Below, piece by piece: positions 1 through 64,000 of a stretch of DNA of 64,000 nucleotides. Location: the NCBI GenBank assembly GCA_938015805.1, contig CALLXF010000010.1, forward strand, positions 1-64,000, in the 5' to 3' direction. The stretch comes from an uncultured Saprospiraceae bacterium (GTDB lineage: Bacteria > Bacteroidota > Bacteroidia > Chitinophagales > Saprospiraceae). The translations under genes were made by a program, and so were the position numbers. Positions within the stretch are counted from its first letter, which is position 1, and the number at the start of each line of letters is the position of its first letter. The notes beneath the pieces were generated by a model. That model did not search any database. It worked only from the letters and a program-made list of their open reading frames with translations, and was not told where the DNA came from.

Positions 1-37
1 CTTAAAAGCACGTGCTATTATTCGCTTAACCAATAGC

Positions 38-68
38 TTTGTAAAAACCGCTAAAAAATCTACCTTTG
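38..68 (+). promoter_or_regulatory. Bacteroidota-type promoter of the PpiD gene
   Basis: TTTG at 38-41 and TACCTTTG at 61-68, separated by 19 bases, match the -33 (TTTG) and -7 (TAnnTTTG) elements of the primary Bacteroidota sigma factor. The start codon follows 57 bases later, leaving a normal leader. Inferred from consensus only. Confidence 0.6.
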
Positions 69-125
69 CACATCTTTTGAGAATAGGATTCTCTTTATTG
101 AAAACAAGTGTATAAATAACATACA

Positions 126-2264
126 ATGGCGTTAATAGGAACGATTAGAAAAAACAACTGGCTTTTACTCGTAGTCATCGGATTAGCTCTGGTAGCTTTT
201 CTTTTTATGGATAGTATGGGTAACCAAAATCTAGGATCTGGAGTAACTGGACCTACTATAGGCGAAGTAGCTGGAACAGAAATCGGATATAACGAATTCC
301 AAAGAGCACAGTCTACTCTTTACAATAACTCATCAGCTGACCCTTTTGTAGTAAAAAATACGCTTTGGAACTTCTTTGTAGAAAAAGCATTAGTAAATAA
401 AGAGGCAAATGCTTTGGGAATAGATGTATCGAAAGAGGAACTTAGAGATTTACAGTTTGGTGCTAATCTGAGTCCGATCATACAGCAAAGTTTTAGAAAT
501 CAGCAAACAGGTCAAGTAGATAGAGCTAGTTTAGAGAACATCAAAAACCAAATCGATAACGGTGATTTTAGAAAACCAGAATTTGCAAATGCAAGAGCCT
601 ACTGGGGAGAACAAGAAAAACAAATCGTAAAAGATCAGAAACAAGCAAAATTATCATCCCTAGTCTCAAAGGCCATGTTTACACCGACTTGGATGATCGA
701 AATGCAAAACGCAGAAAATCAAGCAAACTATAGTTTTGATTACGTAAAAATACCCTTTGATTACATCCCTAATACTGATGTAGAAATATCTGATGCTGAT
801 CTCAAGTCTTATATCCAAAGTAATCCTGCAAAGTATACTAACGATAAAGAAACTAGAAGAGCGGAATTTATAGTTTTTGATGTAATAGCTACACCAGCTG
901 ATTCCATGGCTAGAAAAGAAGAGATGAATCTAAAAATCTCAGAGTTAAAGAGAACTAAGGAGATCGCTGTGGATTCTGCCTTTGCAATTAATAACAACGG
1001 TAGCTATGTTAACTATTATGCCAAAGCAGATGAGATGCCAGAAAATTTAAAATCTGTAGTTCCTACTATGGAGGTGGGTACAGTTTATGGACCATATATC
1101 GATAACGGATTTTACTCTGCTATAAAACTATTAGATAAAAAAGTAGTTCCAGACTCTGTAGAAGCGAGACATATTTTACGTCGAGTTGCTCCTGGAGATT
1201 TTGTAGGTATGGAAACTGCAAAAGCAAAAATTGATAGTATTAAAAACGAGATTACTTCTCGAAGAGCAAAATTTGCAGATATGGCTACACAGTTTAGTGA
1301 AGATGCTGGTTCCGCTGCTAAAGGTGGAGATCTTGGAAGTTTTGTTCAGGGTGCTATGGTTCCTGAGTTTAATAAAGCAGCTATGTTTGGAGCTGAAAAA
1401 GAATTGCAAGTAGTAACAACAAGTATAGGTGTCCACTTAATCGAAGTATTAAATAAAAAATATACGAATCAAGAACCTAAGTACAAAACAGCAATCATCA
1501 GAATTCCAATCACACCGTCTAAGGATACTCAAGATAATCTCTATGCAGATGTCTCTGAGCTGATCAGTAAAAACAAAGACATTACATCTCTTAAAGCTGC
1601 GGCTGATGCCAAAGGAATATCTACAGAAACTTCTGCGTTTGTTGATCAAAATGCATATGCCTTAGGATCTTTAGGAAGTGGCAATACTTCCAGAGAAATC
1701 GTAAAATGGATGTTTAATGGAAACACGGAGATCGGAAATGTAAGTCCTGAAGTATATACTTACTCTGATCCTAACTTTTACTATAATAATAAATATGTGG
1801 CTGTAAGTCTTAATGCAACAAATCCTAAAGGATTATCTACAGTAGACGGTGTAAGATCTCAGATAGAAAATCTAGTAAAAAATAAAAAGAAAGGTGAGCA
1901 AATCATTTCTAAAATTTCTGGAAATGATATAAATGCAATCGCTAGCCAGTTTGGACAAACAGTAGCAAATGTGCCTTCTGCAAATTTAAGTTCTACCAGT
2001 ATTCCTGGAATGGGTAATGAACCTAAAGTATTATCAACAGTAGCAGCAACTGCAGCTAATTCTGTTTCTAATCCAGTAATAGGAAACAGTGGTGTTTATA
2101 TAGTTAAGACAACTAATAAATATGATGCTCCTCCTGCTACAAATATACCTAGTCTCAGAGCTACTGCAAATAACGCTGATCGTTCCAGAGCGAGAACAGC
2201 ATTAATGAATGCACTTAAAAAAGAAGCAGACATAAAAGATAGAAGACTGAGTGCAGATATGTAG
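126..2264 (+). CDS. ppiD: PpiD-type peptidyl-prolyl isomerase/foldase (SurA_N + parvulin)
   Basis: Membrane-anchored periplasmic folding factor of 712 aa. It opens with a short basic cytoplasmic end and one membrane segment (about residues 11-29, WLLLVVIGLALVAFLF), the layout of PpiD rather than soluble SurA. A SurA_N-like helical region follows. One parvulin domain lies at about residues 343-443, with the typical ARHIL start, GGDLG turn and GVHLIEV end. The rest is a divergent C-terminal chaperone-like half. A consensus promoter sits upstream and a strong terminator follows, so it appears monocistronic. Family knowledge: such proteins assist outer-membrane protein folding. The parvulin assignment is firm; client proteins are unknown. 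Confidence 0.88.
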   Translation: MALIGTIRKNNWLLLVVIGLALVAFLFMDSMGNQNLGSGVTGPTIGEVAGTEIGYNEFQRAQSTLYNNSSADPFVVKNTLWNFFVEKALVNKEANALGIDVSKEELRDLQFGANLSPIIQQSFRNQQTGQVDRASLENIKNQIDNGDFRKPEFANARAYWGEQEKQIVKDQKQAKLSSLVSKAMFTPTWMIEMQNAENQANYSFDYVKIPFDYIPNTDVEISDADLKSYIQSNPAKYTNDKETRRAEFIVFDVIATPADSMARKEEMNLKISELKRTKEIAVDSAFAINNNGSYVNYYAKADEMPENLKSVVPTMEVGTVYGPYIDNGFYSAIKLLDKKVVPDSVEARHILRRVAPGDFVGMETAKAKIDSIKNEITSRRAKFADMATQFSEDAGSAAKGGDLGSFVQGAMVPEFNKAAMFGAEKELQVVTTSIGVHLIEVLNKKYTNQEPKYKTAIIRIPITPSKDTQDNLYADVSELISKNKDITSLKAAADAKGISTETSAFVDQNAYALGSLGSGNTSREIVKWMFNGNTEIGNVSPEVYTYSDPNFYYNNKYVAVSLNATNPKGLSTVDGVRSQIENLVKNKKKGEQIISKISGNDINAIASQFGQTVANVPSANLSSTSIPGMGNEPKVLSTVAATAANSVSNPVIGNSGVYIVKTTNKYDAPPATNIPSLRATANNADRSRARTALMNALKKEADIKDRRLSADM

Positions 2265-2286
2265 TCAATCTTAAAAAAAAATATAT

Positions 2287-2320
2287 AAAGACGTGGCAAT
2301 TTTGTCGCGTCTTTTTTTTT
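2287..2320 (+). terminator. Rho-independent terminator after ppiD
   Basis: A stem of about 13 pairs (including two G-U pairs) beginning AAAGACG and closing CGTCTTT, with a very short loop, runs directly into a T tract. It lies 23 bases downstream of the stop codon. Confidence 0.85.
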
Positions 2321-2403
2321 ATCCTAGATGTATTATATCATCAGGACAATCATCTTTAGAACATGAACGTTTACTATTGGGAAACCACAGATTTAATTAT
2401 TAG

Positions 2404-3036
2404 ATGAAGCTTTCACAGATTAGTATCCTTTTTATATTAACAGCTATTGCTTGTAAAAATACATCTCTAATAGAAAACTACGATGACAACGGAATACTCT
2501 TGAGTCAGTCTTATCAAAAAGAGGATGGCACTAAACATGGAGTTACTACACACTATATAGATGGTAAATTATTTTCCGAAGAACATTATAATAATGATGT
2601 TCTAGACGGTCCACGTAAAATATTTTACGCAGATAAGAGTGTCGAAATTATAGAACAATATAAAAATGGTTTACTCGATGGAGAATATATCGTATATCAT
2701 CCTAACGGGCAAAAGATGTTCATTGCTAATTACAGTAGCGGCATGATGCAAGGAAATGCTATTTCGTATTTTGATGATGGTAGTGTAAAAGAGGAAGTTA
2801 CCTTTGTAGATGGTGAGGAAAATGGACCCTTTAAAGAGTATTATTCTAATGGCAAGATAGAATGGGAAGGTACATATACGCCTGGAAAAGAAGAACCTAA
2901 CGAAATCGGACTTCTCTTAAATTATAATGCAGAAGGAACATTAATCCGTAAATTACAGTGTGATACGATATATGGATACAATAAATGTAAAACCATATGG
3001 ACATTAGATACAATCGATACTGATAAGTCACAGTAA
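2404..3036 (+). CDS. MORN_2-repeat lipoprotein (YwqK-like)
   Basis: A 210 aa predicted lipoprotein: the signal ends in a lipobox (TAIAC, Cys at residue 17). Most of the mature part consists of MORN_2/YwqK-type repeats of about 23 residues with motifs such as YYSNGKIEWEGTY and YHPNGQKMFIANY. These are usually labelled 'YwqK antitoxin', but no toxin lies next to it, so I treat the label as a family name only. It sits 46 bases upstream of porQ and may be co-transcribed with it and the DD-peptidase. A second MORN lipoprotein occurs at 54284-54901. Role unknown; the repeats suggest a surface or periplasmic binding scaffold. Confidence 0.75.
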   Translation: MKLSQISILFILTAIACKNTSLIENYDDNGILLSQSYQKEDGTKHGVTTHYIDGKLFSEEHYNNDVLDGPRKIFYADKSVEIIEQYKNGLLDGEYIVYHPNGQKMFIANYSSGMMQGNAISYFDDGSVKEEVTFVDGEENGPFKEYYSNGKIEWEGTYTPGKEEPNEIGLLLNYNAEGTLIRKLQCDTIYGYNKCKTIWTLDTIDTDKSQ

Positions 3037-3082
3037 GTTATACATCTGATAATCAACAAAACGGAAAACGAGATAAAGTAAA

Positions 3083-4150
3083 ATGGACAATCATAAAAGT
3101 ATTAAAACATCTTTTCTATTATTACTTTTTACTATTTGTTCTCATTGGGCTGTAGCCCAATTAGGAGGACAGCAAGTATTCCAGTTTTTAAATTTACCAG
3201 GATCATCTAGAGTGACAGCACTCGGCGGATCTTTAATAGCAGTACAAGATGATGATGTCGCTCTTGCATTTGAAAATCCCGCTTTACTAGATTCCTCAGC
3301 TCATAATGCTCTTTCCTTTAGCCATAATTTCCATCTCGCAGGTATTAGTAACGGACTTGTAAATTACGGAAGGCACCTAAATAAATACGGTGTTACCGCA
3401 CATGGTGGAATACAATATATCAATTATGGAGATTTTAATTTTACAGATGAGATCGGAAATCAGCAAGGTACTTTCTCAGCATCCGAGCTAGCACTAGCCA
3501 TAGGAGCAAGTAAGCAAATCAATGATAGAATATATGCTGGTGCAAATCTTAAATATATCACTGCCACTTATGAATCGTACTCCAGTAATGCTTTCGCCAC
3601 AGATCTAGGTGTTAGTTACATAAATCCAGAAAGTAGATTTGTTGCTTCTCTCGTTTTTCAAAATTTAGGATTACAAATCAGTCAGTTTGCTAATAATAAA
3701 GAAACGATTCCGCTAAATGTCCAACTCGGAATCTCTAAAAAACTAAAACATCTCCCATTTAGAATATCAATTACCGCTCAGAATTTACAAAAGTGGAATG
3801 TCCTCTACGATGATCCTAACGCCCAAGTAGTGACTGATATTTTTGGAACCAGAGAAGAGGTAAATACTTTTAATCAACGGATAGATAACCTCTTTAGACA
3901 TTTTATTTTTAGTGGAGAATTTTTACTTGGCAGAAAAGAAAATCTGAGAATCAGATTTGGGTATAATCATCTGAGGAGACAAGAGCTTAAAGTGAGTCAG
4001 TTTAGAAGTTTTGGAGGATTTTCTTTAGGAGCAGGTCTTAAGATTTATAAATTTAGAATCGACTATGGTGTCGGTTATTATCACCTCGCAGGAGCGACTA
4101 ATCACCTAACAATATCCACTAATCTTACAGAATATCGTAAAAAACTATAA
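3083..4150 (+). CDS. porQ: Type IX secretion system protein PorQ
   Basis: 355 aa with a cleavable signal peptide ending near AVAQ (residue about 26). The mature protein starts with the family hallmark LGGQQVFQFLNLPGSSR followed by TALGG and AFENPALLD, features of PorQ/PorV-related barrels. The rest alternates in the way expected of an outer-membrane beta-barrel. Family knowledge: PorQ belongs to the type IX secretion machinery, in the attachment complex that handles cargo carrying C-terminal sorting domains; two such cargos are encoded in this window. The stop codon directly abuts the ATG of the next gene, so the two are surely one transcript. Confidence 0.88.
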   Translation: MDNHKSIKTSFLLLLFTICSHWAVAQLGGQQVFQFLNLPGSSRVTALGGSLIAVQDDDVALAFENPALLDSSAHNALSFSHNFHLAGISNGLVNYGRHLNKYGVTAHGGIQYINYGDFNFTDEIGNQQGTFSASELALAIGASKQINDRIYAGANLKYITATYESYSSNAFATDLGVSYINPESRFVASLVFQNLGLQISQFANNKETIPLNVQLGISKKLKHLPFRISITAQNLQKWNVLYDDPNAQVVTDIFGTREEVNTFNQRIDNLFRHFIFSGEFLLGRKENLRIRFGYNHLRRQELKVSQFRSFGGFSLGAGLKIYKFRIDYGVGYYHLAGATNHLTISTNLTEYRKKL

Positions 4151-5518
4151 ATGCGATTCTCGATTTTTTGTTGTTTACTGGTTTTAGTTTTAATTAGTTG
4201 TGGCTCATCGAGAGAAGCAATTTCTACAACTGTAGATCCAGTAAAAACATCGCCTACTGCAAAAACTACTGAAGAAAAAAACAATCCTCAACCTAAATAT
4301 GAGATTAAGCAAAACCTAGAACAAGAAATAGAATCCTCCTTTTTATTCCAAGAACATTTTGTAGGCCTTCATGTGTATGATCCTATTAAGAGAAAATCAA
4401 TCATAGATATAAATGCTAATAAGTCTTTTACACCAGCTTCTAATATTAAGCTATATACATTGTATGCTTGCTTAGCCATACTAGAGCAGGAGGTGCCTAT
4501 AATCCAGTATGCCGAGACTCCCACGGCGTTATACTTTAGAGGTACAGGAAATCCAGGGTTTTTACATCCGAGATTACTAATCGGAGATCGGACATTTGAG
4601 TTTTTAAATGTCAGTAAAAAGCAAATATATTTTGATGATAGTAATTTTAAGGATGAGCATTTTGGGAGTGGATGGGCATGGGATGATGCCAGCTATACCT
4701 ATCAGTGTGAGAAATCTAGCCTGCCTATTTTTGGGAATGTAACCCTTGTCCAGAAACAAAAAGATTCCTATAAGCTAAAAATCGTACCACCCACCTTAGC
4801 AAAGGAGATTTCCTATCCTATAGATGCTAAAAAAACTATTGTAAGAGATGTAAGTTCTAATGCCATACTGATAAAAAAAACAGGATTATTAGAAAAGCAA
4901 ATAAACACCACGATACCTTTTAAATATAACCGTGACCTGATTTTAGATATGCTCAGTGATACGCTAAATAGAAAAGTATTACACGGAAAAACAGATATTC
5001 CCTACCAAGACCTGATCGATGATAATCGCGATGAGCTTTACGCCCTTATGATGCAAGAAAGCGATAATATGATCGCTGAGCAATTACTGTTGATGTGCAG
5101 TCATAAATTATCAGATAGCTTATCCACTAAACCTACCATTAGATATATAGTAAACGAACTTATAGACGGCATTCCTAAATATCCAAAATGGGTTGATGGC
5201 TCTGGACTATCGCGTTATAATCTAGGAGCCCCGACTACTTTTACATGGATACTAGAAAAACTAGATAGACGTCTAGGAAGAGAAGTGGTGGAGTTGTATT
5301 TCCCAGAAATAGATATCGATATTCCTAATCTTAAAGAACCGATCATCTATGCTAAAACAGGAAGTCTTTCTAATAATTTTAGTCTTAGTGGATATATGAC
5401 ATGTAAGTCCGGAAAAAAAGTCATCTTTTCATTTATGAATAATCATTTTAAAAGAAAACGTTCGGAAATCTGGAATGAAATGAAAGTGATTTTGAGAAAG
5501 ATCTATGATAATAATTAG
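4151..5518 (+). CDS. dacB: D-alanyl-D-alanine carboxypeptidase/endopeptidase (PBP4, peptidase S13), lipoprotein
   Basis: 455 aa. The N-terminus is a lipoprotein signal (VLISC, Cys about 17) followed by a Ser/Thr/Lys-rich linker. The three penicillin-binding motifs are in order: SNIK (SxxK, about residues 97-100), SDN (about 303) and KTG (about 401). That pattern and length fit the S13/PBP4 family, which trims or cleaves peptidoglycan cross-links in the periplasm. There is no gap to porQ. The PBP4 insertion domain between SxxK and SDN is present. Family assignment is firm; whether endo- or carboxypeptidase activity dominates cannot be told. Confidence 0.88.
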   Translation: MRFSIFCCLLVLVLISCGSSREAISTTVDPVKTSPTAKTTEEKNNPQPKYEIKQNLEQEIESSFLFQEHFVGLHVYDPIKRKSIIDINANKSFTPASNIKLYTLYACLAILEQEVPIIQYAETPTALYFRGTGNPGFLHPRLLIGDRTFEFLNVSKKQIYFDDSNFKDEHFGSGWAWDDASYTYQCEKSSLPIFGNVTLVQKQKDSYKLKIVPPTLAKEISYPIDAKKTIVRDVSSNAILIKKTGLLEKQINTTIPFKYNRDLILDMLSDTLNRKVLHGKTDIPYQDLIDDNRDELYALMMQESDNMIAEQLLLMCSHKLSDSLSTKPTIRYIVNELIDGIPKYPKWVDGSGLSRYNLGAPTTFTWILEKLDRRLGREVVELYFPEIDIDIPNLKEPIIYAKTGSLSNNFSLSGYMTCKSGKKVIFSFMNNHFKRKRSEIWNEMKVILRKIYDNN

Positions 5519-5682
5519 AGGTTAGACTGTTAGAGATTGGCATTCTGATTTTGGTCTTTATTAGGATTTACAGTAGGAGTTATTCTAGATCTTATCTTTT
5601 CAATGGCGTACAATAACATTTAAGAATCTCTAGCCATTTTTATCTTTACACATCTATACCTTTAATCCGATTTACCTTGTTT

Positions 5683-6177
5683 TCAACTATCTACAGAAAA
5701 AATAACTTCTCCATCTCCTAAGATTTCCATAGAAAAAGCTTTAGAGTTTTTAGGATCGTATGCTTCGTCCGCTTTTTGGTTTTCTCCAGCAATGATACTG
5801 ATGATCAGATCCTCATCGATAGAAGCCACAGATTTTTTTACCAGTTCGCCTTCTACGATTACCGATGCGATAGATTTGCGACTGATCACGCGATTTCTTT
5901 TATTGTAAGTAACTAGTATAAATTCGTATTTCATCAGCGACCCTTTCCAGTAGACCAATGCCGTAAAATTCTCAGTATTAGGAATCTTCAAACAAGGGAT
6001 AAACTCAGTCATCTCATCGATTTCTTTTTCGATAGGTTCTATAAATTCGCTTATAAATCCTGCTGGTAACGCTTTATTCTCCGAACTAAAAGTCATCACC
6101 TTCTCATCAGATAAGGTCACAGGAAGATCCACCTCCGGAAAGTATGTTATATAGCTTTTAAAGTCTACTTTATTCAT
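5683..6177 (-). CDS. Hypothetical protein, 164 aa
   Basis: I do not recognise the family. The protein is acidic and soluble, with no signal peptide or membrane segment. It reads as a mixed alpha/beta domain: an N-terminal stretch with FSSENKALPAGF, a central beta-rich part (FTALVYWKGSLMKYEFILV) and a C-terminal EILGDGEVIFSV strand pair. It is a single gene facing away from dacB. A near-consensus -7 box (TACCTTTA, complement of 6184-6191) lies just before the ATG. The reading frame has normal composition for this genome, so I believe it is real. Confidence 0.6.
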   Translation of the reverse strand: MNKVDFKSYITYFPEVDLPVTLSDEKVMTFSSENKALPAGFISEFIEPIEKEIDEMTEFIPCLKIPNTENFTALVYWKGSLMKYEFILVTYNKRNRVISRKSIASVIVEGELVKKSVASIDEDLIISIIAGENQKADEAYDPKNSKAFSMEILGDGEVIFSVDS

Positions 6178-6641
6178 GCCGTAAAGGTATGGTTAATGTC
6201 TAAATGTGATAATAGGAAAATGAAGAAATAAAGAATTATACAATGCAATAAAGTAAGCAAAAAAACTCCGTGTCATCCATATCTCTGTGGTTCCTAAATT
6301 AATGCGGAAATAATGATCAAAATGAAAATAAGATAATTGATTACTAATTATATTAAATATTTGAACTTTATAATCCTTTCACTCCCTCAAACCATGACCC
6401 TTAAAGCCTTAAAGCCTTAAAGCCTAGAATTAAAAAAACTACATTTCCAATTACACATCCCAAAATCTCTAACCGCTTTACCTAATTCAATTAAACCATT
6501 GAAGAAAAAACATTGGCGAAAGCCAAATAAAACAAAAAATCAAACTTAGATTAATTCTAAATAAGAAGATCACTTAATCTATGGCAGGTATCTTGTTGTT
6601 TATACGGTAAATTAGGGATTAAGAAAAACTATATTTTAACT
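6178..6641. other. Non-coding stretch upstream of sdhC
   Basis: 464 bases with no convincing ORF. It contains three tandem copies of CTTAAAGC (6400-6423) and the hairpin TTGGC-GAAA-GCCAA at 6513-6526, which is one copy of the recurring CATTGGCGNAAGCC motif. I found no clear TAnnTTTG promoter for sdhC here. Confidence 0.5.
6400..6423. repeat. Tandem 8-base repeat, 3 copies
   Basis: CTTAAAGC occurs three times without interruption in the intergenic region upstream of sdhC. It is a simple slippage-type repeat; no function is evident. Confidence 0.8.
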
Positions 6642-7334
6642 ATGTGGATAATAAATCTATTGACATCCAGTATAGGTCGTAAAGTGATCATGAGTCTGAC
6701 TGGGTTATTTCTCTGTTCATTTTTAATCGTCCATCTGATTGGAAATTTTCAATTATTAGTAGGTGACGGTGGAGAAGCATTCAATACCTACGCTTATTTT
6801 ATGACGCACAACCCGTTGATAAAATTTACGTCTTATGGACTGTATGCTATGATCTTGCTTCATGCTATTCAGGGAATAATCCTTTATTTAGCCAATAAGA
6901 AAAAATCTGGTGGTAATATCGGATCTAAATATGCAGTAAGTACATACAAAAACGGAAGTTGGGGTTCTAAAAATATGGCTCTCCTAGGTACATTTATCTT
7001 GTTTTTTATCTGCATCCATATGGGTGATTTCTGGTGGAAAATGAAAATGGATGACTTGCCGATGTTGACCTATGATGGATATAACGAACCGATAGCAGAC
7101 TTATACGGAAGAGTATCTGCTGCATTCAATGAGCTGTGGATCGTAATCGTTTACTTAATCGGATTGATCGCACTGGCTTTTCACTTGATACATGGTTTTG
7201 GAAGTGCATTTCAGACCTTGGGTTTACGTCATAAAAAATATACCCCGATGATAAATGGAATCGGAGTAGTATTTTCTGTAGCTGTATGCCTAGGCTTTGC
7301 AGTAATTCCAGTAGTTCATTACTTTTTTAATTAG
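6642..7334 (+). CDS. sdhC: Succinate dehydrogenase cytochrome b558 subunit
   Basis: 230 aa with five membrane segments. Histidines placed in or near the helices ([35 protein letters not shown]) fit the di-heme b558 family used by Bacteroidota, Campylobacterota and Bacillus-type enzymes. This family replaces the separate SdhC and SdhD anchors. It anchors SdhAB on the inner membrane and passes electrons between succinate and quinone. It is first in sdhCAB, 8 bases before sdhA. Direction (succinate oxidation or fumarate reduction) cannot be read from sequence. Confidence 0.93.
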
Positions 7335-7342
7335 TAGAAATT

Positions 7343-9337
7343 ATGAGTTTAAATAATAATGTCCCATCAGGAGCCTTATCAGAAAAATGGACTAACTACA
7401 AGTCTAAAATGGATCTCGTAGCTCCTAATAATAAAAGAAGATTAGATGTCATCGTAGTAGGAACGGGACTCGCAGGAGCATCCGCAGCTGCTACACTCGG
7501 CGAATTAGGATACAACGTAAAAGCATTTACGTTCCATGATAGTCCGAGACGAGCACATAGTATTGCAGCCCAAGGAGGAATCAATGCCGCAAAAAATTAT
7601 CAAAACGACGGAGATAGTATCTGGAGATTATTTTACGATACCATCAAAGGAGGAGATTATAGATCTAGAGAGTCTAACGTTCATAGACTTGCAGAAGTAA
7701 GTGCAGATATTATCGATCAGTGCGTCGCACAGGGCGTACCGTTTGCACGGGAATATGGAGGTCTTTTACATAACAGATCTTTTGGAGGAGTACAAGTATC
7801 ACGTACTTTTTATGCAAGAGGCCAAACAGGACAACAGTTACTGATCGGAGCGTATCAAGCATTATCGAGACAGATCTCTAATGGTAATGTAAAAATGTAT
7901 AACCGTCATGAGATGCTAGACCTCGTAAAAGTAGATGGTAAAGCCAGAGGAATTATTACCCGTAATCTCCTCAATGGAAAAATAGAAAAACATGCTGCCC
8001 ATTGTGTAATACTGGCAACAGGAGGATATGGAAATGTATTCTATCTATCGACTAACGCGATGGGATCTAATGTCACAGCGGCATGGAGAGCGGTAAAACG
8101 TGGAGCCTATATGGCTAACCCTTGTTACACGCAGATCCACCCTACTTGTATTCCTGTATCTGGAGATTATCAGTCTAAACTGACTCTAATGTCAGAGTCG
8201 CTAAGAAATGACGGTCGAGTATGGGTACCTAAAAAAGCAGAGGACGCAAAAGCGATCAGAGAAAGAAAGAAAACAGGATTAGATATTCCTGAGGAAGATA
8301 GAGATTATTACCTAGAGCGTAGATATCCAGCATTTGGAAATCTCGTTCCTAGAGATGTGGCCTCACGAGCTGCAAAAATAGCTTGTGATAAAGGAAATGG
8401 AGTTGCTCCTACTGGACTTGCAGTATTTTTAGATTTTGCATCAGCTATACAGAGATACGGGAGATCTTCCGCTTTATCTCAAAATATCGATAATCCGGAT
8501 GCAGCTACAATAATAAAATTAGGAGAAAAAGTAGTTGAAGAAAAATATGGAAACCTCTTTGAGATGTACGAAAAAATCACAGGAGAAAATCCATATAAAC
8601 AACCAATGAAAATTTATCCAGCGGTCCATTATACAATGGGAGGCTTATGGGTTGACTATAATTTACAAACTAATATTCCTGGCCTTTTTGCCTTGGGCGA
8701 AGCAAACTTTTCTGATCATGGTGCAAACCGATTAGGAGCTTCGGCACTGATGCAAGGCCTAGCAGATGGATACTTTGTGATTCCTTACACGCTGGGAACA
8801 TTTTTATCTCACGAGATACGAACACCGACCATTAGTAATGATACCCCAGAATTTAATGAAGCAGCTAATGCAGTAAAGGAAAGAATACAGCGATTAGCTA
8901 ATTCCCAAGGAAACCAATCTGTAGAATCCTTCCATAGAAGATTAGGGAAAATTATGTGGGAATACTGTGGTATGTCACGTAATGCAGAAGGTCTTAAAAA
9001 AGGTCGTCAAATGATCCGTGAGCTTAGAGATGAATTTTATAAAGACGTATATGTGCCTGGATCTGATACTGAGTATAATCCAGAATTAGAGAAAGCAGCT
9101 AGAGTAGCAGATTTCCTAGAACTGGGAGAGTTAATGATGTGTGATGCACTGGACAGAAACGAGTCTTGTGGTGGTCATTTCCGAGAGGAATATAAATCTC
9201 CAGAAGGGGAAGCACAACGTAATGATGAAGGATACACTTATGTATCGGCGTGGGAATGGGATGATCATAATCCAGTCCTTCATAAAGAAGAACTGACTTT
9301 CGAAAATGTAGAATTAAAAACTAGAAGTTATAAATAG
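7343..9337 (+). CDS. sdhA: Succinate dehydrogenase/fumarate reductase flavoprotein subunit
   Basis: 664 aa. The N-terminal dinucleotide fold [18 protein letters not shown] binds FAD. The motif [16 protein letters not shown] carries the histidine (about residue 71) that links FAD covalently. The catalytic region includes HPTCIP and, near residue 470, [14 protein letters not shown]. The length is greater than the E. coli SdhA but usual for the b558-type enzyme. It oxidises succinate to fumarate in the TCA cycle, on the cytoplasmic side of the membrane. Flanked by sdhC (8 bases) and sdhB (38 bases). Confidence 0.96.
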
Positions 9338-9375
9338 ATTGCTTAGTAAAAAAGTAGTCCTTTAAAAATATATCT

Positions 9376-10122
9376 ATGAAGCTTAAATTAAGAGTCTGGA
9401 GACAAAAAGATGCTAACAGCAAAGGTGGATTCCATAGCCACGATGTAGAAGCAGATGAGCACATGTCATTTTTAGAAATGATGGATGTTTTAAACGAACA
9501 ATTAATTTCTGAGAAAAAAGAACCTGTCGCTTTTGAGCACGATTGTAGAGAAGGGATTTGTGGAACTTGTAATATGGTGATCAACGGTCGTCCACATGGA
9601 CCACAAAAAGGAACCACTGTATGTCAGCTGCACATGAGACAGTTTAAAGATGGCGATGAGATCGTGATCGAGCCTTGGAGAGTAGCTGCTTTTCCGATTA
9701 TCAAAGACTTAGTAGTAGATCGATCTTCTTTCGATCATATCATACAGGCAGGAGGATATATTTCTGTTAACACAGGTCAAGCTCCAGATGGAAATGCGAT
9801 TCCTATCGAAAAAGATATTTCTTCAGAAGCCTTTGATGCCGCTGCTTGTATCGGATGTGGAGCATGTGCAGCCGCTTGTCCTAATGGATCAGCGATGTTA
9901 TTTACCTCTGCAAAAGTTGCCCATTTAGGTAAGTTACCTCAGGGAAAAGTGGAGCATGAGGGCCGTGTACAGAAGATGGTAGCACAGATGGATAAAGAAG
10001 GGTTCGGTTTTTGCTCTAACATCGGAGCATGTGAGGTGGAGTGTCCTAAGGAGATATCCACAGAGAACATAGCAATGCTTAACAGATCCTATTTAGGATC
10101 CATGTTGAGTAGTAATGATTAA
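9376..10122 (+). CDS. sdhB: Succinate dehydrogenase iron-sulfur subunit
   Basis: 248 aa. The [2Fe-2S] cysteines are in CREGICGTC and a later C (TTVCQ). The other two clusters are bound by [12 protein letters not shown] and [13 protein letters not shown]. It transfers electrons from SdhA flavin to the heme/quinone site in SdhC. It is the last gene of sdhCAB; a stem-loop terminator follows 80 bases later. Confidence 0.95.
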
Positions 10123-10201
10123 TATGTTATAAATACTTTTTGCCTTTCGGCGAATGGATAATCTTTTATAAAATCCATTAGTATTTAACCTTAACAATCG
10201 G

Positions 10202-10229
10202 CCTCGCAGGGATGCGGGGCTTTTTTTTG
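10202..10229 (+). terminator. Rho-independent terminator after sdhCAB
   Basis: Perfect 8-pair stem GCCTCGCA / TGCGGGGC (one G-U pair) with loop GGGA, followed by eight T. Confidence 0.9.
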
Positions 10230-10395
10230 CCAATAGGCAGCGTTTTACAAGCTAATAATGTCTAGTCAAAAGAAACCATTTTAATTAACGGCCCCATTAC
10301 AGAAAAGCTTTACAATTTTTTCTGCCCTTACGATTTAAAAATATGGCCTGATCCAATCAGACCCATCTGATATTTTTAACATCAAAACGACAACT

Positions 10396-13300
10396 ATGAA
10401 AAACCTGTACTTCTATTTACTGTGTTCTTTTTTCTTCTTACTAGTCTCATCTGATACCCTTATTGCTCAGTGTAACATAACCTCCTTTACAGCAGACTAT
10501 GTCCCTAATTCCTGCGAAGGAGAAATTATCGAAATTGAATTTGACTTTGTGGCTACAGATTTTGGTGCTAATGGATTTACTGTAGACTCTCAAGACGGGA
10601 TACAACAATATAATATTGGTGACGACTACGTTTATTGGATGATATCTTATTGTGATGAAGATGTAACTCTAACTATTAAAGATATAGATGACCCTAACTG
10701 TACTGCAGAGATTATTTTAGAACCCGCTTGCTGTGACTGCGAAATTACAACTCCAGTTCTGGAAGCTTTTGAATGTTCCGGAGGCCTCTTTGATTTACAT
10801 GTAGAATTTGATATAATAGAAGGGACTTGTGTTAACTATAATTGGTATCTACAAATAGAAGGAGTAGACTATGCTTTGGACTATATTAATAACGGTGGAT
10901 ATTACGAAGCTACAGATATACAGGCAGTGGGAAATGTACTTACCGTTATGTTATGTAACGAAAGTCCATTGAATGAATGCTTTACATACATATTAGATAA
11001 TCCCTGCTTTGAAATACCAGCTAACTGTTCGATTAATTCCATAACCGCTTATACGGATACCACTTCCTGTCAAGGTGAAATTATAGATGTCTTGTTTGAT
11101 ATAGATGCTGTAGATTTTGGACTAAATGGATTTACTGTTTCTGACGGTACAGCTACGGAACTGTTTGATTTAAATGACGACTTTAGTTTTGCTACCATAA
11201 GTCTTTGTCATGAGGATCTAGAGCTTACTTTTACAGATTCCGACGATCCAGATTGTTACGAAATTATTACTATCACACCCGATTGTTGCGAGTGCCTTAT
11301 CGATGATATATTAGTAAACCCTACTTCTTGCAATAATGGATCCTTTGATCTACATGTAGATATTTTAGTGGAATCAGGTTCTTGTATATCCTATGACTGG
11401 TTTATTACAGTGGAAAGTGCAGATTATGATCTTATATGGAACGGAAGTACGTATCTAGCTAGTAATGTTATGGCAACAGATTCTTTTGTAACCGCAATGG
11501 TGTGTACTTTAGCTCCGTCAGGAGAATGCTTTACAGTGGATTTTATCAATCCTTGCTTTGTTCCTGTGACCAATCCTAATTGTATGATAAGTTCTTTAAT
11601 CGCTGAGTACGATACAACAAGTTGTATTGGAGAAATAATAAATATAGATTTTGATTTTAATGCTACAGATTTTGGAGCCGATGGATTTACTATATCTACA
11701 AATGGACAATCACAATTTTACAATCTAGGAGACGATTATACTTTTAGCATCATAGCAGACTGTGATTCTGATGTATCACTGACTATTACAGATGTACAAA
11801 ACCCTAATTGCTTTGCTACCGTTACGCTAGGACCTGCATGTTGTGATTGCATTATTTCTGATCCCGTTATAGAAACTACTGATTGTGTAGGTGGGCTTTT
11901 TGACCTTCATATGGAATTTTTAGTAGAACAAGGTTCTTGTACAAACTATGACTGGTACGTAACGGTTGATGGAGTTGATTATGATCTTGAATATAATACG
12001 ACAGATAATTATTTTGAAGCCTCAGATATTTTAGCTACAGATTCTCTACTGACTATAATGCTATGTAACGAAAGTCCATTAAACGAATGCTACACTTACA
12101 CTATTACTAATCCCTGTTATGATGATAACTCTAATGTTGTCTGTACTATAAATTCCTTTACCGCTGTATATGATACAACCAGTTGTATGGGAGAATTAAT
12201 TTATATAGACTTTGAATTTGATGCTACTGGATTTGGTCTTAGCGGATTTGAGGTTTCTAGTGACGGATATACGCAGTTTTATAATTTAGGAGATCCTTAT
12301 AACATAGGAGTCATTACACTCTGCGAGGAAGATATCGAACTGACCATTACCGATATAGATGATCCTGATTGTATAGCTACTGCGACTCTAGGGCCCGCTT
12401 GTTGTCCTTGTGTTTTTGAAGATATAGAAATAGAAGACCCTGTATGTGAGAATGGCACTTTTGATTTAAATGTATCTATGATAATAGAATCAGGCACTTG
12501 TATAAATTATGACTGGTATACAAATATAAATGGAAGCTCCTATGATTTAGAATGGGATGGTAATTATTTAGTAGCAGCGGATATATACAGTGTAGATTCC
12601 CTACTCACCATCTTTGTTTGTACGGAATCTCCGATTTATGATTGTACTGTTTTTAATATAGAAAATCCTTGTTATGATGATAATACGGCTTGTATGGTAA
12701 ATTCATTTACCGCAACTGTGGATTCTATCTCTTGTGATAGCTTAGGAAATGTTTTAGTTTCTTTTGATTACGACATAGAAAATCCAGGAAGCCTAGGCTA
12801 TTCCATAGCAGTAAATGGTGTAGTCCAGGACACGGTAGATTATCCCGGAGCGATAGAATTTGTTGTTCCATCTAATTGTGATTCCCTAACCACTTTTACT
12901 TTCCAAGATTTAGAATTTACTGATTGCAATGCAACTACAGAAGTAGATGTATGTTGTACTGCAGGTCTAAGTTGTATGATACAAGAATTAACTATCGACG
13001 CATTACAGAGTAATAATAAAATAAAGCTGATCTTAAATCTTCTAGTTGATGACATCTGTCCTACCCTCTATAATGTATCCGTAAATGGGAATTCTTATGG
13101 TCTCCATGATATAAATGTCCCAGATTATATTATTGATGATATTATTTCTAATGAAGAAATTCTTACTGTTTTCATTTGTAATGAGGTATTCCCTGAATTC
13201 TGCGAAACTATCCAAATCACTAATCCTCTTATCAGTAACACAACAGACGTATTAAATAATTATATAAAATTATTTTCTGATCACAACGGTAATCTGATAG

Positions 13301-13506
13301 TTACGAATAACTACGCTTTTGATTTAGACTTTACACTTTGGAGTATACAAGGGCATAAATTATCCAACAGCTCCGTAGCTCCTAACAACACCGTGACTAC
13401 ATCTTTAGAAACCATCAAGGATGGAATCTATATCGTACAGTTTATAACTAGTGATGGAAAGTATGATGCAAAAAAAATTCTGTTACTAAATAATAATATA
13501 AGGTAG
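10396..13506 (+). CDS. Large secreted Cys-rich repeat protein with T9SS C-terminal sorting domain
   Basis: 1036 aa with a signal peptide (cleavage near IAQ, residue about 25). The body has four units of about 185 residues starting near residues 26, 211, 396 and 583, plus a diverged fifth at about 766. Each unit has a first half with CxGEI, DFG..GF and LTITD motifs, a CCxC knot, and a second half with G.FDLH, YDWY and ECxT..NPC. Many cysteines per unit suggest disulfide-stapled Ig-like or lectin-like domains. The last 85 residues (YIKLFSDHNGNLIV to DAKKILLL) form a type A T9SS sorting domain, so it is a surface or secreted cargo. Function unknown; adhesin-like roles are plausible. Confidence 0.78.
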   Translation: MKNLYFYLLCSFFFLLVSSDTLIAQCNITSFTADYVPNSCEGEIIEIEFDFVATDFGANGFTVDSQDGIQQYNIGDDYVYWMISYCDEDVTLTIKDIDDPNCTAEIILEPACCDCEITTPVLEAFECSGGLFDLHVEFDIIEGTCVNYNWYLQIEGVDYALDYINNGGYYEATDIQAVGNVLTVMLCNESPLNECFTYILDNPCFEIPANCSINSITAYTDTTSCQGEIIDVLFDIDAVDFGLNGFTVSDGTATELFDLNDDFSFATISLCHEDLELTFTDSDDPDCYEIITITPDCCECLIDDILVNPTSCNNGSFDLHVDILVESGSCISYDWFITVESADYDLIWNGSTYLASNVMATDSFVTAMVCTLAPSGECFTVDFINPCFVPVTNPNCMISSLIAEYDTTSCIGEIINIDFDFNATDFGADGFTISTNGQSQFYNLGDDYTFSIIADCDSDVSLTITDVQNPNCFATVTLGPACCDCIISDPVIETTDCVGGLFDLHMEFLVEQGSCTNYDWYVTVDGVDYDLEYNTTDNYFEASDILATDSLLTIMLCNESPLNECYTYTITNPCYDDNSNVVCTINSFTAVYDTTSCMGELIYIDFEFDATGFGLSGFEVSSDGYTQFYNLGDPYNIGVITLCEEDIELTITDIDDPDCIATATLGPACCPCVFEDIEIEDPVCENGTFDLNVSMIIESGTCINYDWYTNINGSSYDLEWDGNYLVAADIYSVDSLLTIFVCTESPIYDCTVFNIENPCYDDNTACMVNSFTATVDSISCDSLGNVLVSFDYDIENPGSLGYSIAVNGVVQDTVDYPGAIEFVVPSNCDSLTTFTFQDLEFTDCNATTEVDVCCTAGLSCMIQELTIDALQSNNKIKLILNLLVDDICPTLYNVSVNGNSYGLHDINVPDYIIDDIISNEEILTVFICNEVFPEFCETIQITNPLISNTTDVLNNYIKLFSDHNGNLIVTNNYAFDLDFTLWSIQGHKLSNSSVAPNNTVTTSLETIKDGIYIVQFITSDGKYDAKKILLLNNNIR

Positions 13507-13530
13507 TTCTAAAACTAAATAAGCCTGTAA

Positions 13531-13568
13531 AAAAAAGCCTCACTTCAAAGTGGGGCTTTTTTATTTTT
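13531..13568 (+). terminator. Rho-independent terminator after the repeat protein
   Basis: AAAAAAGCCTCACTT pairs with AGTGGGGCTTTTTT around a short loop, ending in a T-rich tail. It lies about 25 bases downstream of the stop codon. Confidence 0.88.
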
Positions 13569-13637
13569 TAATAATCCAAATCAAAACAAAGATTTAAATA
13601 ATTTGACTTAAATCTCTTAAATCTAACAGTTTAAAAA

Positions 13638-14339
13638 CTACTCATAAATTACCTTTCGCAAAATATTAATCCCTACTGATAATTCTACTGTTAGGTTCCT
13701 AATTTGCCGTTCTGCAATTGTTTGTACCGAACCTGTAAATGGATTAGTAACTCCAATAGGTAATGCGGTTTGCTGATACTGATAAGAGATATCCGGATGG
13801 AAACTAAGCTCTATAAATCCTCCAAATAATTGAGAAAAATTATACTTATATCCTCCCCCAAAAGAGATTCCGTAATTAAACTTATTTGTAAAATTATCAA
13901 TCGGAAAAAAGGGATCAAAAAATTCCGAATTTTGATCTTGCAAATTAGTGTTAACTGTATATTCCAATCTTGCTCCGACACTATAATACGTAGATGATAA
14001 AGCGGTATTTGTTAAAAATCGTTTTATTCCTCCTTGTAAAGAGATGTTATTAAATTCGATCCCTTCAGAAAAAATATCCGAAGTAAATCCATTTGTAAAA
14101 CGGATCGAACTACCTCTGGTGTGGAATCCTATTTGGGCATATACAGATCCGCTATCATCTTCCTCTGCATAAGACTCTATAAATATGGCTGCATGATTAG
14201 TAAATAATGGCTGACGATCAAAATTATTCCATTGCTGGAAAGCAACCGTAGGACCGATTTTAGGACCAAACCAAAAATTCTGTGCATCAGCCGTAAATAA
14301 AAAACAACTCGCGACCACTAGGAAACAAAGCCTTTTCAT
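13638..14339 (-). CDS. Outer-membrane beta-barrel protein (PorT-like fold), hypothetical
   Basis: 233 aa with a signal peptide ending near TADAQ (residue about 20). The mature N-terminus NFWFGPKIGPTVAFQQW is the typical first strand of Bacteroidota 'outer membrane beta-barrel' proteins. Further strand pairs with aromatic girdles follow (KYNFSQLFGGFIELSFHPD), and the last segment (LTVELSVGINILRKVIYE) could be the closing strand. It is a single gene on the minus strand, between convergent and codirectional neighbours. No substrate can be named. Confidence 0.65.
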   Translation of the reverse strand: MKRLCFLVVASCFLFTADAQNFWFGPKIGPTVAFQQWNNFDRQPLFTNHAAIFIESYAEEDDSGSVYAQIGFHTRGSSIRFTNGFTSDIFSEGIEFNNISLQGGIKRFLTNTALSSTYYSVGARLEYTVNTNLQDQNSEFFDPFFPIDNFTNKFNYGISFGGGYKYNFSQLFGGFIELSFHPDISYQYQQTALPIGVTNPFTGSVQTIAERQIRNLTVELSVGINILRKVIYE

Positions 14340-14480
14340 AAATTATTTTTTGCTAAAATAAACTTAATGTATTACTAAGAAGATTAGAATTAAGATTAAA
14401 AGTAAATAGTAATAATACTTTTATCAAATCAGAGTTATGGTTTAAAGTACCATAGCGTAAGACTATAGTAATAGAATAAA

Positions 14481-15587
14481 CTAATTAGATTCGAGAGAAG
14501 GATCTTCGAATAAATACAGCTCATCTTCAGAAACTAATTCTTCACGAGTCATAAACTTAGGACGCTTTCCGACCATTACCATTCTACCTAAATTTAATTT
14601 CTGCCCGACTAATGGTTGAGCACCTTTAGGGAGTCTATTTTTAACATAGAGATTGTGCATTTTTATACCATAAAGTTGAGAAATAGTATACATCGTTTCT
14701 CCTTCCTCTACTTTATGCTGTTCTTCATCACCATTATACCTACGTTTTTTTCTATCAAGGTAAACAATGGTTCCCCTTTCTAAAATTTCATTCCTCATAC
14801 CTATCTCCTCGTTAAATTCTTTAAGGTTAGTATAAGAAATACCATGACGTCTTGCAATCGATTGAGGCGTGTCACCAGACTGAGTAAGAATCATCGGAAC
14901 TCTATTGATATACTCAACAGACTCCAATGATTTCTTAATCGGTTCAATATTCAGGGTTGTCTCAACAATTGCATTGTCATCAACTTCTTTTATATCTTCC
15001 TCTTTCGAGGGTTTTTCTTGTGTTACTAATTGTCTCTCCGGAACCTCTTCATTAAGTGTATCAAATTTGTACAATTCAAATTTCTCTATAATATTGATAA
15101 GCTTTTCCGGATACTTAGGATCCGTCGCATACCCTGCACGTGATAAACCTTTTGCCCATCCTCTATAATCTGTCGGCAATAGATAAAATAGAAAATCATA
15201 TCGCTTAGAAGATCGTGGCTTTCTTAAAAACTCAGTATGTGCAATATAAGATTCTGCGACATTGGCGTAAGCCCTAAAACAACTTTGCTTTAATTTTCCA
15301 TTCTGGTCATAATCATCATCCTCCTTATAATATGTAGGACCATTCCATGAGGAACCACACTTAATCCCAAAATGATTATTACCGATAGTAGCTAAATCCG
15401 ATCTACCCCAGTCCGATTCCATTAATCCCTGGGCTAGTTTTATAGAAGCAGGTATTCCACTTCGTTGCATCTCAGACATAGCGATATCCTTGTAGCTAGA
15501 AATATAAGCATCTGCCAGAGACGAACTACTGGGACTGATACTCATAATAGTATAACATGTAAAAACTAATACAACTAGTTTTTGCAT
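14481..15587 (-). CDS. Glucosaminidase (GH73) with two LysM domains
   Basis: 368 aa from the ATG at 15587. The frame is open to a TTG at 15611, but that codon overlaps the promoter -7 box, so the ATG is preferred; it also gives a clean signal peptide. Residues about 28-175 form a GH73/FlgJ-like N-acetylglucosaminidase domain with the catalytic Glu in GLMESDWGRSD (about residue 57) and NNHFGIKC. Two LysM repeats follow (about 235-282 and 290-337; SGDTPQSIARRHGISYTNL and EGETMYTISQLYGI), which bind peptidoglycan glycan chains. It is therefore a periplasmic cell-wall hydrolase. It stands alone, divergent from the DUF937 gene. Confidence 0.86.
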   Translation of the reverse strand: MQKLVVLVFTCYTIMSISPSSSSLADAYISSYKDIAMSEMQRSGIPASIKLAQGLMESDWGRSDLATIGNNHFGIKCGSSWNGPTYYKEDDDYDQNGKLKQSCFRAYANVAESYIAHTEFLRKPRSSKRYDFLFYLLPTDYRGWAKGLSRAGYATDPKYPEKLINIIEKFELYKFDTLNEEVPERQLVTQEKPSKEEDIKEVDDNAIVETTLNIEPIKKSLESVEYINRVPMILTQSGDTPQSIARRHGISYTNLKEFNEEIGMRNEILERGTIVYLDRKKRRYNGDEEQHKVEEGETMYTISQLYGIKMHNLYVKNRLPKGAQPLVGQKLNLGRMVMVGKRPKFMTREELVSEDELYLFEDPSLESN

Positions 15588-15608
15588 AACAATCGGTTTA
15601 AGGAATAA

Positions 15609-15616
15609 CAAATATA
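15609..15616 (-). promoter_or_regulatory. Candidate -7 element of the glucosaminidase gene
   Basis: The complement reads TATATTTG, an exact TAnnTTTG box, 21 bases before the ATG at 15587. No clear TTG lies at the expected -33 distance. The box decides the start choice for the glucosaminidase. Confidence 0.45.
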
Positions 15617-15651
15617 TTACAATTTTTTATAATATGTTAATTTCTACCATA

Positions 15652-15687
15652 TTGAACTAAGATTCCATTTAAAACGTAATATGTTTG
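15652..15687 (+). promoter_or_regulatory. Candidate promoter of the DUF937 gene
   Basis: TTG at 15652-15654 and TATGTTTG at 15680-15687 resemble the -33 and -7 elements. The spacer of 25 is a little long. The predicted transcript would start about 28 bases before the ATG. Confidence 0.45.
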
Positions 15688-15721
15688 TATTCTATTTTTC
15701 ACATTAAACCTTTAAAAAATA

Positions 15722-16327
15722 ATGGCAAATTTTATGGACCTTCTGCAAGGTCAACTACAAAACGGATTACTAGACCAGCTCACTGGTCAACTCTCAGGAG
15801 CGAGTAAAGAACAAACGCAATCCGCAACAAATCTAGCCTTATCCACTATACTAGGTGCCCTTACAAAAAATGCTGCACAGCCGCAGGGACTTGAGGGATT
15901 ATTTGGGGCCTTAAATAATCATGATGGAAGTATCCTTAACAATATAGGTGGTCTGCTAAACGGATCAGCACAAGGAAAAGAAGCTGATGGCATGGGAATT
16001 TTAAGTCACCTACTCGGTGGTAGTAATATTTTTAACGTAGTAGAGATGATCTCAAAAGGATCTGGAATGAATAGAAATAATTCCATGAACTTATTGATGA
16101 AGCTAGCACCTGTAGCATTAGGAATGTTAGGTAAACAAAAGAAAGAACAGCAAATGCAACCTCAGAATCTTTGGAGCTTTTTAAATAATTCTCAAGAGGA
16201 AGTAAAAAAACAAATGCCACAACAAAGCTTGATCACTAAAATGCTCGATAGAGATGGTGATGGATCCGCAATGGATGAGATTGCAGGCATGGGTATGAAA
16301 GTGTTAGGTGGATTATTTAGAAGATAA
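15722..16327 (+). CDS. DUF937 domain protein
   Basis: 201 aa, no signal peptide. The N-terminal two thirds match the DUF937 pattern: a Gln/Leu-rich helix (LLQGQLQNGLLDQLTGQLSG), SATNLALSTILGALTKNA, and Gly-rich helices with LLGG. The C-terminus holds a calcium-loop-like stretch, DRDGDGSAMDEI, then a Gly/Met-rich helix MGMKVLGGLF. DUF937 members are small cytoplasmic or cell-associated proteins of unknown role. It is flanked by its own candidate promoter and terminator, so it is monocistronic. The EF-loop reading is from spacing of acidic residues only. Confidence 0.75.
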   Translation: MANFMDLLQGQLQNGLLDQLTGQLSGASKEQTQSATNLALSTILGALTKNAAQPQGLEGLFGALNNHDGSILNNIGGLLNGSAQGKEADGMGILSHLLGGSNIFNVVEMISKGSGMNRNNSMNLLMKLAPVALGMLGKQKKEQQMQPQNLWSFLNNSQEEVKKQMPQQSLITKMLDRDGDGSAMDEIAGMGMKVLGGLFRR

Positions 16328-16350
16328 TTCTCAAATCATATAATTTATTA

Positions 16351-16378
16351 AGGGTTGCCCTCGGGTAACCCTTTTTTT
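16351..16378 (+). terminator. Rho-independent terminator after DUF937 gene
   Basis: AGGGTTGCCC pairs with GGGTAACCCT over about ten positions with a minimal loop, then seven T. It starts 24 bases after the stop codon. Confidence 0.88.
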
Positions 16379-16410
16379 ATTTACTTTGTTGTCGTTCATT
16401 TCTTTATACC

Positions 16411-17466
16411 ATGAAAACGATTAAAGGACCCGGTATTTTTTTAGCCCAGTTTGCAGGAGATACACCTCCTTTTAACACACTAGATTCCATCTGTAAATGG
16501 GCAGCAAATCTCGGATATAAAGGCATTCAAATCCCGACTTGGGAATCTCGACTTATCGACATAAAATTAGCAGCAGAAAGCAAAACCTATTGTGACAACC
16601 TATCTGGAACAGTCGCATCTTATGGATTAGAAATAACGGAATTATCGACTCATCTCCAAGGCCAGTTAATAGCCGTTAATCCAGCCTACGATTCGATGTT
16701 TGATACTTTTGCACCTGATGAAGTCAAAGGAAATCCTAATGCACGTACAAAGTGGGCAAAAGAACAATTACTTCTAACAGCTAAAGCAAGTAAGCATCTA
16801 GGATTAAAAACAAGTGCCACTTTTTCTGGAGCTCTTATCTGGCAAACGGTTTATCCATGGCCTCAAAGACCAGAAGGCTTAGTGGAAACGGCTTTCGCCG
16901 AATTAGGAAGAAGATGGAGTCCGATTCTGGATGCATATGACGAGACAGGTATTGACCTCTGCTATGAGATCCATCCGGGAGAAGATCTACACGACGGCCA
17001 TACATGGGAACTGTTTTTAGAGCATGTAAAACATCATCAACGGGCAAACATACTGTACGATCCTAGTCATTTCTTGTTGCAGCAAATGAACTATTTACAG
17101 TTTATAGATTTATATCACGATCGTATAAAAATGTTCCATGTAAAAGACGCCGAATTTAATCCTACAGGAAAATCTGGTATTTATGGTGGATACCAAAAGT
17201 GGATAGATCGAGCTGGAAGATTTAGATCCCTAGGTGATGGACAGATAGATTTTAAATCTATTTTTTCTAAGCTAGCTCAGTATGACTATAACGGATGGGC
17301 AGTGATGGAATGGGAGTGTTGTATAAAATCTCCTAACCAAGGTGCAAGAGAAGGAGCTCCTTTTATTAATAAGCATATCATAGAAGTAACAGATAAAGCC
17401 TTTGATGATTTTGCAGGTGGAACTATAAATCAACAACAAATTAATCAGATCATAGGATTAAAATAA
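16411..17466 (+). CDS. Sugar phosphate isomerase/epimerase family protein (xylose-isomerase-like TIM barrel)
   Basis: 351 aa, cytoplasmic, no signal. The fold is the AP-endonuclease-2/xylose-isomerase TIM barrel (COG1082). Its candidate divalent-metal ligands come in the usual order: Glu in LCYEIHPGE (about residue 190), Asp in LYDPSHF (about 217), His in MFHVKDAE (about 244) and Glu in VMEWEC (about 299). Members interconvert keto and aldo sugars, inositols or similar polyols; the substrate here cannot be assigned. The stop overlaps the next ATG by one base (TAATG), so the TetR gene downstream is translationally coupled and may respond to the pathway's substrate. Confidence 0.78.
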   Translation: MKTIKGPGIFLAQFAGDTPPFNTLDSICKWAANLGYKGIQIPTWESRLIDIKLAAESKTYCDNLSGTVASYGLEITELSTHLQGQLIAVNPAYDSMFDTFAPDEVKGNPNARTKWAKEQLLLTAKASKHLGLKTSATFSGALIWQTVYPWPQRPEGLVETAFAELGRRWSPILDAYDETGIDLCYEIHPGEDLHDGHTWELFLEHVKHHQRANILYDPSHFLLQQMNYLQFIDLYHDRIKMFHVKDAEFNPTGKSGIYGGYQKWIDRAGRFRSLGDGQIDFKSIFSKLAQYDYNGWAVMEWECCIKSPNQGAREGAPFINKHIIEVTDKAFDDFAGGTINQQQINQIIGLK

Positions 17467-18038
17467 TGAGTTCGAGAAAACAAGATATCTATGAGACGTC
17501 CGCAAAACTCTTTAGAAAAAAAGGATACGCTGCTACTTCCGTACAGGACATAGCGGAAGCAATCGGAATCAAAGCCGCCAGTCTTTATAATCATATAAAT
17601 TCAAAACAAGAAATTCTAAAAGAGTTATGCATGCCGATAGCAGCATCTTTTTCTGAAGGAATGGAAGATATAGAAAACTCTACTTTAAACCCATTAGAAA
17701 AACTAGAACAACTAGTTACACTACATGTAAAACTTACGATCCAAAATGGAGATCGCATGACGCTAATCACTGGAGACTGGATACATTTAAATGAGCAAGA
17801 TCTAAAATCGTTTAAACAATCTAGATCAAAATACGAGGCCAGTTTTAAAGCCATCCTTAATCAAGCAAAAAATGAGGATTATATCAACAGCAGCGTCAGT
17901 ATAGATGTCGCTCTTTTTTCTATTCTCTCTTCCCTACATTGGTTATACTCTTGGAAAGAAAGACATCGAGATATCAGTTCGGTAGAATTAGAAAAACAAC
18001 TAAAGGAATGCTTATTAGGTGGCCTTAAAGTTAGATAA
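17466..18038 (+). CDS. TetR/AcrR family transcriptional regulator
   Basis: 190 aa. The N-terminal helix-turn-helix is canonical: YETSAKLFRKKGYAATSVQDIAEAIGIKAASLYNHINSK split across helices 1-3 (about residues 9-47). The C-terminal ligand/dimer domain is all-helical and matches TetR regulators of acyl-CoA or aromatic catabolism in general shape. It is coupled to the TIM-barrel gene. It is the closest regulator gene to the paa operon (about 2.3 kb upstream), so it is one candidate for binding the paaE operators; the other TetR at 44325 is further away. That link is inference. Confidence 0.85.
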   Translation: MSSRKQDIYETSAKLFRKKGYAATSVQDIAEAIGIKAASLYNHINSKQEILKELCMPIAASFSEGMEDIENSTLNPLEKLEQLVTLHVKLTIQNGDRMTLITGDWIHLNEQDLKSFKQSRSKYEASFKAILNQAKNEDYINSSVSIDVALFSILSSLHWLYSWKERHRDISSVELEKQLKECLLGGLKVR

Positions 18039-18191
18039 ATACCTCTCGCTAACATCTCTAAAAATCGAAAAACAGGATTACCCATCTGATCATAAAATTA
18101 TGAAAATAGAATCCTCTTAAATCTTTAGCTTAGTTAAATGTCTGTGGCGAACTAGGATGCAATAATTCTATACCACTCTATTTAAATAAAA

Positions 18192-18221
18192 AAGTAGAAA
18201 TAGCTTACGCTATTTCCACTT
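18192..18221 (-). terminator. Stem-loop terminator of the thioredoxin-like T9SS gene
   Basis: AAGTAGAAATAGC pairs with GCTATTTCCACTT (12 of 13 positions) around loop TTAC. The T-rich tail is on the minus-strand side, so it terminates the gene ending at 18245; it may also stop readthrough from the TetR gene. Confidence 0.75.
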
Positions 18222-18244
18222 GATTATAAATAATCCAACAAATA

Positions 18245-20143
18245 TTATTCTTCGATAATCAATTTTTGGACACTGACGTTACCATCTTGTTCCTCTATCT
18301 TGATTAAGTATAAACCACTAGATAAACTTGTGATATCGATATTTTCCTTTAAACCGTAAATATCTTTAACTATAACCGATTGTCCAGCGATAGTTAGTAT
18401 TTCTAAAGTTACTAAACCTGCGGTGTTTTCCGATGTAATCGTGATAAAATCTTTAGCCGGATTAGGACTTATTTTAAAGCGATTAGACTCATTACTAGTT
18501 GTACTTACAATTCCATCATCGACAGTATGTACAGTAGTATTAGTAGTGATCGGATCATTAAAATCAAAAAAGATATCCGCAAAGTTCTCTATCTGATCTC
18601 CGTTTACTAAACCCGTTTTCATGGTTAATCGGAAAGTTACAAAACCGTTACTTCCTGGTTCGTTAACAAAACTATCTGGCAACATGATGTCGTCAAAATA
18701 AAACCGCAACTCACGAGCATCATTTATTTCTACATTACAAGGATGACTAGAACTTAATTTTTCAAAACTGCTTAAGTCTAAGTTTTCGGATATCTTATCC
18801 ATTACTACTACATTAAATGCAGTATCCGTTCCTGTATTCTGAAATCGAATCTGATATCTGATAGAGGTATCTGGTAAAATTGTATAATCATCAGATCCTA
18901 GGTATGGAAATGCTCTTTTATCATTCGGGTCATAAGCACCTATGATCTCCTGACATTCCGAATCAAATAATTTATTTCTAGGATCACAAGGCTCTTGAGG
19001 ATAAATAACAGAGGAAACGCACTGCTCTGTTCCCAAATCCACATCGCAGTCAGGTAAAACGGTAATTACTATTGTTCCGCATTCCCATGGATCCAAAGTT
19101 CCTAAATCAAAAGTTAGTAGTTGCCCTTGAATACTCGACGGCATTACATCAGCATCTACATATTCCAAAAAATCATCTAGCTCCACTTCTACATAAGCAT
19201 TATCGGCAGCCTCCGTTCCCTCATTGCAATACGTGACATATATATAAGAGTCAAAACATCTTCTAAATCTAGGCGAACTAACAGTGGTACTTAAATAGAC
19301 GCAAGAACTATTTGCCTGCAAACCAAAGTTTATAGTCTCCATTCCTCCTGTCGTAGGAAAAGAAACATCTTGTGGATTATTACATACATCCCATAAGTTA
19401 TTTGGAGCAATAGCTTGTACAGTATAATCACCAGAATTTAATAAAGCTCTAGACTGTCCAGTGTCATCTGTATATTTAGTAATTATATTTCCATTACTAC
19501 TATACTCTACACCTACATTAGGTACCCCTATTTCTCCAGTATCGTTAACACAATCCGTATTATCATCTTTATGTACATCCACGAAAAGTCGATTTTTAGA
19601 ATCAAAGCTTGTTCCACATAACTCAAACATAACTTCTGCGATATCCTCTGCTTCTTGATAACGACCATAGCCATAATCATTAAAATTAGTATCATCATAC
19701 ATCGTACCATCAGGACAAATAATACGTATCGAAGGGTAGAATACTAAATTAAAACCGTCGATTACATCCTGAGGAGCATTAAAAATAGGGTAAGAAAATC
19801 CTGTAACTAAATCAAAGTGATCAGCACCTTGCCCCATTAACTCAGCAACACCTGTAATAGAATCTGCCTCGATAAATAAGACCACTGCGTCATCACCAGC
19901 ATACTCGTTATGGAAATCTTCCATTACATTAGATTGTGTCCACACAGAATCCCACACATTCCATGAAGCCGCTAAACTTATAAATACGGTTGTCCCTTGA
20001 TCCAGATAATCTGCGTATAAAGAATGGATGTTTCCGTTGAGATCCTCCATTGTCCAGTCCACGGCTTGTGTCTGAGCAATTATTCCGCTTAACGCGAATG
20101 AAGATATTAGCAAATAGGAAAGAAAAAGTTTTTTCATAATCAT
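18245..20143 (-). CDS. Secreted thioredoxin-fold protein with DUF11-like domains and T9SS sorting domain
   Basis: 632 aa with a signal peptide (cleavage near IIAQT, residue about 24). Residues about 27-170 have a thioredoxin/AhpC-like layout (WTMEDLNGNIHSLYADY, FISLAASWNVWDSVW, then FYPSIRIICPDG with the cis-Pro). The CxxC is replaced by NVWD, so redox activity is unlikely. Next come a SdrD_B-like segment (GEIGVPNVGVEYSSNG) and two DUF11-like beta domains (FQNTGTDTAFNVVVMDKI). The last 80 residues are a type A T9SS sorting domain (KISPNPAKDFITI to VQKLIIEE). A surface protein of unknown role. An ATG two codons later is an equally good start. Confidence 0.75.
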   Translation of the reverse strand: MIMKKLFLSYLLISSFALSGIIAQTQAVDWTMEDLNGNIHSLYADYLDQGTTVFISLAASWNVWDSVWTQSNVMEDFHNEYAGDDAVVLFIEADSITGVAELMGQGADHFDLVTGFSYPIFNAPQDVIDGFNLVFYPSIRIICPDGTMYDDTNFNDYGYGRYQEAEDIAEVMFELCGTSFDSKNRLFVDVHKDDNTDCVNDTGEIGVPNVGVEYSSNGNIITKYTDDTGQSRALLNSGDYTVQAIAPNNLWDVCNNPQDVSFPTTGGMETINFGLQANSSCVYLSTTVSSPRFRRCFDSYIYVTYCNEGTEAADNAYVEVELDDFLEYVDADVMPSSIQGQLLTFDLGTLDPWECGTIVITVLPDCDVDLGTEQCVSSVIYPQEPCDPRNKLFDSECQEIIGAYDPNDKRAFPYLGSDDYTILPDTSIRYQIRFQNTGTDTAFNVVVMDKISENLDLSSFEKLSSSHPCNVEINDARELRFYFDDIMLPDSFVNEPGSNGFVTFRLTMKTGLVNGDQIENFADIFFDFNDPITTNTTVHTVDDGIVSTTSNESNRFKISPNPAKDFITITSENTAGLVTLEILTIAGQSVIVKDIYGLKENIDITSLSSGLYLIKIEEQDGNVSVQKLIIEE

Positions 20144-20265
20144 TTTGTTTCTGTTTTAAGTACCATGTCTCATTTACTTATACACCCTAAGATCTAAAAA
20201 CGTTGCATGATCTTACTCCCATTACCTAAAATACATGTATTAATCATATTTTGACCCTGATGGTG

Positions 20266-20296
20266 TTGATAATTTAACTAATAAGCATTAGCTTTG
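20266..20296 (+). promoter_or_regulatory. Promoter of the paa operon
   Basis: TTG at 20266-20268 and TAGCTTTG at 20289-20296, with a 20-base spacer, match the Bacteroidota primary promoter. The start codon of paaE lies 34 bases downstream of the box. The -7 box sits between two palindromes. Confidence 0.65.
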
Positions 20297-20314
20297 TGCT
20301 AATAGTTATTAGTT
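20276..20314. promoter_or_regulatory. Two palindromic operators overlapping the paa promoter
   Basis: CTAATAAGCATTAG (20278-20291) and CTAATAGTTATTAG (20299-20312) are each palindromes of the form CTAAT-N4-ATTAG, 21 bases centre to centre. Together they form one larger inverted repeat: 20276-20291 against 20299-20314 pairs at 14 of 16 positions. They cover the -7 box and predicted start of transcription, the right place for a repressor. Size and symmetry fit a TetR-family dimer pair. The bound protein is inferred, not shown. Confidence 0.65.
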
Positions 20315-20330
20315 TACTAAATCTAAAACA

Positions 20331-21407
20331 TTGTCAAAAGAATTTTATCCTATTAGCGTAAAAAGTATCGATAATACTACTGATGATTGTGTTATTATTA
20401 GCTTAGATGTACCTAGTGACTTAAAAAAGATTTTCTCTTTTATTCAAGGTCAGTATCTCACCTTAAAAACAATGATAAACGGAGAGGAAGTGAGAAGATC
20501 ATATTCTCTTTGTTCTAGTCCGCTTGACAGCGAATGGAAAGTAGGCATAAAAAAAGTACCCGATGGTAAATTTTCGTCCTTTGCCAATGATATCTTAAAA
20601 GAAAGAGATACCATAGAAGTCATGCCACCAGATGGTAATTTCTACACTCCTATTGATGTAAATCAAAAAAGAAACTATGCCGCCTTTGCTGCAGGTAGTG
20701 GAATCACTCCGATGCTTTCTATCATTAAAACACATTTGGCCTCCGAGCCTAAATCGACCTTTAAACTATTCTATGTAAACCAAAAAGCATCAACTGTTAT
20801 CCTTAAGGAAGAACTGGAAGCTCTCAAGAATCTTTACATGGATCGTTTTGAGATTTATTATTTTCTTACTAAACAACAGAGAAGTATTCCATTTTTAAAT
20901 GGACGTATAGATCAAGAAAAACTAGAGATTATTTTTAAATCTATTTGTAATATAGATAACACCGATCACTATTTTATCTGCGGTCCAGAAGCCATGATAC
21001 ATTTGATAAATGATTATCTAAAAGTTGCTAAAGTAAGTGATGAGCAAATTCATTTTGAATTATTCGGTACGGATAATAAAGTGGCGGATCAGAAAAAAGA
21101 AGTTCTTGCTGCAAGTTTTAAAGGGAAGGTCTGTGATCTCACTATTATAGAAGGAGGAAAACAAATGACCATCCAGATGGAACAAGGTGCAAATAATGTT
21201 CTTGACGAGGCTCTAAATAATAGTGCCGATTTACCGTTTGCATGTAAAGGGGGTGTTTGTGCTACATGTAAAGCAAAACTTGTAGAAGGAAATGTAGACA
21301 TGCTACTCAGCTATGGACTCGAACCTGACGAAATAGAGGCGGGCTATATCCTAACCTGCCAAGCAATTCCTACATCAGAAAAACTAGTTGTAGATTTTGA
21401 TGTTTAA
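20331..21407 (+). CDS. paaE: Phenylacetyl-CoA epoxidase reductase subunit PaaE
   Basis: 358 aa starting at TTG (no in-frame ATG fits). The FAD domain has RRSYSLCSS; the NAD(P) domain has AAGSGITPML and FICGPEAM. A C-terminal plant-type [2Fe-2S] ferredoxin domain has CKGGVCATCK (first Cys about residue 304) and a later C in LTCQA. The protein passes electrons from NADPH to the diiron PaaA for ring epoxidation of phenylacetyl-CoA. Order FAD-NAD-ferredoxin and length match PaaE. It leads the operon, just after the operators; paaA follows 103 bases later. In many proteobacteria paaE is last, here it is first. Confidence 0.93.
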   Translation: MSKEFYPISVKSIDNTTDDCVIISLDVPSDLKKIFSFIQGQYLTLKTMINGEEVRRSYSLCSSPLDSEWKVGIKKVPDGKFSSFANDILKERDTIEVMPPDGNFYTPIDVNQKRNYAAFAAGSGITPMLSIIKTHLASEPKSTFKLFYVNQKASTVILKEELEALKNLYMDRFEIYYFLTKQQRSIPFLNGRIDQEKLEIIFKSICNIDNTDHYFICGPEAMIHLINDYLKVAKVSDEQIHFELFGTDNKVADQKKEVLAASFKGKVCDLTIIEGGKQMTIQMEQGANNVLDEALNNSADLPFACKGGVCATCKAKLVEGNVDMLLSYGLEPDEIEAGYILTCQAIPTSEKLVVDFDV

Positions 21408-21510
21408 TATTTAGAATGTAGTATTACTAGATTTATAGATCAATAAAAAGAAAGTGGAAAAGAAGAAGAGGAAGTAAAATAAATTAGAAGAAAAATTAAA
21501 AATAACAGTC

Positions 21511-22470
21511 ATGTCACCAGAAATTAATTTAGAAGAAAAATTCCAATCGAGAATCGATGCTGGAGAACGTATAGAACCTAAGGACTGGATGCCAGAAAAA
21601 TATAGAAAAACGCATATCCGTCAGATTTCTCAACATGCTCATTCCGAAATCGTAGGGATGCTTCCAGAAGGAAACTGGATCACCCGAGCTCCTTCTCTAA
21701 GAAGAAAAGTAGGTCTGCTTGCTAAGGTACAGGACGAAGCTGGTCACGGACTATATCTATACTCCGCAGCTGAGACACTAGGTATCAGTAGAGACGAGAT
21801 GTTTAATCAGTTGCATACTGGTAAGGCAAAATACTCTTCTATCTTTAACTACCCTACTCTGAGCTGGGCAGACATCGGAGCTATCGGCTGGTTAGTAGAT
21901 GGTGCCGCTATAATAAACCAGGTAATGTTAACCAGGACCTCTTTTGGGCCATATGCCAGAGCAATGGTTAGAATCTGTAAAGAAGAAAGTTTCCACCAGC
22001 GTCAAGGCTACGAAATTGTACTCGGTTTAGCTAACGGAACAACGGAGCAAAAAGAAATGGTTCAGGACGCATTAAATCGTTTTTGGTGGCCATCATTAAT
22101 GATGTTTGGACCTAGAGACGAAGACTCTCCTAATACCGAACAATCGGTAAAATGGAAAATTAAAAGAAAAACAAATGACGAACTCCGTCAGCAGTTTATA
22201 GACATCACCGTACCGCAGGCAGAATTTGCAGGTCTTACCATTCCTGATCCTGACCTGAAGTGGAACGAGGAAAGAGGACACTATGACTTTGGAGAAGTAG
22301 ACTGGGAAGAATTCTGGAAAGTGGTCAAAGGAAATGGTCCTTGTAATAAAGAACGACTGGATGCAAGAGTAAACGCTTGGAACGAAGGAGAATGGGTTAG
22401 AGATGCAGCGATGAGTTATTCTCATAAAAAGAAAAGCCGTCAAGAAATAAATGAAGTTAAAACTGCATAA
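21511..22470 (+). CDS. paaA: 1,2-phenylacetyl-CoA epoxidase catalytic subunit PaaA
   Basis: 319 aa, the usual size. Diiron ligand motifs are visible: DEAGH (Glu76 and His79 approximately) and EESFH (about residues 158-162) of the ferritin-like four-helix bundle. It epoxidises the aromatic ring of phenylacetyl-CoA using O2 and electrons from PaaE, in complex with PaaC and PaaB. Conserved landmarks include [18 protein letters not shown] and [11 protein letters not shown]. After it comes an unusual 316-base gap before paaB. Confidence 0.95.
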
Positions 22471-22786
22471 CTCGCGTAGAAAATAGGGAGTAAATGTTTT
22501 AATGAGGAGCACCGATCAACAAGTTACTAGTTATTAGAAGTGAAAAAATTGATTTGATTTTCAAAAGAATATTCAATATTGCAAGATCCTAAGAGGTCCT
22601 TATCAGAGTATCTACATCACCTTATTTGTATTAAAAACTTCAAACATATAGATGCTAAAAAGTTAAAAGAATATAACATATAAATAATTGAAATTATTAA
22701 GATTTTAAATGGCTAATAAAATTTCTTGGAACTGATTACTGATTACTAGTAACCAATAATTTCAGCCTAAATTGAAACTATAACCT
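22471..22786. other. 316-base gap between paaA and paaB
   Basis: No ORF of note in either direction (the long minus-strand frame here runs back through paaA and is a shadow). The region is AT-rich. It holds a perfect 10-base palindrome TTACTAGTAA (22743-22752) and, near 22525, CTAGTTATTAG, which resembles half of the paaE operator. No clear TAnnTTTG box was found. It may carry an internal promoter or processing site, but nothing definite is visible. Confidence 0.4.
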
Positions 22787-23107
22787 ATGAATACAAACAA
22801 TCCTCCTAAAACTGAAAATCAAAATAAAGCCGAATGGCCCATCTTCGAAGTCTTCGTTAGATCTAAAAACGGACTTGAACATAGACACTTTGGAAGTTTA
22901 CATGCAGCAGATGCACAAATGGCTATTGAAAATGCTCGTGATGTATATACACGTCGTCAGGAAGGAGTTAGTATCTGGGTAGTAGAATCTAAAAATATTA
23001 CAGCTACTAATCCCGAGCAAGCTGGTGAGCTTTTCGAGCCAGCAGAAGATAAAGTATATCGCCACCCTACTTTTTATGAATTACCGATAGAACTAAAACA
23101 TATCTAA
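22787..23107 (+). CDS. paaB: Phenylacetyl-CoA epoxidase subunit PaaB
   Basis: 106 aa, small soluble protein. Conserved family landmarks: WPIFEVFVRSKNGLEHRH, GSLHAADAQMAIENARDVYTRR split by turns, and SIWVV. PaaB bridges PaaAC heterodimers in the multicomponent epoxidase. One base separates it from paaC. Confidence 0.94.
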   Translation: MNTNNPPKTENQNKAEWPIFEVFVRSKNGLEHRHFGSLHAADAQMAIENARDVYTRRQEGVSIWVVESKNITATNPEQAGELFEPAEDKVYRHPTFYELPIELKHI

Positions 23108-23108
23108 T

Positions 23109-23873
23109 ATGTCAGAGATAAACAACGAAAGTCTGTATAAATACTTACTAATGCTAGGAGATAATTCTATGATCCTAGGTCATCGCTTGTCTGAGCTCTG
23201 TGGTCATGGACCTACACTGGAAACAGATATAGCCCTGACTAACATATCATTAGATTTATTTGGGCAAGTGCGTAACGTATTTCAGTATGCGGCGACACTA
23301 AGAAAAGAGGAAGCATCAGAAGATTCAATAGCATACTTACGCAATGAGAGACAACATTTAAACTGCCTCTTAGTAGAACAACCTAATGTAGATTTTGCAC
23401 ATGTGATTGCTAGACAGTTTCTTTTCGATGCATTCCAGAAATTACAATTAGAAGAAATGGTAACGAGTAAAGATGCCCAGATCGCAGCGATCGCTACCAA
23501 GTCTTTAAAAGAAACTAAATATCATCTACGTTTCTCATCCGAATGGTGTAAACGACTCGGAGATGGTACCGATATCTCACATAGGAAAATGCAAAATGCC
23601 ATAGATACTTTATATCCCTATTCTTACGAACTATTTAAAGAAACGGATGTCGAAAAAGAAATGGCTTTAAATGGAATCGGTATAGATCTATCAATAATAA
23701 AAGAAAAATATTTTACGCTTGTAAATTCTACATTGGCGGAAGCCACTATAAATATTCCTCAAAGTCCTGCACGTCATGCCAATGGTAAAATAGGAGTACA
23801 TACAGAACATCTAGGCTACATCCTATCTGACTTCCAATACATGCAACGCAGTTACCCTAATATGCAATGGTAG
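23109..23873 (+). CDS. paaC: Phenylacetyl-CoA epoxidase structural subunit PaaC
   Basis: 254 aa ferritin-like protein. Motifs include GDNSMILGHRLSELCGHGPTL split over helix 1, ERQHLNCLLVEQPN, and KETKYHLRFSSEW. PaaC is the non-catalytic partner that pairs with PaaA. Its C-terminus (HTEHLGYILSDFQYMQR) overlaps the start of paaD by seven bases, indicating coupled translation. A copy of the CATTGGCGNAAGCC motif lies within it at 23731. Confidence 0.94.
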   Translation: MSEINNESLYKYLLMLGDNSMILGHRLSELCGHGPTLETDIALTNISLDLFGQVRNVFQYAATLRKEEASEDSIAYLRNERQHLNCLLVEQPNVDFAHVIARQFLFDAFQKLQLEEMVTSKDAQIAAIATKSLKETKYHLRFSSEWCKRLGDGTDISHRKMQNAIDTLYPYSYELFKETDVEKEMALNGIGIDLSIIKEKYFTLVNSTLAEATINIPQSPARHANGKIGVHTEHLGYILSDFQYMQRSYPNMQW

Positions 23874-24367
23874 TATCACTCAGTCATATCGCCCCTGAAA
23901 TAAGAACAGCCTTAGAGTCAGTTCCTGATCCAGAAATACCTGTAATCTCAGTACTCGACTTGGGCGTAGTGAGATCCGTAAATGTGCAAAATAAAGATGT
24001 AAAAGTCGAACTAACGCCTACCTATACGGGATGTCCTGCAATGGATATGATGGCTGTGGATATAAAGGCTGCAATCGATGCTCTCGGGTATAACACGACG
24101 GTAACCTTAGTGATTTCCCCAGCATGGTCCACCGACTGGATCTCTGCAGAAGGTCGCAAAAAACTAGAGGCTTACGGTGTTGCGGCCCCTCTATCTGAGC
24201 ATCTAGATAAAAGAGCTCTACTAGATGGAGAGAGAATCGTAAAATGCACTCACTGCAAATCCACAAATACAAAAATGATTAGCCAGTTTGGTTCTACAGC
24301 ATGCAAAGCATTATTCCAGTGTGATGATTGCCTAGAGCCTTTTGATTATTTTAAATGTCTAAAATAA
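23867..24367 (+). CDS. paaD: PaaD, MIP18-type Fe-S maturation factor of the epoxidase
   Basis: 166 aa. The N-terminal MIP18/DUF59 domain has DPEIPVISVLDLGVVRSV and TPTYTGCPAMD, whose Cys is the conserved cluster-handling residue. The C-terminal zinc-ribbon-like part has CTHC near residue 126 and CDDC near residue 154, characteristic of PaaD and absent in plain MIP18 proteins. PaaD is needed for Fe-S assembly in the epoxidase, probably in PaaE. It overlaps paaC by seven bases. Confidence 0.93.
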   Translation: MVVSLSHIAPEIRTALESVPDPEIPVISVLDLGVVRSVNVQNKDVKVELTPTYTGCPAMDMMAVDIKAAIDALGYNTTVTLVISPAWSTDWISAEGRKKLEAYGVAAPLSEHLDKRALLDGERIVKCTHCKSTNTKMISQFGSTACKALFQCDDCLEPFDYFKCLK

Positions 24368-24435
24368 AAGATATTTAATCTTGCATGGATCTCTAATTAA
24401 GATTGTCTCCTTTTTAAATTACCGATTGCAAAGAG

Positions 24436-24443
24436 TAGTTTTG
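24436..24443 (+). promoter_or_regulatory. Possible internal -7 element before paaG
   Basis: TAGTTTTG matches TAnnTTTG and lies 19 bases before the paaG ATG, in a 95-base gap. No TTG lies at a standard distance (the nearest is 30 bases upstream), so it is weak. Confidence 0.3.
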
Positions 24444-24462
24444 TTATACTAAAATATAAAAA

Positions 24463-25245
24463 ATGTCAGAGTCCATAATTTTTGAAAAAATAGGCGGCGT
24501 AGGGAAAATTACCCTTAACAGACCCGATAGTTATAATAGTTTTACCAGAGAAATGGCATTGCGTATGCAAGATCTTCTGGATCAGTGTAAAAACGATATT
24601 GAGATCAGAGTTGTCTACATTACGGGTAATGGAAAAGCATTTTGTGCAGGGCAAGATATTAAAGAGCTATTAGATCCTGAGAACACGATCGGACTAGAAC
24701 GTATCGTTCCAGAACACTATAATCCTATCATTGAAAAAATTCTAAATTTACCTAAGCCAGTAGTGTGTGGTGTAAATGGTGTAGCTGCTGGAGCCGGAGC
24801 AAATCTTGCTCTCATGTGTGATGTTACCCTAGCCACAAAATCTGCCAGTTTTATACAAGCTTTTACAAAAATCGGTTTGATACCGGATTCTGGAGGGACA
24901 TACTCACTACCGAGATTAGTCGGATTTCAAAAAGCGATCGCCTTAGCCATGTTAGGTGATAAAGTTATGGCAGACGAGGCAGAACGTATGGGTATGATTT
25001 ATAAATATTATGATGACGAGACCTTTGCGGATGACTCTTTTGCAGTTGCTGTTAAACTAAGTAATATGCCTACTAAAGCCCTCGCATACACTAAAGAATT
25101 ATTTAATAGATCACTGACTAATAGTTTTGAAGAACAGTTACAACTAGAAGCAGTATATCAGACTATGGCAGGAAATACAGCAGATTACAAGGAAGGAATT
25201 GCCGCATTTGTAGAAAAAAGAAAACCTACTTTTAAAGGAGAGTAA
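24463..25245 (+). CDS. paaG: 1,2-epoxyphenylacetyl-CoA isomerase PaaG (crotonase family)
   Basis: 260 aa. Oxyanion-hole motifs are FCAGQDIKEL and GVAAGAGANLAL. The two hydratase glutamates are absent: the GGCEL-type position is GANLA and the PEI-type position is TKI. Instead the Asp of LIPDSGGTY is present, equivalent to the catalytic Asp of PaaG. That pattern separates PaaG from true enoyl-CoA hydratases. It converts the ring-epoxide to the oxepin-CoA, the substrate for PaaZ. It lies between paaD and paaH in the operon. Confidence 0.88.
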   Translation: MSESIIFEKIGGVGKITLNRPDSYNSFTREMALRMQDLLDQCKNDIEIRVVYITGNGKAFCAGQDIKELLDPENTIGLERIVPEHYNPIIEKILNLPKPVVCGVNGVAAGAGANLALMCDVTLATKSASFIQAFTKIGLIPDSGGTYSLPRLVGFQKAIALAMLGDKVMADEAERMGMIYKYYDDETFADDSFAVAVKLSNMPTKALAYTKELFNRSLTNSFEEQLQLEAVYQTMAGNTADYKEGIAAFVEKRKPTFKGE

Positions 25246-25312
25246 GCTACCTCATGTAGTAATTTCCAAAAAGATAAACTCCAAATCCCAATAAAAGGAA
25301 GAAAATAAAATT

Positions 25313-26470
25313 ATGAAAATAGCAGTTATCGGAAGTGGGACTATGGGCAGCGGAATCGCACAAATAGCAGCGACGCACAACTGTCCTACGATTTTATATG
25401 ATATCAATAAAGACGCTTTACAAAAATCAAAAGAGAAACTCGAAAAAATTCTTAATCGATTAATAGAGAAAGGTCGCATTGACGAAAGTCAAAAAAAAAG
25501 CATCCAGCAAAACATTACATATAGTTATGACCTGAACGATTTTAAAGATGTCACTCTAGTAATAGAGGCCATAATAGAAAATCTAGATGTCAAGAAAAAA
25601 GTTTTTCATGATGTAGAATCAATCGTCGATCCTAACTGTATTATCGCATCTAACACTTCCTCGTTATCGATTACTTCTCTCGCAGGATCACTTAGAAAAC
25701 CAGAGCGATTTATCGGGTTACATTTTTTTAATCCGGCTCCTTTAATGAAATTAGTAGAAATTATTCCTGCATTACAGACTTCTGAGCAAACAACATCTGC
25801 CGCTAGATCTATTATAGATGGCTGGGGAAAAACGACAGTTCTCGTAAAAGATACACCGGGTTTTATCGTAAACAAAGTAGCTCGTCCATTCTATAGTGAG
25901 GCCATAAAAATACATGAAGAGACGGGGCTTTCGCCAATGCAATTAGACACGGCAATAAAAAATATTGGTGGCTTTAGAATGGGACCGTTTGAGCTTACAG
26001 ACTACATCGGCCATGATGTAAATTATATAGTGACCGAGACGGTATGGAAAGCCTTCTATTACGATCCGCGTTATACACCATCGTTCTCCCAAAAGCGTCT
26101 AGTAGAAGCAGGATACCTAGGTCGTAAATCTGGAAAAGGGTTTTATAATTATAATGAGGAACATAAAACTACTGAAGATGTGGCTGATGCCAAAGTGATG
26201 CAACCTTATGTGGACCGGATTATTATTATGCTTATAAACGAGGCAGCGGATACGCTTTTTAAAGGAATCGCAACTAAAGAAGATATCGATCTCGCTATGA
26301 CCAAAGGCGTAAACTATCCTAAAGGATTGTTCCAGTGGGCTGACGAAATAGGTCTCCAAAATTGTGTTGACCAGATGGATGCTTTGTATAACGAATATCA
26401 CTCAGATCGATATCGCTGTTGTCCGATCCTAAGAAAAATGGCCAATCAAAATCAATCCTTTTTTACTTAA
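25313..26470 (+). CDS. paaH: 3-hydroxyacyl-CoA dehydrogenase PaaH
   Basis: 385 aa. The Rossmann motif GSGTMGSGIAQIAA is at the start. The catalytic region has ASNTSSLSI, GLHFFNPAP (catalytic His) and DTPGFIVNKVARP. Two 3HCDH C-terminal domains follow (about residues 186-282 and 295-385; GPFELTDYIGHDV and GVNYPKGLFQWAD). It oxidises 3-hydroxyadipyl-CoA with NAD in phenylacetate breakdown. It is shorter than E. coli PaaH. Its stop codon overlaps the paaI ATG by one base. Confidence 0.9.
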   Translation: MKIAVIGSGTMGSGIAQIAATHNCPTILYDINKDALQKSKEKLEKILNRLIEKGRIDESQKKSIQQNITYSYDLNDFKDVTLVIEAIIENLDVKKKVFHDVESIVDPNCIIASNTSSLSITSLAGSLRKPERFIGLHFFNPAPLMKLVEIIPALQTSEQTTSAARSIIDGWGKTTVLVKDTPGFIVNKVARPFYSEAIKIHEETGLSPMQLDTAIKNIGGFRMGPFELTDYIGHDVNYIVTETVWKAFYYDPRYTPSFSQKRLVEAGYLGRKSGKGFYNYNEEHKTTEDVADAKVMQPYVDRIIIMLINEAADTLFKGIATKEDIDLAMTKGVNYPKGLFQWADEIGLQNCVDQMDALYNEYHSDRYRCCPILRKMANQNQSFFT

Positions 26471-26892
26471 TGGATAAATCTAAAGCACAACTCGTTTTCG
26501 ATAAAATGATGGCGACAGACTACTGTAGTCAGTGGATGGGTATAGAGGCAGTTACCCTATCAGAAGGACATTGTAAAATAAAAATGACCGTTACTAAAGA
26601 GATGCTTAATGGATTTGGGATTTTACATGGTGGTATCGCATATGCATTTGCGGACAGTGCCTTTGCCTTTGCAGCTAATTCCTATGGTCGCTTATCCGTA
26701 TCCGTAACAGGTAGTATGAGTTTTTCAAAATCAGCCCAAGAAGGAGATATTTTATATGCTGAAGCAGTGGCTTTACACATAGGATATAAGACCGCAGAGT
26801 TTGATGTAAATATCTCTAATGGATCTAAAGAAATCTATTATCGTTTTAGAGGAACCGTGTATCGTAAATCGGATAATATCCTAGATTTATGA
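26470..26892 (+). CDS. paaI: Hydroxyphenylacetyl-CoA thioesterase PaaI
   Basis: 140 aa hotdog-fold thioesterase from the ATG at 26470. The frame is open further to a TTG at 26419, but that lies inside paaH and the TAATG junction argues for 26470. Key region: NGFGILHGGIAYAFADSAFAFAANSYG, read as HGG plus the Asp of ADSAF, the PaaI active-site pattern. PaaI releases CoA from dead-end CoA adducts, protecting the free CoA pool. It overlaps the globin gene by four bases (ATGA). Confidence 0.9.
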   Translation: MDKSKAQLVFDKMMATDYCSQWMGIEAVTLSEGHCKIKMTVTKEMLNGFGILHGGIAYAFADSAFAFAANSYGRLSVSVTGSMSFSKSAQEGDILYAEAVALHIGYKTAEFDVNISNGSKEIYYRFRGTVYRKSDNILDL

Positions 26893-27284
26893 AAACTGAT
26901 ATCACTGACAAGGAAGATATCGTTATTGTAATAAATCACTTTTACAATAAGATTCTAAGTAATAAAACAATAGGTCACTTCTTTACAGAAGTCGTGAAAA
27001 TACAAATCGACCACCACATTCCGATCATGTATGACTTCTGGGAATCGGTCCTACTTGATGGAAATACATACAAAGGAAATCCGATGCTTAAGCACATCGC
27101 TATCGATAAAATACTCCCACTAGAAGCACATCATTTTAATGTCTGGATCCAAGAATGGAATGCGTCTGTAGACTTACACTATAGTGGCCCGATCGCAGAT
27201 CAGGCTAAACAAAAAGCTAAGATGATGAAAGATCTAATACTCTATAAAATAGCGGCCAGTAAGAAAGATGGTTTTATTCAGTAA
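26889..27284 (+). CDS. Group III truncated hemoglobin
   Basis: 131 aa. Globin landmarks: NHFYNKILSNKTIGHFF (helices A-B), a distal region IMYDFWESVLL, HxAI before the F helix, and LEAHHFNVWIQEWNASVD, where the His preceding F is the proximal heme ligand as in group III (TrHb3, Ctb-like) globins. It starts inside paaI (ATGA overlap), so it is translationally coupled as the last gene of the paa operon. An O2 buffering or delivery role for the O2-dependent epoxidase, or protection from NO, is inference from this position. Confidence 0.85.
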   Translation: MKTDITDKEDIVIVINHFYNKILSNKTIGHFFTEVVKIQIDHHIPIMYDFWESVLLDGNTYKGNPMLKHIAIDKILPLEAHHFNVWIQEWNASVDLHYSGPIADQAKQKAKMMKDLILYKIAASKKDGFIQ

Positions 27285-27375
27285 AAAAATATTATTATTT
27301 TAGTTTAGTTTGCGGGTTTTTAGTACAAGCGATCCGTAAAATTAATCACTCTAACTAAACAAAAAATCACTTACT

Positions 27376-27852
27376 ATGGACTCCACTAATCTAATCGACG
27401 ATCATATTAATAATGGATCACTTACCATTACACCACCAATAAAAAACTTTTTATTAGAAACTTCTAAATGGGCAAAGTTTCTCGCCATTTTAGGATTTAT
27501 AGGCTCTGGTATTCTAATACTCGTAGCATTAGGAATGATATTTTTTATGAGTTCGCTAGCTTCTAGCATGGGAAATGCAGATCCTCTAGAAGCATTAGGT
27601 GGCGGTTTCTTAGGTGTTATTTATCTTGCTATGGCTGCTTTGTATGTAATGCCATCTTTGTATCTCTGGCGTTTTGCCACTAAAATGAAAACCGCTTTAA
27701 TGGATAATGATCAAGGCTTCTTATCATACTCATTTGAAAATCTAAAAAGCTGCTACAAATTTTTAGGCATTATGATGGCGATAATCGTGGGTTTTTATGC
27801 TATTGGTATTTTAATAGGGATAGTTGCAGGAGGAGCTGCATTATTTATGTAA
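27376..27852 (+). CDS. DUF5362-type membrane protein
   Basis: 158 aa with an amphipathic N-terminus and three to four membrane segments: about residues 36-58, 75-98 (LGVIYLAMAALYVMPSLYLW) and 127-155 (IMMAIIVGFYAIGILIGIVAGG). Between the second and third lies the short conserved-looking loop RFATKMKTALM. This fits the DUF5362 family of Bacteroidota, function unknown. It is convergent with the DUF58 gene, 17 bases apart. Confidence 0.65.
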   Translation: MDSTNLIDDHINNGSLTITPPIKNFLLETSKWAKFLAILGFIGSGILILVALGMIFFMSSLASSMGNADPLEALGGGFLGVIYLAMAALYVMPSLYLWRFATKMKTALMDNDQGFLSYSFENLKSCYKFLGIMMAIIVGFYAIGILIGIVAGGAALFM

Positions 27853-27869
27853 AAAGATAAACGACTGGA

Positions 27870-29195
27870 CTAAAACATTCGCTTAGCTTTTATCTCGAGA
27901 TACTTATTGATCACATTGATAGAGAGGTCTTCTGGCTTTGTTAATATGGTCTGAATACCGTTAGAATTTAATTCCATCTTTATCTTTTCTTTTTCTATCA
28001 AGGCACGCTGGGCAAATGTCTTTAAATAAATTTCGTCACGAGTGCGACAAGTCATCTGACTGGTTTGTATAAGCTCGGTATTAATAAAAAAGATAACTAA
28101 GAGCAGGTGTTTTTTATTAATCGATTTTAGATAAGGTAGATTACGTTTGAGGTCATTCTGATTTTCAAAATTAGTGAAGAATATTAGTATACTTCTCCTA
28201 GATATCTTTTTACGTATAGTAATATGCAACAGCTCAAGACTAGATTCTTTAAACTCTGTTTTTTGGTGATATAACCTATTAGATATTTTTTCTAATTGGT
28301 TGCGGACAGATTCTGCTTTTACGATACTTCCTATTTTATTAGAATAAGTAATGAGACCTACTCTATCATATTTTTTCAGAACAATATTAGAGATAACCAG
28401 AGCACTATTAATGGCATAGTCTAAAAGTGTTAATTCGTTAAAAGGCATTTTCATAGATCTCCCTTTGTCGACAATGCAGTATACATTTTGGGACTTAGTG
28501 TTTTGGAACTGATTTATCATCAGAGTATTAAGTCGAGAGGAGGCTTTCCAGTTTATCGCTTTTATATTATCTCCTTGTGCATAAGCTCTTATATGCTCAA
28601 ATTCGTCATTTTCTCCTACCTGTCTAATTTTTCTGATTCCAGAGTTCCTTGCTGTTTTAGAAAACACTTGCAATTCGTATTTTTTCATCTGGATAATAGA
28701 AGGAATGACCTTTACATCAACTGAATGTTCCACTGTATGTTTTATCTCTACCAGTGATAAAAACGGAGTAGAGATATATAAATGTAAATCCCCGAAAGAA
28801 TACACTCCTCTTGTTACAGGAGTGATAGAAAAAGAACTTTCAACGGATTTTTTAGTGCCTACCGTAAAAGAACCGATCGTATCACGATGCTGAAGCTGTG
28901 TCGCTAACTCATCCACTAGGTCTATATTTAAACTTAAATCGCTATTATTATCGATGGCATAAACGATTTGCTGTGCATCTCCTAAAGATAAGCGTGGAAG
29001 TATAAATCGAGAGGCAGTAACTCTATTTCGCAAAATAAATAGTATAACTAAATCTATAAAAACCAAACCGATCAATACATATAAAGACCATAATGCAATC
29101 CTATAAACTATTGGATATGCAAAAGATACTAAGAGTGCAACAATGATGCATCCGAGTAAAATAAACAGCCTGTTTTTAAGATAGATGGATTTCAT
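27870..29195 (-). CDS. DUF58 domain protein of the MoxR cluster
   Basis: 441 aa. Two membrane helices at the N-terminus (about residues 9-53) precede a beta-rich region and the DUF58 core with the signature DNIKAINWKASSRLNTLMINQFQ split over RxYxxGD and WKASSR motifs. A von Willebrand A-like fold follows (VYCIVDKGRSMKMPFNELTLLD). The MIDAS-like DxGRSM is in place of DxSxS. DUF58 proteins partner MoxR AAA+ ATPases at the membrane. One base separates it from the moxR stop. Precise function unknown. Confidence 0.85.
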   Translation of the reverse strand: MKSIYLKNRLFILLGCIIVALLVSFAYPIVYRIALWSLYVLIGLVFIDLVILFILRNRVTASRFILPRLSLGDAQQIVYAIDNNSDLSLNIDLVDELATQLQHRDTIGSFTVGTKKSVESSFSITPVTRGVYSFGDLHLYISTPFLSLVEIKHTVEHSVDVKVIPSIIQMKKYELQVFSKTARNSGIRKIRQVGENDEFEHIRAYAQGDNIKAINWKASSRLNTLMINQFQNTKSQNVYCIVDKGRSMKMPFNELTLLDYAINSALVISNIVLKKYDRVGLITYSNKIGSIVKAESVRNQLEKISNRLYHQKTEFKESSLELLHITIRKKISRRSILIFFTNFENQNDLKRNLPYLKSINKKHLLLVIFFINTELIQTSQMTCRTRDEIYLKTFAQRALIEKEKIKMELNSNGIQTILTKPEDLSINVINKYLEIKAKRMF

Positions 29196-29196
29196 G

Positions 29197-30315
29197 TTAA
29201 CGAGGCACTTCCAGCGATTGTAAAATTTCTTTTATGACTTCTTTTGTATTAAGACCTTCCATTTCTGCATCAGATGTAAGAATCAGTCTATGATTTAAAA
29301 CATGGTTTGCGACATACTGAACATCATCGGGAATAAGAAAATTACGACCTTCTAGTAATGCCGCCACTTTTGCTGTTTTTAGAATTCCTAAAGATGCCCT
29401 AGGTGATCCGCCTAGATAAATTTTTGCGTGAGTACGTGTCTCCTGGATGATACTCGTGATGTACTGTAACATCTGATCTTCGACATGTACATCTGCTAAC
29501 TCCTCTTGGATTTTTTTAATATCCACAGCACTCAAAATGGAAGAAATCACTTCCAGATTAGGAGGTCCAGTCTGTGATTTAAATTTTTGTAAGATTTGAA
29601 ATTCCTCTTTTTCTGTAGGATACTCTAGATTTATTTTCATCAGAAATCGATCTAACTGAGCTTCTGGTAAACGGTAGGTTCCTTCCTGCTCTATAGGATT
29701 CTGAGTTGCAATTACTAGAAACGGAAATTCCATTTTGTATTCTATACCATCATAGGAGATCTGTTTTTCTTCCATTACCTCAAAGAGAGCCGATTGTGTT
29801 TTAGCTGGAGCACGATTAATCTCATCGATCAGAACGAGATTAGAAAATATAGGTCCTTTTTTAAATTCAAATTTAGATTCCTTCATATTAAAAATCGAAG
29901 TCCCTAAAATATCTGACGGAAGTAGATCTGGTGTAAACTGTATCCTAGAGAAATCAGCATCTATTGTTTTTGCCAGTACTTTGGCAGATAGTGTTTTAGC
30001 AATTCCTGGCACACCTTCTAGTAGGATATGACCATCGCTCAGAACACAGGTCATCATTAATTTTATCAAATCAAACTGACCGATTAGAACTTTTCCACAT
30101 TCAGTGTAGAGCTCTTCCATTTTTTGAACCAAGGGGCTTTTTACAGTAGGAGCATATCGATACATAGAATGTCCTGGAGCTGATGAACTTTGTACACTAC
30201 CTGGAACTATCGGTTCCGTCACATCTGGTGTGACAACTTGATCCAGGCTTCCTTGAGGATCAGAAGGCTGAGTAGGATTTACTTCCTCGATTAAATCGTT
30301 ATTTTCTTCACTCAT
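29197..30315 (-). CDS. MoxR-family AAA+ ATPase
   Basis: 372 aa. Walker A GVPGIAKT (residues 101-108), Walker B LVLIDE (160-165), sensor 1 ATQNPIEQEGTYRLPEAQLDRF region, and a C-terminal lid with GGSPRASLGILKTAK. The first 60 residues are a low-complexity Pro/Ser/acidic extension unusual for the family. MoxR ATPases act as chaperones that activate or remodel partners, often with VWA-type proteins such as the adjacent DUF58. It overlaps the upstream gene by one base. Confidence 0.92.
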   Translation of the reverse strand: MSEENNDLIEEVNPTQPSDPQGSLDQVVTPDVTEPIVPGSVQSSSAPGHSMYRYAPTVKSPLVQKMEELYTECGKVLIGQFDLIKLMMTCVLSDGHILLEGVPGIAKTLSAKVLAKTIDADFSRIQFTPDLLPSDILGTSIFNMKESKFEFKKGPIFSNLVLIDEINRAPAKTQSALFEVMEEKQISYDGIEYKMEFPFLVIATQNPIEQEGTYRLPEAQLDRFLMKINLEYPTEKEEFQILQKFKSQTGPPNLEVISSILSAVDIKKIQEELADVHVEDQMLQYITSIIQETRTHAKIYLGGSPRASLGILKTAKVAALLEGRNFLIPDDVQYVANHVLNHRLILTSDAEMEGLNTKEVIKEILQSLEVPR

Positions 30316-31580
30316 TATTTAGCAGTTTTATAAAAAATCTCAACTCGACGATGTAGATTAATGAGCTGATCATCTGGATAGGCATATCCCTTATCAGCAT
30401 TGTCTAACATTTTTACGATAATTTGTAATTCATCGTAATCAAATTTAGATTTCTTGGATAATAGTTTTACAAAGTCTGGATTTTTCTCGTCCAGATAATA
30501 TTTCTTTTTTACGGTATGATAAAAGTAATTTTTAATATGAGGTATCAACCTAGCACTTTGGTTTTGACTTGAAAACAAGTTACTGAGTGTCTCTACGTAT
30601 TCTAATGTTGTATTTCTATTTTTTTCAAGAACCGGAATCGCCCGTTGCTTTCGTTTAGATTTAAAAATCACAAACAATAAACTCGATACTAAAATCAAGT
30701 AGTAGGCTGTACGCAGTGGTTTTTGCGAAAGTATAAACTGGAGCGGACTATTAGTATTTCCGCTGCTTCTCATTTTATTAAAACTAGGATGATCTAGAAC
30801 AACAAATTCTGGATCAAATGATTCAAATATTTTATTTAAATAACCAACATAATAATCCTGTTTACTGGCATGATTTATAAACATCTCAGGTACTGTGTGT
30901 TGATAAATAGATCCACTATCTATATCTGTTTTTAGATATACTGTATGCCCATTTATGCTTCCAAGAGGATTAGTAATTCCTTTATCCTGTACTTTGGTAG
31001 AATATGTACTATCGTTATATTCGGTCTGAACCGCATCCAACTCTGCCGATGCAGCTAAATCAAAAGTTCTATAGTTTAAGAATTTCTTTTCATCAAATCC
31101 TTTTACATAATGGGCATAACTGTATTGGATACCCATCATATCATTTTCAAAATAGAAATTCAAAATACTATCCTTGTTAGAGTATGCATAATTACCAGAA
31201 AAATAATTAGTGCTGTCTTCTGTCCATGATGACTTACCGATAATCAAAGCACTATTTCCTCTACGTACAAAATCTATGAGCTCACTCGTCTCCTCTTTAC
31301 GATAAGTAAATCGATTACCAAACATAATATAAAGCATTCCTGTCGTATCGAGATCAGATAATAATGTATCTCTATAATGGTAAACTACTTTATTAGAATC
31401 AAAATAGGATTTTACCATATTATCAAACATCCAAGCTCCGTATGGGTCCTTAGAATCATAGGTAAATTTACTTTTCCAGTCTAAATCAGATTCTTCTCTG
31501 TATTCTAATAACGAGCTCAGCAGTAAACCCAAAATTCCAACTCCTAGTATGATTACGATAATCAGCTCTTTCCTAGTCAT
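30315..31580 (-). CDS. DUF4350 domain membrane protein
   Basis: 421 aa with an N-terminal membrane helix (ELIIVIILGVGILGLLLSSLL), a periplasmic DUF4350-like part (GAWMFDNMVKSYFDSN, LYIMFGNRFTY, SALIIGKSSW) and a second helix near residue 285 (TAYYLILVSSLLFVIF). The C-terminal helical part is cytoplasmic. DUF4350 proteins are regularly found between MoxR and DUF4129 genes in Bacteroidota. It shares one base with moxR and four bases with the DUF4129 gene. Function unknown; perhaps a substrate-binding component of the membrane assembly. Confidence 0.75.
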   Translation of the reverse strand: MTRKELIIVIILGVGILGLLLSSLLEYREESDLDWKSKFTYDSKDPYGAWMFDNMVKSYFDSNKVVYHYRDTLLSDLDTTGMLYIMFGNRFTYRKEETSELIDFVRRGNSALIIGKSSWTEDSTNYFSGNYAYSNKDSILNFYFENDMMGIQYSYAHYVKGFDEKKFLNYRTFDLAASAELDAVQTEYNDSTYSTKVQDKGITNPLGSINGHTVYLKTDIDSGSIYQHTVPEMFINHASKQDYYVGYLNKIFESFDPEFVVLDHPSFNKMRSSGNTNSPLQFILSQKPLRTAYYLILVSSLLFVIFKSKRKQRAIPVLEKNRNTTLEYVETLSNLFSSQNQSARLIPHIKNYFYHTVKKKYYLDEKNPDFVKLLSKKSKFDYDELQIIVKMLDNADKGYAYPDDQLINLHRRVEIFYKTAK

Positions 31581-32272
31581 AAAGGCTGAGTTTTAAACTG
31601 ATTAAAAGCTATTGAATAATGATCAAACTCTTCTTTAGTAATCTCATAATTACCGTACCAGACCCATTCAAAAATTCCAGAAATAGTTTTAAATCCAGAA
31701 AACAAAGCTGTACCTCTTAATTCAGAGGCGTAGTCTCTATTTGTTTTTTCATACTTCCAGTCTATATCATTATTTACACTCATCTGCTGTAGCACCATCA
31801 AAAATCTCATCCGTAATGCCATCCGATAATCACCTAACCTTAAGGCTTTCTCATACTCTGACTCGACATCGACATCTTCTATATGTTCCTCCTCTAAATC
31901 TATCTCCTTATACTCTTGCACTGGTAAATTTTTATCTACTTGGACATTAGAAAAAATAATATAAATCATAGCACAGACCATAACTGCAATAAGAATATAT
32001 GCTAATACTCTAAAGATCCCTCCTAGACCACTTAGAAAACCCAGATTAGGAACTTCGCCAGGGCTTCTTTCCTTTTTCTCTTTTTTTACTGGATTCTTCT
32101 TTTTACCTTTTTTCCACTTTAGTTTTTTAGTTGTTTTATCATAGTCTAGTTGTTTATTATATGACTCAAATTCGGATTCAGAAATCGTATTTGATTTTTG
32201 AGCAAATACTCCATTCGCTGTAAAGCAAATAAAACATAAGCATACAATATGTAGATATTTCCTAGTCTTCAT
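31577..32272 (-). CDS. DUF4129 domain membrane protein
   Basis: 231 aa with a signal peptide (to about residue 25, GVFAQ), a Lys-rich segment, one membrane helix (IFRVLAYILIAVMVCAMIYIIF) and a cytoplasmic C-terminal DUF4129 domain (GDYRMALRMRFLMVLQQM, WVWYGNYEITKEEFDHY). DUF4129 resembles the C-terminal part of transglutaminase-like membrane proteins and travels with MoxR/DUF58. Four-base overlaps on both sides show tight translational coupling. Confidence 0.78.
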   Translation of the reverse strand: MKTRKYLHIVCLCFICFTANGVFAQKSNTISESEFESYNKQLDYDKTTKKLKWKKGKKKNPVKKEKKERSPGEVPNLGFLSGLGGIFRVLAYILIAVMVCAMIYIIFSNVQVDKNLPVQEYKEIDLEEEHIEDVDVESEYEKALRLGDYRMALRMRFLMVLQQMSVNNDIDWKYEKTNRDYASELRGTALFSGFKTISGIFEWVWYGNYEITKEEFDHYSIAFNQFKTQPL

Positions 32273-34098
32273 ACTGTCTCAAAAATTCCTGAACTTTTTC
32301 CAAAATGTTCAAAACGTTTTTCTAAATCATAACCATACTTCTGACACAGGAGAGAATAATAACTATCCGCAACTGCATAATAGAAGAATGGAATCGTAAT
32401 ACATATGGATAGTAAAATGGTTAAATGACTATAAAAATAATTTGCGGAAACAGTGTTATCAAATATATCATGCCATGTTAGTAGTTCATGGATAATAACT
32501 CCTACGCCTGTATTATTTAGAGTAAAATATATCGCCAATAAAAACAATACGCTAATCAAGTATTGTAAAATAAAATTGAAATATAGACTATAACTCTCAC
32601 GAATACTTTGCTCTATATTCTTTATAAATCCTAAGTCTCTATCCCTTGCAAATCTCAAACTAAAGATGATCAAAAAATGCGGTGTAAATAATAAATAAAT
32701 ACAAACTAGTGCCCCATTATTTGGAATAAAATAAAAAGGAAAAATGCACATTGCGGTGACTAATAAAACACCTAAAAAATTACGTTTAATATAAACTAGT
32801 AGTCCTTCTTTTTCCTGTTCTAAATATTTATAACTGATAAAAATAATTGCACTCCCAGTAGCGATGATATAAAAAAAGAAGAGCAGTAAATTACTCTGTT
32901 GGTAATAAAATAAATTTACCTCATCTAAGATCAAAAACAAATCCTCTACCTGTAACGAAATCCAAAACAGAATACTCCCTGCAATAAGCGTAGGAGCCAT
33001 AATCGTTTTTAAAAACGATGCGATGTACTTTTTATAATGGATGATCGCAAGAGATATATTTCCCTCTAATTGTCGAAAAGACATTTTCTGCACTATTATT
33101 TCCTTATCTGCAAATGGAATAATATCTACATCTGTTATCTGCTCACCCATCCTCTTGCTATAGTACCATGGATAAAAAAGCCACATAAATAATATCAGTG
33201 ATAAAGAAGTAACAATAATCAATATCTTAAGTGTAGTAGGCATCTCCGTTAGTCTAGTCACAAAAGACTCTAATGTTCCTGCAATTATAAATAAAGGTAT
33301 CGTTCCAATGATAATCCTCAATGCTCGCATCGCGGATATTTGTAAAGAGGTAGTTCTTTTATAGGTGCCTGGAAATAATATCCCATTACCTAAAACTATA
33401 CCTGCAGCACCTGCTATGATTATAGCTGATATTTCTATAGTGCCATGACACCAGATGGTAAGAAAAGAAGTAAAAAACAATCCCTTGGTGTAAAAAAACC
33501 ATTGGAATGCACCGACCATTATTCCATTAGAAATCAAAACAAAGATGGTCCCTATACTTCCAAAAAAACCTAGAACAAAAGCGATTAAGGCCACTCGTAA
33601 ATTATTTACAGTAATTTTAAAAAACATCTCTGTTTCCTCCATATCCTTATAAACCCTCATAGGGTCGCCCTCATTAATGTTTTGCTCCGTCATATTTATA
33701 TAATCCTCTCCGAGGATCGTAGTCGCAAAGTCAGGATTATAAGCGGTCGATAAAATACCAATACCTAAAGAAATCAAAAAAATGATGAGAGAGACATAAA
33801 ACGCTTTGCGTGATCTATAAATTTCTAACGGTAAGATATGACCAAAAAACCTGCGTATAGGCTCGATAGAAAATTTGTTTTTCTTTTTTCCCAGTGTATC
33901 GAAAACAGATTGAGTAAGATTATTTAAGTAGAGTCTTACAGATCGATTAGGGAAAAAAGTGCGAGCATAAGAAAGGTCACTAGAAACTTTAACAAAAAGT
34001 CCATGGAGCTTTTCAGGGTTTTGCTCAGATTTTAAGAGCAAATCCTCAAGTTCTCTCCACTTTTCTATATTTTGTTCTATAAACTTTTTTTCTGTCAT
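32269..34098 (-). CDS. SpoIIM-domain membrane protein with a second six-helix half
   Basis: 609 aa. Residues 1-95 are a cytoplasmic helical segment (YARTFFPNRSVRLYLNNL). The SpoIIM domain spans about residues 96-335 with several membrane helices, the motif NNLRVALIAFVLGFFGSIGT and the conserved WCHGTIEISAI. A second hydrophobic half (about 365-609) adds about six more helices and is not part of the usual SpoIIM domain of about 320 residues, so this looks like a fusion or long variant. In Bacteroidota, SpoIIM homologues are not sporulation proteins but part of the MoxR/DUF58/RDD set. First gene of the five-gene minus-strand operon. Confidence 0.8.
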   Translation of the reverse strand: MTEKKFIEQNIEKWRELEDLLLKSEQNPEKLHGLFVKVSSDLSYARTFFPNRSVRLYLNNLTQSVFDTLGKKKNKFSIEPIRRFFGHILPLEIYRSRKAFYVSLIIFLISLGIGILSTAYNPDFATTILGEDYINMTEQNINEGDPMRVYKDMEETEMFFKITVNNLRVALIAFVLGFFGSIGTIFVLISNGIMVGAFQWFFYTKGLFFTSFLTIWCHGTIEISAIIIAGAAGIVLGNGILFPGTYKRTTSLQISAMRALRIIIGTIPLFIIAGTLESFVTRLTEMPTTLKILIIVTSLSLILFMWLFYPWYYSKRMGEQITDVDIIPFADKEIIVQKMSFRQLEGNISLAIIHYKKYIASFLKTIMAPTLIAGSILFWISLQVEDLFLILDEVNLFYYQQSNLLLFFFYIIATGSAIIFISYKYLEQEKEGLLVYIKRNFLGVLLVTAMCIFPFYFIPNNGALVCIYLLFTPHFLIIFSLRFARDRDLGFIKNIEQSIRESYSLYFNFILQYLISVLFLLAIYFTLNNTGVGVIIHELLTWHDIFDNTVSANYFYSHLTILLSICITIPFFYYAVADSYYSLLCQKYGYDLEKRFEHFGKSSGIFETV

Positions 34099-34149
34099 CT
34101 ATCTTTAGTCCATTAAAGAAACGAAAAAAGATATTATTTCAGGAACGCT

Positions 34150-34854
34150 ATGAAAAATATAGAAATAGCTACGGCACATAATATCGTTTTTAAATACGAG
34201 CTTGCTACAGTGATGCATCGTATACTAGCTTTTGTGATAGATCTTTTAATACTCATGGTTTATATGTGGATCGCATCGGTTTTCCTCTCTTGGAGTACAG
34301 TACTATGGTATATATTTGTTTTCTTGGGATTTGCTTTTTACCATTTTATTATGGAAGTTTTTAATCGAGGCCAGTCGATCGGTAAAAAAGTAATGAAGCT
34401 CAGAGTGGTCACACTACGAGGCACTACGCCGGCTATAAATGATCTTTTTGTAAGATGGGTTTTCAGGATGATCGATATCACATTTTCCTTTGGATTACTA
34501 GCTATCATTAATATAGTAGGCTCAGAAAAAAATCAGCGGATCGGAGATTTGATCGCCCAGACCGCTGTAATCAGTCTTAAAAGCTCAACAGGTGTAAGTT
34601 TAAAAAGCTTGTTAGAACTAAATAAAAGTGAGGAGTCCGTTTCTTATCCTGGCTTACGCCAATATACAGATGAAGATATGGTACTTTTAAAACATGCTTT
34701 AACAAGATATCATAATTATAAAACGGATGAAAACCGAGCCATCCTTACAACAATAGGAAAACGAATATTAGAAGATTTAGAAATAAAAAAAGACAAATTA
34801 TCCATCTCTTTTTTAAAAGAACTGTTAAACGAGTATGTAATTATTACAAGATAA
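34150..34854 (+). CDS. RDD family membrane protein
   Basis: 234 aa. The RDD domain occupies about residues 18-150: MHRILAFVIDLLILMVYMW carries the R and D positions, then RGQSIGKKVMKLRVV and NQRIGDLIAQT. Three membrane helices are visible. The C-terminal 75 residues are soluble and helical. It is divergent from the SpoIIM gene by 51 bases and forms a pair with a second RDD gene; RDD proteins commonly flank the MoxR/DUF58/SpoIIM set. Transport or scaffold roles have been proposed for the family; the role here is unknown. Confidence 0.82.
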   Translation: MKNIEIATAHNIVFKYELATVMHRILAFVIDLLILMVYMWIASVFLSWSTVLWYIFVFLGFAFYHFIMEVFNRGQSIGKKVMKLRVVTLRGTTPAINDLFVRWVFRMIDITFSFGLLAIINIVGSEKNQRIGDLIAQTAVISLKSSTGVSLKSLLELNKSEESVSYPGLRQYTDEDMVLLKHALTRYHNYKTDENRAILTTIGKRILEDLEIKKDKLSISFLKELLNEYVIITR

Positions 34855-34857
34855 ATT

Positions 34858-35337
34858 ATGAATAACTATGAAGACGAGTTAATAGATATCGAACTAGATG
34901 ATAGGGAAATAAGACTTGTCATGGCTAGTAAAGGAAAACGTTTTGCTAACTATATTTTAGATGTTATAGTATTTTATGTTATCGTCTTTGGTCTGGCCGT
35001 TGTACTGGCTACGGTAAATGATAATTTTCAAAACTGGATAATAGGACTAGAAGAAACCAATTGGTTTATAGATAGATTAATCTCTGCAATAATGCTTTTT
35101 ATTTATTATACGATTATAGAGTCTACTCTCAAAGGAAAAACAATAGGAAAATATATAACTAACACTAGAGCTGTAAATTATGATGGAAGTGTACCTAACA
35201 TATTTACCATTCTTTCAAGATCAGCATCGAGAATCGTTCCTTTCGAGGCATTTTCTTTTTTAGGACAAGAACCTACAGGCTGGCACGACAAATGGTCCGA
35301 TACTATTGTCATAGACGAAAAAGAATCATCTTTATAA
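34858..35337 (+). CDS. RDD family membrane protein (second copy)
   Basis: 159 aa. RDD features: ASKGKRFANYILDVIVFYVIV, KGKTIGKYITNTRAV and DKWSDTIVI near the end, with three membrane helices. Shorter than the preceding RDD protein and not closely similar to it, so not a recent duplicate. Three bases after that gene and 24 bases before paaZ, so paaZ may be transcribed from the RDD promoter. Confidence 0.82.
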   Translation: MNNYEDELIDIELDDREIRLVMASKGKRFANYILDVIVFYVIVFGLAVVLATVNDNFQNWIIGLEETNWFIDRLISAIMLFIYYTIIESTLKGKTIGKYITNTRAVNYDGSVPNIFTILSRSASRIVPFEAFSFLGQEPTGWHDKWSDTIVIDEKESSL

Positions 35338-35361
35338 AAAAATAAGTTAACCATAAAATAA

Positions 35362-37851
35362 ATGAAATTAGGAAATTACGTTTTAGGAAACTGGATAGAA
35401 GGAGATGGAGATGGAAAGATGCTCTATAATGCCGTAACCGGTGCAGAGGTCGCTATCGCCACTACAGATGGAATAGATTTAGGAGACGTACTCGCTTATG
35501 GTCGTAAGACTGGTAGCCCGGCGTTACGTAAAATGACTTTTCAGGAAAGAGGAAATATGCTTAAAAAGTTAGCCCTCCACCTGACTAAATTAAAAGATAA
35601 GTATTATAAAATATCTTATCAGACTGGAGCGACTAAAGCCGATAGCTGGATCGATATAGAAGGAGGTTTTGGAAATTTATTTGCTAATGCCTCACTACGT
35701 CGTAACTTCCCATTCCAGTCTTATCATGTTGATGGAGATGCCATTGATTTATCTCGAGGTGGGAAGTTTATGGGACATCATATTATGGTTCCTAAAAGAG
35801 GTGTAGCTATACACATCAATGCATATAATTTTCCAGTCTGGGGAATGTTTGAAAAATGTGCCGTAAACTGGATGGCAGGTGTAGCTGCAGTCGTAAAGCC
35901 AGCATCAGATACTTCATTCCTGACGGAGGCAGTCGTAAAAGACGTGATCGCATCTGGTATTTTGCCAGAGGGAGCACTACAGCTCATTTGTGGATCTGCA
36001 CGTACCATACTAGATACCGTAACCTCGCAAGATGTCGTTACATTTACTGGTTCTGCGACAACAGGAAGAATGCTAAAATCGCATACTAGAATTATAGAGG
36101 AGTCTGTTCCTTTTAACATGGAAGCAGATAGTTTAAATGCGTCAGTTCTCGGTGCAGATGCTGTTCCAGGAACTCCAGAATTTGAATTATTTATCAAAGA
36201 GGTCAGAAAAGAAATGACCACTAAGGCAGGTCAAAAATGTACAGCTATCCGTAGAGTTATAGTTCCAGAACACTTAGTAGAAGATGTACAGATATCATTA
36301 GGCAAAGCTCTTTCTAAAGTCACCATCGGTAATCCTTTAACCAAAGGAGTGCGTATGGGAGCACTCGCTAGTAAGGATCAGGTCACGGAGGTACGTAATC
36401 AGATCGCTAGACTAAATAAAACTGCAGATATTGTCTACGGTAGTTTAGACGCTATAGAAGTCGTGGATGCAGAGTATGAGAAAGGTGCTTTTTTAAGTCC
36501 TATCGTCATGTTAGAAAATGATCCTTTAAGAAACACTACGGTGCACGAAGTAGAAGCATTTGGACCAGTGAGTACGATTATGCCGTACAAAGATATGGAA
36601 GAGGCTGCTCAGTTAGTAAATATGGGTAAAGGCTCGCTTGTATGTTCTATCGCGACTAACGACAAAAAAATCGCTAGAGATTTTACCTTAGAAGCCGCAT
36701 CACATCATGGTCGTATCATGGTAATCAATAGAGAAATGGCTAAGTACAGTACGGGTCACGGTTCACCACTACCATCCCTTACTCATGGAGGACCTGGACG
36801 AGCTGGTGGAGGAGAAGAGATGGGTGGCATGAGAGGTATAAAGCATTACCTACAGCGTACCGCGATTCAGGGATCGCCTACCATGGTATCTGAGATTACA
36901 GGTATCTATCAACCTGGAGCAGATTATATCGAAGCAGAGAAACATCCGTTTAGATATCACTTTGAAGATATTAGACCCGGTATGTCTATACTTACCCATA
37001 AGCGTACGATAACAGATTCTGATATTCAGAATTTTGCAAATCTCAGTTGGGATGTTTTCTATGCACATACAGATATCACTTCTCTCGAGGGAACTATTTT
37101 TGAGAAGCGAGCGGCACATGGATATTTTATATTGGCTGCAGCTGCAGGACTGTTTGTGTCTCCAGCAAAAGGACCAGTAGCCGCAAATTATGGCCTCGAT
37201 GAATGCCGTTTTGTAAAACCGATTTATCATGGCGATACGATACAGGTAAGGCTAACTTGTAAAGAAAGAGTGGACAGAGACAGTCGTGGAAAAGAGCATC
37301 CTTCTGGCGTAGTAAAATGGTATGTAGAAGTTTTTGACCAAGAAAATGAGTTGGCTGCTTTTGCAACGATTCTAACATTAGTGCAGAAAAAATCTCCTTT
37401 TATCAGAATGGACAGACCGACTGTAGAAAAGTATATCGATGCGATTACGGTCGATATTAAACCAAAATGGGGACTGATGTCAGCTCAGCATCTGATCGAG
37501 CATTTTGAATTTATGAATCATATCGCTCTAGGGAAAATAGAATCAAAGATTACGACCCCAGCAGAGAAACTAGAAAAATACTCGGACAGTTTATGGAATT
37601 ATTATCCGATGCCAAAAGAGTATAAGCACGAGTTACTCCGTAAAGATCGCACCGAGGATTTACGTTATCAAGATATGGCTTGCGCCAAAGAAGGATTTTG
37701 GAAATCATACAATGAGGTATGGGATTTTTACAAAATCAATCCAGATGGCGTTTTAATGAATACAGTTTTTGGGATGTTAGATAAATATCACATGCAACTC
37801 ATGTTCGACAAACACATGAATCATCATTTTGAGCAGTTTGGGGTGTTGTAG
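35362..37851 (+). CDS. paaZ: Bifunctional PaaZ (oxepin-CoA hydrolase/semialdehyde dehydrogenase) with extra C-terminal domain
   Basis: 829 aa against about 680 for E. coli PaaZ. Residues 1-520 are aldehyde dehydrogenase: FTGSATTG for NADP, Glu in NMEADSLN and Cys in GQKCTA (about residue 292). Residues about 530-675 are a MaoC-type hydratase with the Asp/His pair in DVFYAHTD. PaaZ opens the oxepin ring and oxidises the resulting aldehyde. The last 150 residues (from about 680) are additional: WGLMSAQHLIEHFEF and DKYHMQLMFDKHMNHHFEQF resemble DinB/DUF1569 helical bundles, His-rich. Distant from the main paa operon, behind the RDD pair. Confidence 0.9.
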   Translation: MKLGNYVLGNWIEGDGDGKMLYNAVTGAEVAIATTDGIDLGDVLAYGRKTGSPALRKMTFQERGNMLKKLALHLTKLKDKYYKISYQTGATKADSWIDIEGGFGNLFANASLRRNFPFQSYHVDGDAIDLSRGGKFMGHHIMVPKRGVAIHINAYNFPVWGMFEKCAVNWMAGVAAVVKPASDTSFLTEAVVKDVIASGILPEGALQLICGSARTILDTVTSQDVVTFTGSATTGRMLKSHTRIIEESVPFNMEADSLNASVLGADAVPGTPEFELFIKEVRKEMTTKAGQKCTAIRRVIVPEHLVEDVQISLGKALSKVTIGNPLTKGVRMGALASKDQVTEVRNQIARLNKTADIVYGSLDAIEVVDAEYEKGAFLSPIVMLENDPLRNTTVHEVEAFGPVSTIMPYKDMEEAAQLVNMGKGSLVCSIATNDKKIARDFTLEAASHHGRIMVINREMAKYSTGHGSPLPSLTHGGPGRAGGGEEMGGMRGIKHYLQRTAIQGSPTMVSEITGIYQPGADYIEAEKHPFRYHFEDIRPGMSILTHKRTITDSDIQNFANLSWDVFYAHTDITSLEGTIFEKRAAHGYFILAAAAGLFVSPAKGPVAANYGLDECRFVKPIYHGDTIQVRLTCKERVDRDSRGKEHPSGVVKWYVEVFDQENELAAFATILTLVQKKSPFIRMDRPTVEKYIDAITVDIKPKWGLMSAQHLIEHFEFMNHIALGKIESKITTPAEKLEKYSDSLWNYYPMPKEYKHELLRKDRTEDLRYQDMACAKEGFWKSYNEVWDFYKINPDGVLMNTVFGMLDKYHMQLMFDKHMNHHFEQFGVL

Positions 37852-37914
37852 ATTATAAACTTAATTGCCTTTATTTTAAGTAGAATGTAGGTCTAGAAAA
37901 TATCATTTTATAAA

Positions 37915-37953
37915 AAAGAAAAGCAACCTTTATTTCGAAGGTTGCTTTTCTTT
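37915..37953. terminator. Bidirectional terminator between paaZ and the SnoaL-like gene
   Basis: A perfect 16-pair stem, AAAGAAAAGCAACCTT against its complement, with a 7-base loop. A-rich on one side and T-rich on the other, so it can serve both converging genes. Confidence 0.88.
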
Positions 37954-37973
37954 AAAACTAGTTTTAAGACATT

Positions 37974-38333
37974 TTACATGTTATAAAAGAATTGCTCCTT
38001 TACAATTTTTCCATCCTTTACTTCATAGACACAGAGCTCATTCATTTTCTCTCTTCCTATTCCTTTAAATGTCGCATCCATCGTCATCGTCATACTAAAA
38101 TGATCTCCGGCAACAATAGGCTCCCCTACTGTCGAACCATGAAATTCTTCCATAGATTCGTTCCAGGCTTTTCCTTTTGCCGCCATTTCTTCTAATCCAT
38201 TACATACTTCCATCTGCGATCCTTTAGGTTCGATACTCACACAATCGGGAGCATAAAGTTCTTTATAAACCGTTTCAAACTCTCCCTTACGACAGAGGTC
38301 AGCTAGTCTTGTTGCAATTTCTTTTGTTGTCAT
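37974..38333 (-). CDS. SnoaL-like/NTF2-fold protein
   Basis: 119 aa, soluble. The NTF2-like cone is suggested by a first helix TTKEIATRLADLCRKGEF, then YAPDCVSIEP, a helix with AAKGKAW, and a curved sheet ending in CVYEVKDGKIVKEQFFY, the usual SnoaL-like finish. Such proteins are small-molecule binding or cyclase-like folds; no catalytic residues can be assigned. Single gene, convergent with paaZ. Confidence 0.75.
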   Translation of the reverse strand: MTTKEIATRLADLCRKGEFETVYKELYAPDCVSIEPKGSQMEVCNGLEEMAAKGKAWNESMEEFHGSTVGEPIVAGDHFSMTMTMDATFKGIGREKMNELCVYEVKDGKIVKEQFFYNM

Positions 38334-38370
38334 TTTAAAAATTTTATAGTTTAGAATATAAAGTATAAGA

Positions 38371-38378
38371 CAAAGATA
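38371..38378 (-). promoter_or_regulatory. Candidate -7 element of the SnoaL-like gene
   Basis: The complement reads TATCTTTG, an exact TAnnTTTG box, 37 bases before the start codon. No convincing -33 element at the usual distance. Confidence 0.4.
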
Positions 38379-38485
38379 ATGTCTATAGTGGCAAATTATA
38401 AAGTGTGCACGGAATCATAAATTCTTTCTATCGATTCTTTCTTACTATTCGTTAGTCTTTTAGTTTTTCTTATAAGCTGCTTAAT

Positions 38486-38493
38486 TATCTTTG
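38486..38493 (+). promoter_or_regulatory. -7 element directly before the crotonase ATG
   Basis: TATCTTTG matches TAnnTTTG exactly and ends only four bases before the ATG at 38498. If used, transcription would begin at or very near the start codon, giving a leaderless message. No TTG was found at the -33 distance. Confidence 0.4.
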
Positions 38494-38497
38494 CACT

Positions 38498-39253
38498 ATG
38501 GAGGCATACGTAAAAAGAGAAAAATTGAAAAAAGGACTCGTTCAGATTACTTTTTTTCACCCTAAGCATAATTCGCTACCTAGTGATATCCTTGCTACAC
38601 TAGCACAGACGATCACTGATGCTGGAAATGATGATGATGTAAAAGTCATTATTTTAAAGTCTGGAGGAGATCGTACTTTTTGTGCAGGAGCTAGTTTTGA
38701 CGAGCTTATTTCTATCAATGATTACCCTACTGGAAAGAAATTTTTCATGGGTTTTGCAAACGTGATTAATGCTTTACGTAAATGCCCAAAACTAGTTATC
38801 GGTCGAGTACAAGGAAAAGCCGTTGGTGGTGGTGTCGGAGTAGCAGCTTCTGTAGATTATTGCGTAGCAACTAAATATGCCTCCGTAAAACTGAGCGAAC
38901 TAAACGTAGGAATAGGACCATTTGTAGTAGGACCGGCAGTAGAACGTAAAATAGGAATTTCCTCTTTTAGTCAAATGACTATAAATGCGGATCACTTTTA
39001 CCCTGCAGACTGGGCCAGAGAAAAGGGTCTTTTTTCTGATGTATATGACGATGTAGAAACTCTAGATAAGGCAGTTCTAGATCTAGCAGATTATCTTTTA
39101 TCTACAAATCCAGAGGCACAGTCTATGCTTAAAAAAGCATTTTGGGAGGGCACAGAAAATTGGGATCAGCTATTAGAAAGCCGTGCAGAAAAATCAGGAA
39201 AATTAGTGCTTTCTGATTATACAAAAGAGGTTCTAGCAAAGTACGCCTCCTAA
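38498..39253 (+). CDS. Enoyl-CoA hydratase/isomerase family protein (possible PaaF role)
   Basis: 251 aa crotonase fold. The oxyanion-hole motif is FCAGASFDEL and GKAVGGGVGVAASVD. Only one of the two hydratase glutamates is seen: SELNVGIGP provides the PEI-type Glu, while the GGCEL-type Glu is replaced (GGGVGVA). The segment FVVGPAVERKIG is in place of the usual PGAGGT. It lies downstream of paaZ and upstream of paaY, so 2,3-dehydroadipyl-CoA hydration (PaaF) is plausible, but the missing Glu leaves the reaction open. Confidence 0.78.
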   Translation: MEAYVKREKLKKGLVQITFFHPKHNSLPSDILATLAQTITDAGNDDDVKVIILKSGGDRTFCAGASFDELISINDYPTGKKFFMGFANVINALRKCPKLVIGRVQGKAVGGGVGVAASVDYCVATKYASVKLSELNVGIGPFVVGPAVERKIGISSFSQMTINADHFYPADWAREKGLFSDVYDDVETLDKAVLDLADYLLSTNPEAQSMLKKAFWEGTENWDQLLESRAEKSGKLVLSDYTKEVLAKYAS

Positions 39254-39256
39254 GTT

Positions 39257-39868
39257 ATGGAAGCATTATACTACATCGATCTTATCGGTACTTTTGTATT
39301 CGCGATAAGCGGTGTACTGGCCGCCATTGAAAATAAATTTGATCTTTTTGGGGCGACCATCTTAGGACTCGTTACTGCAGTCGGAGGAGGAACACTACGA
39401 GATGTGCTTATCGGGGCGACACCTGTAGGATGGATGGAAGACATCAATTATCTGATCCTTATTTTACTTACATTACCTATCTGCTATTTCTTCCAGTCTC
39501 ATATTAAAGGTTTACGAAAAACATTTTTTTTATTCGACACCTTAGGAATCGGACTATTTACGATTCTAGGAGTAGAGAAAACTTTAAACCTCGGACTCTC
39601 CCCTGCCATCGCGATTATGATGGGTGTAGTAAGTGCTGTTTTTGGAGGTATTATTAGAGATGTTTTGTCTAATCGTATTCCTCTAGTTTTTAGAAAAGAG
39701 GTCTATGCATTTGCATGTTTAGCAGGTGCAATCGTTTACTATATTCTGATCTCTTTTAATGGAACCTCAGAGATAAATGTTGTTGTCTCCATTCTGGTTG
39801 TCATCATTATTCGTATATTATCTGTTAAGAACAAATGGAACATTCCTTATAATCCACTGGCATCTTAG
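39257..39868 (+). CDS. TRIC-type cation channel family protein (UPF0126, YicG-like)
   Basis: 203 aa with about seven membrane helices made of two repeats of a three-helix unit. Each repeat carries the family motif: TAVGGGTLRDVLIG (about residues 41-54) and SAVFGGIIRDVLSNRIP (about 124-140). These Gly-rich kinks line the pore in prokaryotic TRIC channels; some members may move other small solutes. Three bases downstream of the crotonase gene, so co-transcribed. Confidence 0.85.
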   Translation: MEALYYIDLIGTFVFAISGVLAAIENKFDLFGATILGLVTAVGGGTLRDVLIGATPVGWMEDINYLILILLTLPICYFFQSHIKGLRKTFFLFDTLGIGLFTILGVEKTLNLGLSPAIAIMMGVVSAVFGGIIRDVLSNRIPLVFRKEVYAFACLAGAIVYYILISFNGTSEINVVVSILVVIIIRILSVKNKWNIPYNPLAS

Positions 39869-39906
39869 ATGATTTTATTTAGATGATTTTATTTAGATGA
39901 TTCTTA
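39865..39906. repeat. Tandem 14-base repeat, 3 copies
   Basis: TTAGATGATTTTAT occurs twice exactly and a third time with two changes, starting in the stop codon of the TRIC-channel gene. Each unit contains TAG or TGA stops, so it does not extend any protein. Simple tandem duplication. Confidence 0.75.
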
Positions 39907-40029
39907 TGTAATTTCTGACTTTTATTCATCTATATAAAGAATAAGGTTTAGGCGTGCAATGGCATTAATAGATCATTTTTTTCAGAAAGCTGAGCTATCA
40001 TTACCTTAGCATAAAATCTACTAGTCGAT

Positions 40030-40908
40030 ATGAAAAATCTTACCCTACTCTATTTGCTTTTTTGCAGTGGCATCGCCTTAGGCCAGGCGTATTCTATTTC
40101 TACAGGCGTCATTATGGCCCAAAATACTGATACAGAATACTCCACTAGTTTTGAAAGTACATCATATCAATTTTTTGATGAATTTACTATTAAAAGAATT
40201 TACCAAAACGATAATCAATATCAACAAATCTATAAATCAAAACCAGGATTCTATATCTCTCTCTTACAGTCTAAAGCTATAAACGACAAATGGCAAATAC
40301 AATATGGAATTAAAATCGACCAAGCCAGATTTAACTATGAGCAACAATATTTATCTGGAAGCAGAACATTATTATCGGAAGAAATGGTATCCTTAGAGGA
40401 TAACACGACTCCTGTATTCTCCAGTAATTGCGATATTTTCACTAACAATTTTTCTGATATAGAAAGACGTAGTGGTACCGATTATAGCATATTAAACTTA
40501 AGCCTTCCCTTAGAAGTTACCTATCTATTATTTAACGACATATATCTAAGTTTAGGAGGGGCTTTGCTTACGCCAATAAAATCTAAAACAGAAAGAGATA
40601 TCTTGATCTTAGATTCGGAAACTATAGATGACATAACCTATTGCGAGTATGTATTAGATGTGAGCATGGATCATTCTGGAGATGGACTTAGTAATTTACA
40701 ATTTGCATTATCAGGACGTTTGTCCTACTTTCTAAATAAAAATATAAGCATCGATATCGGTGTATCCCAAATGCTAAGTCATCGTTTTGACAATCCACAA
40801 AATTCATTTGGCACGGCCTCCAGAAAAAATTATAAGCCATTATTTTCCAGTCTTGGTGTTTCTTACCATTTTATGACCCCTGTTAAAAATAAAAACGCAG
40901 AAATATGA
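40030..40908 (+). CDS. Hypothetical outer-membrane beta-barrel protein
   Basis: 292 aa with a signal peptide ending near LGQAY (residue about 20). The body alternates amphipathic strands (FYISLLQSKAINDKWQIQYG, LSLPLEVTYLLFNDIYLSLG, ISIDIGVSQMLSHRFD) and finishes with the aromatic strand LFSSLGVSYHF, as expected for a small porin-like barrel. Its stop overlaps the paaY start by four bases, so the two are translationally coupled. I do not recognise the family; a role in uptake of aromatic acids would be speculation. Confidence 0.62.
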   Translation: MKNLTLLYLLFCSGIALGQAYSISTGVIMAQNTDTEYSTSFESTSYQFFDEFTIKRIYQNDNQYQQIYKSKPGFYISLLQSKAINDKWQIQYGIKIDQARFNYEQQYLSGSRTLLSEEMVSLEDNTTPVFSSNCDIFTNNFSDIERRSGTDYSILNLSLPLEVTYLLFNDIYLSLGGALLTPIKSKTERDILILDSETIDDITYCEYVLDVSMDHSGDGLSNLQFALSGRLSYFLNKNISIDIGVSQMLSHRFDNPQNSFGTASRKNYKPLFSSLGVSYHFMTPVKNKNAEI

Positions 40909-41501
40909 TTTACGAATTTAAAGGCTTCATCCCTGTTGTAAACGAATCCAGTTTTGTACATCCGCAAGCTGCCGTAACTGGAAATGTAATCATTGGGAAA
41001 AATGTATATATCGGACCAGGAGCTGCGATCCGTGGAGACTGGGGTGGCATAGTAATAGAGGATGGCTGTAATGTGCAAGAAAACTGTACAATACATATGT
41101 TTCCTGGGGTAACAGTTACTCTAGAAGAAGGAGCACATATCGGCCATGGAGCTATTATCCACGGAGCCAGGATCGGTAAAAACTGTCTCGTAGGAATGAA
41201 TGCTGTAATTATGGATGAGGTGGTCATAGAGGAAGAATGCATTATAGGAGTCCTAAGTTTTATAAAAGCAAAATCGATCATAAAAAGAAGAAGCTTAATG
41301 GCAGGAAATCCTGCACGACTCATAAGAGAAGTTAGTGACGATATGATAGCCTGGAAAACAAAAGGAACAGCTCTTTATCAGTCCCTGCCCGGAGACTTAC
41401 ATGAACATCTTAAACCGGTACAACCGCTCAGAGAAATTCCTAAAAATAGACCTACGCAGGAATCATTATATACTACATGGGAGAAAATAAAAGCTCAATA
41501 A
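40905..41501 (+). CDS. paaY: PaaY-type gamma-carbonic-anhydrase-like protein
   Basis: 198 aa left-handed beta-helix with hexapeptide repeats (VIIGKNVYIGPGAAIRGD). Zn-ligand histidines are in CTIHMFPG, HIGHGAIIHGARIG. The C-terminal helical tail with MAGNPARLIREVSDDMIAWK and EIPKNRPTQ is the PaaY hallmark that distinguishes it from plain CaiE/YrdA proteins. PaaY is a thioesterase-like accessory that relieves dead-end CoA intermediates of phenylacetate breakdown. It overlaps the beta-barrel gene by four bases. Confidence 0.88.
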   Translation: MIYEFKGFIPVVNESSFVHPQAAVTGNVIIGKNVYIGPGAAIRGDWGGIVIEDGCNVQENCTIHMFPGVTVTLEEGAHIGHGAIIHGARIGKNCLVGMNAVIMDEVVIEEECIIGVLSFIKAKSIIKRRSLMAGNPARLIREVSDDMIAWKTKGTALYQSLPGDLHEHLKPVQPLREIPKNRPTQESLYTTWEKIKAQ

Positions 41502-41749
41502 TTTGTGGTAAAAATAAGACTAGATGGTTTTTAGAACTAAGTTTTAAATACAAAGTAAAAGAAACACTTGAAGTCTGTAAGACTTACTGTTATGGTATAT
41601 AGAACATGAACTTTCATGGTCCTCACAAAACTCCTAAAAAAGAAAACATAAACTAAATACAGCTATTTTATATATTTCTCTTATTCATAAAAAGCCATCT
41701 TTGACCATTAGATTTCCTATTTTAGCAATCTCAAAAAAACTACCAAACA

Positions 41750-43819
41750 TTGGCGAAAGCATCAAAAATATCTTCTAAAATCCTCAAGGAAGGATTTAAA
41801 TATATCTGCACTGCTAAGACATTGACGGAAGTCTACGAGGAAAATTTTAAACTCGTTTCTAAATACGTCCATGCTACCTCTAGAGGTCATGAAGCGATAC
41901 AGGTTGCAGCAGGTATGCAACTATTACCACAGGATTTTCTTTATCCCTACTATCGTGATGATGCGATGCTGCTCGGAATGAAAGTTACTCCTTTAGAACT
42001 GATGTTACAGCTATTTGCTAAGGAAGACGACCCATTTTCTAAAGGTCGATTATATTATAGTCATCCCAGTTTAAAGGATAAAAACCGAACTAAAATTCCT
42101 TTTAATTCGTCCGCGACTGGGATGCAAGCTATACCTGCCACCGGAGCGGCTATGGGTATACAGTACAAAGAACAGGTTAAAGTAAAATTACCAAAAACCA
42201 AAATAAAACCCATCGTTGTTTGTTCGCTCGGAGATGCCTCTATTACGGAAGGTGAGGTAGCAGAAGCATTCCAGATGGCAGCTCTAAAACAGCTCCCGAT
42301 ACTATACTTAATCCAGGATAATGAGTGGGATATATCCGCATCTGCCGATGAGATTAGAGCACAAGACGCATACGAATATATCAAAGGATTTAAAGGAATC
42401 GAAGCAGTCCAAATCGATGGAAATGATTTTACGACCAGCTATAAGACGCTAGAAAAAGTGATCTCAACAATGCGTAGAGAACGTCGTCCCTTTCTAGTCC
42501 ATGCAAAAGTACCTTTGCTTAATCATCATACCTCAGGAGTCAGAATGGAGTGGTATCGTGATGACCTAGAAGACGCAAAAAAACGAGATCCTTACCCGAT
42601 TATCATAAAACAACTGCTCAAATCAGGACTATCCACAAAAACCATAAATAAACTAGAGACGGATATCCGTAAGTCTATTTTAAAAGATTTTGAGAAAGCA
42701 AGAAATGCTGCAGATCCTGGTGCGGACGACTTATTCGAACATATTTTTGCACCATCACCTATTACTGAGGAAACGGGAAATCGCAAGCCAGAAAATGGAG
42801 AAGAAGTGGTTATGGTCGATGCGGCGTTACACGCAGTAGAAGAGATTATGAGAGGCGATACAAGGAGTTTACTTTATGGTCAGGATGTAGGAGCAAGACT
42901 AGGAGGTGTATTTAGAGAAGCTGCAACCTTAGCTCAGAAATTTGGAAGCGAACGAGTTTTTAACACCCCCATACAAGAAGCATTTATCGTTGGGTCCACT
43001 GCAGGTATGTCTGCAGTCGGCTTAAAGCCAATAGTAGAAGTCCAGTTTGCAGATTACATCTGGCCTGGACTAAATCAGTTATTTACTGAAGTCAGTAGAT
43101 CTAATTATCTGAGCTGTGGTAAATGGCCGATAAGCATGATTTTAAGAGTTCCTATCGGAGCATATGGAAGTGGAGGACCTTATCATTCTGGATCAGTAGA
43201 GTCTATACTGTCTAACATAGGAGGAATTAAAGTTGCGTATCCAAGTAATGGTGCCGATTTAAAAGGGCTGATAAAATCTGCATATCAAGATCCTAATCCT
43301 GTAGTAATCCTAGAGCATAAAGGACTTTACTGGTCTAAAGTTCCAGGAACGGATATGGCAAAAACGATAGAACCAGATGCTGATTATGTTATCCCTTTTG
43401 GGAAAGCGAGAGTAATACAGTATGCTGATGCAGATAAAACATCTAGTGGACATTCTATCGTTATCATCTCTTATGGTATGGGTATACACTGGGCTTATAA
43501 CGCTGCTAAGTCTTTTCCAGATCAGGTAGAAATTCTTGATCTAAGGACAATATCTCCGATCGATTATGATGCAATCTATAACTCTGTCAAGATGCATAAC
43601 AGATGTATGATCGTGACAGAAGAACCTGTAAATAATTCTTTTGCTCAGTCAATAGCAGGAAAAATACAAGCCGAATGTTTTAAAGATTTAGATGCTCCTA
43701 TAAGTGTAATCGGATCAGAACAAACACCAGCAATTGCATTAAACAGCGATTTAGAGGCGGCCTATTTACCTAATGCAAAAAAAGTAGCATCTGCGATTTC
43801 TGATTTGCTAGCATACTAA
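41750..43819 (+). CDS. 2-oxoacid dehydrogenase E1, fused alpha and beta subunits (branched-chain type)
   Basis: 689 aa starting at TTG; a stop codon lies eight codons upstream and no ATG fits. Residues 1-335 are E1-alpha, with TSRGHEAIQ and the thiamine-diphosphate motif GDASITEGE ... QDN (from about residue 162). Residues about 350-689 are E1-beta (MVDAALHAVEEIM, YGQDVG, TPIQEAFIVGSTAGMSAVG). Such fusions are common in Bacteroidota and usually decarboxylate branched-chain 2-oxoacids. The E2 and E3 partners are not in this window. The TTG start lies inside a copy of the CATTGGCGNAAGCC motif. Confidence 0.88.
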   Translation: MAKASKISSKILKEGFKYICTAKTLTEVYEENFKLVSKYVHATSRGHEAIQVAAGMQLLPQDFLYPYYRDDAMLLGMKVTPLELMLQLFAKEDDPFSKGRLYYSHPSLKDKNRTKIPFNSSATGMQAIPATGAAMGIQYKEQVKVKLPKTKIKPIVVCSLGDASITEGEVAEAFQMAALKQLPILYLIQDNEWDISASADEIRAQDAYEYIKGFKGIEAVQIDGNDFTTSYKTLEKVISTMRRERRPFLVHAKVPLLNHHTSGVRMEWYRDDLEDAKKRDPYPIIIKQLLKSGLSTKTINKLETDIRKSILKDFEKARNAADPGADDLFEHIFAPSPITEETGNRKPENGEEVVMVDAALHAVEEIMRGDTRSLLYGQDVGARLGGVFREAATLAQKFGSERVFNTPIQEAFIVGSTAGMSAVGLKPIVEVQFADYIWPGLNQLFTEVSRSNYLSCGKWPISMILRVPIGAYGSGGPYHSGSVESILSNIGGIKVAYPSNGADLKGLIKSAYQDPNPVVILEHKGLYWSKVPGTDMAKTIEPDADYVIPFGKARVIQYADADKTSSGHSIVIISYGMGIHWAYNAAKSFPDQVEILDLRTISPIDYDAIYNSVKMHNRCMIVTEEPVNNSFAQSIAGKIQAECFKDLDAPISVIGSEQTPAIALNSDLEAAYLPNAKKVASAISDLLAY

Positions 43820-44324
43820 GAAACTACCTCTAGAGAAGTAAAACAAGCAGGTCCTTTTATTGGTCAATTTTATGACTTTATTTAGTTATTATTATCAAAA
43901 CGTATCAATTAGGTTAAAAGCTAAGTGTCTAAAAACAGAACTAGTTTATAACTCTTTCATTATCATATGACATGATATAAATTTTCTTTTACCACCATTT
44001 CCAATAATGAGAAAATGAGTATTTCTAAAATGATTCTAAACAAAGTATAGGTAAGGCGTAGTAGAAACAGCTATGTTTTTTATCTGATTTTTAAAAGGAA
44101 TCTGCTTATAACCACAATTCTCAAAATTCAATTTTTAGGCATTTTATCATAAAAGACTAAATATTTACGTCTCTGAGACCAAATTTCTTCTTTTTAGATA
44201 CTTTAAAAGCCTCAATCTACTAAAAACTGTCATTTTAGTCTTTATAGACTATTATTTAATTGTATTTTTATCTTCTTGGACTATTTATTTAGTCACTTTA
44301 ATAAAAATCTGAGTCTTAACTATA
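43820..44324. other. 505-base non-coding region upstream of the second TetR gene
   Basis: Very AT-rich, no credible ORF and no clear stem-loop terminator for the E1 gene. The right-hand part (44155-44294) carries several TAGTC/GACTA half-sites arranged as palindromes, described separately. Confidence 0.5.
44236..44294. promoter_or_regulatory. Paired TAGTC/GACTA palindromes, likely autoregulatory operators
   Basis: TAGTC-N6-GACTA at 44236-44251 and GACTA-N6-TAGTC at 44279-44294. The GACTA half-sites start 32 bases apart, about three helical turns. A further GACTA lies at 44155. They end 31 bases before the TetR start codon, the usual place for TetR self-repression. Binding is inferred from position and symmetry. 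Confidence 0.5.
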
Positions 44325-44981
44325 ATGAAAACTAGAGAACGAATTATCTCATCCGTTATAAGTGCCTTTAACGAAAAGGGATATCACTCATTCTCATTAG
44401 CTGATCTGGCTCAGAAATGTAATATGAGTAGAGGAAATCTAGCCTATCACTATAAGTATAAGGAAGATATACTAGATGATATCTCTGTAAAAATGGTAAG
44501 AGACATAAATCGATTTCTAAAAAAGCGGATGGACTATCCTGCTTTCTATAATCTAAATCTCGATATCCGAACCTGTAGATTTTTACAAGAAAAATATCCC
44601 TTTGTTTTTAGAGATATGACCATACTAGAACATGACTCGATAAAAGAAGTCCTGACTAAATGGTCTAAAGAAGTGATCAAGCGTAATCTAAATGCCTTTG
44701 CTTACGGAATAGAAATCGGTAATGTAAAACCAGAACCATATGAGGGACTTTACTATCAGTTATCTGTAAATGCTTGGCTGATTACATATAATTGGCTCGC
44801 CCAGCAATATGTAAGACAAATCGGTGATTTAGAAAAAGCGGAACGCATGGTGTGGAGTACTATCATACCTCATTTTACAGAGAAAGGAATGGAAGCATTC
44901 TTGGCGTATTACGGAAAAGATTTTGTATCCAATTTTGGGATACCGATTAAACAATACATGGAATTAAAACATTTATTTTAA
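44325..44981 (+). CDS. TetR/AcrR family transcriptional regulator
   Basis: 218 aa. The helix-turn-helix is at about residues 6-48 (ISAFNEKGYHSFSLADLAQKCNMSRGNLAYHYKYK read across helices 1-3). The long C-terminal ligand domain is Tyr/Trp-rich (LSVNAWLITYNWLAQQYVRQ). This long form with MSRGNLAYHYKYKEDI is seen in regulators next to acyl-CoA dehydrogenases in Bacteroidota. Fifteen bases before the acyl-CoA dehydrogenase gene, so probably controls it and itself; palindromes lie upstream. Confidence 0.83.
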   Translation: MKTRERIISSVISAFNEKGYHSFSLADLAQKCNMSRGNLAYHYKYKEDILDDISVKMVRDINRFLKKRMDYPAFYNLNLDIRTCRFLQEKYPFVFRDMTILEHDSIKEVLTKWSKEVIKRNLNAFAYGIEIGNVKPEPYEGLYYQLSVNAWLITYNWLAQQYVRQIGDLEKAERMVWSTIIPHFTEKGMEAFLAYYGKDFVSNFGIPIKQYMELKHLF

Positions 44982-44996
44982 AATTAAAACATCAGA

Positions 44997-46163
44997 ATGT
45001 ACCAGTCATATTTTACCGAGGAACACGAATTATTTAGAGAAGGGTTTAGAAGTTTTTTAGCTGCAGAAGTAGTTCCTCATCTAGATAAATGGGAAAAAGA
45101 AGGAACGATCCCTAGAGAGATCTGGCCTAAGTTTGGGGAGATGGGATACTTTGGTATAAGGTATCCAGAGAAATATGGCGGTCTGGACTTAGATATATTT
45201 TACCTAGTTATCTGGTTAGAAGAAATGCAGCGTATTAATTCGGGTGGTTTTGCTGCAGCGATGTGGGCTCATAATTACCTTGCCATGACACACCTTTTAA
45301 AAGAAGGTAGCGAGGAAATCAAAGAAAAATATCTGACTAAAAGTATATCTGGAGAGATGATCGGATGCCTCTGTATAACCGAGCCATTTGGAGGATCGGA
45401 TGTAGGAGCGATGAGGACGATGGCGATAAAAGAAGGAGATGAATACGTAATTAATGGTTCTAAGACTTTTATTACTAATGGTATTTATTCTGATTATCTA
45501 ATCGTTATTTCTAAAATGGAAGATCCTGATAACCCTAAAGCCATGGGTGTATTTCTGGTCGATAGAGATACTCCTGGAGTCAGTGCTTCTAAATTAGATA
45601 AACTGGGATGGAGAGCCTCTGACACTGGAGAAATTGCTTTTGATAATGTAAGAATTCCAGCTACTAATCTCATGGGTGATCCTGGAAAAGGCTTTTATTA
45701 TGTGATGCAGCACTTTGCTCTAGAGCGATTAATTATGGGTGTAAATGCCCATGCACGTGCAGAGTACGCGATCGAGTACACATTACAATATATGTCCGAG
45801 CGAACGGCATTTGGGAAGAGCTTAGATAAGTTCCAAGCCTTAAGACATCGAATGGCCGAAATGGCTACAGAAGTAGATATGATCAAATCATTTAACTATA
45901 AAATCGCAGAAAATCTAGATAAAGGAGTTTACGTTGTAAAAGAGGCTTGTATGTCTAAACTACAGTCTACAAAAATCGCTGACGAGGTAATTTACAGTTG
46001 TTTACAGTTCCTAGGAGGATACGGTTATATGGAAGAATATCCACTTGCCAGAATGTCTAGAGATAGTAGACTAGGACCTATAGGAGGCGGAACATCTGAG
46101 ATCCTAAAAGAGGTTATCGCAAAAATGATGATCGATAAAAAGTCATACAAGAAAGAAGCTTAA
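44997..46163 (+). CDS. Acyl-CoA dehydrogenase
   Basis: 388 aa, normal for the family. FAD/substrate motifs: CITEPFGGSDV, INGSKTFITNG, and RMSRDSRLGPIGGGTSEI near the C-terminus. The EGT-type catalytic Glu of MCAD/SCAD is absent (GGGTSE), while LERL near residue 241-244 supplies Glu on helix G, as in isovaleryl- and long-chain-type enzymes. It oxidises an acyl-CoA to the 2-enoyl-CoA; with the E1 fusion upstream, a branched-chain substrate is plausible but not proven. In an operon with the TetR gene. Confidence 0.87.
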   Translation: MYQSYFTEEHELFREGFRSFLAAEVVPHLDKWEKEGTIPREIWPKFGEMGYFGIRYPEKYGGLDLDIFYLVIWLEEMQRINSGGFAAAMWAHNYLAMTHLLKEGSEEIKEKYLTKSISGEMIGCLCITEPFGGSDVGAMRTMAIKEGDEYVINGSKTFITNGIYSDYLIVISKMEDPDNPKAMGVFLVDRDTPGVSASKLDKLGWRASDTGEIAFDNVRIPATNLMGDPGKGFYYVMQHFALERLIMGVNAHARAEYAIEYTLQYMSERTAFGKSLDKFQALRHRMAEMATEVDMIKSFNYKIAENLDKGVYVVKEACMSKLQSTKIADEVIYSCLQFLGGYGYMEEYPLARMSRDSRLGPIGGGTSEILKEVIAKMMIDKKSYKKEA

Positions 46164-46687
46164 TTTAATTGGCTCTATGATGATCAGAATGAGTAGGTGA
46201 TTAAATGCTAGGTATAATCCTAAGTTATGTAAGGATTGACCTTTTTGATTTTAGTGGATAAATTTTTAAAATCCGTTAAAAACAAAATAGTGTTTGAGCA
46301 AAACTAAGAATAGTGAGAATAAGATATGCCCATGGGATAGTATAATTAATAATTTGAAATTCAGCTGTTTATGCGAGTTTATTTTGTTTAGGATTTTAAG
46401 GATTTAGGAGCGTTAAGAAATCAAAACAGTCTTGAATTTTTGTTTCTTTTGATTCAAGGCAAAAGAAAAAGAGGCATTTGAATATGAACTTAAATGACAA
46501 TCAGAATGGAATTGATATTTTTACCCACTCAAATCGATATAGTGCCATTTAATTTAACTAAAAAATAGTCCTATATCTATTAGGTGACTTTATCGATAAC
46601 ATGTTTAGCTGTTTAATGGGCTAGTCTACCATTATAGAATTATGATTTAGATGTTTTGGCTTTCGCCAATGTAAAACCATATACCTT
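46164..46687. other. 524-base non-coding region
   Basis: No convincing ORF. It contains a partial inverted repeat CTTGAA ... TTCAAG at about 46431-46457, followed by an A-rich run, resembling degenerate dispersed repeats often seen in Bacteroidota. Near its right end, at 46656-46669, is a TTGGC/GCCAA hairpin, the minus-strand copy of the CATTGGCGNAAGCC motif. Nothing else is recognised. Confidence 0.4.
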
Positions 46688-47209
46688 ATGGGATTTTTAA
46701 ATGTAGAGATAAAAGCCAGTTCGGATAACCATAAAGAGATTAGAAAAATCCTGATAACTAATCATGCAAAATTTAAGGGAACTGATCACCAGATCGACAC
46801 TTACTTTAATGTAGCACATGGTCGATTAAAACTAAGGGAAGGAGACATAGAAAACAATCTCATTCACTACATTAGAGAAAATAAAGAAGGTCCTAAACAG
46901 TCTAAGGTAACGCTCTTTAAATCTGATCCAGAATCTACCCTAAAGGAAGTATTATCTAACTCTATCGGCATCCTAACTGCAATAGATAAACAGAGAGAAA
47001 TTTACTTTATAGACAATGTAAAATTTCATTTAGATACTGTCAAAGAACTCGGAACATTTATAGAAATAGAAGCCATCGACAAAGAAGGTACGATCGGCAG
47101 ACATAAGTTACAAGAACAATGTCAGTTTTACTTAGATCTATTTAAGATCACTAAAGATGATCTTATTTCTGTTTCCTATAGTGATATGATTTTGGAGAAA
47201 TCAAATTGA
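46688..47209 (+). CDS. CYTH-domain protein (class IV adenylate cyclase/thiamine triphosphatase-like)
   Basis: 173 aa. The CYTH signature ExExK appears as NVEIKAS at residues 5-11. Basic and acidic residues then alternate along the tunnel strands (LKLREGDIE, IHYIREN, KVTLFK, ELGTFIEIEAID). CYTH enzymes hydrolyse or cyclise triphosphorylated substrates with divalent metal. It looks most like CyaB-type members; substrate unknown. The gene is convergent with the EEP phosphodiesterase gene. Confidence 0.82.
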   Translation: MGFLNVEIKASSDNHKEIRKILITNHAKFKGTDHQIDTYFNVAHGRLKLREGDIENNLIHYIRENKEGPKQSKVTLFKSDPESTLKEVLSNSIGILTAIDKQREIYFIDNVKFHLDTVKELGTFIEIEAIDKEGTIGRHKLQEQCQFYLDLFKITKDDLISVSYSDMILEKSN

Positions 47210-47264
47210 TTCATTTTCCATCAATTCCTCTTACCGTTTTATACTACTTTTCAATCCTTATTCA

Positions 47265-47957
47265 TTATCCTATTCTCAATATCATAGGACTATGATCGGA
47301 GTATTTTTGTTCTCTGTAACTGTGTAGATAAAAACACTCTTTTACTATATCTGATAGGATGCTCTGGATATAAGTATGATCATATCTATATCCATTGCCA
47401 CGATGACTATACCATGAGTATTCTTTTAGGTCACCATGAATAAGCCTAAATGCATCCACGATTCCAGAATCAAATAAAGCATGTAGCTCATCCTGATACC
47501 AGAAGCTGGTTCCTTTTTGATCGATCTCATTTATCCCTATATTAAGATCTCCTACGATGATAGATGGTTTCTCAGATCGCTTTATTTCTTGCTGTAAAAA
47601 AGGGAGTAAAACATGCTTTTTTTTATGAGGTAAATAGCAACCATAAATCTCGAAAGCATCGAACTCTGCTTTAACAATACTATGTGCATAAGTCGGATCA
47701 CTGTGCGGAAACCATGATCCTGTAAAGTCTATTTTACTAGCAAGCAAGACGGTATTTTTTTGCCTAGATGTTTCCGGAATTATCTGATGTGTATATCCTA
47801 ATTTATCTAATTCCTTTTTAAGTAGAATACCGGTCTTATTATTACGATACTCGGATAAAACTAAGATATAAGGGTTCTCTGTTTTAAGGGCCTCTAGAAT
47901 TTTTATATATCTAGAGCCTCCACCTTGCTGTATGTTCCATGATAATATCGATAGCAT
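47265..47957 (-). CDS. Endonuclease/exonuclease/phosphatase family protein
   Basis: 230 aa, no signal peptide. The EEP fold is shown by SWNIQQGG at the N-terminus, the metal Glu in LSEYRNN (about residue 37), VGDLNIG (about 141) and the C-terminal YSDHSPM with the catalytic Asp-His pair. Members cleave phosphodiesters in DNA, RNA, lipids or inositol phosphates. Shorter than ExoIII and lacking its DNA-binding insertions, so the substrate is open. Confidence 0.82.
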   Translation of the reverse strand: MLSILSWNIQQGGGSRYIKILEALKTENPYILVLSEYRNNKTGILLKKELDKLGYTHQIIPETSRQKNTVLLASKIDFTGSWFPHSDPTYAHSIVKAEFDAFEIYGCYLPHKKKHVLLPFLQQEIKRSEKPSIIVGDLNIGINEIDQKGTSFWYQDELHALFDSGIVDAFRLIHGDLKEYSWYSHRGNGYRYDHTYIQSILSDIVKECFYLHSYREQKYSDHSPMILRIG

Positions 47958-48013
47958 TTTTTAAAAATACAATGATTCTATCGATCTGTTTCTATAGAAA
48001 TATGAGCTTATAA

Positions 48014-49831
48014 CTAATAAACAAACTTATGTACAAAACCACCCATTATCCATCGTCCCGGCATGGTAACCAGATTAGTCTCTTTATACTCTGTATTAAA
48101 AAGATTAGTAACAGATAGGTATAGAGAACCCCAGTCATCCTTTAAACTTAGTCTTGTATCTAGTACCGAGTAGTCTTCTAGATTTTCTCTATCCAGATAT
48201 CTAAATCTGACAGTATGATTAATAATGCCTACATGCCACGAAAAACCAGCTGACAGCTGATGGTTTAAATTTTCTAAAGCATATCTAGAAAAAGGAGCAT
48301 CTACTGGTGAAGCTTCTGCATTTATAAAGGTATAGGACATATCTACATTATCAATTATGTATCCAGCTGGTACAGAGTGGTTTAGGCTTATATCTATTCC
48401 AGAAGTATTTATCTCTCCGATATTTATCGGCCTCCATTTTAAGGTGTCTTGCTGCTTAGTCCAGTCTATAAGATTTGTTCCCTGTCGTAAAAAATAACTT
48501 GCTTGTAGTGTGGTATGGCTGTTTCCATACTTTAGACCGAGCTCATAAGCAACAGCTTCCTCTGGCTGTAAAAACTCGTTGCCTTCATTTGCACGATCTG
48601 TATAGAATCGATCTGTATAGGTAGGTACTCTATAGGTAAACCCATAATTGGCGTAAGCCTTAAAATCATCCGTAATCTCGTATCCTAAATCTATTCCAGG
48701 AAAAAATTTATTATCAAAATCAGAGAAGTAGGAATAAACTATTCCAGGTGTAATATCCAGACGATCATTTAATAAATTAAATCGTTGTTCCATAGAAAAA
48801 GACAACAGCTGACGTGATCTTGAGCCTAAATTATTACTCTCTAAATCCATAGCATTAAACTCTACTCCTAGTCCAAAAACACCTAACCTATTAGTAACGT
48901 GAGAATTTATTTCTGCTAGATAATTATTAGAGCTGTGTAAATTATTAAAGAATCCTGGGTCATCTCTAAGAAAAACATAATCATCAGTATTACGACGGTA
49001 AGAAATCCTCGGCTTTATAATCCAGTCTCCGGCACTAATCCTGTAATCTGCACTAAGTAAACTCGTATTTATTTCCTCATACTGATCCATAAATTCTGGA
49101 CTTGCATAAAAACCATTTGCCCCAAATTTTCTCCATGATTTAGAAGCCGAAATGGTCATCGGATTATCAGCTATTTCCATCGTACGCTGAAAGAAAAAAC
49201 TAGTCACTGCATAGTCCGTATTATGTTTATAACCAGTAGAGGTATTTCTATTGAAAGCTATGAGGTGAGATGATTTTTTATCGGAGTATGTATTCGTGAC
49301 ATGCAGTCTCTCCGCATCATAAGTACCGATCTCTGCTCCTACCTCGATTGCATTTTCTAAAGATTTTTTAGTGATGATATTAATAGCACCAGAAAAACCA
49401 TTCTGACCATATACACGAGCAGCAGGACCTTTTAGTATTTCTATTCTTTCGATGGCATTAATACCCAGTGGTAAACTCATAGAATGATGCCCAGTCTGAG
49501 GATCTACCATTCTTACACCATTAATTAAGAACAGGGTCTGATCAAAAGTACCTCCTCTGATACCGATATCAGACTGCACACCATGGACCCCTCGCTGTCT
49601 CACATCTACACCTGCTACAGTTTGTAAAAGTTCAGCTACGTCCCTAGCCGGGGTAGCCTCTATTTGCTTACGCGAAATAACATTTATCGTCCGAGAAGAT
49701 TCTTTAAATGGAAGAGATATACGATTTTCTTGTATTACTATTTCGTCTATAGAATTACTCATTTGATCCCATTGGGCGGAAGCCAAAGTCGTCACAAATA
49801 AAGTCAAAATAAGAAGTGTCCAGTTTCTCAT
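48014..49831 (-). CDS. TonB-dependent outer-membrane receptor (BtuB-like)
   Basis: 605 aa with a signal peptide (to about residue 20, ASAQW). The plug domain begins INVISRKQIEATPARDVAELL and has the conserved GVRQ-type run and IRGGTFDQTLFLINGVRM. The 22-strand barrel ends with an aromatic strand (WIMGGFVHKFVY). It lacks an N-terminal CarboxypepD-like domain and no SusD follows, so it is not a glycan SusC. Vitamin B12, siderophore or metal uptake are all possible. I see no cobalamin riboswitch upstream. Confidence 0.88.
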   Translation of the reverse strand: MRNWTLLILTLFVTTLASAQWDQMSNSIDEIVIQENRISLPFKESSRTINVISRKQIEATPARDVAELLQTVAGVDVRQRGVHGVQSDIGIRGGTFDQTLFLINGVRMVDPQTGHHSMSLPLGINAIERIEILKGPAARVYGQNGFSGAINIITKKSLENAIEVGAEIGTYDAERLHVTNTYSDKKSSHLIAFNRNTSTGYKHNTDYAVTSFFFQRTMEIADNPMTISASKSWRKFGANGFYASPEFMDQYEEINTSLLSADYRISAGDWIIKPRISYRRNTDDYVFLRDDPGFFNNLHSSNNYLAEINSHVTNRLGVFGLGVEFNAMDLESNNLGSRSRQLLSFSMEQRFNLLNDRLDITPGIVYSYFSDFDNKFFPGIDLGYEITDDFKAYANYGFTYRVPTYTDRFYTDRANEGNEFLQPEEAVAYELGLKYGNSHTTLQASYFLRQGTNLIDWTKQQDTLKWRPINIGEINTSGIDISLNHSVPAGYIIDNVDMSYTFINAEASPVDAPFSRYALENLNHQLSAGFSWHVGIINHTVRFRYLDRENLEDYSVLDTRLSLKDDWGSLYLSVTNLFNTEYKETNLVTMPGRWIMGGFVHKFVY

Positions 49832-49993
49832 ACAAAGGTTTTTTAAGAAGCAGCAAATATGGCTTTAAAAAAATAATTAACCTTAAAACGTCAGCCTTTT
49901 ATTATTGTAAATCGATCTAGCAGACAAATCGCTTTTCTTATTTACTATGGCAACAATTTACATCCAAGCCTAATTATAAACCAAGCAAGATAA

Positions 49994-50015
49994 AAGGGGG
50001 GCAACTAGATCCCTT
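49994..50015 (-). terminator. Weak terminator after ku
   Basis: AAGGG pairs with CCCTT around a 12-base loop immediately after the ku stop codon. On the minus strand a T-rich tail follows. Confidence 0.4.
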
Positions 50016-50804
50016 CTAACTAGCCTTTTTCTTTGCAGCTTCTATACTTGCTTTTAAGGCATCCATAATATCGACGACGTGCTTTTCTTCTGTTTCACCT
50101 TCGTTTATCGTAACTACCTCTTTTCCTTCAACCTTTTGGTTTACAAGATCTAACAATGCATCTCTAAATCTATCCTCAAAATCTACCTGATCAAATGATG
50201 TACTGAGTGAATCCACTAATGACTCCGCCAATTGCAATTGCTTTTCATCTACTTCCTCCTCTACGATATCCGGCACCTCTTTTATATCTCTCAATTCGTA
50301 TGGGTAACGTAATTTATACATTACGATCGCTCCTTTATTGGCGGTAAGCAAAACAACATCTTCTCGATCTCTTAATATTATACGCCCTACACCTGCTTTT
50401 TTAGATTTTTCTAAAACCTTGTAAAACAAATTAAATGTCTTAGTCGCTACCTCACCATTAGGACCTACATAATACACTGCCTCATAACGAGATGGGTGCA
50501 CCTCATCCTGATCCACAAAAGCCTCAATGTCAATAGCTCGAGTACTCTTTAATTTTAAAGCATTAAATTCTGACTGCTCAAAAACCACATATTGATCTGG
50601 CTCATACTCATATCCTTTTACAATATCTTTAGACATCACCTCCTCATCACAGCTCCGACATACTTTTTTATACTTGATCCTACTGTTATCCTTTTTATGA
50701 AGCTGATTAAACCTTATGGTATTTCCTGTCTCTACCGCATTAAAGATTTGTATCGGTATGGTTACTAACGAAAATCTAATATGCCCTTTCCAAATAGATC
50801 TCAT
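50016..50804 (-). CDS. ku: Bacterial Ku DNA end-binding protein
   Basis: 262 aa from the ATG at 50804. The frame extends 27 codons further to another ATG, but Ku proteins start at the conserved MRSIWKGHIRFSLVTIPI, so the internal ATG is right. The Ku beta-barrel core spans residues 1-about 200 (RFNQLHKKDNSRIKYKKVC, CRSC). The C-terminal tail is Lys/Ala-rich (ALKASIEAAKKKAS), the part that contacts LigD and DNA. Ku dimers encircle double-strand DNA ends in non-homologous end joining. Its usual partner ligD is not within the window. Confidence 0.93.
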   Translation of the reverse strand: MRSIWKGHIRFSLVTIPIQIFNAVETGNTIRFNQLHKKDNSRIKYKKVCRSCDEEVMSKDIVKGYEYEPDQYVVFEQSEFNALKLKSTRAIDIEAFVDQDEVHPSRYEAVYYVGPNGEVATKTFNLFYKVLEKSKKAGVGRIILRDREDVVLLTANKGAIVMYKLRYPYELRDIKEVPDIVEEEVDEKQLQLAESLVDSLSTSFDQVDFEDRFRDALLDLVNQKVEGKEVVTINEGETEEKHVVDIMDALKASIEAAKKKAS

Positions 50805-51139
50805 ATTTCTTGTTTTAAAGTCTAAAGATAAATTAAAGCTCTTGCTTAGATAGTATAAAACTTTGAGTGTATGATGGTAATACATATACTCGAGTGGACT
50901 CGAATGGATCTTAAATTAACAATTATAATATAGAGGTATTATAAAAACCAGAAACCATAAGGGCCTAGGAGGATAGACCTTAGGCACTGTATTTTACATA
51001 TTTATAAAATTGATAAATTACAATATGTCAGCTAGATTGCAATTTTTGGAATGATTTTTGAAAATAACATATTGTAGAATATTATAATATGTTCTGCTTT
51101 TAGTAAAAGACTTTATAGAAGTTATAAACAGTATCACAC
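50805..51139. other. 335-base region between divergent ku and OmpA-like genes
   Basis: No ORF. It contains an inverted repeat AACATATT (51066-51073) / AATATGTT (51086-51093), and a weaker one near 50960 with GCCTAGG and CCTTAGGC. The symmetry upstream of the OmpA-like gene could be a regulator site. No TAnnTTTG box on either strand. Confidence 0.4.
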
Positions 51140-51658
51140 ATGAAAGCACTTTATAGCGTATTGCTAGCCGTGTTATTTATTTGGGCATGGAGCCTTAGTA
51201 AAAAGCACATCTGTAACCCTTCAGAATCAAGTTCTGACCCAGCGGAGGTAGTAGCTCCTATTTCCTCGGTAGATAAGGAATGTTATAGTTTAAATCTTAG
51301 GGACAAAAAATCATTTAATGTCAGTTCTGCTTCCAACTTTACCTTTAAATTATCAGAAAGTACTTTTATAGACCCTTCCGATGATTTACTGATAGCAACT
51401 TCTGAACTCATTTCTTATCTGGAAGAAAACCCAAAGCGGGCCATCCAGATAAAGGGTTTGTACTTAGCTACAGAAGAAAATAATACGGAAGAAAAATCTT
51501 TAGGATTGGCCAGAGCCAAAAATATAGAAAGCTTCTTTTTAGACCAAGGCGTTGTGGATGAACAAGTTCAAATCATCGGTAAAAAGGTGGATGACAGCTG
51601 TGTAGAAAATGATATTCTACTCAGGGGGTGTGCCATTGCGTTTGGCGGAAAAAAATAA
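51140..51658 (+). CDS. Membrane-anchored OmpA-like domain protein
   Basis: 172 aa. One N-terminal membrane helix or uncleaved signal (ALYSVLLAVLFIWAWSL). The rest resembles a degenerate OmpA C-terminal (peptidoglycan-associating) domain: FKLSESTFIDPSDDLLIATSELISYLEENP, the IQIKGLYLA strand, then LGLARAKNIESFFLDQGV, which parallels the LSxxRAxxVxxYL helix. The Asp/Arg pair that binds diaminopimelate is only partly recognisable. It lies 29 bases before the stalk/HhH gene. Confidence 0.62.
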   Translation: MKALYSVLLAVLFIWAWSLSKKHICNPSESSSDPAEVVAPISSVDKECYSLNLRDKKSFNVSSASNFTFKLSESTFIDPSDDLLIATSELISYLEENPKRAIQIKGLYLATEENNTEEKSLGLARAKNIESFFLDQGVVDEQVQIIGKKVDDSCVENDILLRGCAIAFGGKK

Positions 51659-51687
51659 TCTATTCATTTAAAGAAAAACAAATAGCT

Positions 51688-52677
51688 ATGTGTTATTGGC
51701 CATTATATTTTATGTTAGGAACTGCTCTTTTAGGGTGGTTAATAGGAAGATCTAGAAAATTAGATACCTCTACATACGATCTCCAACTTTCGTCGAAAGA
51801 CAAACAAATTACAACACTATCCTCCGATTATAAAACATCAAAAGACAGATACTCGGACTTAGAGGCAAATTATAAAAAGCTAAATTCAAAGTATACTGAA
51901 GCCTTGAACGAAATTTCTGCTAAACCAGAAATGCCTGATGCCATTGTAAATACAGAGATCAGAGAAATACCGGTAGAAGTTATAAAAGAGGTAGAAAAAA
52001 TAGTAGAAATAGAAGTTACCAAAGAAGTACCAGTAGAAACGATTAAAGAAATTATCAAAGAGGTAGAGGTAGTAAGGGAAGTTATTAAAGAAGTACCTGT
52101 AGAGACGATAAAAGAAGTGATAAAAGAAATCGAAGTCATCAAAGAAGTACCTGTAGAGACGATCGTAGAAAAAGAAATTATCAAGGAAGTAGAAGTGATC
52201 AAAGAAGTGGAAGTGATTAAAGAAGTAGAAGTGATTAAAGAGATAGAAGTGGTTAGAGAGGTACCTATCGAAATCTATAAAGAAGTAGAGGTCGTTAAGG
52301 GGATAGATATGGAGACACTACAAAAAATGGTAGCTGGTCTAGGAACTGTAGAATTATCTAAGTCCATTACCAGTGAGACAAGAAATATTAAAGAGGGAGA
52401 AATCGTAGAAAGAAGAGTCGTCGTAGAACCTCAAAAATTACGTAAGATAGAAGGTATCGGACCAAAGATTGAAAGTTTACTGCACGATGCAGGTATTAAA
52501 TCTTTTGGGCAATTAGCAGAAGCAAATCCAGATAAAATCAAAGAGATCTTATTAGCCGCCGGTAACAGATATAAGATGCATGACCCGACTAGCTGGCCAC
52601 AGCAAGCGGCTCTAGCAGCTGAAGAAAAGTGGGATGAACTAAAGGTGCTACAAGACTCTTTAAACGGAGGAAAGTAA
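51688..52677 (+). CDS. Membrane-anchored stalk protein with helix-hairpin-helix C-terminus
   Basis: 329 aa from the ATG at 51688; a frame extension to 51628 lies inside the previous gene and is not needed. A membrane helix (MCYWPLYFMLGTALLGWLIG) is followed by a coiled coil (about residues 25-75). Then comes about 130 residues of Glu/Lys/Val/Ile repeats (KEVPVETIKE three times, EVEVIK in tandem), then a helix-hairpin-helix domain (LRKIEGIGPKIESLLHDAGI, FGQLAEANPDKIKEILLAAG). That C-terminal domain is seen in several Bacteroidota proteins and may bind DNA or protein. With the OmpA-like neighbour it could span part of the envelope. Function unknown. Confidence 0.68.
   Translation: MCYWPLYFMLGTALLGWLIGRSRKLDTSTYDLQLSSKDKQITTLSSDYKTSKDRYSDLEANYKKLNSKYTEALNEISAKPEMPDAIVNTEIREIPVEVIKEVEKIVEIEVTKEVPVETIKEIIKEVEVVREVIKEVPVETIKEVIKEIEVIKEVPVETIVEKEIIKEVEVIKEVEVIKEVEVIKEIEVVREVPIEIYKEVEVVKGIDMETLQKMVAGLGTVELSKSITSETRNIKEGEIVERRVVVEPQKLRKIEGIGPKIESLLHDAGIKSFGQLAEANPDKIKEILLAAGNRYKMHDPTSWPQQAALAAEEKWDELKVLQDSLNGGK
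52186..52257 (+). repeat. Tandem 18-base coding repeat, 4 copies
   Basis: The unit GAAGTAGAAGTGATTAAA (encoding EVEVIK) occurs four times in a row with a few changes. It lies within the stalk region of the HhH protein and is a likely site of copy-number variation. Confidence 0.8.
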
Positions 52678-52707
52678 GAAAGGATTTTTTTCCAATCTAC
52701 TATCTAT

Positions 52708-52752
52708 GAGGATTAAGCCAGTATTCGTGCAAGTGTTTAATCCTCTTTTTTT
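52708..52752 (+). terminator. Terminator after the stalk/HhH gene
   Basis: GAGGATTAAGC pairs with GTTTAATCCTC (eleven pairs with one G-U) around a 16-base loop, followed by seven T. Confidence 0.8.
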
Positions 52753-52969
52753 ATTTCAGTTTATCGGTTTTAATATAATCCTCCTACCCTAGCCTTTATA
52801 AAAACTATAATTTATATCTGCTCTTTGTAACAGAGAAGAAGTCTTTATAAAAACAATAACTGATTTAGAAACATTTGATAAATATTAACAAGCATATAGT
52901 TCCATTAAAAAACAATAGCGACATGCAATATTTTTTATAATTTAAGATGAATCAATAATTTTTCAAGAC

Positions 52970-53007
52970 GAAAAAAACGGATTGCTACAAATTTTGCAAC
53001 AATCCGT
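52970..53007 (-). terminator. Terminator after the EF-hand gene
   Basis: ACGGATTG at 52977-52984 pairs with CAATCCGT at 53000-53007; the minus-strand transcript then has a run of seven U. It begins 24 bases beyond the EF-hand stop codon. Confidence 0.85.
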
Positions 53008-53031
53008 AAAACCAGTAGTATTAAACCACTA

Positions 53032-53355
53032 TTAATTATTTCTAGATTCTCCTCTTCTTCTTTTAGGTCTAGGTGCAATATTAAATTCCTCCTTGGATAT
53101 AAATCCATCGCTGTTAGAATCAAAACGTTCGAAGTCTTTAAGTAAACGTCCGGTAACTTCTGACTTAGCTAAAAGTCCATCACCATTAGCATCCATTTTA
53201 AATACTTCATCTATACTAGGAGGAGTCCCTCTTTGATTTCTATCAGACCTATTTTGAGTTGAGTTTACCACTTCGTTTGTATCTGTTAATTCTTTTTTTG
53301 ACCGGCAAGAAAATGCTAATACCATTATCAGACCCGCTAATACTAATTGTTTCAT
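53032..53355 (-). CDS. EF-hand lipoprotein
   Basis: 107 aa from the ATG at 53355, which begins a clean lipoprotein signal (LVLAFSC, Cys about 17); a longer frame to 53400 would bury it. Two canonical EF-hand loops are visible: DANGDGLLAKSE (about residues 55-66) and DSNSDGFISKEE (about 78-89). The C-terminus is Arg-rich. A calcium-binding envelope protein. Downstream of the SCO gene but 279 bases away and preceded by the same element as the YHYH operon, so it appears to be a separate but co-regulated unit. Confidence 0.8.
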   Translation of the reverse strand: MKQLVLAGLIMVLAFSCRSKKELTDTNEVVNSTQNRSDRNQRGTPPSIDEVFKMDANGDGLLAKSEVTGRLLKDFERFDSNSDGFISKEEFNIAPRPKRRRGESRNN

Positions 53356-53423
53356 TATATTTTTTTTGTTATCAATCACATACCTTTTTAAATCAATCAT
53401 TTTTTATTAGACTTAAAAGCTTC

Positions 53424-53459
53424 TAAAATCCTTCGACGATATTAACATTTATTAAAATT
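53424..53459 (-). promoter_or_regulatory. Element shared with the YHYH operon, upstream of the EF-hand gene
   Basis: On the minus strand it reads AATTTTAATAAATGTT..., ending CGAAGGATTTTA (53435-53424). The same 12-base end and much of the upstream AT-rich pattern recur before the YHYH gene at 55740-55776. Its 3' end is 68 bases from the start codon. It may be a promoter of the ECF sigma factor encoded at 56799-57362 or a regulator site. Confidence 0.5.
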
Positions 53460-53634
53460 ATTTATGGATGGTGGCCGCTTAGGAACATTCTCTTTTCTAT
53501 AATCACACTACAATCCTGATAGAAATTAATTTAAGTTTTATATTTCTGAAAAGACTATTAAAAAAATGACCCAATGGAAAATCCAAAAGGGCCAAACCTA
53601 CTTAAACCATTATTTTTAGAGACATTCCTTTTAC

Positions 53635-54291
53635 CTAAGATTTTTCTTTTAAAAGACGACCTATATCTTCTTCCAATTTTTTGATCGAGTTTTTATTTAA
53701 TCCATTATAGATTCCTCGGATATGTCTTTGTTGGTCTACTAGGATAAAGTTTTCTGTATGTAAAAACTCATCATCATCCTTTTCTAATCCTAAACTTTCC
53801 TCTACAAAGTATGAGTGTCTACCCATATTATATATTTCTTGTTGATCGCCAGTAACTAGATGCCATTTAGAATCATTCACTAGATATTCCTCGGCAAATG
53901 CCTTGAGCACAGGAACAGAATCTCTAGTCGGTGTGACAGAATGAGACAGTAGCATTACTTTATCATTTGATTTAAATTGCCTTTGTAGATCTACAAAACT
54001 CCTTGTCATTTTAGGGCAAATACCAGGACAAGTAGTAAAGAAAAAATCAGTGACATACACTTTGTTCTGGAAGGTCTCATTTGTGACGGTATCCCCATTT
54101 TGATTTATAAAACTAAAATCAGATACCTTATGAAAACTTTGCAATACGTTATCGTCTGGCTTAAGCCAATAAGGAGTAAAATCTGCATCTTTATAAAATG
54201 GGAGGTGATAATCGCCATCCATTTCTTTATTAGAAATAGATGGTTTACAACTAAATAAAAATACCAATGACACAAAAAATATCTTATTCAT
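53635..54291 (-). CDS. SCO1/SenC-family copper chaperone/thiol protein, lipoprotein
   Basis: 218 aa. Lipoprotein signal with lipobox FLFSC (Cys about 15). The thioredoxin-like SCO domain has the CPGICPK motif (CxxxC, about residue 95) and the distal His in DEFLHTENFILVD, the three Cu ligands of SCO proteins. It delivers copper to cytochrome oxidase CuA or acts as a thiol reductase in the periplasm. It overlaps the MORN gene by eight bases, tying it to the YHYH operon rather than to oxidase genes. Confidence 0.88.
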   Translation of the reverse strand: MNKIFFVSLVFLFSCKPSISNKEMDGDYHLPFYKDADFTPYWLKPDDNVLQSFHKVSDFSFINQNGDTVTNETFQNKVYVTDFFFTTCPGICPKMTRSFVDLQRQFKSNDKVMLLSHSVTPTRDSVPVLKAFAEEYLVNDSKWHLVTGDQQEIYNMGRHSYFVEESLGLEKDDDEFLHTENFILVDQQRHIRGIYNGLNKNSIKKLEEDIGRLLKEKS

Positions 54292-54901
54292 TCTGGCTTT
54301 GTAAAACTACTTCCTCATTTTCTAATGAAAAACACAAGCTTGCTCTTTTTAATCCAAAGATCCTTCCATGCCTTGCTTCGTAGTTATTATATAATTTTCC
54401 ATTCTCTCTCCACGATTGCTGTAAACCGTGCTCCTTTCCGTTTTCTAGATTTATTTTTTTAAACAATCTCCCTGATTTATAAAATTGCTTTTGTGGGCCT
54501 TCTCCTTTTCCATTAACTAGAAATTGTTCTGATCTTAAATTTCCATTCTTCCACCAAGATCTGGTAATTCCTTCCTGAATACCATTTACATATTCACTGG
54601 AGAAACTTAGATGTCCATTATCAAAATACTTTAGGCTTTTACCATTTTTTATTCCGTTTAAATATTCAATAGATTCGGCCAAAGAGTCATTTTTATAATA
54701 ATCTATACTTATACCTGTAAATGGTATATCATTATCATAAACAATTCCTTTTGCTCGATTTAATACCAACTCTGATTTAAGTACAGAGCGAATGATATTT
54801 TTCCTACTAGTAAATGTCTTCTCCATAGGACTTTCTTGAAAAGAATGACAAGAAAGTAACCCTATGAAAAAGATCCAACAAAATTTATTAGTTAATCGCA
54901 T
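54284..54901 (-). CDS. MORN_2-repeat lipoprotein (second copy)
   Basis: 205 aa from the ATG at 54901 (the frame extends to 54946, but the lipoprotein signal MRLTNKFCWIFFIGLLSC begins here). Repeats such as YLNGIKNGKSLKYFDNGHLS, NGIQEGITRSWWKNGNLRS and NGKGEGPQKQFYKSGRLF are MORN_2 units. It overlaps the YHYH gene by 14 bases and the SCO gene by eight, so the three are translationally coupled. Only loosely similar to the MORN lipoprotein at 2404. Function unknown. Confidence 0.75.
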   Translation of the reverse strand: MRLTNKFCWIFFIGLLSCHSFQESPMEKTFTSRKNIIRSVLKSELVLNRAKGIVYDNDIPFTGISIDYYKNDSLAESIEYLNGIKNGKSLKYFDNGHLSFSSEYVNGIQEGITRSWWKNGNLRSEQFLVNGKGEGPQKQFYKSGRLFKKINLENGKEHGLQQSWRENGKLYNNYEARHGRIFGLKRASLCFSLENEEVVLQSQNE

Positions 54902-55703
54902 TTGGAGTACCCTGATAATCTCCAGGGAATAAAATGTAATATGCATTTAAGTACAAGTCATTTTGAATATGGTAATGATATTCGCCATCTTCATTATGCG
55001 GCGTAGGTCCAAAGTGACCTCCAGATTCATCCAAATCAGATGGATAAGTGCCGTCATAGTCTCGTCTTCCATAAAGAAAAAAGCCATCTGCAATTACCCC
55101 AATCAACTTATCATCATCTTCTGACCAAGCATGCGGCTCTAAATGGTAATGGTAACTCTGAGGACCTGTATGTCCTGCTGTAAAATCTAGACTGCCTACG
55201 GCATTATCTAATGGCACATTAGGTCCTTCTTCATCATTATAAATCACTGACCCACTAACAGCAAATCCTATCGCCCCTAAACCTGTAGCTGTAGGCGAAT
55301 TTGCAAGCTGAGGATTAGTGGGAATGCGTAATGTATAGCTTCCATTAAAATCATCAATATTACCGGGAGCCATCATCTCAAATGAAGTAACTGTAGGTGC
55401 TACAAACAAAGGATGATCTTCCTCAGCTGCCTCTGTAACAATAACATTACCCATAGGGCCGTCAAGCGATCTCTCAGTCGTATTTGACCAATATGGAGAT
55501 GTATGATCTGGTAATCCATTTGTCTCTAATACAACCTCATCACCATCCAGCGTAATCGTAAAATTGTCTCCAAATTCGGCAAAAGCAACATGTAATTCTG
55601 CATCAGAAGTAGATGGATCTTCGTCTTTACAAGACTGCAGTGACAAGACTACACTTAAAATTCCTAAAATACAGACTGATAAATACCTCATGTTCAATTT
55701 CAT
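54888..55703 (-). CDS. YHYH domain lipoprotein
   Basis: 271 aa. Lipoprotein signal (VVLSLQSC, Cys about 25). The YHYH domain is identified by SYHYHLEP and by EYHYHIQND near the C-terminus, with IADGFFLYGRRDYDG, ESGGHFGPTPHN between them. The paired HxH motifs look made to bind metal, and family members are secreted or periplasmic. First gene of a three-gene coupled set with MORN and SCO. An alternative ATG lies four codons in. Metal identity unknown; copper is suggested by the SCO neighbour. Confidence 0.82.
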   Translation of the reverse strand: MKLNMRYLSVCILGILSVVLSLQSCKDEDPSTSDAELHVAFAEFGDNFTITLDGDEVVLETNGLPDHTSPYWSNTTERSLDGPMGNVIVTEAAEEDHPLFVAPTVTSFEMMAPGNIDDFNGSYTLRIPTNPQLANSPTATGLGAIGFAVSGSVIYNDEEGPNVPLDNAVGSLDFTAGHTGPQSYHYHLEPHAWSEDDDKLIGVIADGFFLYGRRDYDGTYPSDLDESGGHFGPTPHNEDGEYHYHIQNDLYLNAYYILFPGDYQGTPNAIN

Positions 55704-55739
55704 TTTTCTTTGTTTTATCGTTTAGACAACATAGTTTAT

Positions 55740-55776
55740 AAAATCCTTCGTTATCTAAAAATATTTATCAGAATTC
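55740..55776 (-). promoter_or_regulatory. Element shared with the EF-hand gene, upstream of the YHYH operon
   Basis: On the minus strand it begins AATTCTGATAAATATTTTTA and ends CGAAGGATTTTA (55751-55740), the same 12 bases as before the EF-hand gene, with most of the preceding 20 bases also alike. It ends 36 bases before the YHYH ATG, a suitable promoter distance. Confidence 0.5.
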
Positions 55777-55973
55777 CTGCTTTTTCTAGTATCCAGTATT
55801 TGCTTAAAAATAAAATAGTACAATAACGAGCGATCGTAAATATGTATTTTGTAATCGCAAAGTATATTATTACACCAACCTAAAAAATACTCTTGAATCT
55901 TGTCTAATTATAAGGTAGGTCAAAATGAATGTAGATAATTAAAGCCCTAGAAATAGACCAGTAATCTTATCTA

Positions 55974-56474
55974 CTAATTATTTCTTTCTCTGTCACCTTT
56001 GCCAAGTCCTGGTCTTCTCATCCTGTCTCCTTTAAGTCTATCAGAAAAAACATTATTGACTACTTCCCTTTTGAATGAATCAAAATGTAGTTCTTGTTCT
56101 TTACTAAGTATACTTTTAACCTCATCAAAGTGTGAGGATAGTGCAGATAATTTTTGCAATTCTAGTTCTTGGATTTTCGATTCGATTTTTTTCTTCTCAC
56201 TCGGTTCCATTCCTTCTAACAATGACTTTTTTATCAAGGCACGTTGAGTCTGATTTAAAGCCTTACTCTTACTTTTATGCTTATTAATTAAATCTTGTAA
56301 TAATTTTTCTTGATCTGAATTTAGATCCAGGACGTGATGAGGAGCTCCACGCGATCTATCGTTCTCTAGATGTGGACCTTTAGGTCTATTTAAAATAAAG
56401 AACGTAAGGATTAATAGATTTAAACATACTAATCCTACGATGATATACTTATATAATTTGGTATCGTCTTTCAT
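55974..56474 (-). CDS. Spy/CnrX-like periplasmic (heavy-metal) sensor
   Basis: 166 aa. One N-terminal membrane anchor (YIIVGLVCLNLLILTFFIL), then a helical hairpin domain with LDLNSDQEKLLQDLINKHKSKS, LLEGMEPSEKKKIESKI and LSKEQELHFDSFKRE, the layout of the Spy/CpxP/ZraP/CnrX family. His and Met residues near the start (GAPHH) and NKHK could bind metal. The C-terminus is Arg/Gly-rich. It follows the small membrane protein and sigma factor by five bases, as CnrX accompanies CnrY and CnrH. Confidence 0.72.
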   Translation of the reverse strand: MKDDTKLYKYIIVGLVCLNLLILTFFILNRPKGPHLENDRSRGAPHHVLDLNSDQEKLLQDLINKHKSKSKALNQTQRALIKKSLLEGMEPSEKKKIESKIQELELQKLSALSSHFDEVKSILSKEQELHFDSFKREVVNNVFSDRLKGDRMRRPGLGKGDRERNN

Positions 56475-56479
56475 AATTA

Positions 56480-56767
56480 TTAGTATCCACTATAATCAAT
56501 GATGCCTATCTCTTGATAACTAAGAACTGAGGATCCATCATTTCTCAAATTCGAATTTTCAGCATTAAAGTAATAAATACTTATTGCATTAATAACTAAA
56601 AGCACAGAAGCCGCAGCCATCATAGCAGATTTAGACATTCCAAAAACCCTAGTCTCTCTTAAAACTAATCGTTCTTCAATTATAGGAAACAAATCTCTTT
56701 TAAGTTTTGTCCTCTTTATATGTTGTGTACTATTTAATACTTCATCTATCCACCGATCTTTTTCCAT
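56480..56767 (-). CDS. Small single-pass membrane protein, putative anti-sigma factor
   Basis: 95 aa. A cytoplasmic helical N-terminal half (DRWIDEVLNSTQHIKRTKLK, LFPIIEERLVLRET), one membrane helix (SAMMAAASVLLVINAISIYYF, about residues 45-66) and a short periplasmic tail. This topology and its position directly after an ECF sigma gene fit a small anti-sigma factor of the CnrY type. There is no ZAS zinc motif. Sequence identity with known anti-sigmas cannot be judged by eye, so function rests on context. Confidence 0.6.
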   Translation of the reverse strand: MEKDRWIDEVLNSTQHIKRTKLKRDLFPIIEERLVLRETRVFGMSKSAMMAAASVLLVINAISIYYFNAENSNLRNDGSSVLSYQEIGIIDYSGY

Positions 56768-56798
56768 TATATCAGTTTAATTATTTATTAGACAGTGA

Positions 56799-57362
56799 TT
56801 ATTTATTTTTCCTTCGATATTCATATATTTTTCCTAAGTCGACTCTCAATTTTGTTTTTGCTCTTTGTAATAATGACTCCGTGGCTTTTAAAGAAATTTC
56901 CATGATATCCGCTACCTCTTGTCTAGGCAATTCTTCTATAAAACTTAAAATAAAAGCAGTTTTCTGATTGTCTCCTAAAGAATCAATAGCTTTAAAAAGT
57001 ATGGAAGCTTTTTCTTTATTTTCTAATGTAACTCCAGGATTTAAAAAGTCAGAAATTTGAAATTGAGAATTTTCTAGCGGACTCATCCTCGATCTCTTTT
57101 TCTTTTTTAAAAAATTAAGCGATGCATTTACTGTTATTCTATAAAGCCAGGTATTTACGGCTGAGGCCCCTTTAAAAGTGAACGCTTTTTTAAATACATT
57201 AACAAAAACATCTTGTGTCACTTCTTCTGCGTCTTGATCATTTTTTAGATAACTAATAGCGAGATTATATACCATACTACTATGGGTAACATAAAAAGCT
57301 TTAAAAGCGACTTTATCCCCTTTAGCTATTTTCCCTAATAATATTACGTCTTGTTTACTCAA
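56799..57362 (-). CDS. ECF RNA polymerase sigma factor
   Basis: 187 aa. Sigma region 2 at about residues 25-90 (YNLAISYLKNDQDAEEVTQDVF, NTWLYRITVNASLNFLKKKK) and region 4 at about 125-180 (NQKTAFILSFIEELPRQEVADIM, LKATESLLQRAKTKLR). No region 3 and no extra C-terminal domain, a plain ECF sigma. First gene in a set with a probable anti-sigma and a Spy/CnrX-like sensor. It probably drives its own operon and perhaps the YHYH and EF-hand units downstream. Confidence 0.9.
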   Translation of the reverse strand: MSKQDVILLGKIAKGDKVAFKAFYVTHSSMVYNLAISYLKNDQDAEEVTQDVFVNVFKKAFTFKGASAVNTWLYRITVNASLNFLKKKKRSRMSPLENSQFQISDFLNPGVTLENKEKASILFKAIDSLGDNQKTAFILSFIEELPRQEVADIMEISLKATESLLQRAKTKLRVDLGKIYEYRRKNK

Positions 57363-57484
57363 TGGTATCTATAAAGTGACAACGACTATAAATGTATCGG
57401 TATTTGAACTACAATTAAACCGTTTACACTTTCTAAAAAAAGTATTTTCCCTTAATTAATTTTATTGAAAACTTAGTTTAAAAA

Positions 57485-59527
57485 CTAATTTCCCGGAGAA
57501 ACTCCTGGGCCTACCGTAGTGTCTCTAAACCAAACTTCTGTGTAGCAACCATTTTCATACTGTTTCTGAATATCACCATCATAAGTTTCCGCTCCAGCAC
57601 ACCAGACCATATTTTTCTTAGGATCTTTTCCATTGGTTTGATTATAGGCTCCTTGTTTAAAATAAATGGTTTCGTTGCTATATGCGGATGCTCTTTCTGT
57701 TCCATCTTGTCCTATAGGAACAAATAACTTATTGACTTGGTCAGGTCGATCAGATGTCTTTACATATTCGGATGTTATAAGATTTTTAGTAAATGTTATA
57801 GTCTCATGTCGATCACTTTTAAATGTCAAGTACATAATACCGTTATAAACATTCACAGTGTATGAAAATTCTTCTCCTAGTTCAATTCCATCTTTTGGTT
57901 CCTCAGGAAAATCATTTTTACTTGTTCCTATTACAGACATATCATGACCCCAGACTGGAAGAGAATAATCCCATCTGCCGGAGTTATCATCACCTTCCGT
58001 ATTTATCTCATAATTCCAAAAGACAGATCCTTTTTCATGACCTGGAAATTTTTTGTAAAATATTTTTAGTGGTTCGTTTTCATGTCCAGCACCACTATGT
58101 ATTTGTCCGACTACAGTCGAATAAGATGCAGCCACTCTAGCATCTCCAGAAACGGATACATGCATCACTCTACAAGTACCCGTTAACTTCCCTCCTTCCT
58201 CTGGGGTCCATTCTCTTTTTTCATGTAATTCTGTTCTTGTATTACTCGAGTTTTTAGAAGTAACACCAGAGTTAGGTGTTTTGTAAACGACCCATCTTCT
58301 AGTACCGTCTATAGCAGTATAGAAGAAATTTTTATGTTCAAAGTCTATTAAGTCATCAACACTCGTTCCATCACCCATCAACATTTTAAATTTATCCATA
58401 CAATCGATTACCTCACTCGGATATACGGTTTTACTACTAAGCCCATCATTTGCTGCAAAATACCCAGCATTAGATATCGCATCATCACTGATCATCATAC
58501 TTGCTGATTTAAACCAAACTTCCGTGTAGTTTCCATCCGCATATTGTTTTTCTAAATCACCATTATGCGTTTCTGCTCCCGAGCACCAGACCTTATTAAG
58601 TTTAGGATCTTTTCCATTAGTTTGGTTATAAGATCCTAGTTTGAAAAATAGTCCTTCATTGGCGTAAGCCTCTTTACGCTCTACCCCATCTTGTCCAATA
58701 GGCACAAATAAATTTTTTACTTGCTCTGGCATATCTGAAGGCTTAGCGTATTCCGAATCGATCAGATTTTTAGTAAACGTTTTAGTCTCATGTCCCTCAC
58801 TCGTAAATGTAAGATGCATCACGCCATCTTTTATTTCTATCTCATAACTAAATTCTTCTCCTAAAGCAATTCCATCTTTTGGTTCTGGTGGGTAAGAATT
58901 TTTATCCGTTCCTACTACAGAAAAATCGTAACCCCAAATAGGATAAGAATAATCCCACCGTCCAGAATTATCATCCCCAGCCGTATTGATTTCATAGTTC
59001 CAAAAAACTGAGCCTTTAGTATGACCAGGGAATTTTTTATAGAATAATTTAAATGGTTCGTTTTCGTGTCCATCAGCACTATGAATTTGTCCTACAACGA
59101 CTGAGAATGTAGAGGCTACACGAGCATCACCTGTTGTAGCTACATTCATTACTTTAAGTGTAGCATTTAATTTTGCCTCAGTTTTAGGAGCCCATTTTTT
59201 TAATTGAGCTAGCTCTGTTCTCGTATTATTAGAGGTTCCGTGGGTATTTCCTGCATTAGGCGTTTTAAAAACAACCCAATCTTTTTTACCATCATTGGCG
59301 GCATAAAAAAAGTCTTTTTGCTCAAAGTCTATTGCGGGACCAGCATTGGTTCCATTTCCCAAGATCAAATTCCAATGCTGGAAAAAAGGGATAATATCAC
59401 TTGCATAAATCGTATCCATGGCAATGGTACTTTTAGATTCTTTAGCAGAATTTGCACAGCCATTTAGTATTAAAAAAGTACTAATAATTAATAATGTAGA
59501 TAATGATGTTGTTAGATATTTTTTCAT
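57485..59527 (-). CDS. Tandem PL7-family polysaccharide lyase (alginate lyase 2-like), lipoprotein
   Basis: 680 aa. Lipoprotein signal with Cys about 24 (LILNGC). Two PL7 domains in tandem (about residues 40-345 and 370-670). Each has the three catalytic signatures: NTRTEL, VGQIHS and GxYNQTNGKDP (FFKLGSYNQ; YFKQGAYNQ). The copies are alike in most motifs, so the gene arose by internal duplication. PL7 enzymes cleave alginate or related uronans by beta-elimination at the cell surface. It is last in the uronate operon, 109 bases after uxuA. The exact uronan is inferred only. Confidence 0.87.
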   Translation of the reverse strand: MKKYLTTSLSTLLIISTFLILNGCANSAKESKSTIAMDTIYASDIIPFFQHWNLILGNGTNAGPAIDFEQKDFFYAANDGKKDWVVFKTPNAGNTHGTSNNTRTELAQLKKWAPKTEAKLNATLKVMNVATTGDARVASTFSVVVGQIHSADGHENEPFKLFYKKFPGHTKGSVFWNYEINTAGDDNSGRWDYSYPIWGYDFSVVGTDKNSYPPEPKDGIALGEEFSYEIEIKDGVMHLTFTSEGHETKTFTKNLIDSEYAKPSDMPEQVKNLFVPIGQDGVERKEAYANEGLFFKLGSYNQTNGKDPKLNKVWCSGAETHNGDLEKQYADGNYTEVWFKSASMMISDDAISNAGYFAANDGLSSKTVYPSEVIDCMDKFKMLMGDGTSVDDLIDFEHKNFFYTAIDGTRRWVVYKTPNSGVTSKNSSNTRTELHEKREWTPEEGGKLTGTCRVMHVSVSGDARVAASYSTVVGQIHSGAGHENEPLKIFYKKFPGHEKGSVFWNYEINTEGDDNSGRWDYSLPVWGHDMSVIGTSKNDFPEEPKDGIELGEEFSYTVNVYNGIMYLTFKSDRHETITFTKNLITSEYVKTSDRPDQVNKLFVPIGQDGTERASAYSNETIYFKQGAYNQTNGKDPKKNMVWCAGAETYDGDIQKQYENGCYTEVWFRDTTVGPGVSPGN

Positions 59528-59636
59528 TTGCTTCGTTTGCTAAAGACACTAATTTTAAAAAATCAATATACTGTTTTAATATAACCCGATCCTTAGAATT
59601 ATTCTAAAAAATATAAGAACCTTACTTATTCTATTT

Positions 59637-60851
59637 TTATACTCTTAAAGATTCTCTGATTCCTACTTCTAAACCTCTTAATTCTGCTAGACCTCTCAAT
59701 CTTCCAATAGCGGAATAGCCCGGATTTGTTCTTTGGTTAAGATCATTTAACATTTGATGACCATGATCGGGTCTAAAGGGTAATCTCATATCTATGCGAT
59801 TAGACTCTAGTCGACTTGCTTGCTCAGAAATTAAACTTTTCATAACACCATACATATCGACATCTCCTTCCAGGTGATTAGCTTCATGAAAATTTCCGGC
59901 GTCATCTCTTTTAGTAGACCGTAAATGAACAAAATGTATTCTAGACCCTAGTCGTTCTACGATACCCACAAGATCGTTATCTGGAAGGACTCCTAAAGAA
60001 CCTGTACAAAATGTAAGGCCGTTATGAATACTATCTACTGCATCGTAAATTTCTACTATATCTTTTTCTGTACATACGATACGAGGTAATCCCAAAATTG
60101 GAAATGGAGGATCATCCGGATGAATACACATAAATACACCTGCTTTTTCTGCTGTCGGAATAATTTCTTGTAAAAATGAAAAGAGGTGAGATTTTAACTG
60201 ATCTTTATTTATATCATTGTAAGAATCCAGTACTTGCTGAAACTTCTTTAGTGTATATCCTTCCTCTGCTCCTGGTAACCCTGCAATAATATTATTTACA
60301 AGTTTCTCTTTATCTTTTAAGGATAAACTCAGGAAATAAGTATTTGCGATTTTTCTTTGTCTATCAGAGTAACTTTCTATCGCTCCAGGTCTTTTTAAAA
60401 TAAATAACTCAAAAGCTGCAAAAGCAACAGCATCAAATCTCAATGCACTACTACCATCCCTATAAGAATAATCCAGATCTGTTCTTGTCCAGTCTAGGAC
60501 TGGCATGAAATTATAACATATGATATCGATATCACAGTTACCTAAGTTAGTTATCGTTTTTTTATAATTATCAATATATTCCTGGCAACGTCCATTTCCT
60601 TTTTTAATATCCTCGTGTACAGGTACGCTCTCTACCACAGACCATCGGAGCCCTGCTTCTTCTATTTCCTTTTTACGTTTTAATATTTCATCTACGGGCC
60701 ATACTTCCCCGTTAGGAATATGATGTAGAGCGGAAACTATTCCTGTTGCCCCTGTCATTTTTATATGAGAAAGGGTAACCGTATCGCTCGGACCAAACCA
60801 TCTCCATGTTTGTTCCAGTCTAAGGGACGCTTGGTTATTTAGTAAGTCCAT
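59637..60851 (-). CDS. uxuA: Mannonate dehydratase
   Basis: 404 aa, the UxuA-type TIM barrel. Landmarks: [12 protein letters not shown] at the start, [52 protein letters not shown] and [11 protein letters not shown], including the Cys, His and Asp that bind Fe/Mn. It dehydrates D-mannonate to 2-keto-3-deoxygluconate in uronate catabolism. Two bases after the Nramp-fold gene, so in the same operon. It joins with the fructuronate reductase upstream. Confidence 0.95.
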
Positions 60852-60853
60852 AT

Positions 60854-62095
60854 TTAAATTATTTGTTGAAGGACTCCTTTGACTCCTATAAATGATGTAA
60901 AAATTGCAAACGCAAGTATTACAAATAAAATAATATTAGTAACAATAGAAAAACGATATTTTTCCATTAAATCTTTACGGTTACCGAGATACATAATACA
61001 CCCAACGGTTAATGGAAGAATGATGGAATTTAATGCTTGTGATATGATCATTACAAATACAGGCCGAGCGTTAAAAATGGGTACTACCAGTCCTAGTAAT
61101 GAAATGAAAAAAACCATGAGTCTATATTTAGGAAGTTTCATTTCTCTAGGCGACTGGTTATAATCGCACAGTAACCAAGGAAGCATTAATACATTTGGGA
61201 ACTGAGAAGAAACACCTGCAGCAATAATTCCAAATGCAAATATGGCAACTGCCATTTTACCTGCAAGTGGTTCGAGTATTTCTATCATCTGCGAAGCCTT
61301 ATTTAAACCTAGATTCTCAGGAAAAAGAGTTCCTGCGGCGGCAGCCATAATAGACATACTAATAACAAACATCAAAACCACAGAAACAATTGCATCCTTT
61401 CTTTGTGTAATAGTATCCTCTATTCCCCATCCTGCTTCTTTGACTAAAGTAGTTCTTATTATAAATAATCCGGAAAACACAGTGGTTCCTATAAGAGAGG
61501 CTATTACTAAAAAGGGTCCTTTATCCATATCATTAGTGACGGCTGGAATATTGGGTAATAACCCGCTTAATATCTCTTTAGGAGGAGGCATAAGGATAAA
61601 AAAGTTAACAAGAAAACATAAAGACATTATCGCAACAATAACGGCAAGTGATCTTTCAAAAAACTGAGTTTCCCCATTCCAAAAAATAAAATAAACAACT
61701 ATTATAAAAAAGGCTGCAAAATAAACAGCCGGGATTCCATCACTTATAAATGATTTAGACCAAACATGAGATATATCTGCAACTATACCCATGACGCCCA
61801 TTACACTACCCATAACTCCTGCCGTAAGCGCAATAATAAAGAATATCCCTATCCCTGGATGTATATGTTTTTTAAAAGCATAAAGAGCCGTCTCTCCTGT
61901 TACCATAGTATAACGGCTATATAGATTTATCATAAAATAAGTCGCGAGGCAAGAGGCGACTATAGTCCATAAAAGAGACATACCATAGGTTGCCCCTGCT
62001 TTAGCCATAGAAGTTACACTACCAGTTCCTATATTAAAACCCAGTAAAAAGATACCAGGAAGAAATAGAGCAATCGTTTTTTTTATTTGATCCAT
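60854..62095 (-). CDS. Nramp-fold transporter lacking the metal-binding motifs
   Basis: 413 aa, about eleven membrane helices, Nramp/LeuT-like. The helix-1 motif DPGN that binds metal in true Nramps is replaced: [18 protein letters not shown] aligns with it, giving GTGS. The helix-6 M-P-H motif is replaced by [12 protein letters not shown], with Phe-Pro-Asn. So it should not carry Mn/Fe in the usual way. It sits between fructuronate reductase and uxuA, two bases before the latter, so a uronate or related sugar acid is the likely substrate. That specificity is inference from loss of ligands and context. Confidence 0.8.
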
Positions 62096-62123
62096 ATGCG
62101 TTTTAAAATAGAATCATAAAAAA

Positions 62124-62936
62124 TCACACTCCACTAAACGCACTAAAACCACCGTCTATCGGAATCACTATTCCGGTTACAAATTTAGAAGCATCAGAAC
62201 ACAAATAATGAATTGCTCCATTGAGTTCATCTGCATTTCCAAATCTATTCATAGGTGTATTATTAATAATTGTTTTCCCTCTGTCTGTATAGCTACCATC
62301 CGCGTTAGTTAATAAAGCTCGATTTTGATTTCCTATAAAAAACCCTGGAGCAATGGCGTTTACACGCATCCCATCTCCATACTTTTGAGCTAACTCTACA
62401 GACATCCATTTAGTAAAATTATCTATAGCAGCCTTAGAAGCAGAATATCCCATCACTCTTGTAATGGCTCTGTCTGCGGCCATGGAAGAAACATTTATAA
62501 TAACTCCTTTTTTATGCATAGACATTTGCTTTCCAAAAACTAATGAAGGAATTATGCTTCCAAATAAATTTAAATCTACTACTTGTTTAAATTGCTCTAC
62601 GTCAACTCCAAATACAGATTCATCTGGTCCTACAGTAGCACCTGGTTTATTTCCTCCTGCTGCATTAATCAAAACGTCTATCCTACCATGCTTGTCGATG
62701 ATTTTTTTAGATACTTCTTTTAAACTTTTATCTTCTACTACATTACAAACGTAGCCGTCTATATTTTTACTAATTACTCTTAGGCTTTCTAATTTTTCTA
62801 AAAGTGGTTTCTCTTTATAATGCAATAAAATAACTGTGGCTTTCTGCTCTAACAGATACTTTGCTATTGCACCTCCAAGAATACCGCAACCACCGGTCAC
62901 AAGGATTACCTTATTTTCAAGATTAAATAAATTCAT
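62124..62936 (-). CDS. SDR-family D-mannonate oxidoreductase (fructuronate reductase)
   Basis: 270 aa short-chain dehydrogenase. NAD(P) motif VTGGCGILGGAIA, NAAGGNKPG, catalytic Ser in VSSMAA and Tyr-Lys in MGYSASKAA. The segments LAQKYGDGMRVNAIAPGFF, NQNRALLTNADGSYT and the end PIDGGFSAFSGV are typical of the SDR enzymes that accompany UxuA in Bacteroidota. It reduces D-fructuronate to D-mannonate. Ten bases after manA and 28 before the transporter. Confidence 0.87.
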   Translation of the reverse strand: MNLFNLENKVILVTGGCGILGGAIAKYLLEQKATVILLHYKEKPLLEKLESLRVISKNIDGYVCNVVEDKSLKEVSKKIIDKHGRIDVLINAAGGNKPGATVGPDESVFGVDVEQFKQVVDLNLFGSIIPSLVFGKQMSMHKKGVIINVSSMAADRAITRVMGYSASKAAIDNFTKWMSVELAQKYGDGMRVNAIAPGFFIGNQNRALLTNADGSYTDRGKTIINNTPMNRFGNADELNGAIHYLCSDASKFVTGIVIPIDGGFSAFSGV

Positions 62937-62946
62937 GTTCTACTTT

Positions 62947-64000
62947 TTAAGATGGTGGATAACAGAGTAATATTTTAGAATTGTTTGTAGCAATAAAAGT
63001 GATTTCTGAGATAGCAGCGGAAATAAAAATTTTGTCACCTTGTTGATAACTATATTCTTTATCATTACAAATCATAATTCCATTTCCAGAATAAACAACG
63101 ACAACATAGAAACTTGAATTACCTTTTATTGTATACTTTCCTTTTAAAAGCAATTCCCTCAACCCAAAGCACTCGGTGTGCTTTTTATTAAATAAGGTTC
63201 TTAAAGTATGTTGGCCCGAGTTATCAATAACTTTCGGCGTTATTTTCCAATTTTGTAAAGCTTCCTCTAAGGTAAAAGTTTCATAGTGAAAACATTCTAA
63301 CATCTTTTCCTCACCTACTCCTTGATGAATGAGTGCAGGTCCCATTTTTAATCCACTGGGTGTAGTTTTTTCTACTCGCATGGTGTAATCAGTCGGTTCT
63401 TGCACCTCCATTAAGAAACAACCCGAACCTATTGCATGGGGAACTCCTCCATAAATCATAAAAGCATCTCCTGCCTTGACTTCGATTTTATGAAGGCAGT
63501 CCAGCATACCTTGGATATTTTGATTTTTAAAATGGGTTTTCCATAACTCTCGAGTAACATGTTTTTTAAAACCCATATAAACTACACTTTTCTCCCCTTC
63601 TACTTCTCTTGTATTTAAAACATACCAAGACTCTGTTTTACCAAATTCTGAATTAAATACTTTTCTAGCATATTCCTTATCTGGATGAACTTGGACTGTT
63701 AATCTTTCGACGGAATCTAACATTTTAATGAGTACACCAGTTGTTCCAAATTTTTGTGCTACGGTCTTCCCTAAGAACAATTCGAGATTGGACTCAATTA
63801 ATTCCTTCAAGGTAAAATCACCATCCTCAGTTTGGATTATGGATAAACCTTCATTTACAGGTCTATCTATTCCACGAGCTGTAATTGTAGACATGATCCA
63901 TTCCTCAGGTAAATTAGAATCTATCTCCGGATAATTTTTATTCCATTGATCTATAAGTGCACCTCCTTGATAAGTTCTCCAAACTCTGTTAGATAACTGC
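62947..64000 (-). CDS. manA: Class I mannose-6-phosphate isomerase, 5' end outside the window
   Basis: The frame stays open from the first in-window ATG (63894) to the window edge and encodes conserved family sequence upstream (RVWRTYQGGALIDQW, then PEEWIMSTITARG), so the real start lies beyond 64000. Zn ligands: TVQVHPD (Gln, His), TESWYVL (Glu) and GGVPHAIG (His). The C-terminal part has KILLCYPPS. It interconverts mannose-6-phosphate and fructose-6-phosphate, or a related sugar in this operon. It is at least 351 codons long here and is upstream of the fructuronate reductase gene. Confidence 0.85.
   Translation of the reverse strand, partial: QLSNRVWRTYQGGALIDQWNKNYPEIDSNLPEEWIMSTITARGIDRPVNEGLSIIQTEDGDFTLKELIESNLELFLGKTVAQKFGTTGVLIKMLDSVERLTVQVHPDKEYARKVFNSEFGKTESWYVLNTREVEGEKSVVYMGFKKHVTRELWKTHFKNQNIQGMLDCLHKIEVKAGDAFMIYGGVPHAIGSGCFLMEVQEPTDYTMRVEKTTPSGLKMGPALIHQGVGEEKMLECFHYETFTLEEALQNWKITPKVIDNSGQHTLRTLFNKKHTECFGLRELLLKGKYTIKGNSSFYVVVVYSGNGIMICNDKEYSYQQGDKIFISAAISEITFIATNNSKILLCYPPS

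Follow-up and report, generated by a model that had tools for sequence, protein, structure and literature searches.

A conserved, predicted ECF sigma factor regulon of YHYH, SCO and EF-hand proteins in Bacteroidota, probably devoted to envelope metal handling

Introduction

The CnrYXH system of Cupriavidus metallidurans is an ECF system that senses nickel and cobalt, with its genes in the order cnrY-cnrX-cnrH. The metal ligands of CnrX are H42, H46, E63, H119, and M123, two of which (E63 and M123) are named in PDB titles. The locus described here resembles this system in its components, an ECF sigma factor, a small single-pass anti-sigma candidate, and a membrane-anchored helical-hairpin sensor, and CnrX is the best match of the sensor model among solved structures. 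However, the sigma factor is closer to sigma-E than to CnrH, four of the five CnrX ligands are not conserved, and the targets are YHYH, SCO, EF-hand, and CotH genes instead of an RND efflux pump; no RND metal efflux genes were found among the promoter targets in the genome itself or in its relatives. The gene order also differs: a preliminary description of the locus had given the CnrH/CnrY/CnrX system a sigma-first order, whereas in Cupriavidus the sigma gene is not first. Full membership in the CnrYXH system was ruled out by the differences in ligands, targets, and order.

Two other described systems bear on the locus. The SCO1/SenC copper chaperones share with the SCO protein found here the CxxxC motif and a distal His, but the operon partners here are YHYH and MORN proteins. 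Many relatives have MbnP (PF20243) and di-haem, MauG-like partner genes inside their sensor operon, as in MbnP/MbnH pairs, but the pair is absent from the window locus, and the NCBIfam MbnP and MbnH models matched below cut-off. The tie of the MbnP/MbnH pair to copper is left open in the available part of a 2013 methanobactin paper (PMC3621798). In Bacteroidetes, class I anti-sigma factors were reported with only 6% of the ECF factors, and other anti-sigma classes were suggested as possibly dominant (PMC7406223, accessible portion). No function was found in the literature for the YHYH family, which is named after a motif. The literature searched on YHYH, ECF, SCO, CotH, CnrX, and MbnP/MbnH likewise gave no description of the unit, in agreement with the earlier remark that it had not been described as such.

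Organization of the locus

The window, which is the whole 64,000-nucleotide stretch of DNA analyzed, contains seven ORFs on the minus strand, and all seven carry the features first assigned to them. The 64-kb window gave no tRNA or Rfam matches. The starts of the MORN and EF-hand genes were chosen by eye as the likely true ones.

56799..57362, minus strand: ECF sigma factor, TTG start, Sigma70_r2/r4_2 domains
56788..56816, minus strand: weak copy of the promoter with 2 mismatches, 20 nt upstream of the 95-aa protein gene, overlapping the 3′ end of the sigma gene
56480..56767, minus strand: probable anti-sigma factor, a single-pass protein of 95 aa with a conserved place between sigma and sensor
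55974..56474, minus strand: predicted CnrX/Spy-like helical-hairpin sensor, membrane-anchored (family profile and model)
55722..55750, minus strand: perfect promoter CGAAGGATT-N14-GTCTAA upstream of YHYH (motif search)
54888..55703, minus strand: YHYH lipoprotein (PF14240; Pfam)
54284..54946, minus strand: lipoprotein with MORN_2 repeats; its start, probably at 54901, overlaps the stop of YHYH (Pfam)
53635..54291, minus strand: lipoprotein of the SCO1/SenC family whose start overlaps the stop of MORN (Pfam)
53407..53435, minus strand: perfect promoter CGAAGGATT-N14-GTCTAA upstream of the EF-hand gene (motif search)
53032..53400, minus strand: EF-hand lipoprotein, likely start 53355 (Pfam)

About three promoter-led units cover the seven genes, and the overlaps of YHYH with MORN and of MORN with SCO make coupling of these three genes plausible. 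The YHYH protein matched PF14240 at 3e-12 (47.3 bits, cut-off 25), and its family has conserved His/Asp residues; its model had no PDB match, and fold searches gave no usable result. The MORN protein matched MORN_2 (5e-11; 41.9 bits, cut-off 29.6), and the EF-hand protein matched EF-hand_5 (1e-8; 34.3 bits, cut-off 25.9). The SCO protein matched both SCO1-SenC (9e-26; 90.9 bits, cut-off 22.8) and the B. subtilis Sco, YpmQ (2e-21), and its copper ligands are kept in almost every family member (CxxxC in 74/74, the distal His178 in 73/74).

The sigma module

The sigma protein matched Sigma70_r2 in Pfam (5e-15), and its nearest PDB chains were those of sigma-E (2e-18) and CnrH (3.3e-7). The 95-aa protein has no Pfam match, and a 31-sequence profile of its family did not match CnrY; its size and single hydrophobic stretch were judged by eye. 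N60 and A51 are conserved in 33 and 32 of 34 family members, respectively, and the protein is probably an anti-sigma factor.

The sensor falls below the Pfam cut-offs for both LTXXQ (22.7 bits versus 24.3) and Metal_resist (17.3 versus 29.2). Compared with solved chains, its family profile matched Spy (7e-5), CnrX, entered as CnrR (3e-4), and NccX (6e-4). In a Foldseek search with the sensor model, the best 9 of 329 matches were all CnrX or NccX (probability 0.99-1.00, E 0.037-0.10), which outranked CpxP and Spy. N19, Q55, H66, and Q127 are invariant (34/34), and H115 is conserved in 29/34. Only H119 of the CnrX ligands was aligned, to H115, while H42, H46, E63, and M123 lack equivalents; the sensor has an invariant H66 instead. 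The assignment as a CnrX-like sensor is supported by the predicted fold and the profile, but it does not extend to most of the metal ligands.

A shared promoter and its targets

The motif CGAAGGATT-N14-GTCTAA, which was first spotted by eye and then tested, is perfect upstream of the YHYH gene and again upstream of the EF-hand gene in the window. The 3.59 Mb genome holds three perfect copies (0.008 expected), and the third lies 19 nt upstream of a gene for a secreted CotH-kinase protein. Searches allowing up to two mismatches were no better than the backwards control genome-wide (8 versus 15), and only perfect copies were used. The weak copy before the 95-aa protein gene is not significant genome-wide by itself, and the sigma gene in the window has no copy of its own upstream; where the weak copy lies, a good one is present in loci from flavobacteria and from the order.

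In 22 related genomes, the exact motif was found 40 times, compared with once for the backwards pattern. Of the 24 copies outside the main locus, 13 stand immediately upstream of YHYH, EF-hand, CotH, VTC/DUF2490, or anti-sigma genes. Another three are located at a greater distance upstream of genes of these families or a di-haem MauG gene, and six have nothing sensible downstream. EF-hand relatives outside flavobacteria were also found behind the motif, as were CotH with VTC and neighbours in genomes G074 and G087. One anti-sigma/sensor pair was found in trans, the YHYH locus of that genome being without the sigma triad (L218/L063).

A second form of the promoter, GCAAGTT-N14-CATCTAA, precedes the sigma, anti-sigma, EF-hand, and YHYH genes in flavobacteria. 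The word CGCAA..CATC, which led to this promoter, came from a de novo count of words in the regions upstream of 33 sigma genes; most of the words were A/T-rich. The promoter occurs 28 times across 9 loci and not at all across 71 others, and the 8 genomes searched hold 15 perfect copies, every one inside this locus. At up to one mismatch, these 8 genomes gave 42 sites versus 16 in the control, and the claim is carried by the perfect copies; two off-locus one-mismatch sites had no sensible gene downstream. Ten flavobacterial loci keep the EF-hand-YHYH-MORN-SCO genes with the sigma module swapped for a LytTR two-component system, and the exchange is accompanied by its own repeat.

Conservation among relatives

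The preliminary description had proposed a search for the seven-gene order in other Bacteroidota. A six-gene order does recur, but the exact seven are not universal, since the EF-hand gene adjoins YHYH in flavobacteria and lies elsewhere outside them. MORN follows YHYH in 71 of the 73 loci with enough sequence, and a domain fusion joining YHYH and EF-hand was found. Sigma orthologues lie upstream of YHYH in many loci of relatives, but most of the 80 YHYH loci have no adjacent triad; the module is unlinked or replaced in many genomes. The linked locus is present in culturable relatives such as Olleya marilimosa and Echinicola pacifica. In the 198 genomes of the order that were compared, the sensor family and YHYH co-occur (p=2.6e-11). 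A YHYH gene lies within 10 kb of 43 of the 91 sensor genes; a PF14240 match is absent in 22 of the 83 sensor-bearing genomes. At least 21 of the 91 sensor genes stand beside MbnP, a copper-protein family. The conserved order, a shared promoter that hardly occurs elsewhere in the genomes, and the order-wide linkage support the proposal of one regulatory and functional unit.

Discussion

The locus probably encodes an ECF sigma regulon dedicated to the handling of metals in the envelope, with copper as the most likely metal. The regulatory unit itself is well supported by the genes, conserved order, promoter and targets, sensor fold, and co-occurrence computed here; the metal, the anti-sigma role, the direction of the response, and the function of YHYH we infer. 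The copper reading has indirect support from the conserved SCO copper ligands and from the MbnP or di-haem MauG genes beside many sensor relatives. The genome itself has one MbnP match, placed by its domains outside the seven-gene locus. A copper study of Bizionia, in its available part, lists two SCO proteins without context (PMC11213822).

At rest, the 95-aa inner-membrane protein would hold the sigma factor, under the control of the CnrX-like periplasmic sensor. Binding of a ligand, most likely copper, by the sensor would free the sigma factor, which would transcribe from promoters of the form CGAAGGAT-N15-GTCTA, or GCAAGTT-N14-CATCTAA in the relatives among flavobacteria. Its targets would encode exported lipoproteins or secreted proteins, namely the EF-hand protein, YHYH with MORN and SCO, and the CotH-kinase protein, joined in relatives by MbnP and its MauG-like di-haem partner. 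In the periplasm, SCO may load copper or reduce it, while YHYH, with its conserved His/Asp residues, could be a metal-binding client or an enzyme. A broader proposal is tentative, its chances falling somewhat short of even: a copper regulon widespread in Bacteroidota would lead from the CnrX-like sensor through the ECF sigma factor to YHYH, SCO, MbnP/MauG, EF-hand, and CotH, the same cassette being rewired to a LytTR two-component system in some Flavobacteriaceae, and the YHYH family would possibly represent new copper proteins or enzymes.

The same regulon might respond to calcium/phosphate or a surface-matrix signal, and serve a secreted phosphorylation or mineral/matrix programme of EF-hand proteins, CotH-type secreted kinases, VTC/DUF4956/DUF2490 proteins, and phosphatases, with SCO acting as a thiol reductase. 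CotH lies directly behind the motif in the genome itself and in several relatives, VTC and DUF2490 operons do so as well, and metallophosphatases are present at the G051 locus; with CotH, EF-hand, VTC, and metallophosphatase genes as neighbours, phosphate or calcium is no less fitting than copper. The accessible text of one study places CotH, a polyphosphate polymerase, and DUF4956 together in Gram-positive Pel operons (PMC7112168), which the CotH-VTC arrangement in G074 and G087 resembles, but no Pel genes were seen here, the phylum is another, and the promoter is of the ECF type. This reading is rather unlikely, given that SCO copper ligands are kept in nearly all members, many relatives have MbnP/MauG pairs within the sensor operon, and metal sensors are the closest matches by fold.

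A general envelope-stress regulon, with a Spy/CpxP-like sensor of misfolding and no specific metal, is less probable still. By sequence, the sensor profile matches Spy best, and Spy occurs with CpxP among the fold matches, but both rank below CnrX/NccX by fold, and the motif targets seen are few and include neither chaperones nor proteases. That the genes are chance or passive neighbours without common control would agree with the separation of the triad from YHYH in most of the 80 loci. This explanation is very improbable, and was rejected on the promoter and linkage evidence: the shared promoter has almost no other copies in the genome, off-locus copies precede the same families, and the linkage is order-wide.

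The 95-aa family, together with the CnrX-like sensor, is a concrete candidate for one of the other anti-sigma classes of Bacteroidetes, and a first regulon, promoter, and sensor are provided for YHYH proteins. The LytTR swap in some lineages is a clear natural exchange of regulators over a constant output. In Bacteroidota, a membrane sensor and its sigma factor seem to turn on a limited group of secreted proteins that are conserved widely and are probably related to copper, and a bacterial metal system is thereby made directly testable.

Organization and Conservation of the Locus

ORF calling placed the triad (ECF sigma factor, 95-aa single-pass protein as probable anti-sigma, and CnrX/Spy-like sensor) and the cassette of YHYH (PF14240), MORN_2, SCO1/SenC and EF-hand lipoproteins on one strand:

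53032-57362, minus strand: seven ORFs

Domain searches bore out the domains claimed for this group in the preliminary description. The YHYH, MORN and SCO reading frames overlap at their ends, by 14 nt (YHYH-MORN) and 8 nt (MORN-SCO) with the likely real starts.

Directly upstream of the sigma gene, 57485-59527 encodes a protein with two alginate lyase (PF08787) domains; in the related genome G035, too, a close relative is found immediately upstream of the triad (L034:4082-6118), and a link to the regulon is not evident. The ORF at 51628-52677, which adjoins an OmpA-like protein gene, has an anchor-like segment at its N-terminus and a helix-hairpin-helix region at its C-terminus, with a long stretch of EVIKEVE-type repeats joining them. 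A Ku-like DNA-end-binding protein was identified by eye at 50016-50885.

Among 60 related genomes, YHYH was matched in 13 and the sensor in 11. Public genomes were then scanned with a YHYH profile, and the best 80 of 328 relatives were used, a set biased to close relatives and containing near-duplicates. The expectation of a shared gene order held for six genes (sigma, 95-aa protein, sensor, YHYH, MORN, SCO), preserved in G033 and G035, but not for the EF-hand gene, relatives of which lie close to YHYH in 20 of 80 loci, mainly flavobacterial. MORN (71/73) and SCO (68/73) follow YHYH in loci with at least 2.5 kb downstream. A scripted rule found a same-strand upstream sigma and sensor pair in 27 of the 80 loci, 17 of them with a sensor-YHYH gap of at most 150 bp. 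Revision by eye, adding L066 and L115 (start overlap), L109 and L121 (extra genes between), L077 and L103 (pair downstream) and L067 (divergent), and removing the weak L107, gave 33/80 linked loci; sigma-family matches outside the locus numbered 8 in 462,830 bases.

YHYH and EF-hand are fused in one protein in L112, and a second such protein occurs in L121. At L034:9814-11796, a YHYH domain follows thrombospondin type 3 repeats, probably a surface-exposed version. A diverged sigma/anti/sensor locus (L042:2757-10984) contains two T9SS metallophosphatases, a T9SS YHYH protein, HupE/UreJ_2 and Lcl_C; comparable sets of genes occur in L239, L243 and L244. In several flavobacteria the cassette is closely followed by a further, diverged sigma/Spy-like module:

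L102:13392-14910, opposite strand
L111:13174-14693, opposite strand
L112:13378-14891, opposite strand
L128:13203-14730, opposite strand

Promoter Motifs and Proposed Regulon

Nine flavobacterial-type loci share GCAAGTTTTT-N-CATCTAA, of near-constant length (28 nt) and in nearly all cases 7-34 nt from the start codon. Allowing two mismatches, 27 sites were found: eight ahead of the main YHYH gene and one ahead of a YHYH paralogue, seven ahead of anti-sigma, six of sigma and three of EF-hand genes, with one each before CotH and an unrelated gene. With at most one mismatch, 28 were counted in the nine loci and 0 in the other 71, with 0.1 expected, and all 15 perfect genome-wide copies, in 8 of the nine genomes, fall within the locus.

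The window type, CGAAGGATT-N14-GTCTAA, occurs as perfect copies before the YHYH and EF-hand genes. The third and last perfect copy in this genome lies 19 nt before a gene for a CotH-LTD-T9SS protein, a type also found behind the flavobacterial promoter in L121. Upstream of the 95-aa gene, a copy with two mismatches is only suggestive of a promoter. In the remaining 71 loci, the strict form gave 23 sites (0 in five shuffles), 19 of them near module genes, spread over 17 loci.

Across 22 genomes from which these loci come, 40 exact copies were found versus 1 for the backwards control; three genomes had none. Sixteen lie inside the main locus and 24 outside, 13 of the latter immediately ahead of YHYH genes of other subfamilies (5), CotH (3), EF-hand (2), a VTC operon (1), a DUF2490-CotH-VTC operon (1) and an anti-sigma/sensor pair (1). 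At a greater distance, three copies lie upstream of an EF-hand-CotH pair, a PAP2-CotH pair and a MauG-type gene; a T9SS protein gene follows one copy, a possible DUF4956 operon follows another at ~330 nt, and six have no sensible gene behind them. The anti-sigma/sensor pair belongs to the genome of L063; the YHYH locus there carries the promoter but is not linked to a triad, which is what action in trans would predict.

In ten loci (L061, L075, L089, L090, L110, L117, L119, L123, L126, L132) the triad is missing and a divergent pair of histidine kinase and LytTR response regulator stands in its place, an apparent regulator exchange; the domain check covered L061. The best repeat ahead of their EF-hand or YHYH genes has a 21-bp period in 10/10. 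Eight of the ten match TTCACTGAAAA twice with at most four mismatches, versus 0 of 68 other loci with fewer than six, a descriptive comparison, since the unit was derived from the LytTR-type group itself.

Sensor Structure and Likely Signal

The sensor scores slightly under Pfam cut-offs, and a family profile (44 sequences) matches the solved Spy, CnrX and NccX chains. With its AlphaFold model (pLDDT 84.5), Foldseek rows 1-9 of 329 were all CnrX/NccX (probability 0.99-1.00), at a best E of 0.037, so that no row reached E 0.001. In the alignment, His66 is invariant and His115 is the sole match to a CnrX ligand (H119); the two could form a new ligand pair. For the YHYH model (pLDDT 80.7), fold searches returned no related solved structure (best Foldseek E 1.2; Z ≥2 in 0/529 chains).

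The system would work in a manner similar to CnrYXH. Its ligands, targets and gene order differ, however, and membership in that system was therefore rejected. The unit was not described in the literature searched, and its novelty is provisional, since that search covered few subscription papers.

A survey of 198 genomes from the order placed the sensor family in 83, PF14240 in 91, both in 61 and neither in 85 (Fisher p = 2.6e-11, the genomes not being independent); the strict YHYH subfamily is found in 25. A YHYH gene lies within 10 kb of a sensor gene in at least 43 of 91 cases. MbnP is present in 170/198 genomes, so its co-occurrence with the sensor is uninformative; it lies within 10 kb of a sensor gene in at least 21 of 91 cases, versus about 1 expected. 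Among twenty of the linked sensor loci, a selection that predates the MbnP observation, 10 include a MauG-like gene and 9 an MbnP gene. The promoter type described above, with one mismatch allowed, precedes anti-sigma or sigma genes in eight of them (L231, L232, L234, L237, L240, L242, L246, L247), gene labels there being assigned from gene order. In Neolewinella (L066, L247), the SCO and MbnP/MauG versions are combined in a single locus.

With CotH, EF-hand, VTC and phosphatase genes among its partners, the regulon could also be read in terms of calcium or phosphate. Copper is the leading candidate, favored by the SCO CxxxC motif (74/74) and distal histidine (73/74) and by MbnP and MauG. The simplest reading of the whole would be an ECF switch with one signal, controlling envelope proteins.

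Follow-up and report, generated by a model that had tools for sequence, protein, structure and literature searches.

A carbohydrate-linked branch of the Nramp fold without the canonical metal site, and a predicted hexuronate carrier in an alginate operon of Saprospiraceae

Introduction

In a stretch of 64,000 nucleotides from an uncultured Saprospiraceae bacterium, the whole of which we call the window, a gene of the Nramp family sits in a 12-gene alginate/uronate operon. This raises the question of what its product would import there: a divalent metal ion, or one of the sugar acids on which the neighbouring enzymes act. Judged from sequence, a sugar acid rather than a metal is the most likely import, because the gene lies in an alginate operon, all the metal-gripping residues are missing from its product, and its branch of the family stands beside sugar-degrading genes. 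A sequence-only reading had arrived at a uronate permease by a partly different route, and several of its claims are revised below.

The gene and its operon

The open reading frame is real and encodes 413 amino acids. Its membership of the Nramp family is clear, as the match to PF01566 exceeds the cut-off of 29.8 bits more than sixfold and covers positions 1-356 of the 357 in the profile, but the canonical MntH model of NCBIfam (PRK00701) gives only 78 bits, far under its cut-off of 430. The broader NCBIfam model Nramp_1 is passed (73 against a cut-off of 50), and it is by this route, with the broad model passed and the MntH model failed, that genes of this kind acquire the label of metal transporter. 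The best single-sequence match in the PDB by sequence is EleNRMT (7qia, 72 bits). The gene and its neighbours in the window are as follows.

57485..59527, reverse strand: lyase with two Alginate_lyase2 (PL7-type) domains, at the operon end (PF08787, 3e-94, two stretches)
59637..60851, reverse strand: uxuA, mannonate dehydratase, downstream of the Nramp gene across a 2-base gap (TIGR00695, 559 bits, cut-off 199.6)
60854..62095, reverse strand: Nramp-fold carrier of the GTGS/Arg branch, proposed hexuronate permease (PF01566, 191.3 bits)
62124..62936, reverse strand: UxuB-type SDR, D-mannonate oxidoreductase / fructuronate reductase, upstream across a 28-base gap (NF006132, 348 bits, cut-off 281)
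62947..63999 and past the window end, reverse strand: ManA-like isomerase (class I phosphomannose isomerase fold; TIGR00218, 103.6 bits for the part inside the window only, below the cut-off of 116.2)

Both the two-base spacing to uxuA and the fructuronate reductase upstream had been recognized from the letters alone and are confirmed here. The description of the surroundings as a uronate operon is correct as far as it goes but incomplete, since the operon runs past the window on the same strand of the same contig (locus L003). The ManA-like gene, complete at L003:6948-8042 and the sole TIGR00218 match in the genome, is followed there by genes for a KDPG aldolase, a PfkB-family KDG kinase and a second SDR, and further on by those for a sugar-acid-type MFS carrier, a KdgF-like cupin, a PL17-type lyase and a PL6-type lyase. 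With these genes included, the operon is one for alginate utilisation, to which a mannonate branch is attached.

UxaC is encoded elsewhere in the genome, beside TRAP-transporter-like genes (L216; contig C72:20041-37423). That region looks like a second uronate locus, with UxaC, a TRAP-like transporter, KduI and a KduD-like SDR, all but UxaC being assigned by eye. Two other genes in the window may also be recorded: one at 51628-52677 on the forward strand encodes long E/V/K-rich repeats (VPVETIKEVIKE-like) followed by a C-terminal helix-hairpin-helix domain, and one at 50016-50885 on the reverse strand encodes a bacterial Ku protein (PF02735).

An intact fold without the metal site

Motifs were placed by an alignment of 172 PF01566 proteins, by a local-pair realignment and by a profile match to DraNramp and BfraNramp, and all three agree on the following positions.

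62018..62029, reverse strand: helix-1 GTGS (residues 23-26) replacing DPGN; G23, T24, G25 and S26 in 80/80 GTGS proteins (alignments)
61469..61477, reverse strand: FSG (residues 207-209), the true helix-6 counterpart of MPH (alignments; model break at 206-207)
61454..61456, reverse strand: Arg214 in helix 6b, at the canonical His (H237 of DraNramp; alignment to DraNramp)
61193..61201, reverse strand: FPN (residues 299-301) in helix 8 (helix 280-313 in the model)

The GTGS motif does stand where canonical transporters have DPGN, so that their Asp and Asn are replaced by G23 and S26. The FPN motif had been read as the helix-6 equivalent of MPH, and this is mistaken: residues 299-301 align to the canonical SSTITG stretch and lie in TM8, and the helix-6 placement is ruled out by the three alignments together with the AlphaFold2 model. 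At the true counterpart of MPH the Met is a Phe and H232 is a Gly. The canonical DLAE stretch of TM3 is represented by GSVMG, which has no acids, and position 214 is Arg in 80/80 GTGS proteins but His in 15/15 canonical ones. The claim that the metal ligands are absent is therefore not only upheld but strengthened by the correction. That they were lost is another matter, and is not borne out: according to Ray and colleagues (PMC12873925) the Nramp-related proteins without the metal motif are paraphyletic to, and below, the canonical transporters, so the ligands may never have existed in this lineage.

The AlphaFold2 model (pLDDT 90, pTM 0.89) has the LeuT fold with helices 1 and 6 broken, the breaks falling at residues 22-23 and 206-207. 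It superposes on DraNramp (6d91) over 389 residues with an rmsd of 2.5 A and a VIA Z of 45.2; over the DraNramp and BfraNramp structures the VIA Z is 39-45, and against the YcsG model 9a52 it is 40.3. The window protein thus shares with the canonical Nramp/SLC11 proteins (MntH; DraNramp, BfraNramp) its Pfam family, the LeuT fold and the TM1 and TM6 breaks, but lacks DPGN, MPH and the TM3 acids, has Arg at the H237 position, and is only 17-20% identical to the canonical members of our sample. It has an intact Nramp fold and is without the canonical metal site.

We define the GTGS/Arg branch by GTGS in helix 1, GTT in helix 6a, Arg in helix 6b, Pro300 in helix 8, and monophyly; G23, S26, T204, T205, R214 and P300 are each present in 80/80 members. 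Two further residues, Q298 and N301, occur in 30/30 proteins of the subgroup closest to the window protein and are rare elsewhere.

Could the protein nonetheless import metal, supplying Mn2+ or Fe2+ to UxuA and other metalloenzymes of the operon through a remodelled site of the kind that NRMT or YcsG/MntG may have? UxuA-type dehydratases need Mn2+ or Fe2+, which would fit a metal carrier, and both the family assignment to PF01566 and the label of metal transporter that the NCBI pipeline attaches to an Escherichia coli homologue point the same way. There are also precedents for atypical members that move metals, in that import of Mn2+ has been reported for the Nramp-related YcsG (PMC10448178) and EleNRMT, like the window protein a divergent prokaryotic member of PF01566, moves Mg2+ and Mn2+ with a changed site (PMC8806188). 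The NRMTs, however, carry the signature DxxG-TxxA/T and retain the helix-1 Asp (PMC8806188), which is absent from the GTGS proteins; the window protein has Gly23 in its place and T204-T-V-F207 in helix 6, and its gene context has no link to Mg2+. Since none of the three canonical side-chain ligands and none of the TM3 acids is present, and helix 6 has a positively charged Arg in 80/80 members, the site itself argues against metal import, and the gene context described next does so as well.

Gene context across the family

The 172 sampled PF01566 proteins were compared together with their gene neighbourhoods, and most come from genomes of the phylum to which the window belongs. Context played no part in assembling the GTGS set, which came from similarity to the window protein and from a scan of the family; neighbours within 5 kb were clustered unlabelled before any marker labels were given. 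In the tree the GTGS proteins fall into a single clade (support 1.0, on a branch of 0.89), separate from proteins with a GPGT motif; the additional sequence in that clade is L027, a truncated fragment with GTGS.

Carbohydrate genes lie within 5 kb at 56/75 GTGS loci as against 5/90 loci of other PF01566 proteins (Fisher 1e-21, a descriptive value, because labels followed clustering and the genomes are related), and strict uronate or alginate markers at 34/75 as against 0/90. The sequence-only reading had named, as the outcome that would tell against it, homologues found mostly outside sugar-acid operons; homologues with the same substitutions instead lie mostly inside carbohydrate or sugar-acid clusters, and the reading passes this check. 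MntR was found within 5 kb of 0/75 GTGS loci but of 6/15 canonical DPGN carriers, so that the carbohydrate setting of the window operon differs from the MntR-linked setting of canonical Nramps. The GTGS clade also occurs in clusters without UxuA, a further point against metal import, which, taking site and context together, we consider quite unlikely.

Two controls accompany the marker counts. When sequences are collapsed at 65% identity, a mostly carbohydrate context is seen in 16/21 GTGS clusters, 2/46 GPGT clusters and 1/12 canonical clusters, and MntR is found in none of the GTGS clusters. Tallies of Pfam families among neighbours within 3 kb, for which families were not hand-picked, give UxuA (11), SDR (8), PL17-type (4) and PL7 (3) for the window group, and SDR, AP_endonuc_2, GFO_IDH, alginate lyase and hexosaminidase for the more distant GTGS members. 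The canonical tally has an Fe-dependent repressor (6) and FeoA (5), and that of GPGT has CT_A_B, CT_C_D and LamB_YcsF, representing PxpABC, at 8 each.

The GPGT branch has a distinct association of its own. Genes for 5-oxoprolinases lie near 26/51 GPGT loci, whereas no 5-oxoprolinase gene, PxpABC included, was found within 5 kb of any of the 75 GTGS loci, which sets the latter apart from the PxpT/YcsG branch. The 26 comprise 20 loci with PxpABC and 6 others with the unrelated Hydantoinase_A/B oxoprolinase, the two never occurring together (e.g. L140:1880-5608, L196); the pairing of one type of carrier with two unrelated enzymes for a single substrate supports 5-oxoproline as the GPGT substrate, and bears on the dispute over YcsG/MntG. 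The only other PF01566 gene of the window's genome belongs here (G000 contig C6:16264-17295; L001, L196:5923-7107). It has the GPGT motif and adjoins pxpA, pxpB and pxpC, and is therefore probably a 5-oxoproline carrier; a role as a canonical Mn transporter was rejected on the same two grounds. A search of the genome found no third PF01566 match and no canonical DPGN Nramp.

An organic substrate for the fold had been thought unusual, but there is a precedent. PxpT of Corynebacterium glutamicum, a member of the NRAMP family (TC 2.A.55), is required for growth on 5-oxoproline (PMC13274462), and so resembles the window protein in being Nramp-related and encoded with catabolic enzymes, in its case those for the organic acid for which it is genetically required. 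The 5-oxoprolinase-adjacent branch, to which PxpT and YcsG may belong, has GPGT, a TM3 Glu or Gln, VPYN and no Arg214, and is 20-28% identical to the window protein.

Loci of the window subgroup

Co-occurrence with UxuA, the check that the sequence-only reading had put forward, is seen within 5 kb in 13/30 close relatives. In many Saprospiraceae uxuA is downstream and co-directional; in gammaproteobacterial MAGs it is divergent (L020, L021, L023). The close subgroup is rare in that class, being present in 2/274 genomes of a gammaproteobacterial search. A four-gene module of Nramp gene, uxuA, uxuB-type SDR gene and ManA-like gene recurs without adjoining alginate lyases (L004, L011, L013). By its context the gene belongs with the breakdown of uronates.

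The Nramp-fold protein is the sole multi-spanning membrane protein within 5 kb at 18/22 window-like loci with sugar genes, several of the 22 being cut by contig ends; the four exceptions have two MFS proteins, one sulfate permease and one MatE protein. Most of these clusters thus offer no other candidate for an inner-membrane carrier. In several loci of the window subgroup the Nramp gene also adjoins a gene for a protein family, about 260 amino acids long, that has no Pfam or NCBIfam match (L022:409-1194, with relatives in L015, L017 and L019).

Other close relatives adjoin genes for GH38, a sulfatase or an aldose epimerase (L024-L026) or an HpcH/HpaI aldolase (L028). These settings, along with the CoA-transferase near the E. 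coli member, indicate that substrates differ within the GTGS clade, and Arg214 alone cannot mean uronate. Such diversity might be taken further, to suggest a carrier of a neutral sugar such as mannose, or of organic solutes broadly, for which uronate clusters are merely one setting; GH38, aldose epimerase and ManA-like neighbours in L024-L026 are consistent with this, as are the GH20, GH2 and glucosamine-isomerase clusters around distant GTGS members. We think it improbable, since the window copy and most of its 70-84% relatives are tied to uronate enzymes, and genes for organic acids accompany the GPGT sister branch as well as the E. coli member.

Proposed substrate and mechanism

We predict that the product of the window gene is a secondary carrier of the inner membrane, with the LeuT (Nramp) fold, and that it takes up a hexuronate or hexonate monomer derived from alginate; to this reading we would give a probability of roughly two in three. 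Alginate would be cut outside the inner membrane by the PL6, PL17 and PL7 lyases, and most of the product would be the unsaturated uronate DEH, which the operon's MFS carrier, cupin and SDR would serve. The Nramp-fold protein would import a hexuronate by alternating access, feeding UxuB and UxuA and then KDG catabolism. The substrate may occupy a central site between broken helices 1 and 6, where Gly, Ser and Phe stand in for the canonical Asp, Asn and Met. Its carboxylate would presumably be bound by Arg214, which is invariant in helix 6b, together with main-chain amides at the GTGS and GTT breaks, and the helix-8 residues Q298 and N301 could tune specificity.

The substrate may be mannuronate, another hexuronate, mannonate or DEH. 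UxuB and UxuA act on fructuronate and mannonate (PMC6353982), so a saturated alginate uronate, most simply D-mannuronate, fits the direct neighbours best. Conversion of mannuronate to fructuronate would require an isomerase, and it is conceivable that the ManA-like protein provides it, but the suggestion is a weak one, since another genome has a 79% identical copy that is not part of any uronate cluster (L215). Mannuronate isomerase as a fixed role for the protein was set aside in view of that copy and of its being the genome's sole TIGR00218 match; our literature search did not find the phrase 'mannuronate isomerase'.

DEH is the main alternative. The sugar-acid-type MFS carrier already present in the window operon makes the Nramp gene not obviously needed there, which counts against our main reading. 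On the alternative reading the Nramp-fold protein is itself a permease for DEH, the unsaturated alginate monomer, and not for a saturated uronate, the MFS protein being redundant or having other cargo. In Neolewinella, where a copy is 77% identical to that of the window, and in Lewinella the gene follows those for GntR, SusC, SusD and an SDR 78-79% identical to the second SDR of the window operon, in loci without UxuA; PL17 is nearby in several loci, and L016-L018 have no other carrier within 5 kb. We nonetheless regard DEH as a rather unlikely cargo, since the commonest direct neighbours in the window subgroup are UxuA and the UxuB-type SDR, whose substrates are not DEH, and both carriers are kept where an MFS gene adjoins DEH genes (L003, L015).

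Relation to published work and wider implications

An Nramp gene in a comparable setting has been depicted before. In Alteromonas sp. 76-1 such a gene is drawn in or near alginate clusters with PL, KdgF, DehR and MFS genes (PMC6431674, Fig. S3); the authors label it a metal-ion transporter, and their main text is silent on it. Ray and colleagues describe Nramp-related proteins without the metal motif as entirely uncharacterised save NRMT and MntG/YcsG (PMC12873925). Our own literature search, which left most subscription journals out of reach, turned up no proposal that a protein of the Nramp fold carries a uronate or a sugar, and the carbohydrate-linked branch appears undescribed in the literature searched. 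The prediction, to which sequence and gene context lend good support, is of a new substrate class within one branch of a carrier family already known.

If the prediction is true, the divalent-metal annotation is wrong for the whole clade, a missing inner-membrane carrier has been found for alginate and uronate pathways, and the substrates of the Nramp fold extend beyond ions to organic acids; the result would bear, too, on the origin of the metal site in MntH, NRAMP1 and DMT1. A broader proposal, tentative and in our estimation somewhat short of an even chance, is that the GTGS/Arg proteins are sugar-acid or carbohydrate carriers and the second branch 5-oxoproline carriers, that the fold first carried organic solutes and metal later, and that many 'metal transporters', including those in about one in ten complete E. 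coli genomes, carry organic acids. An organic-solute origin would follow if, in line with what published trees suggest, the Nramp-related proteins came first.

Other PF01566 groups, with GVSH, GPGS, GSGE or GAGD in helix 1, are likewise without the metal site and have no clear context (L102-L111, L114-L116, L138, L163-L169). In 546 of 5426 complete E. coli genomes, a GTGS/Arg homologue with 49% identity is encoded between dnaB and qorA. This protein, annotated as a divalent metal transporter, is probably an organic-acid carrier; its neighbours (L091:9007-10236, SK1144; L088) encode a LacI regulator, a CoA-transferase, an enoyl-CoA hydratase and an FAD oxidoreductase.
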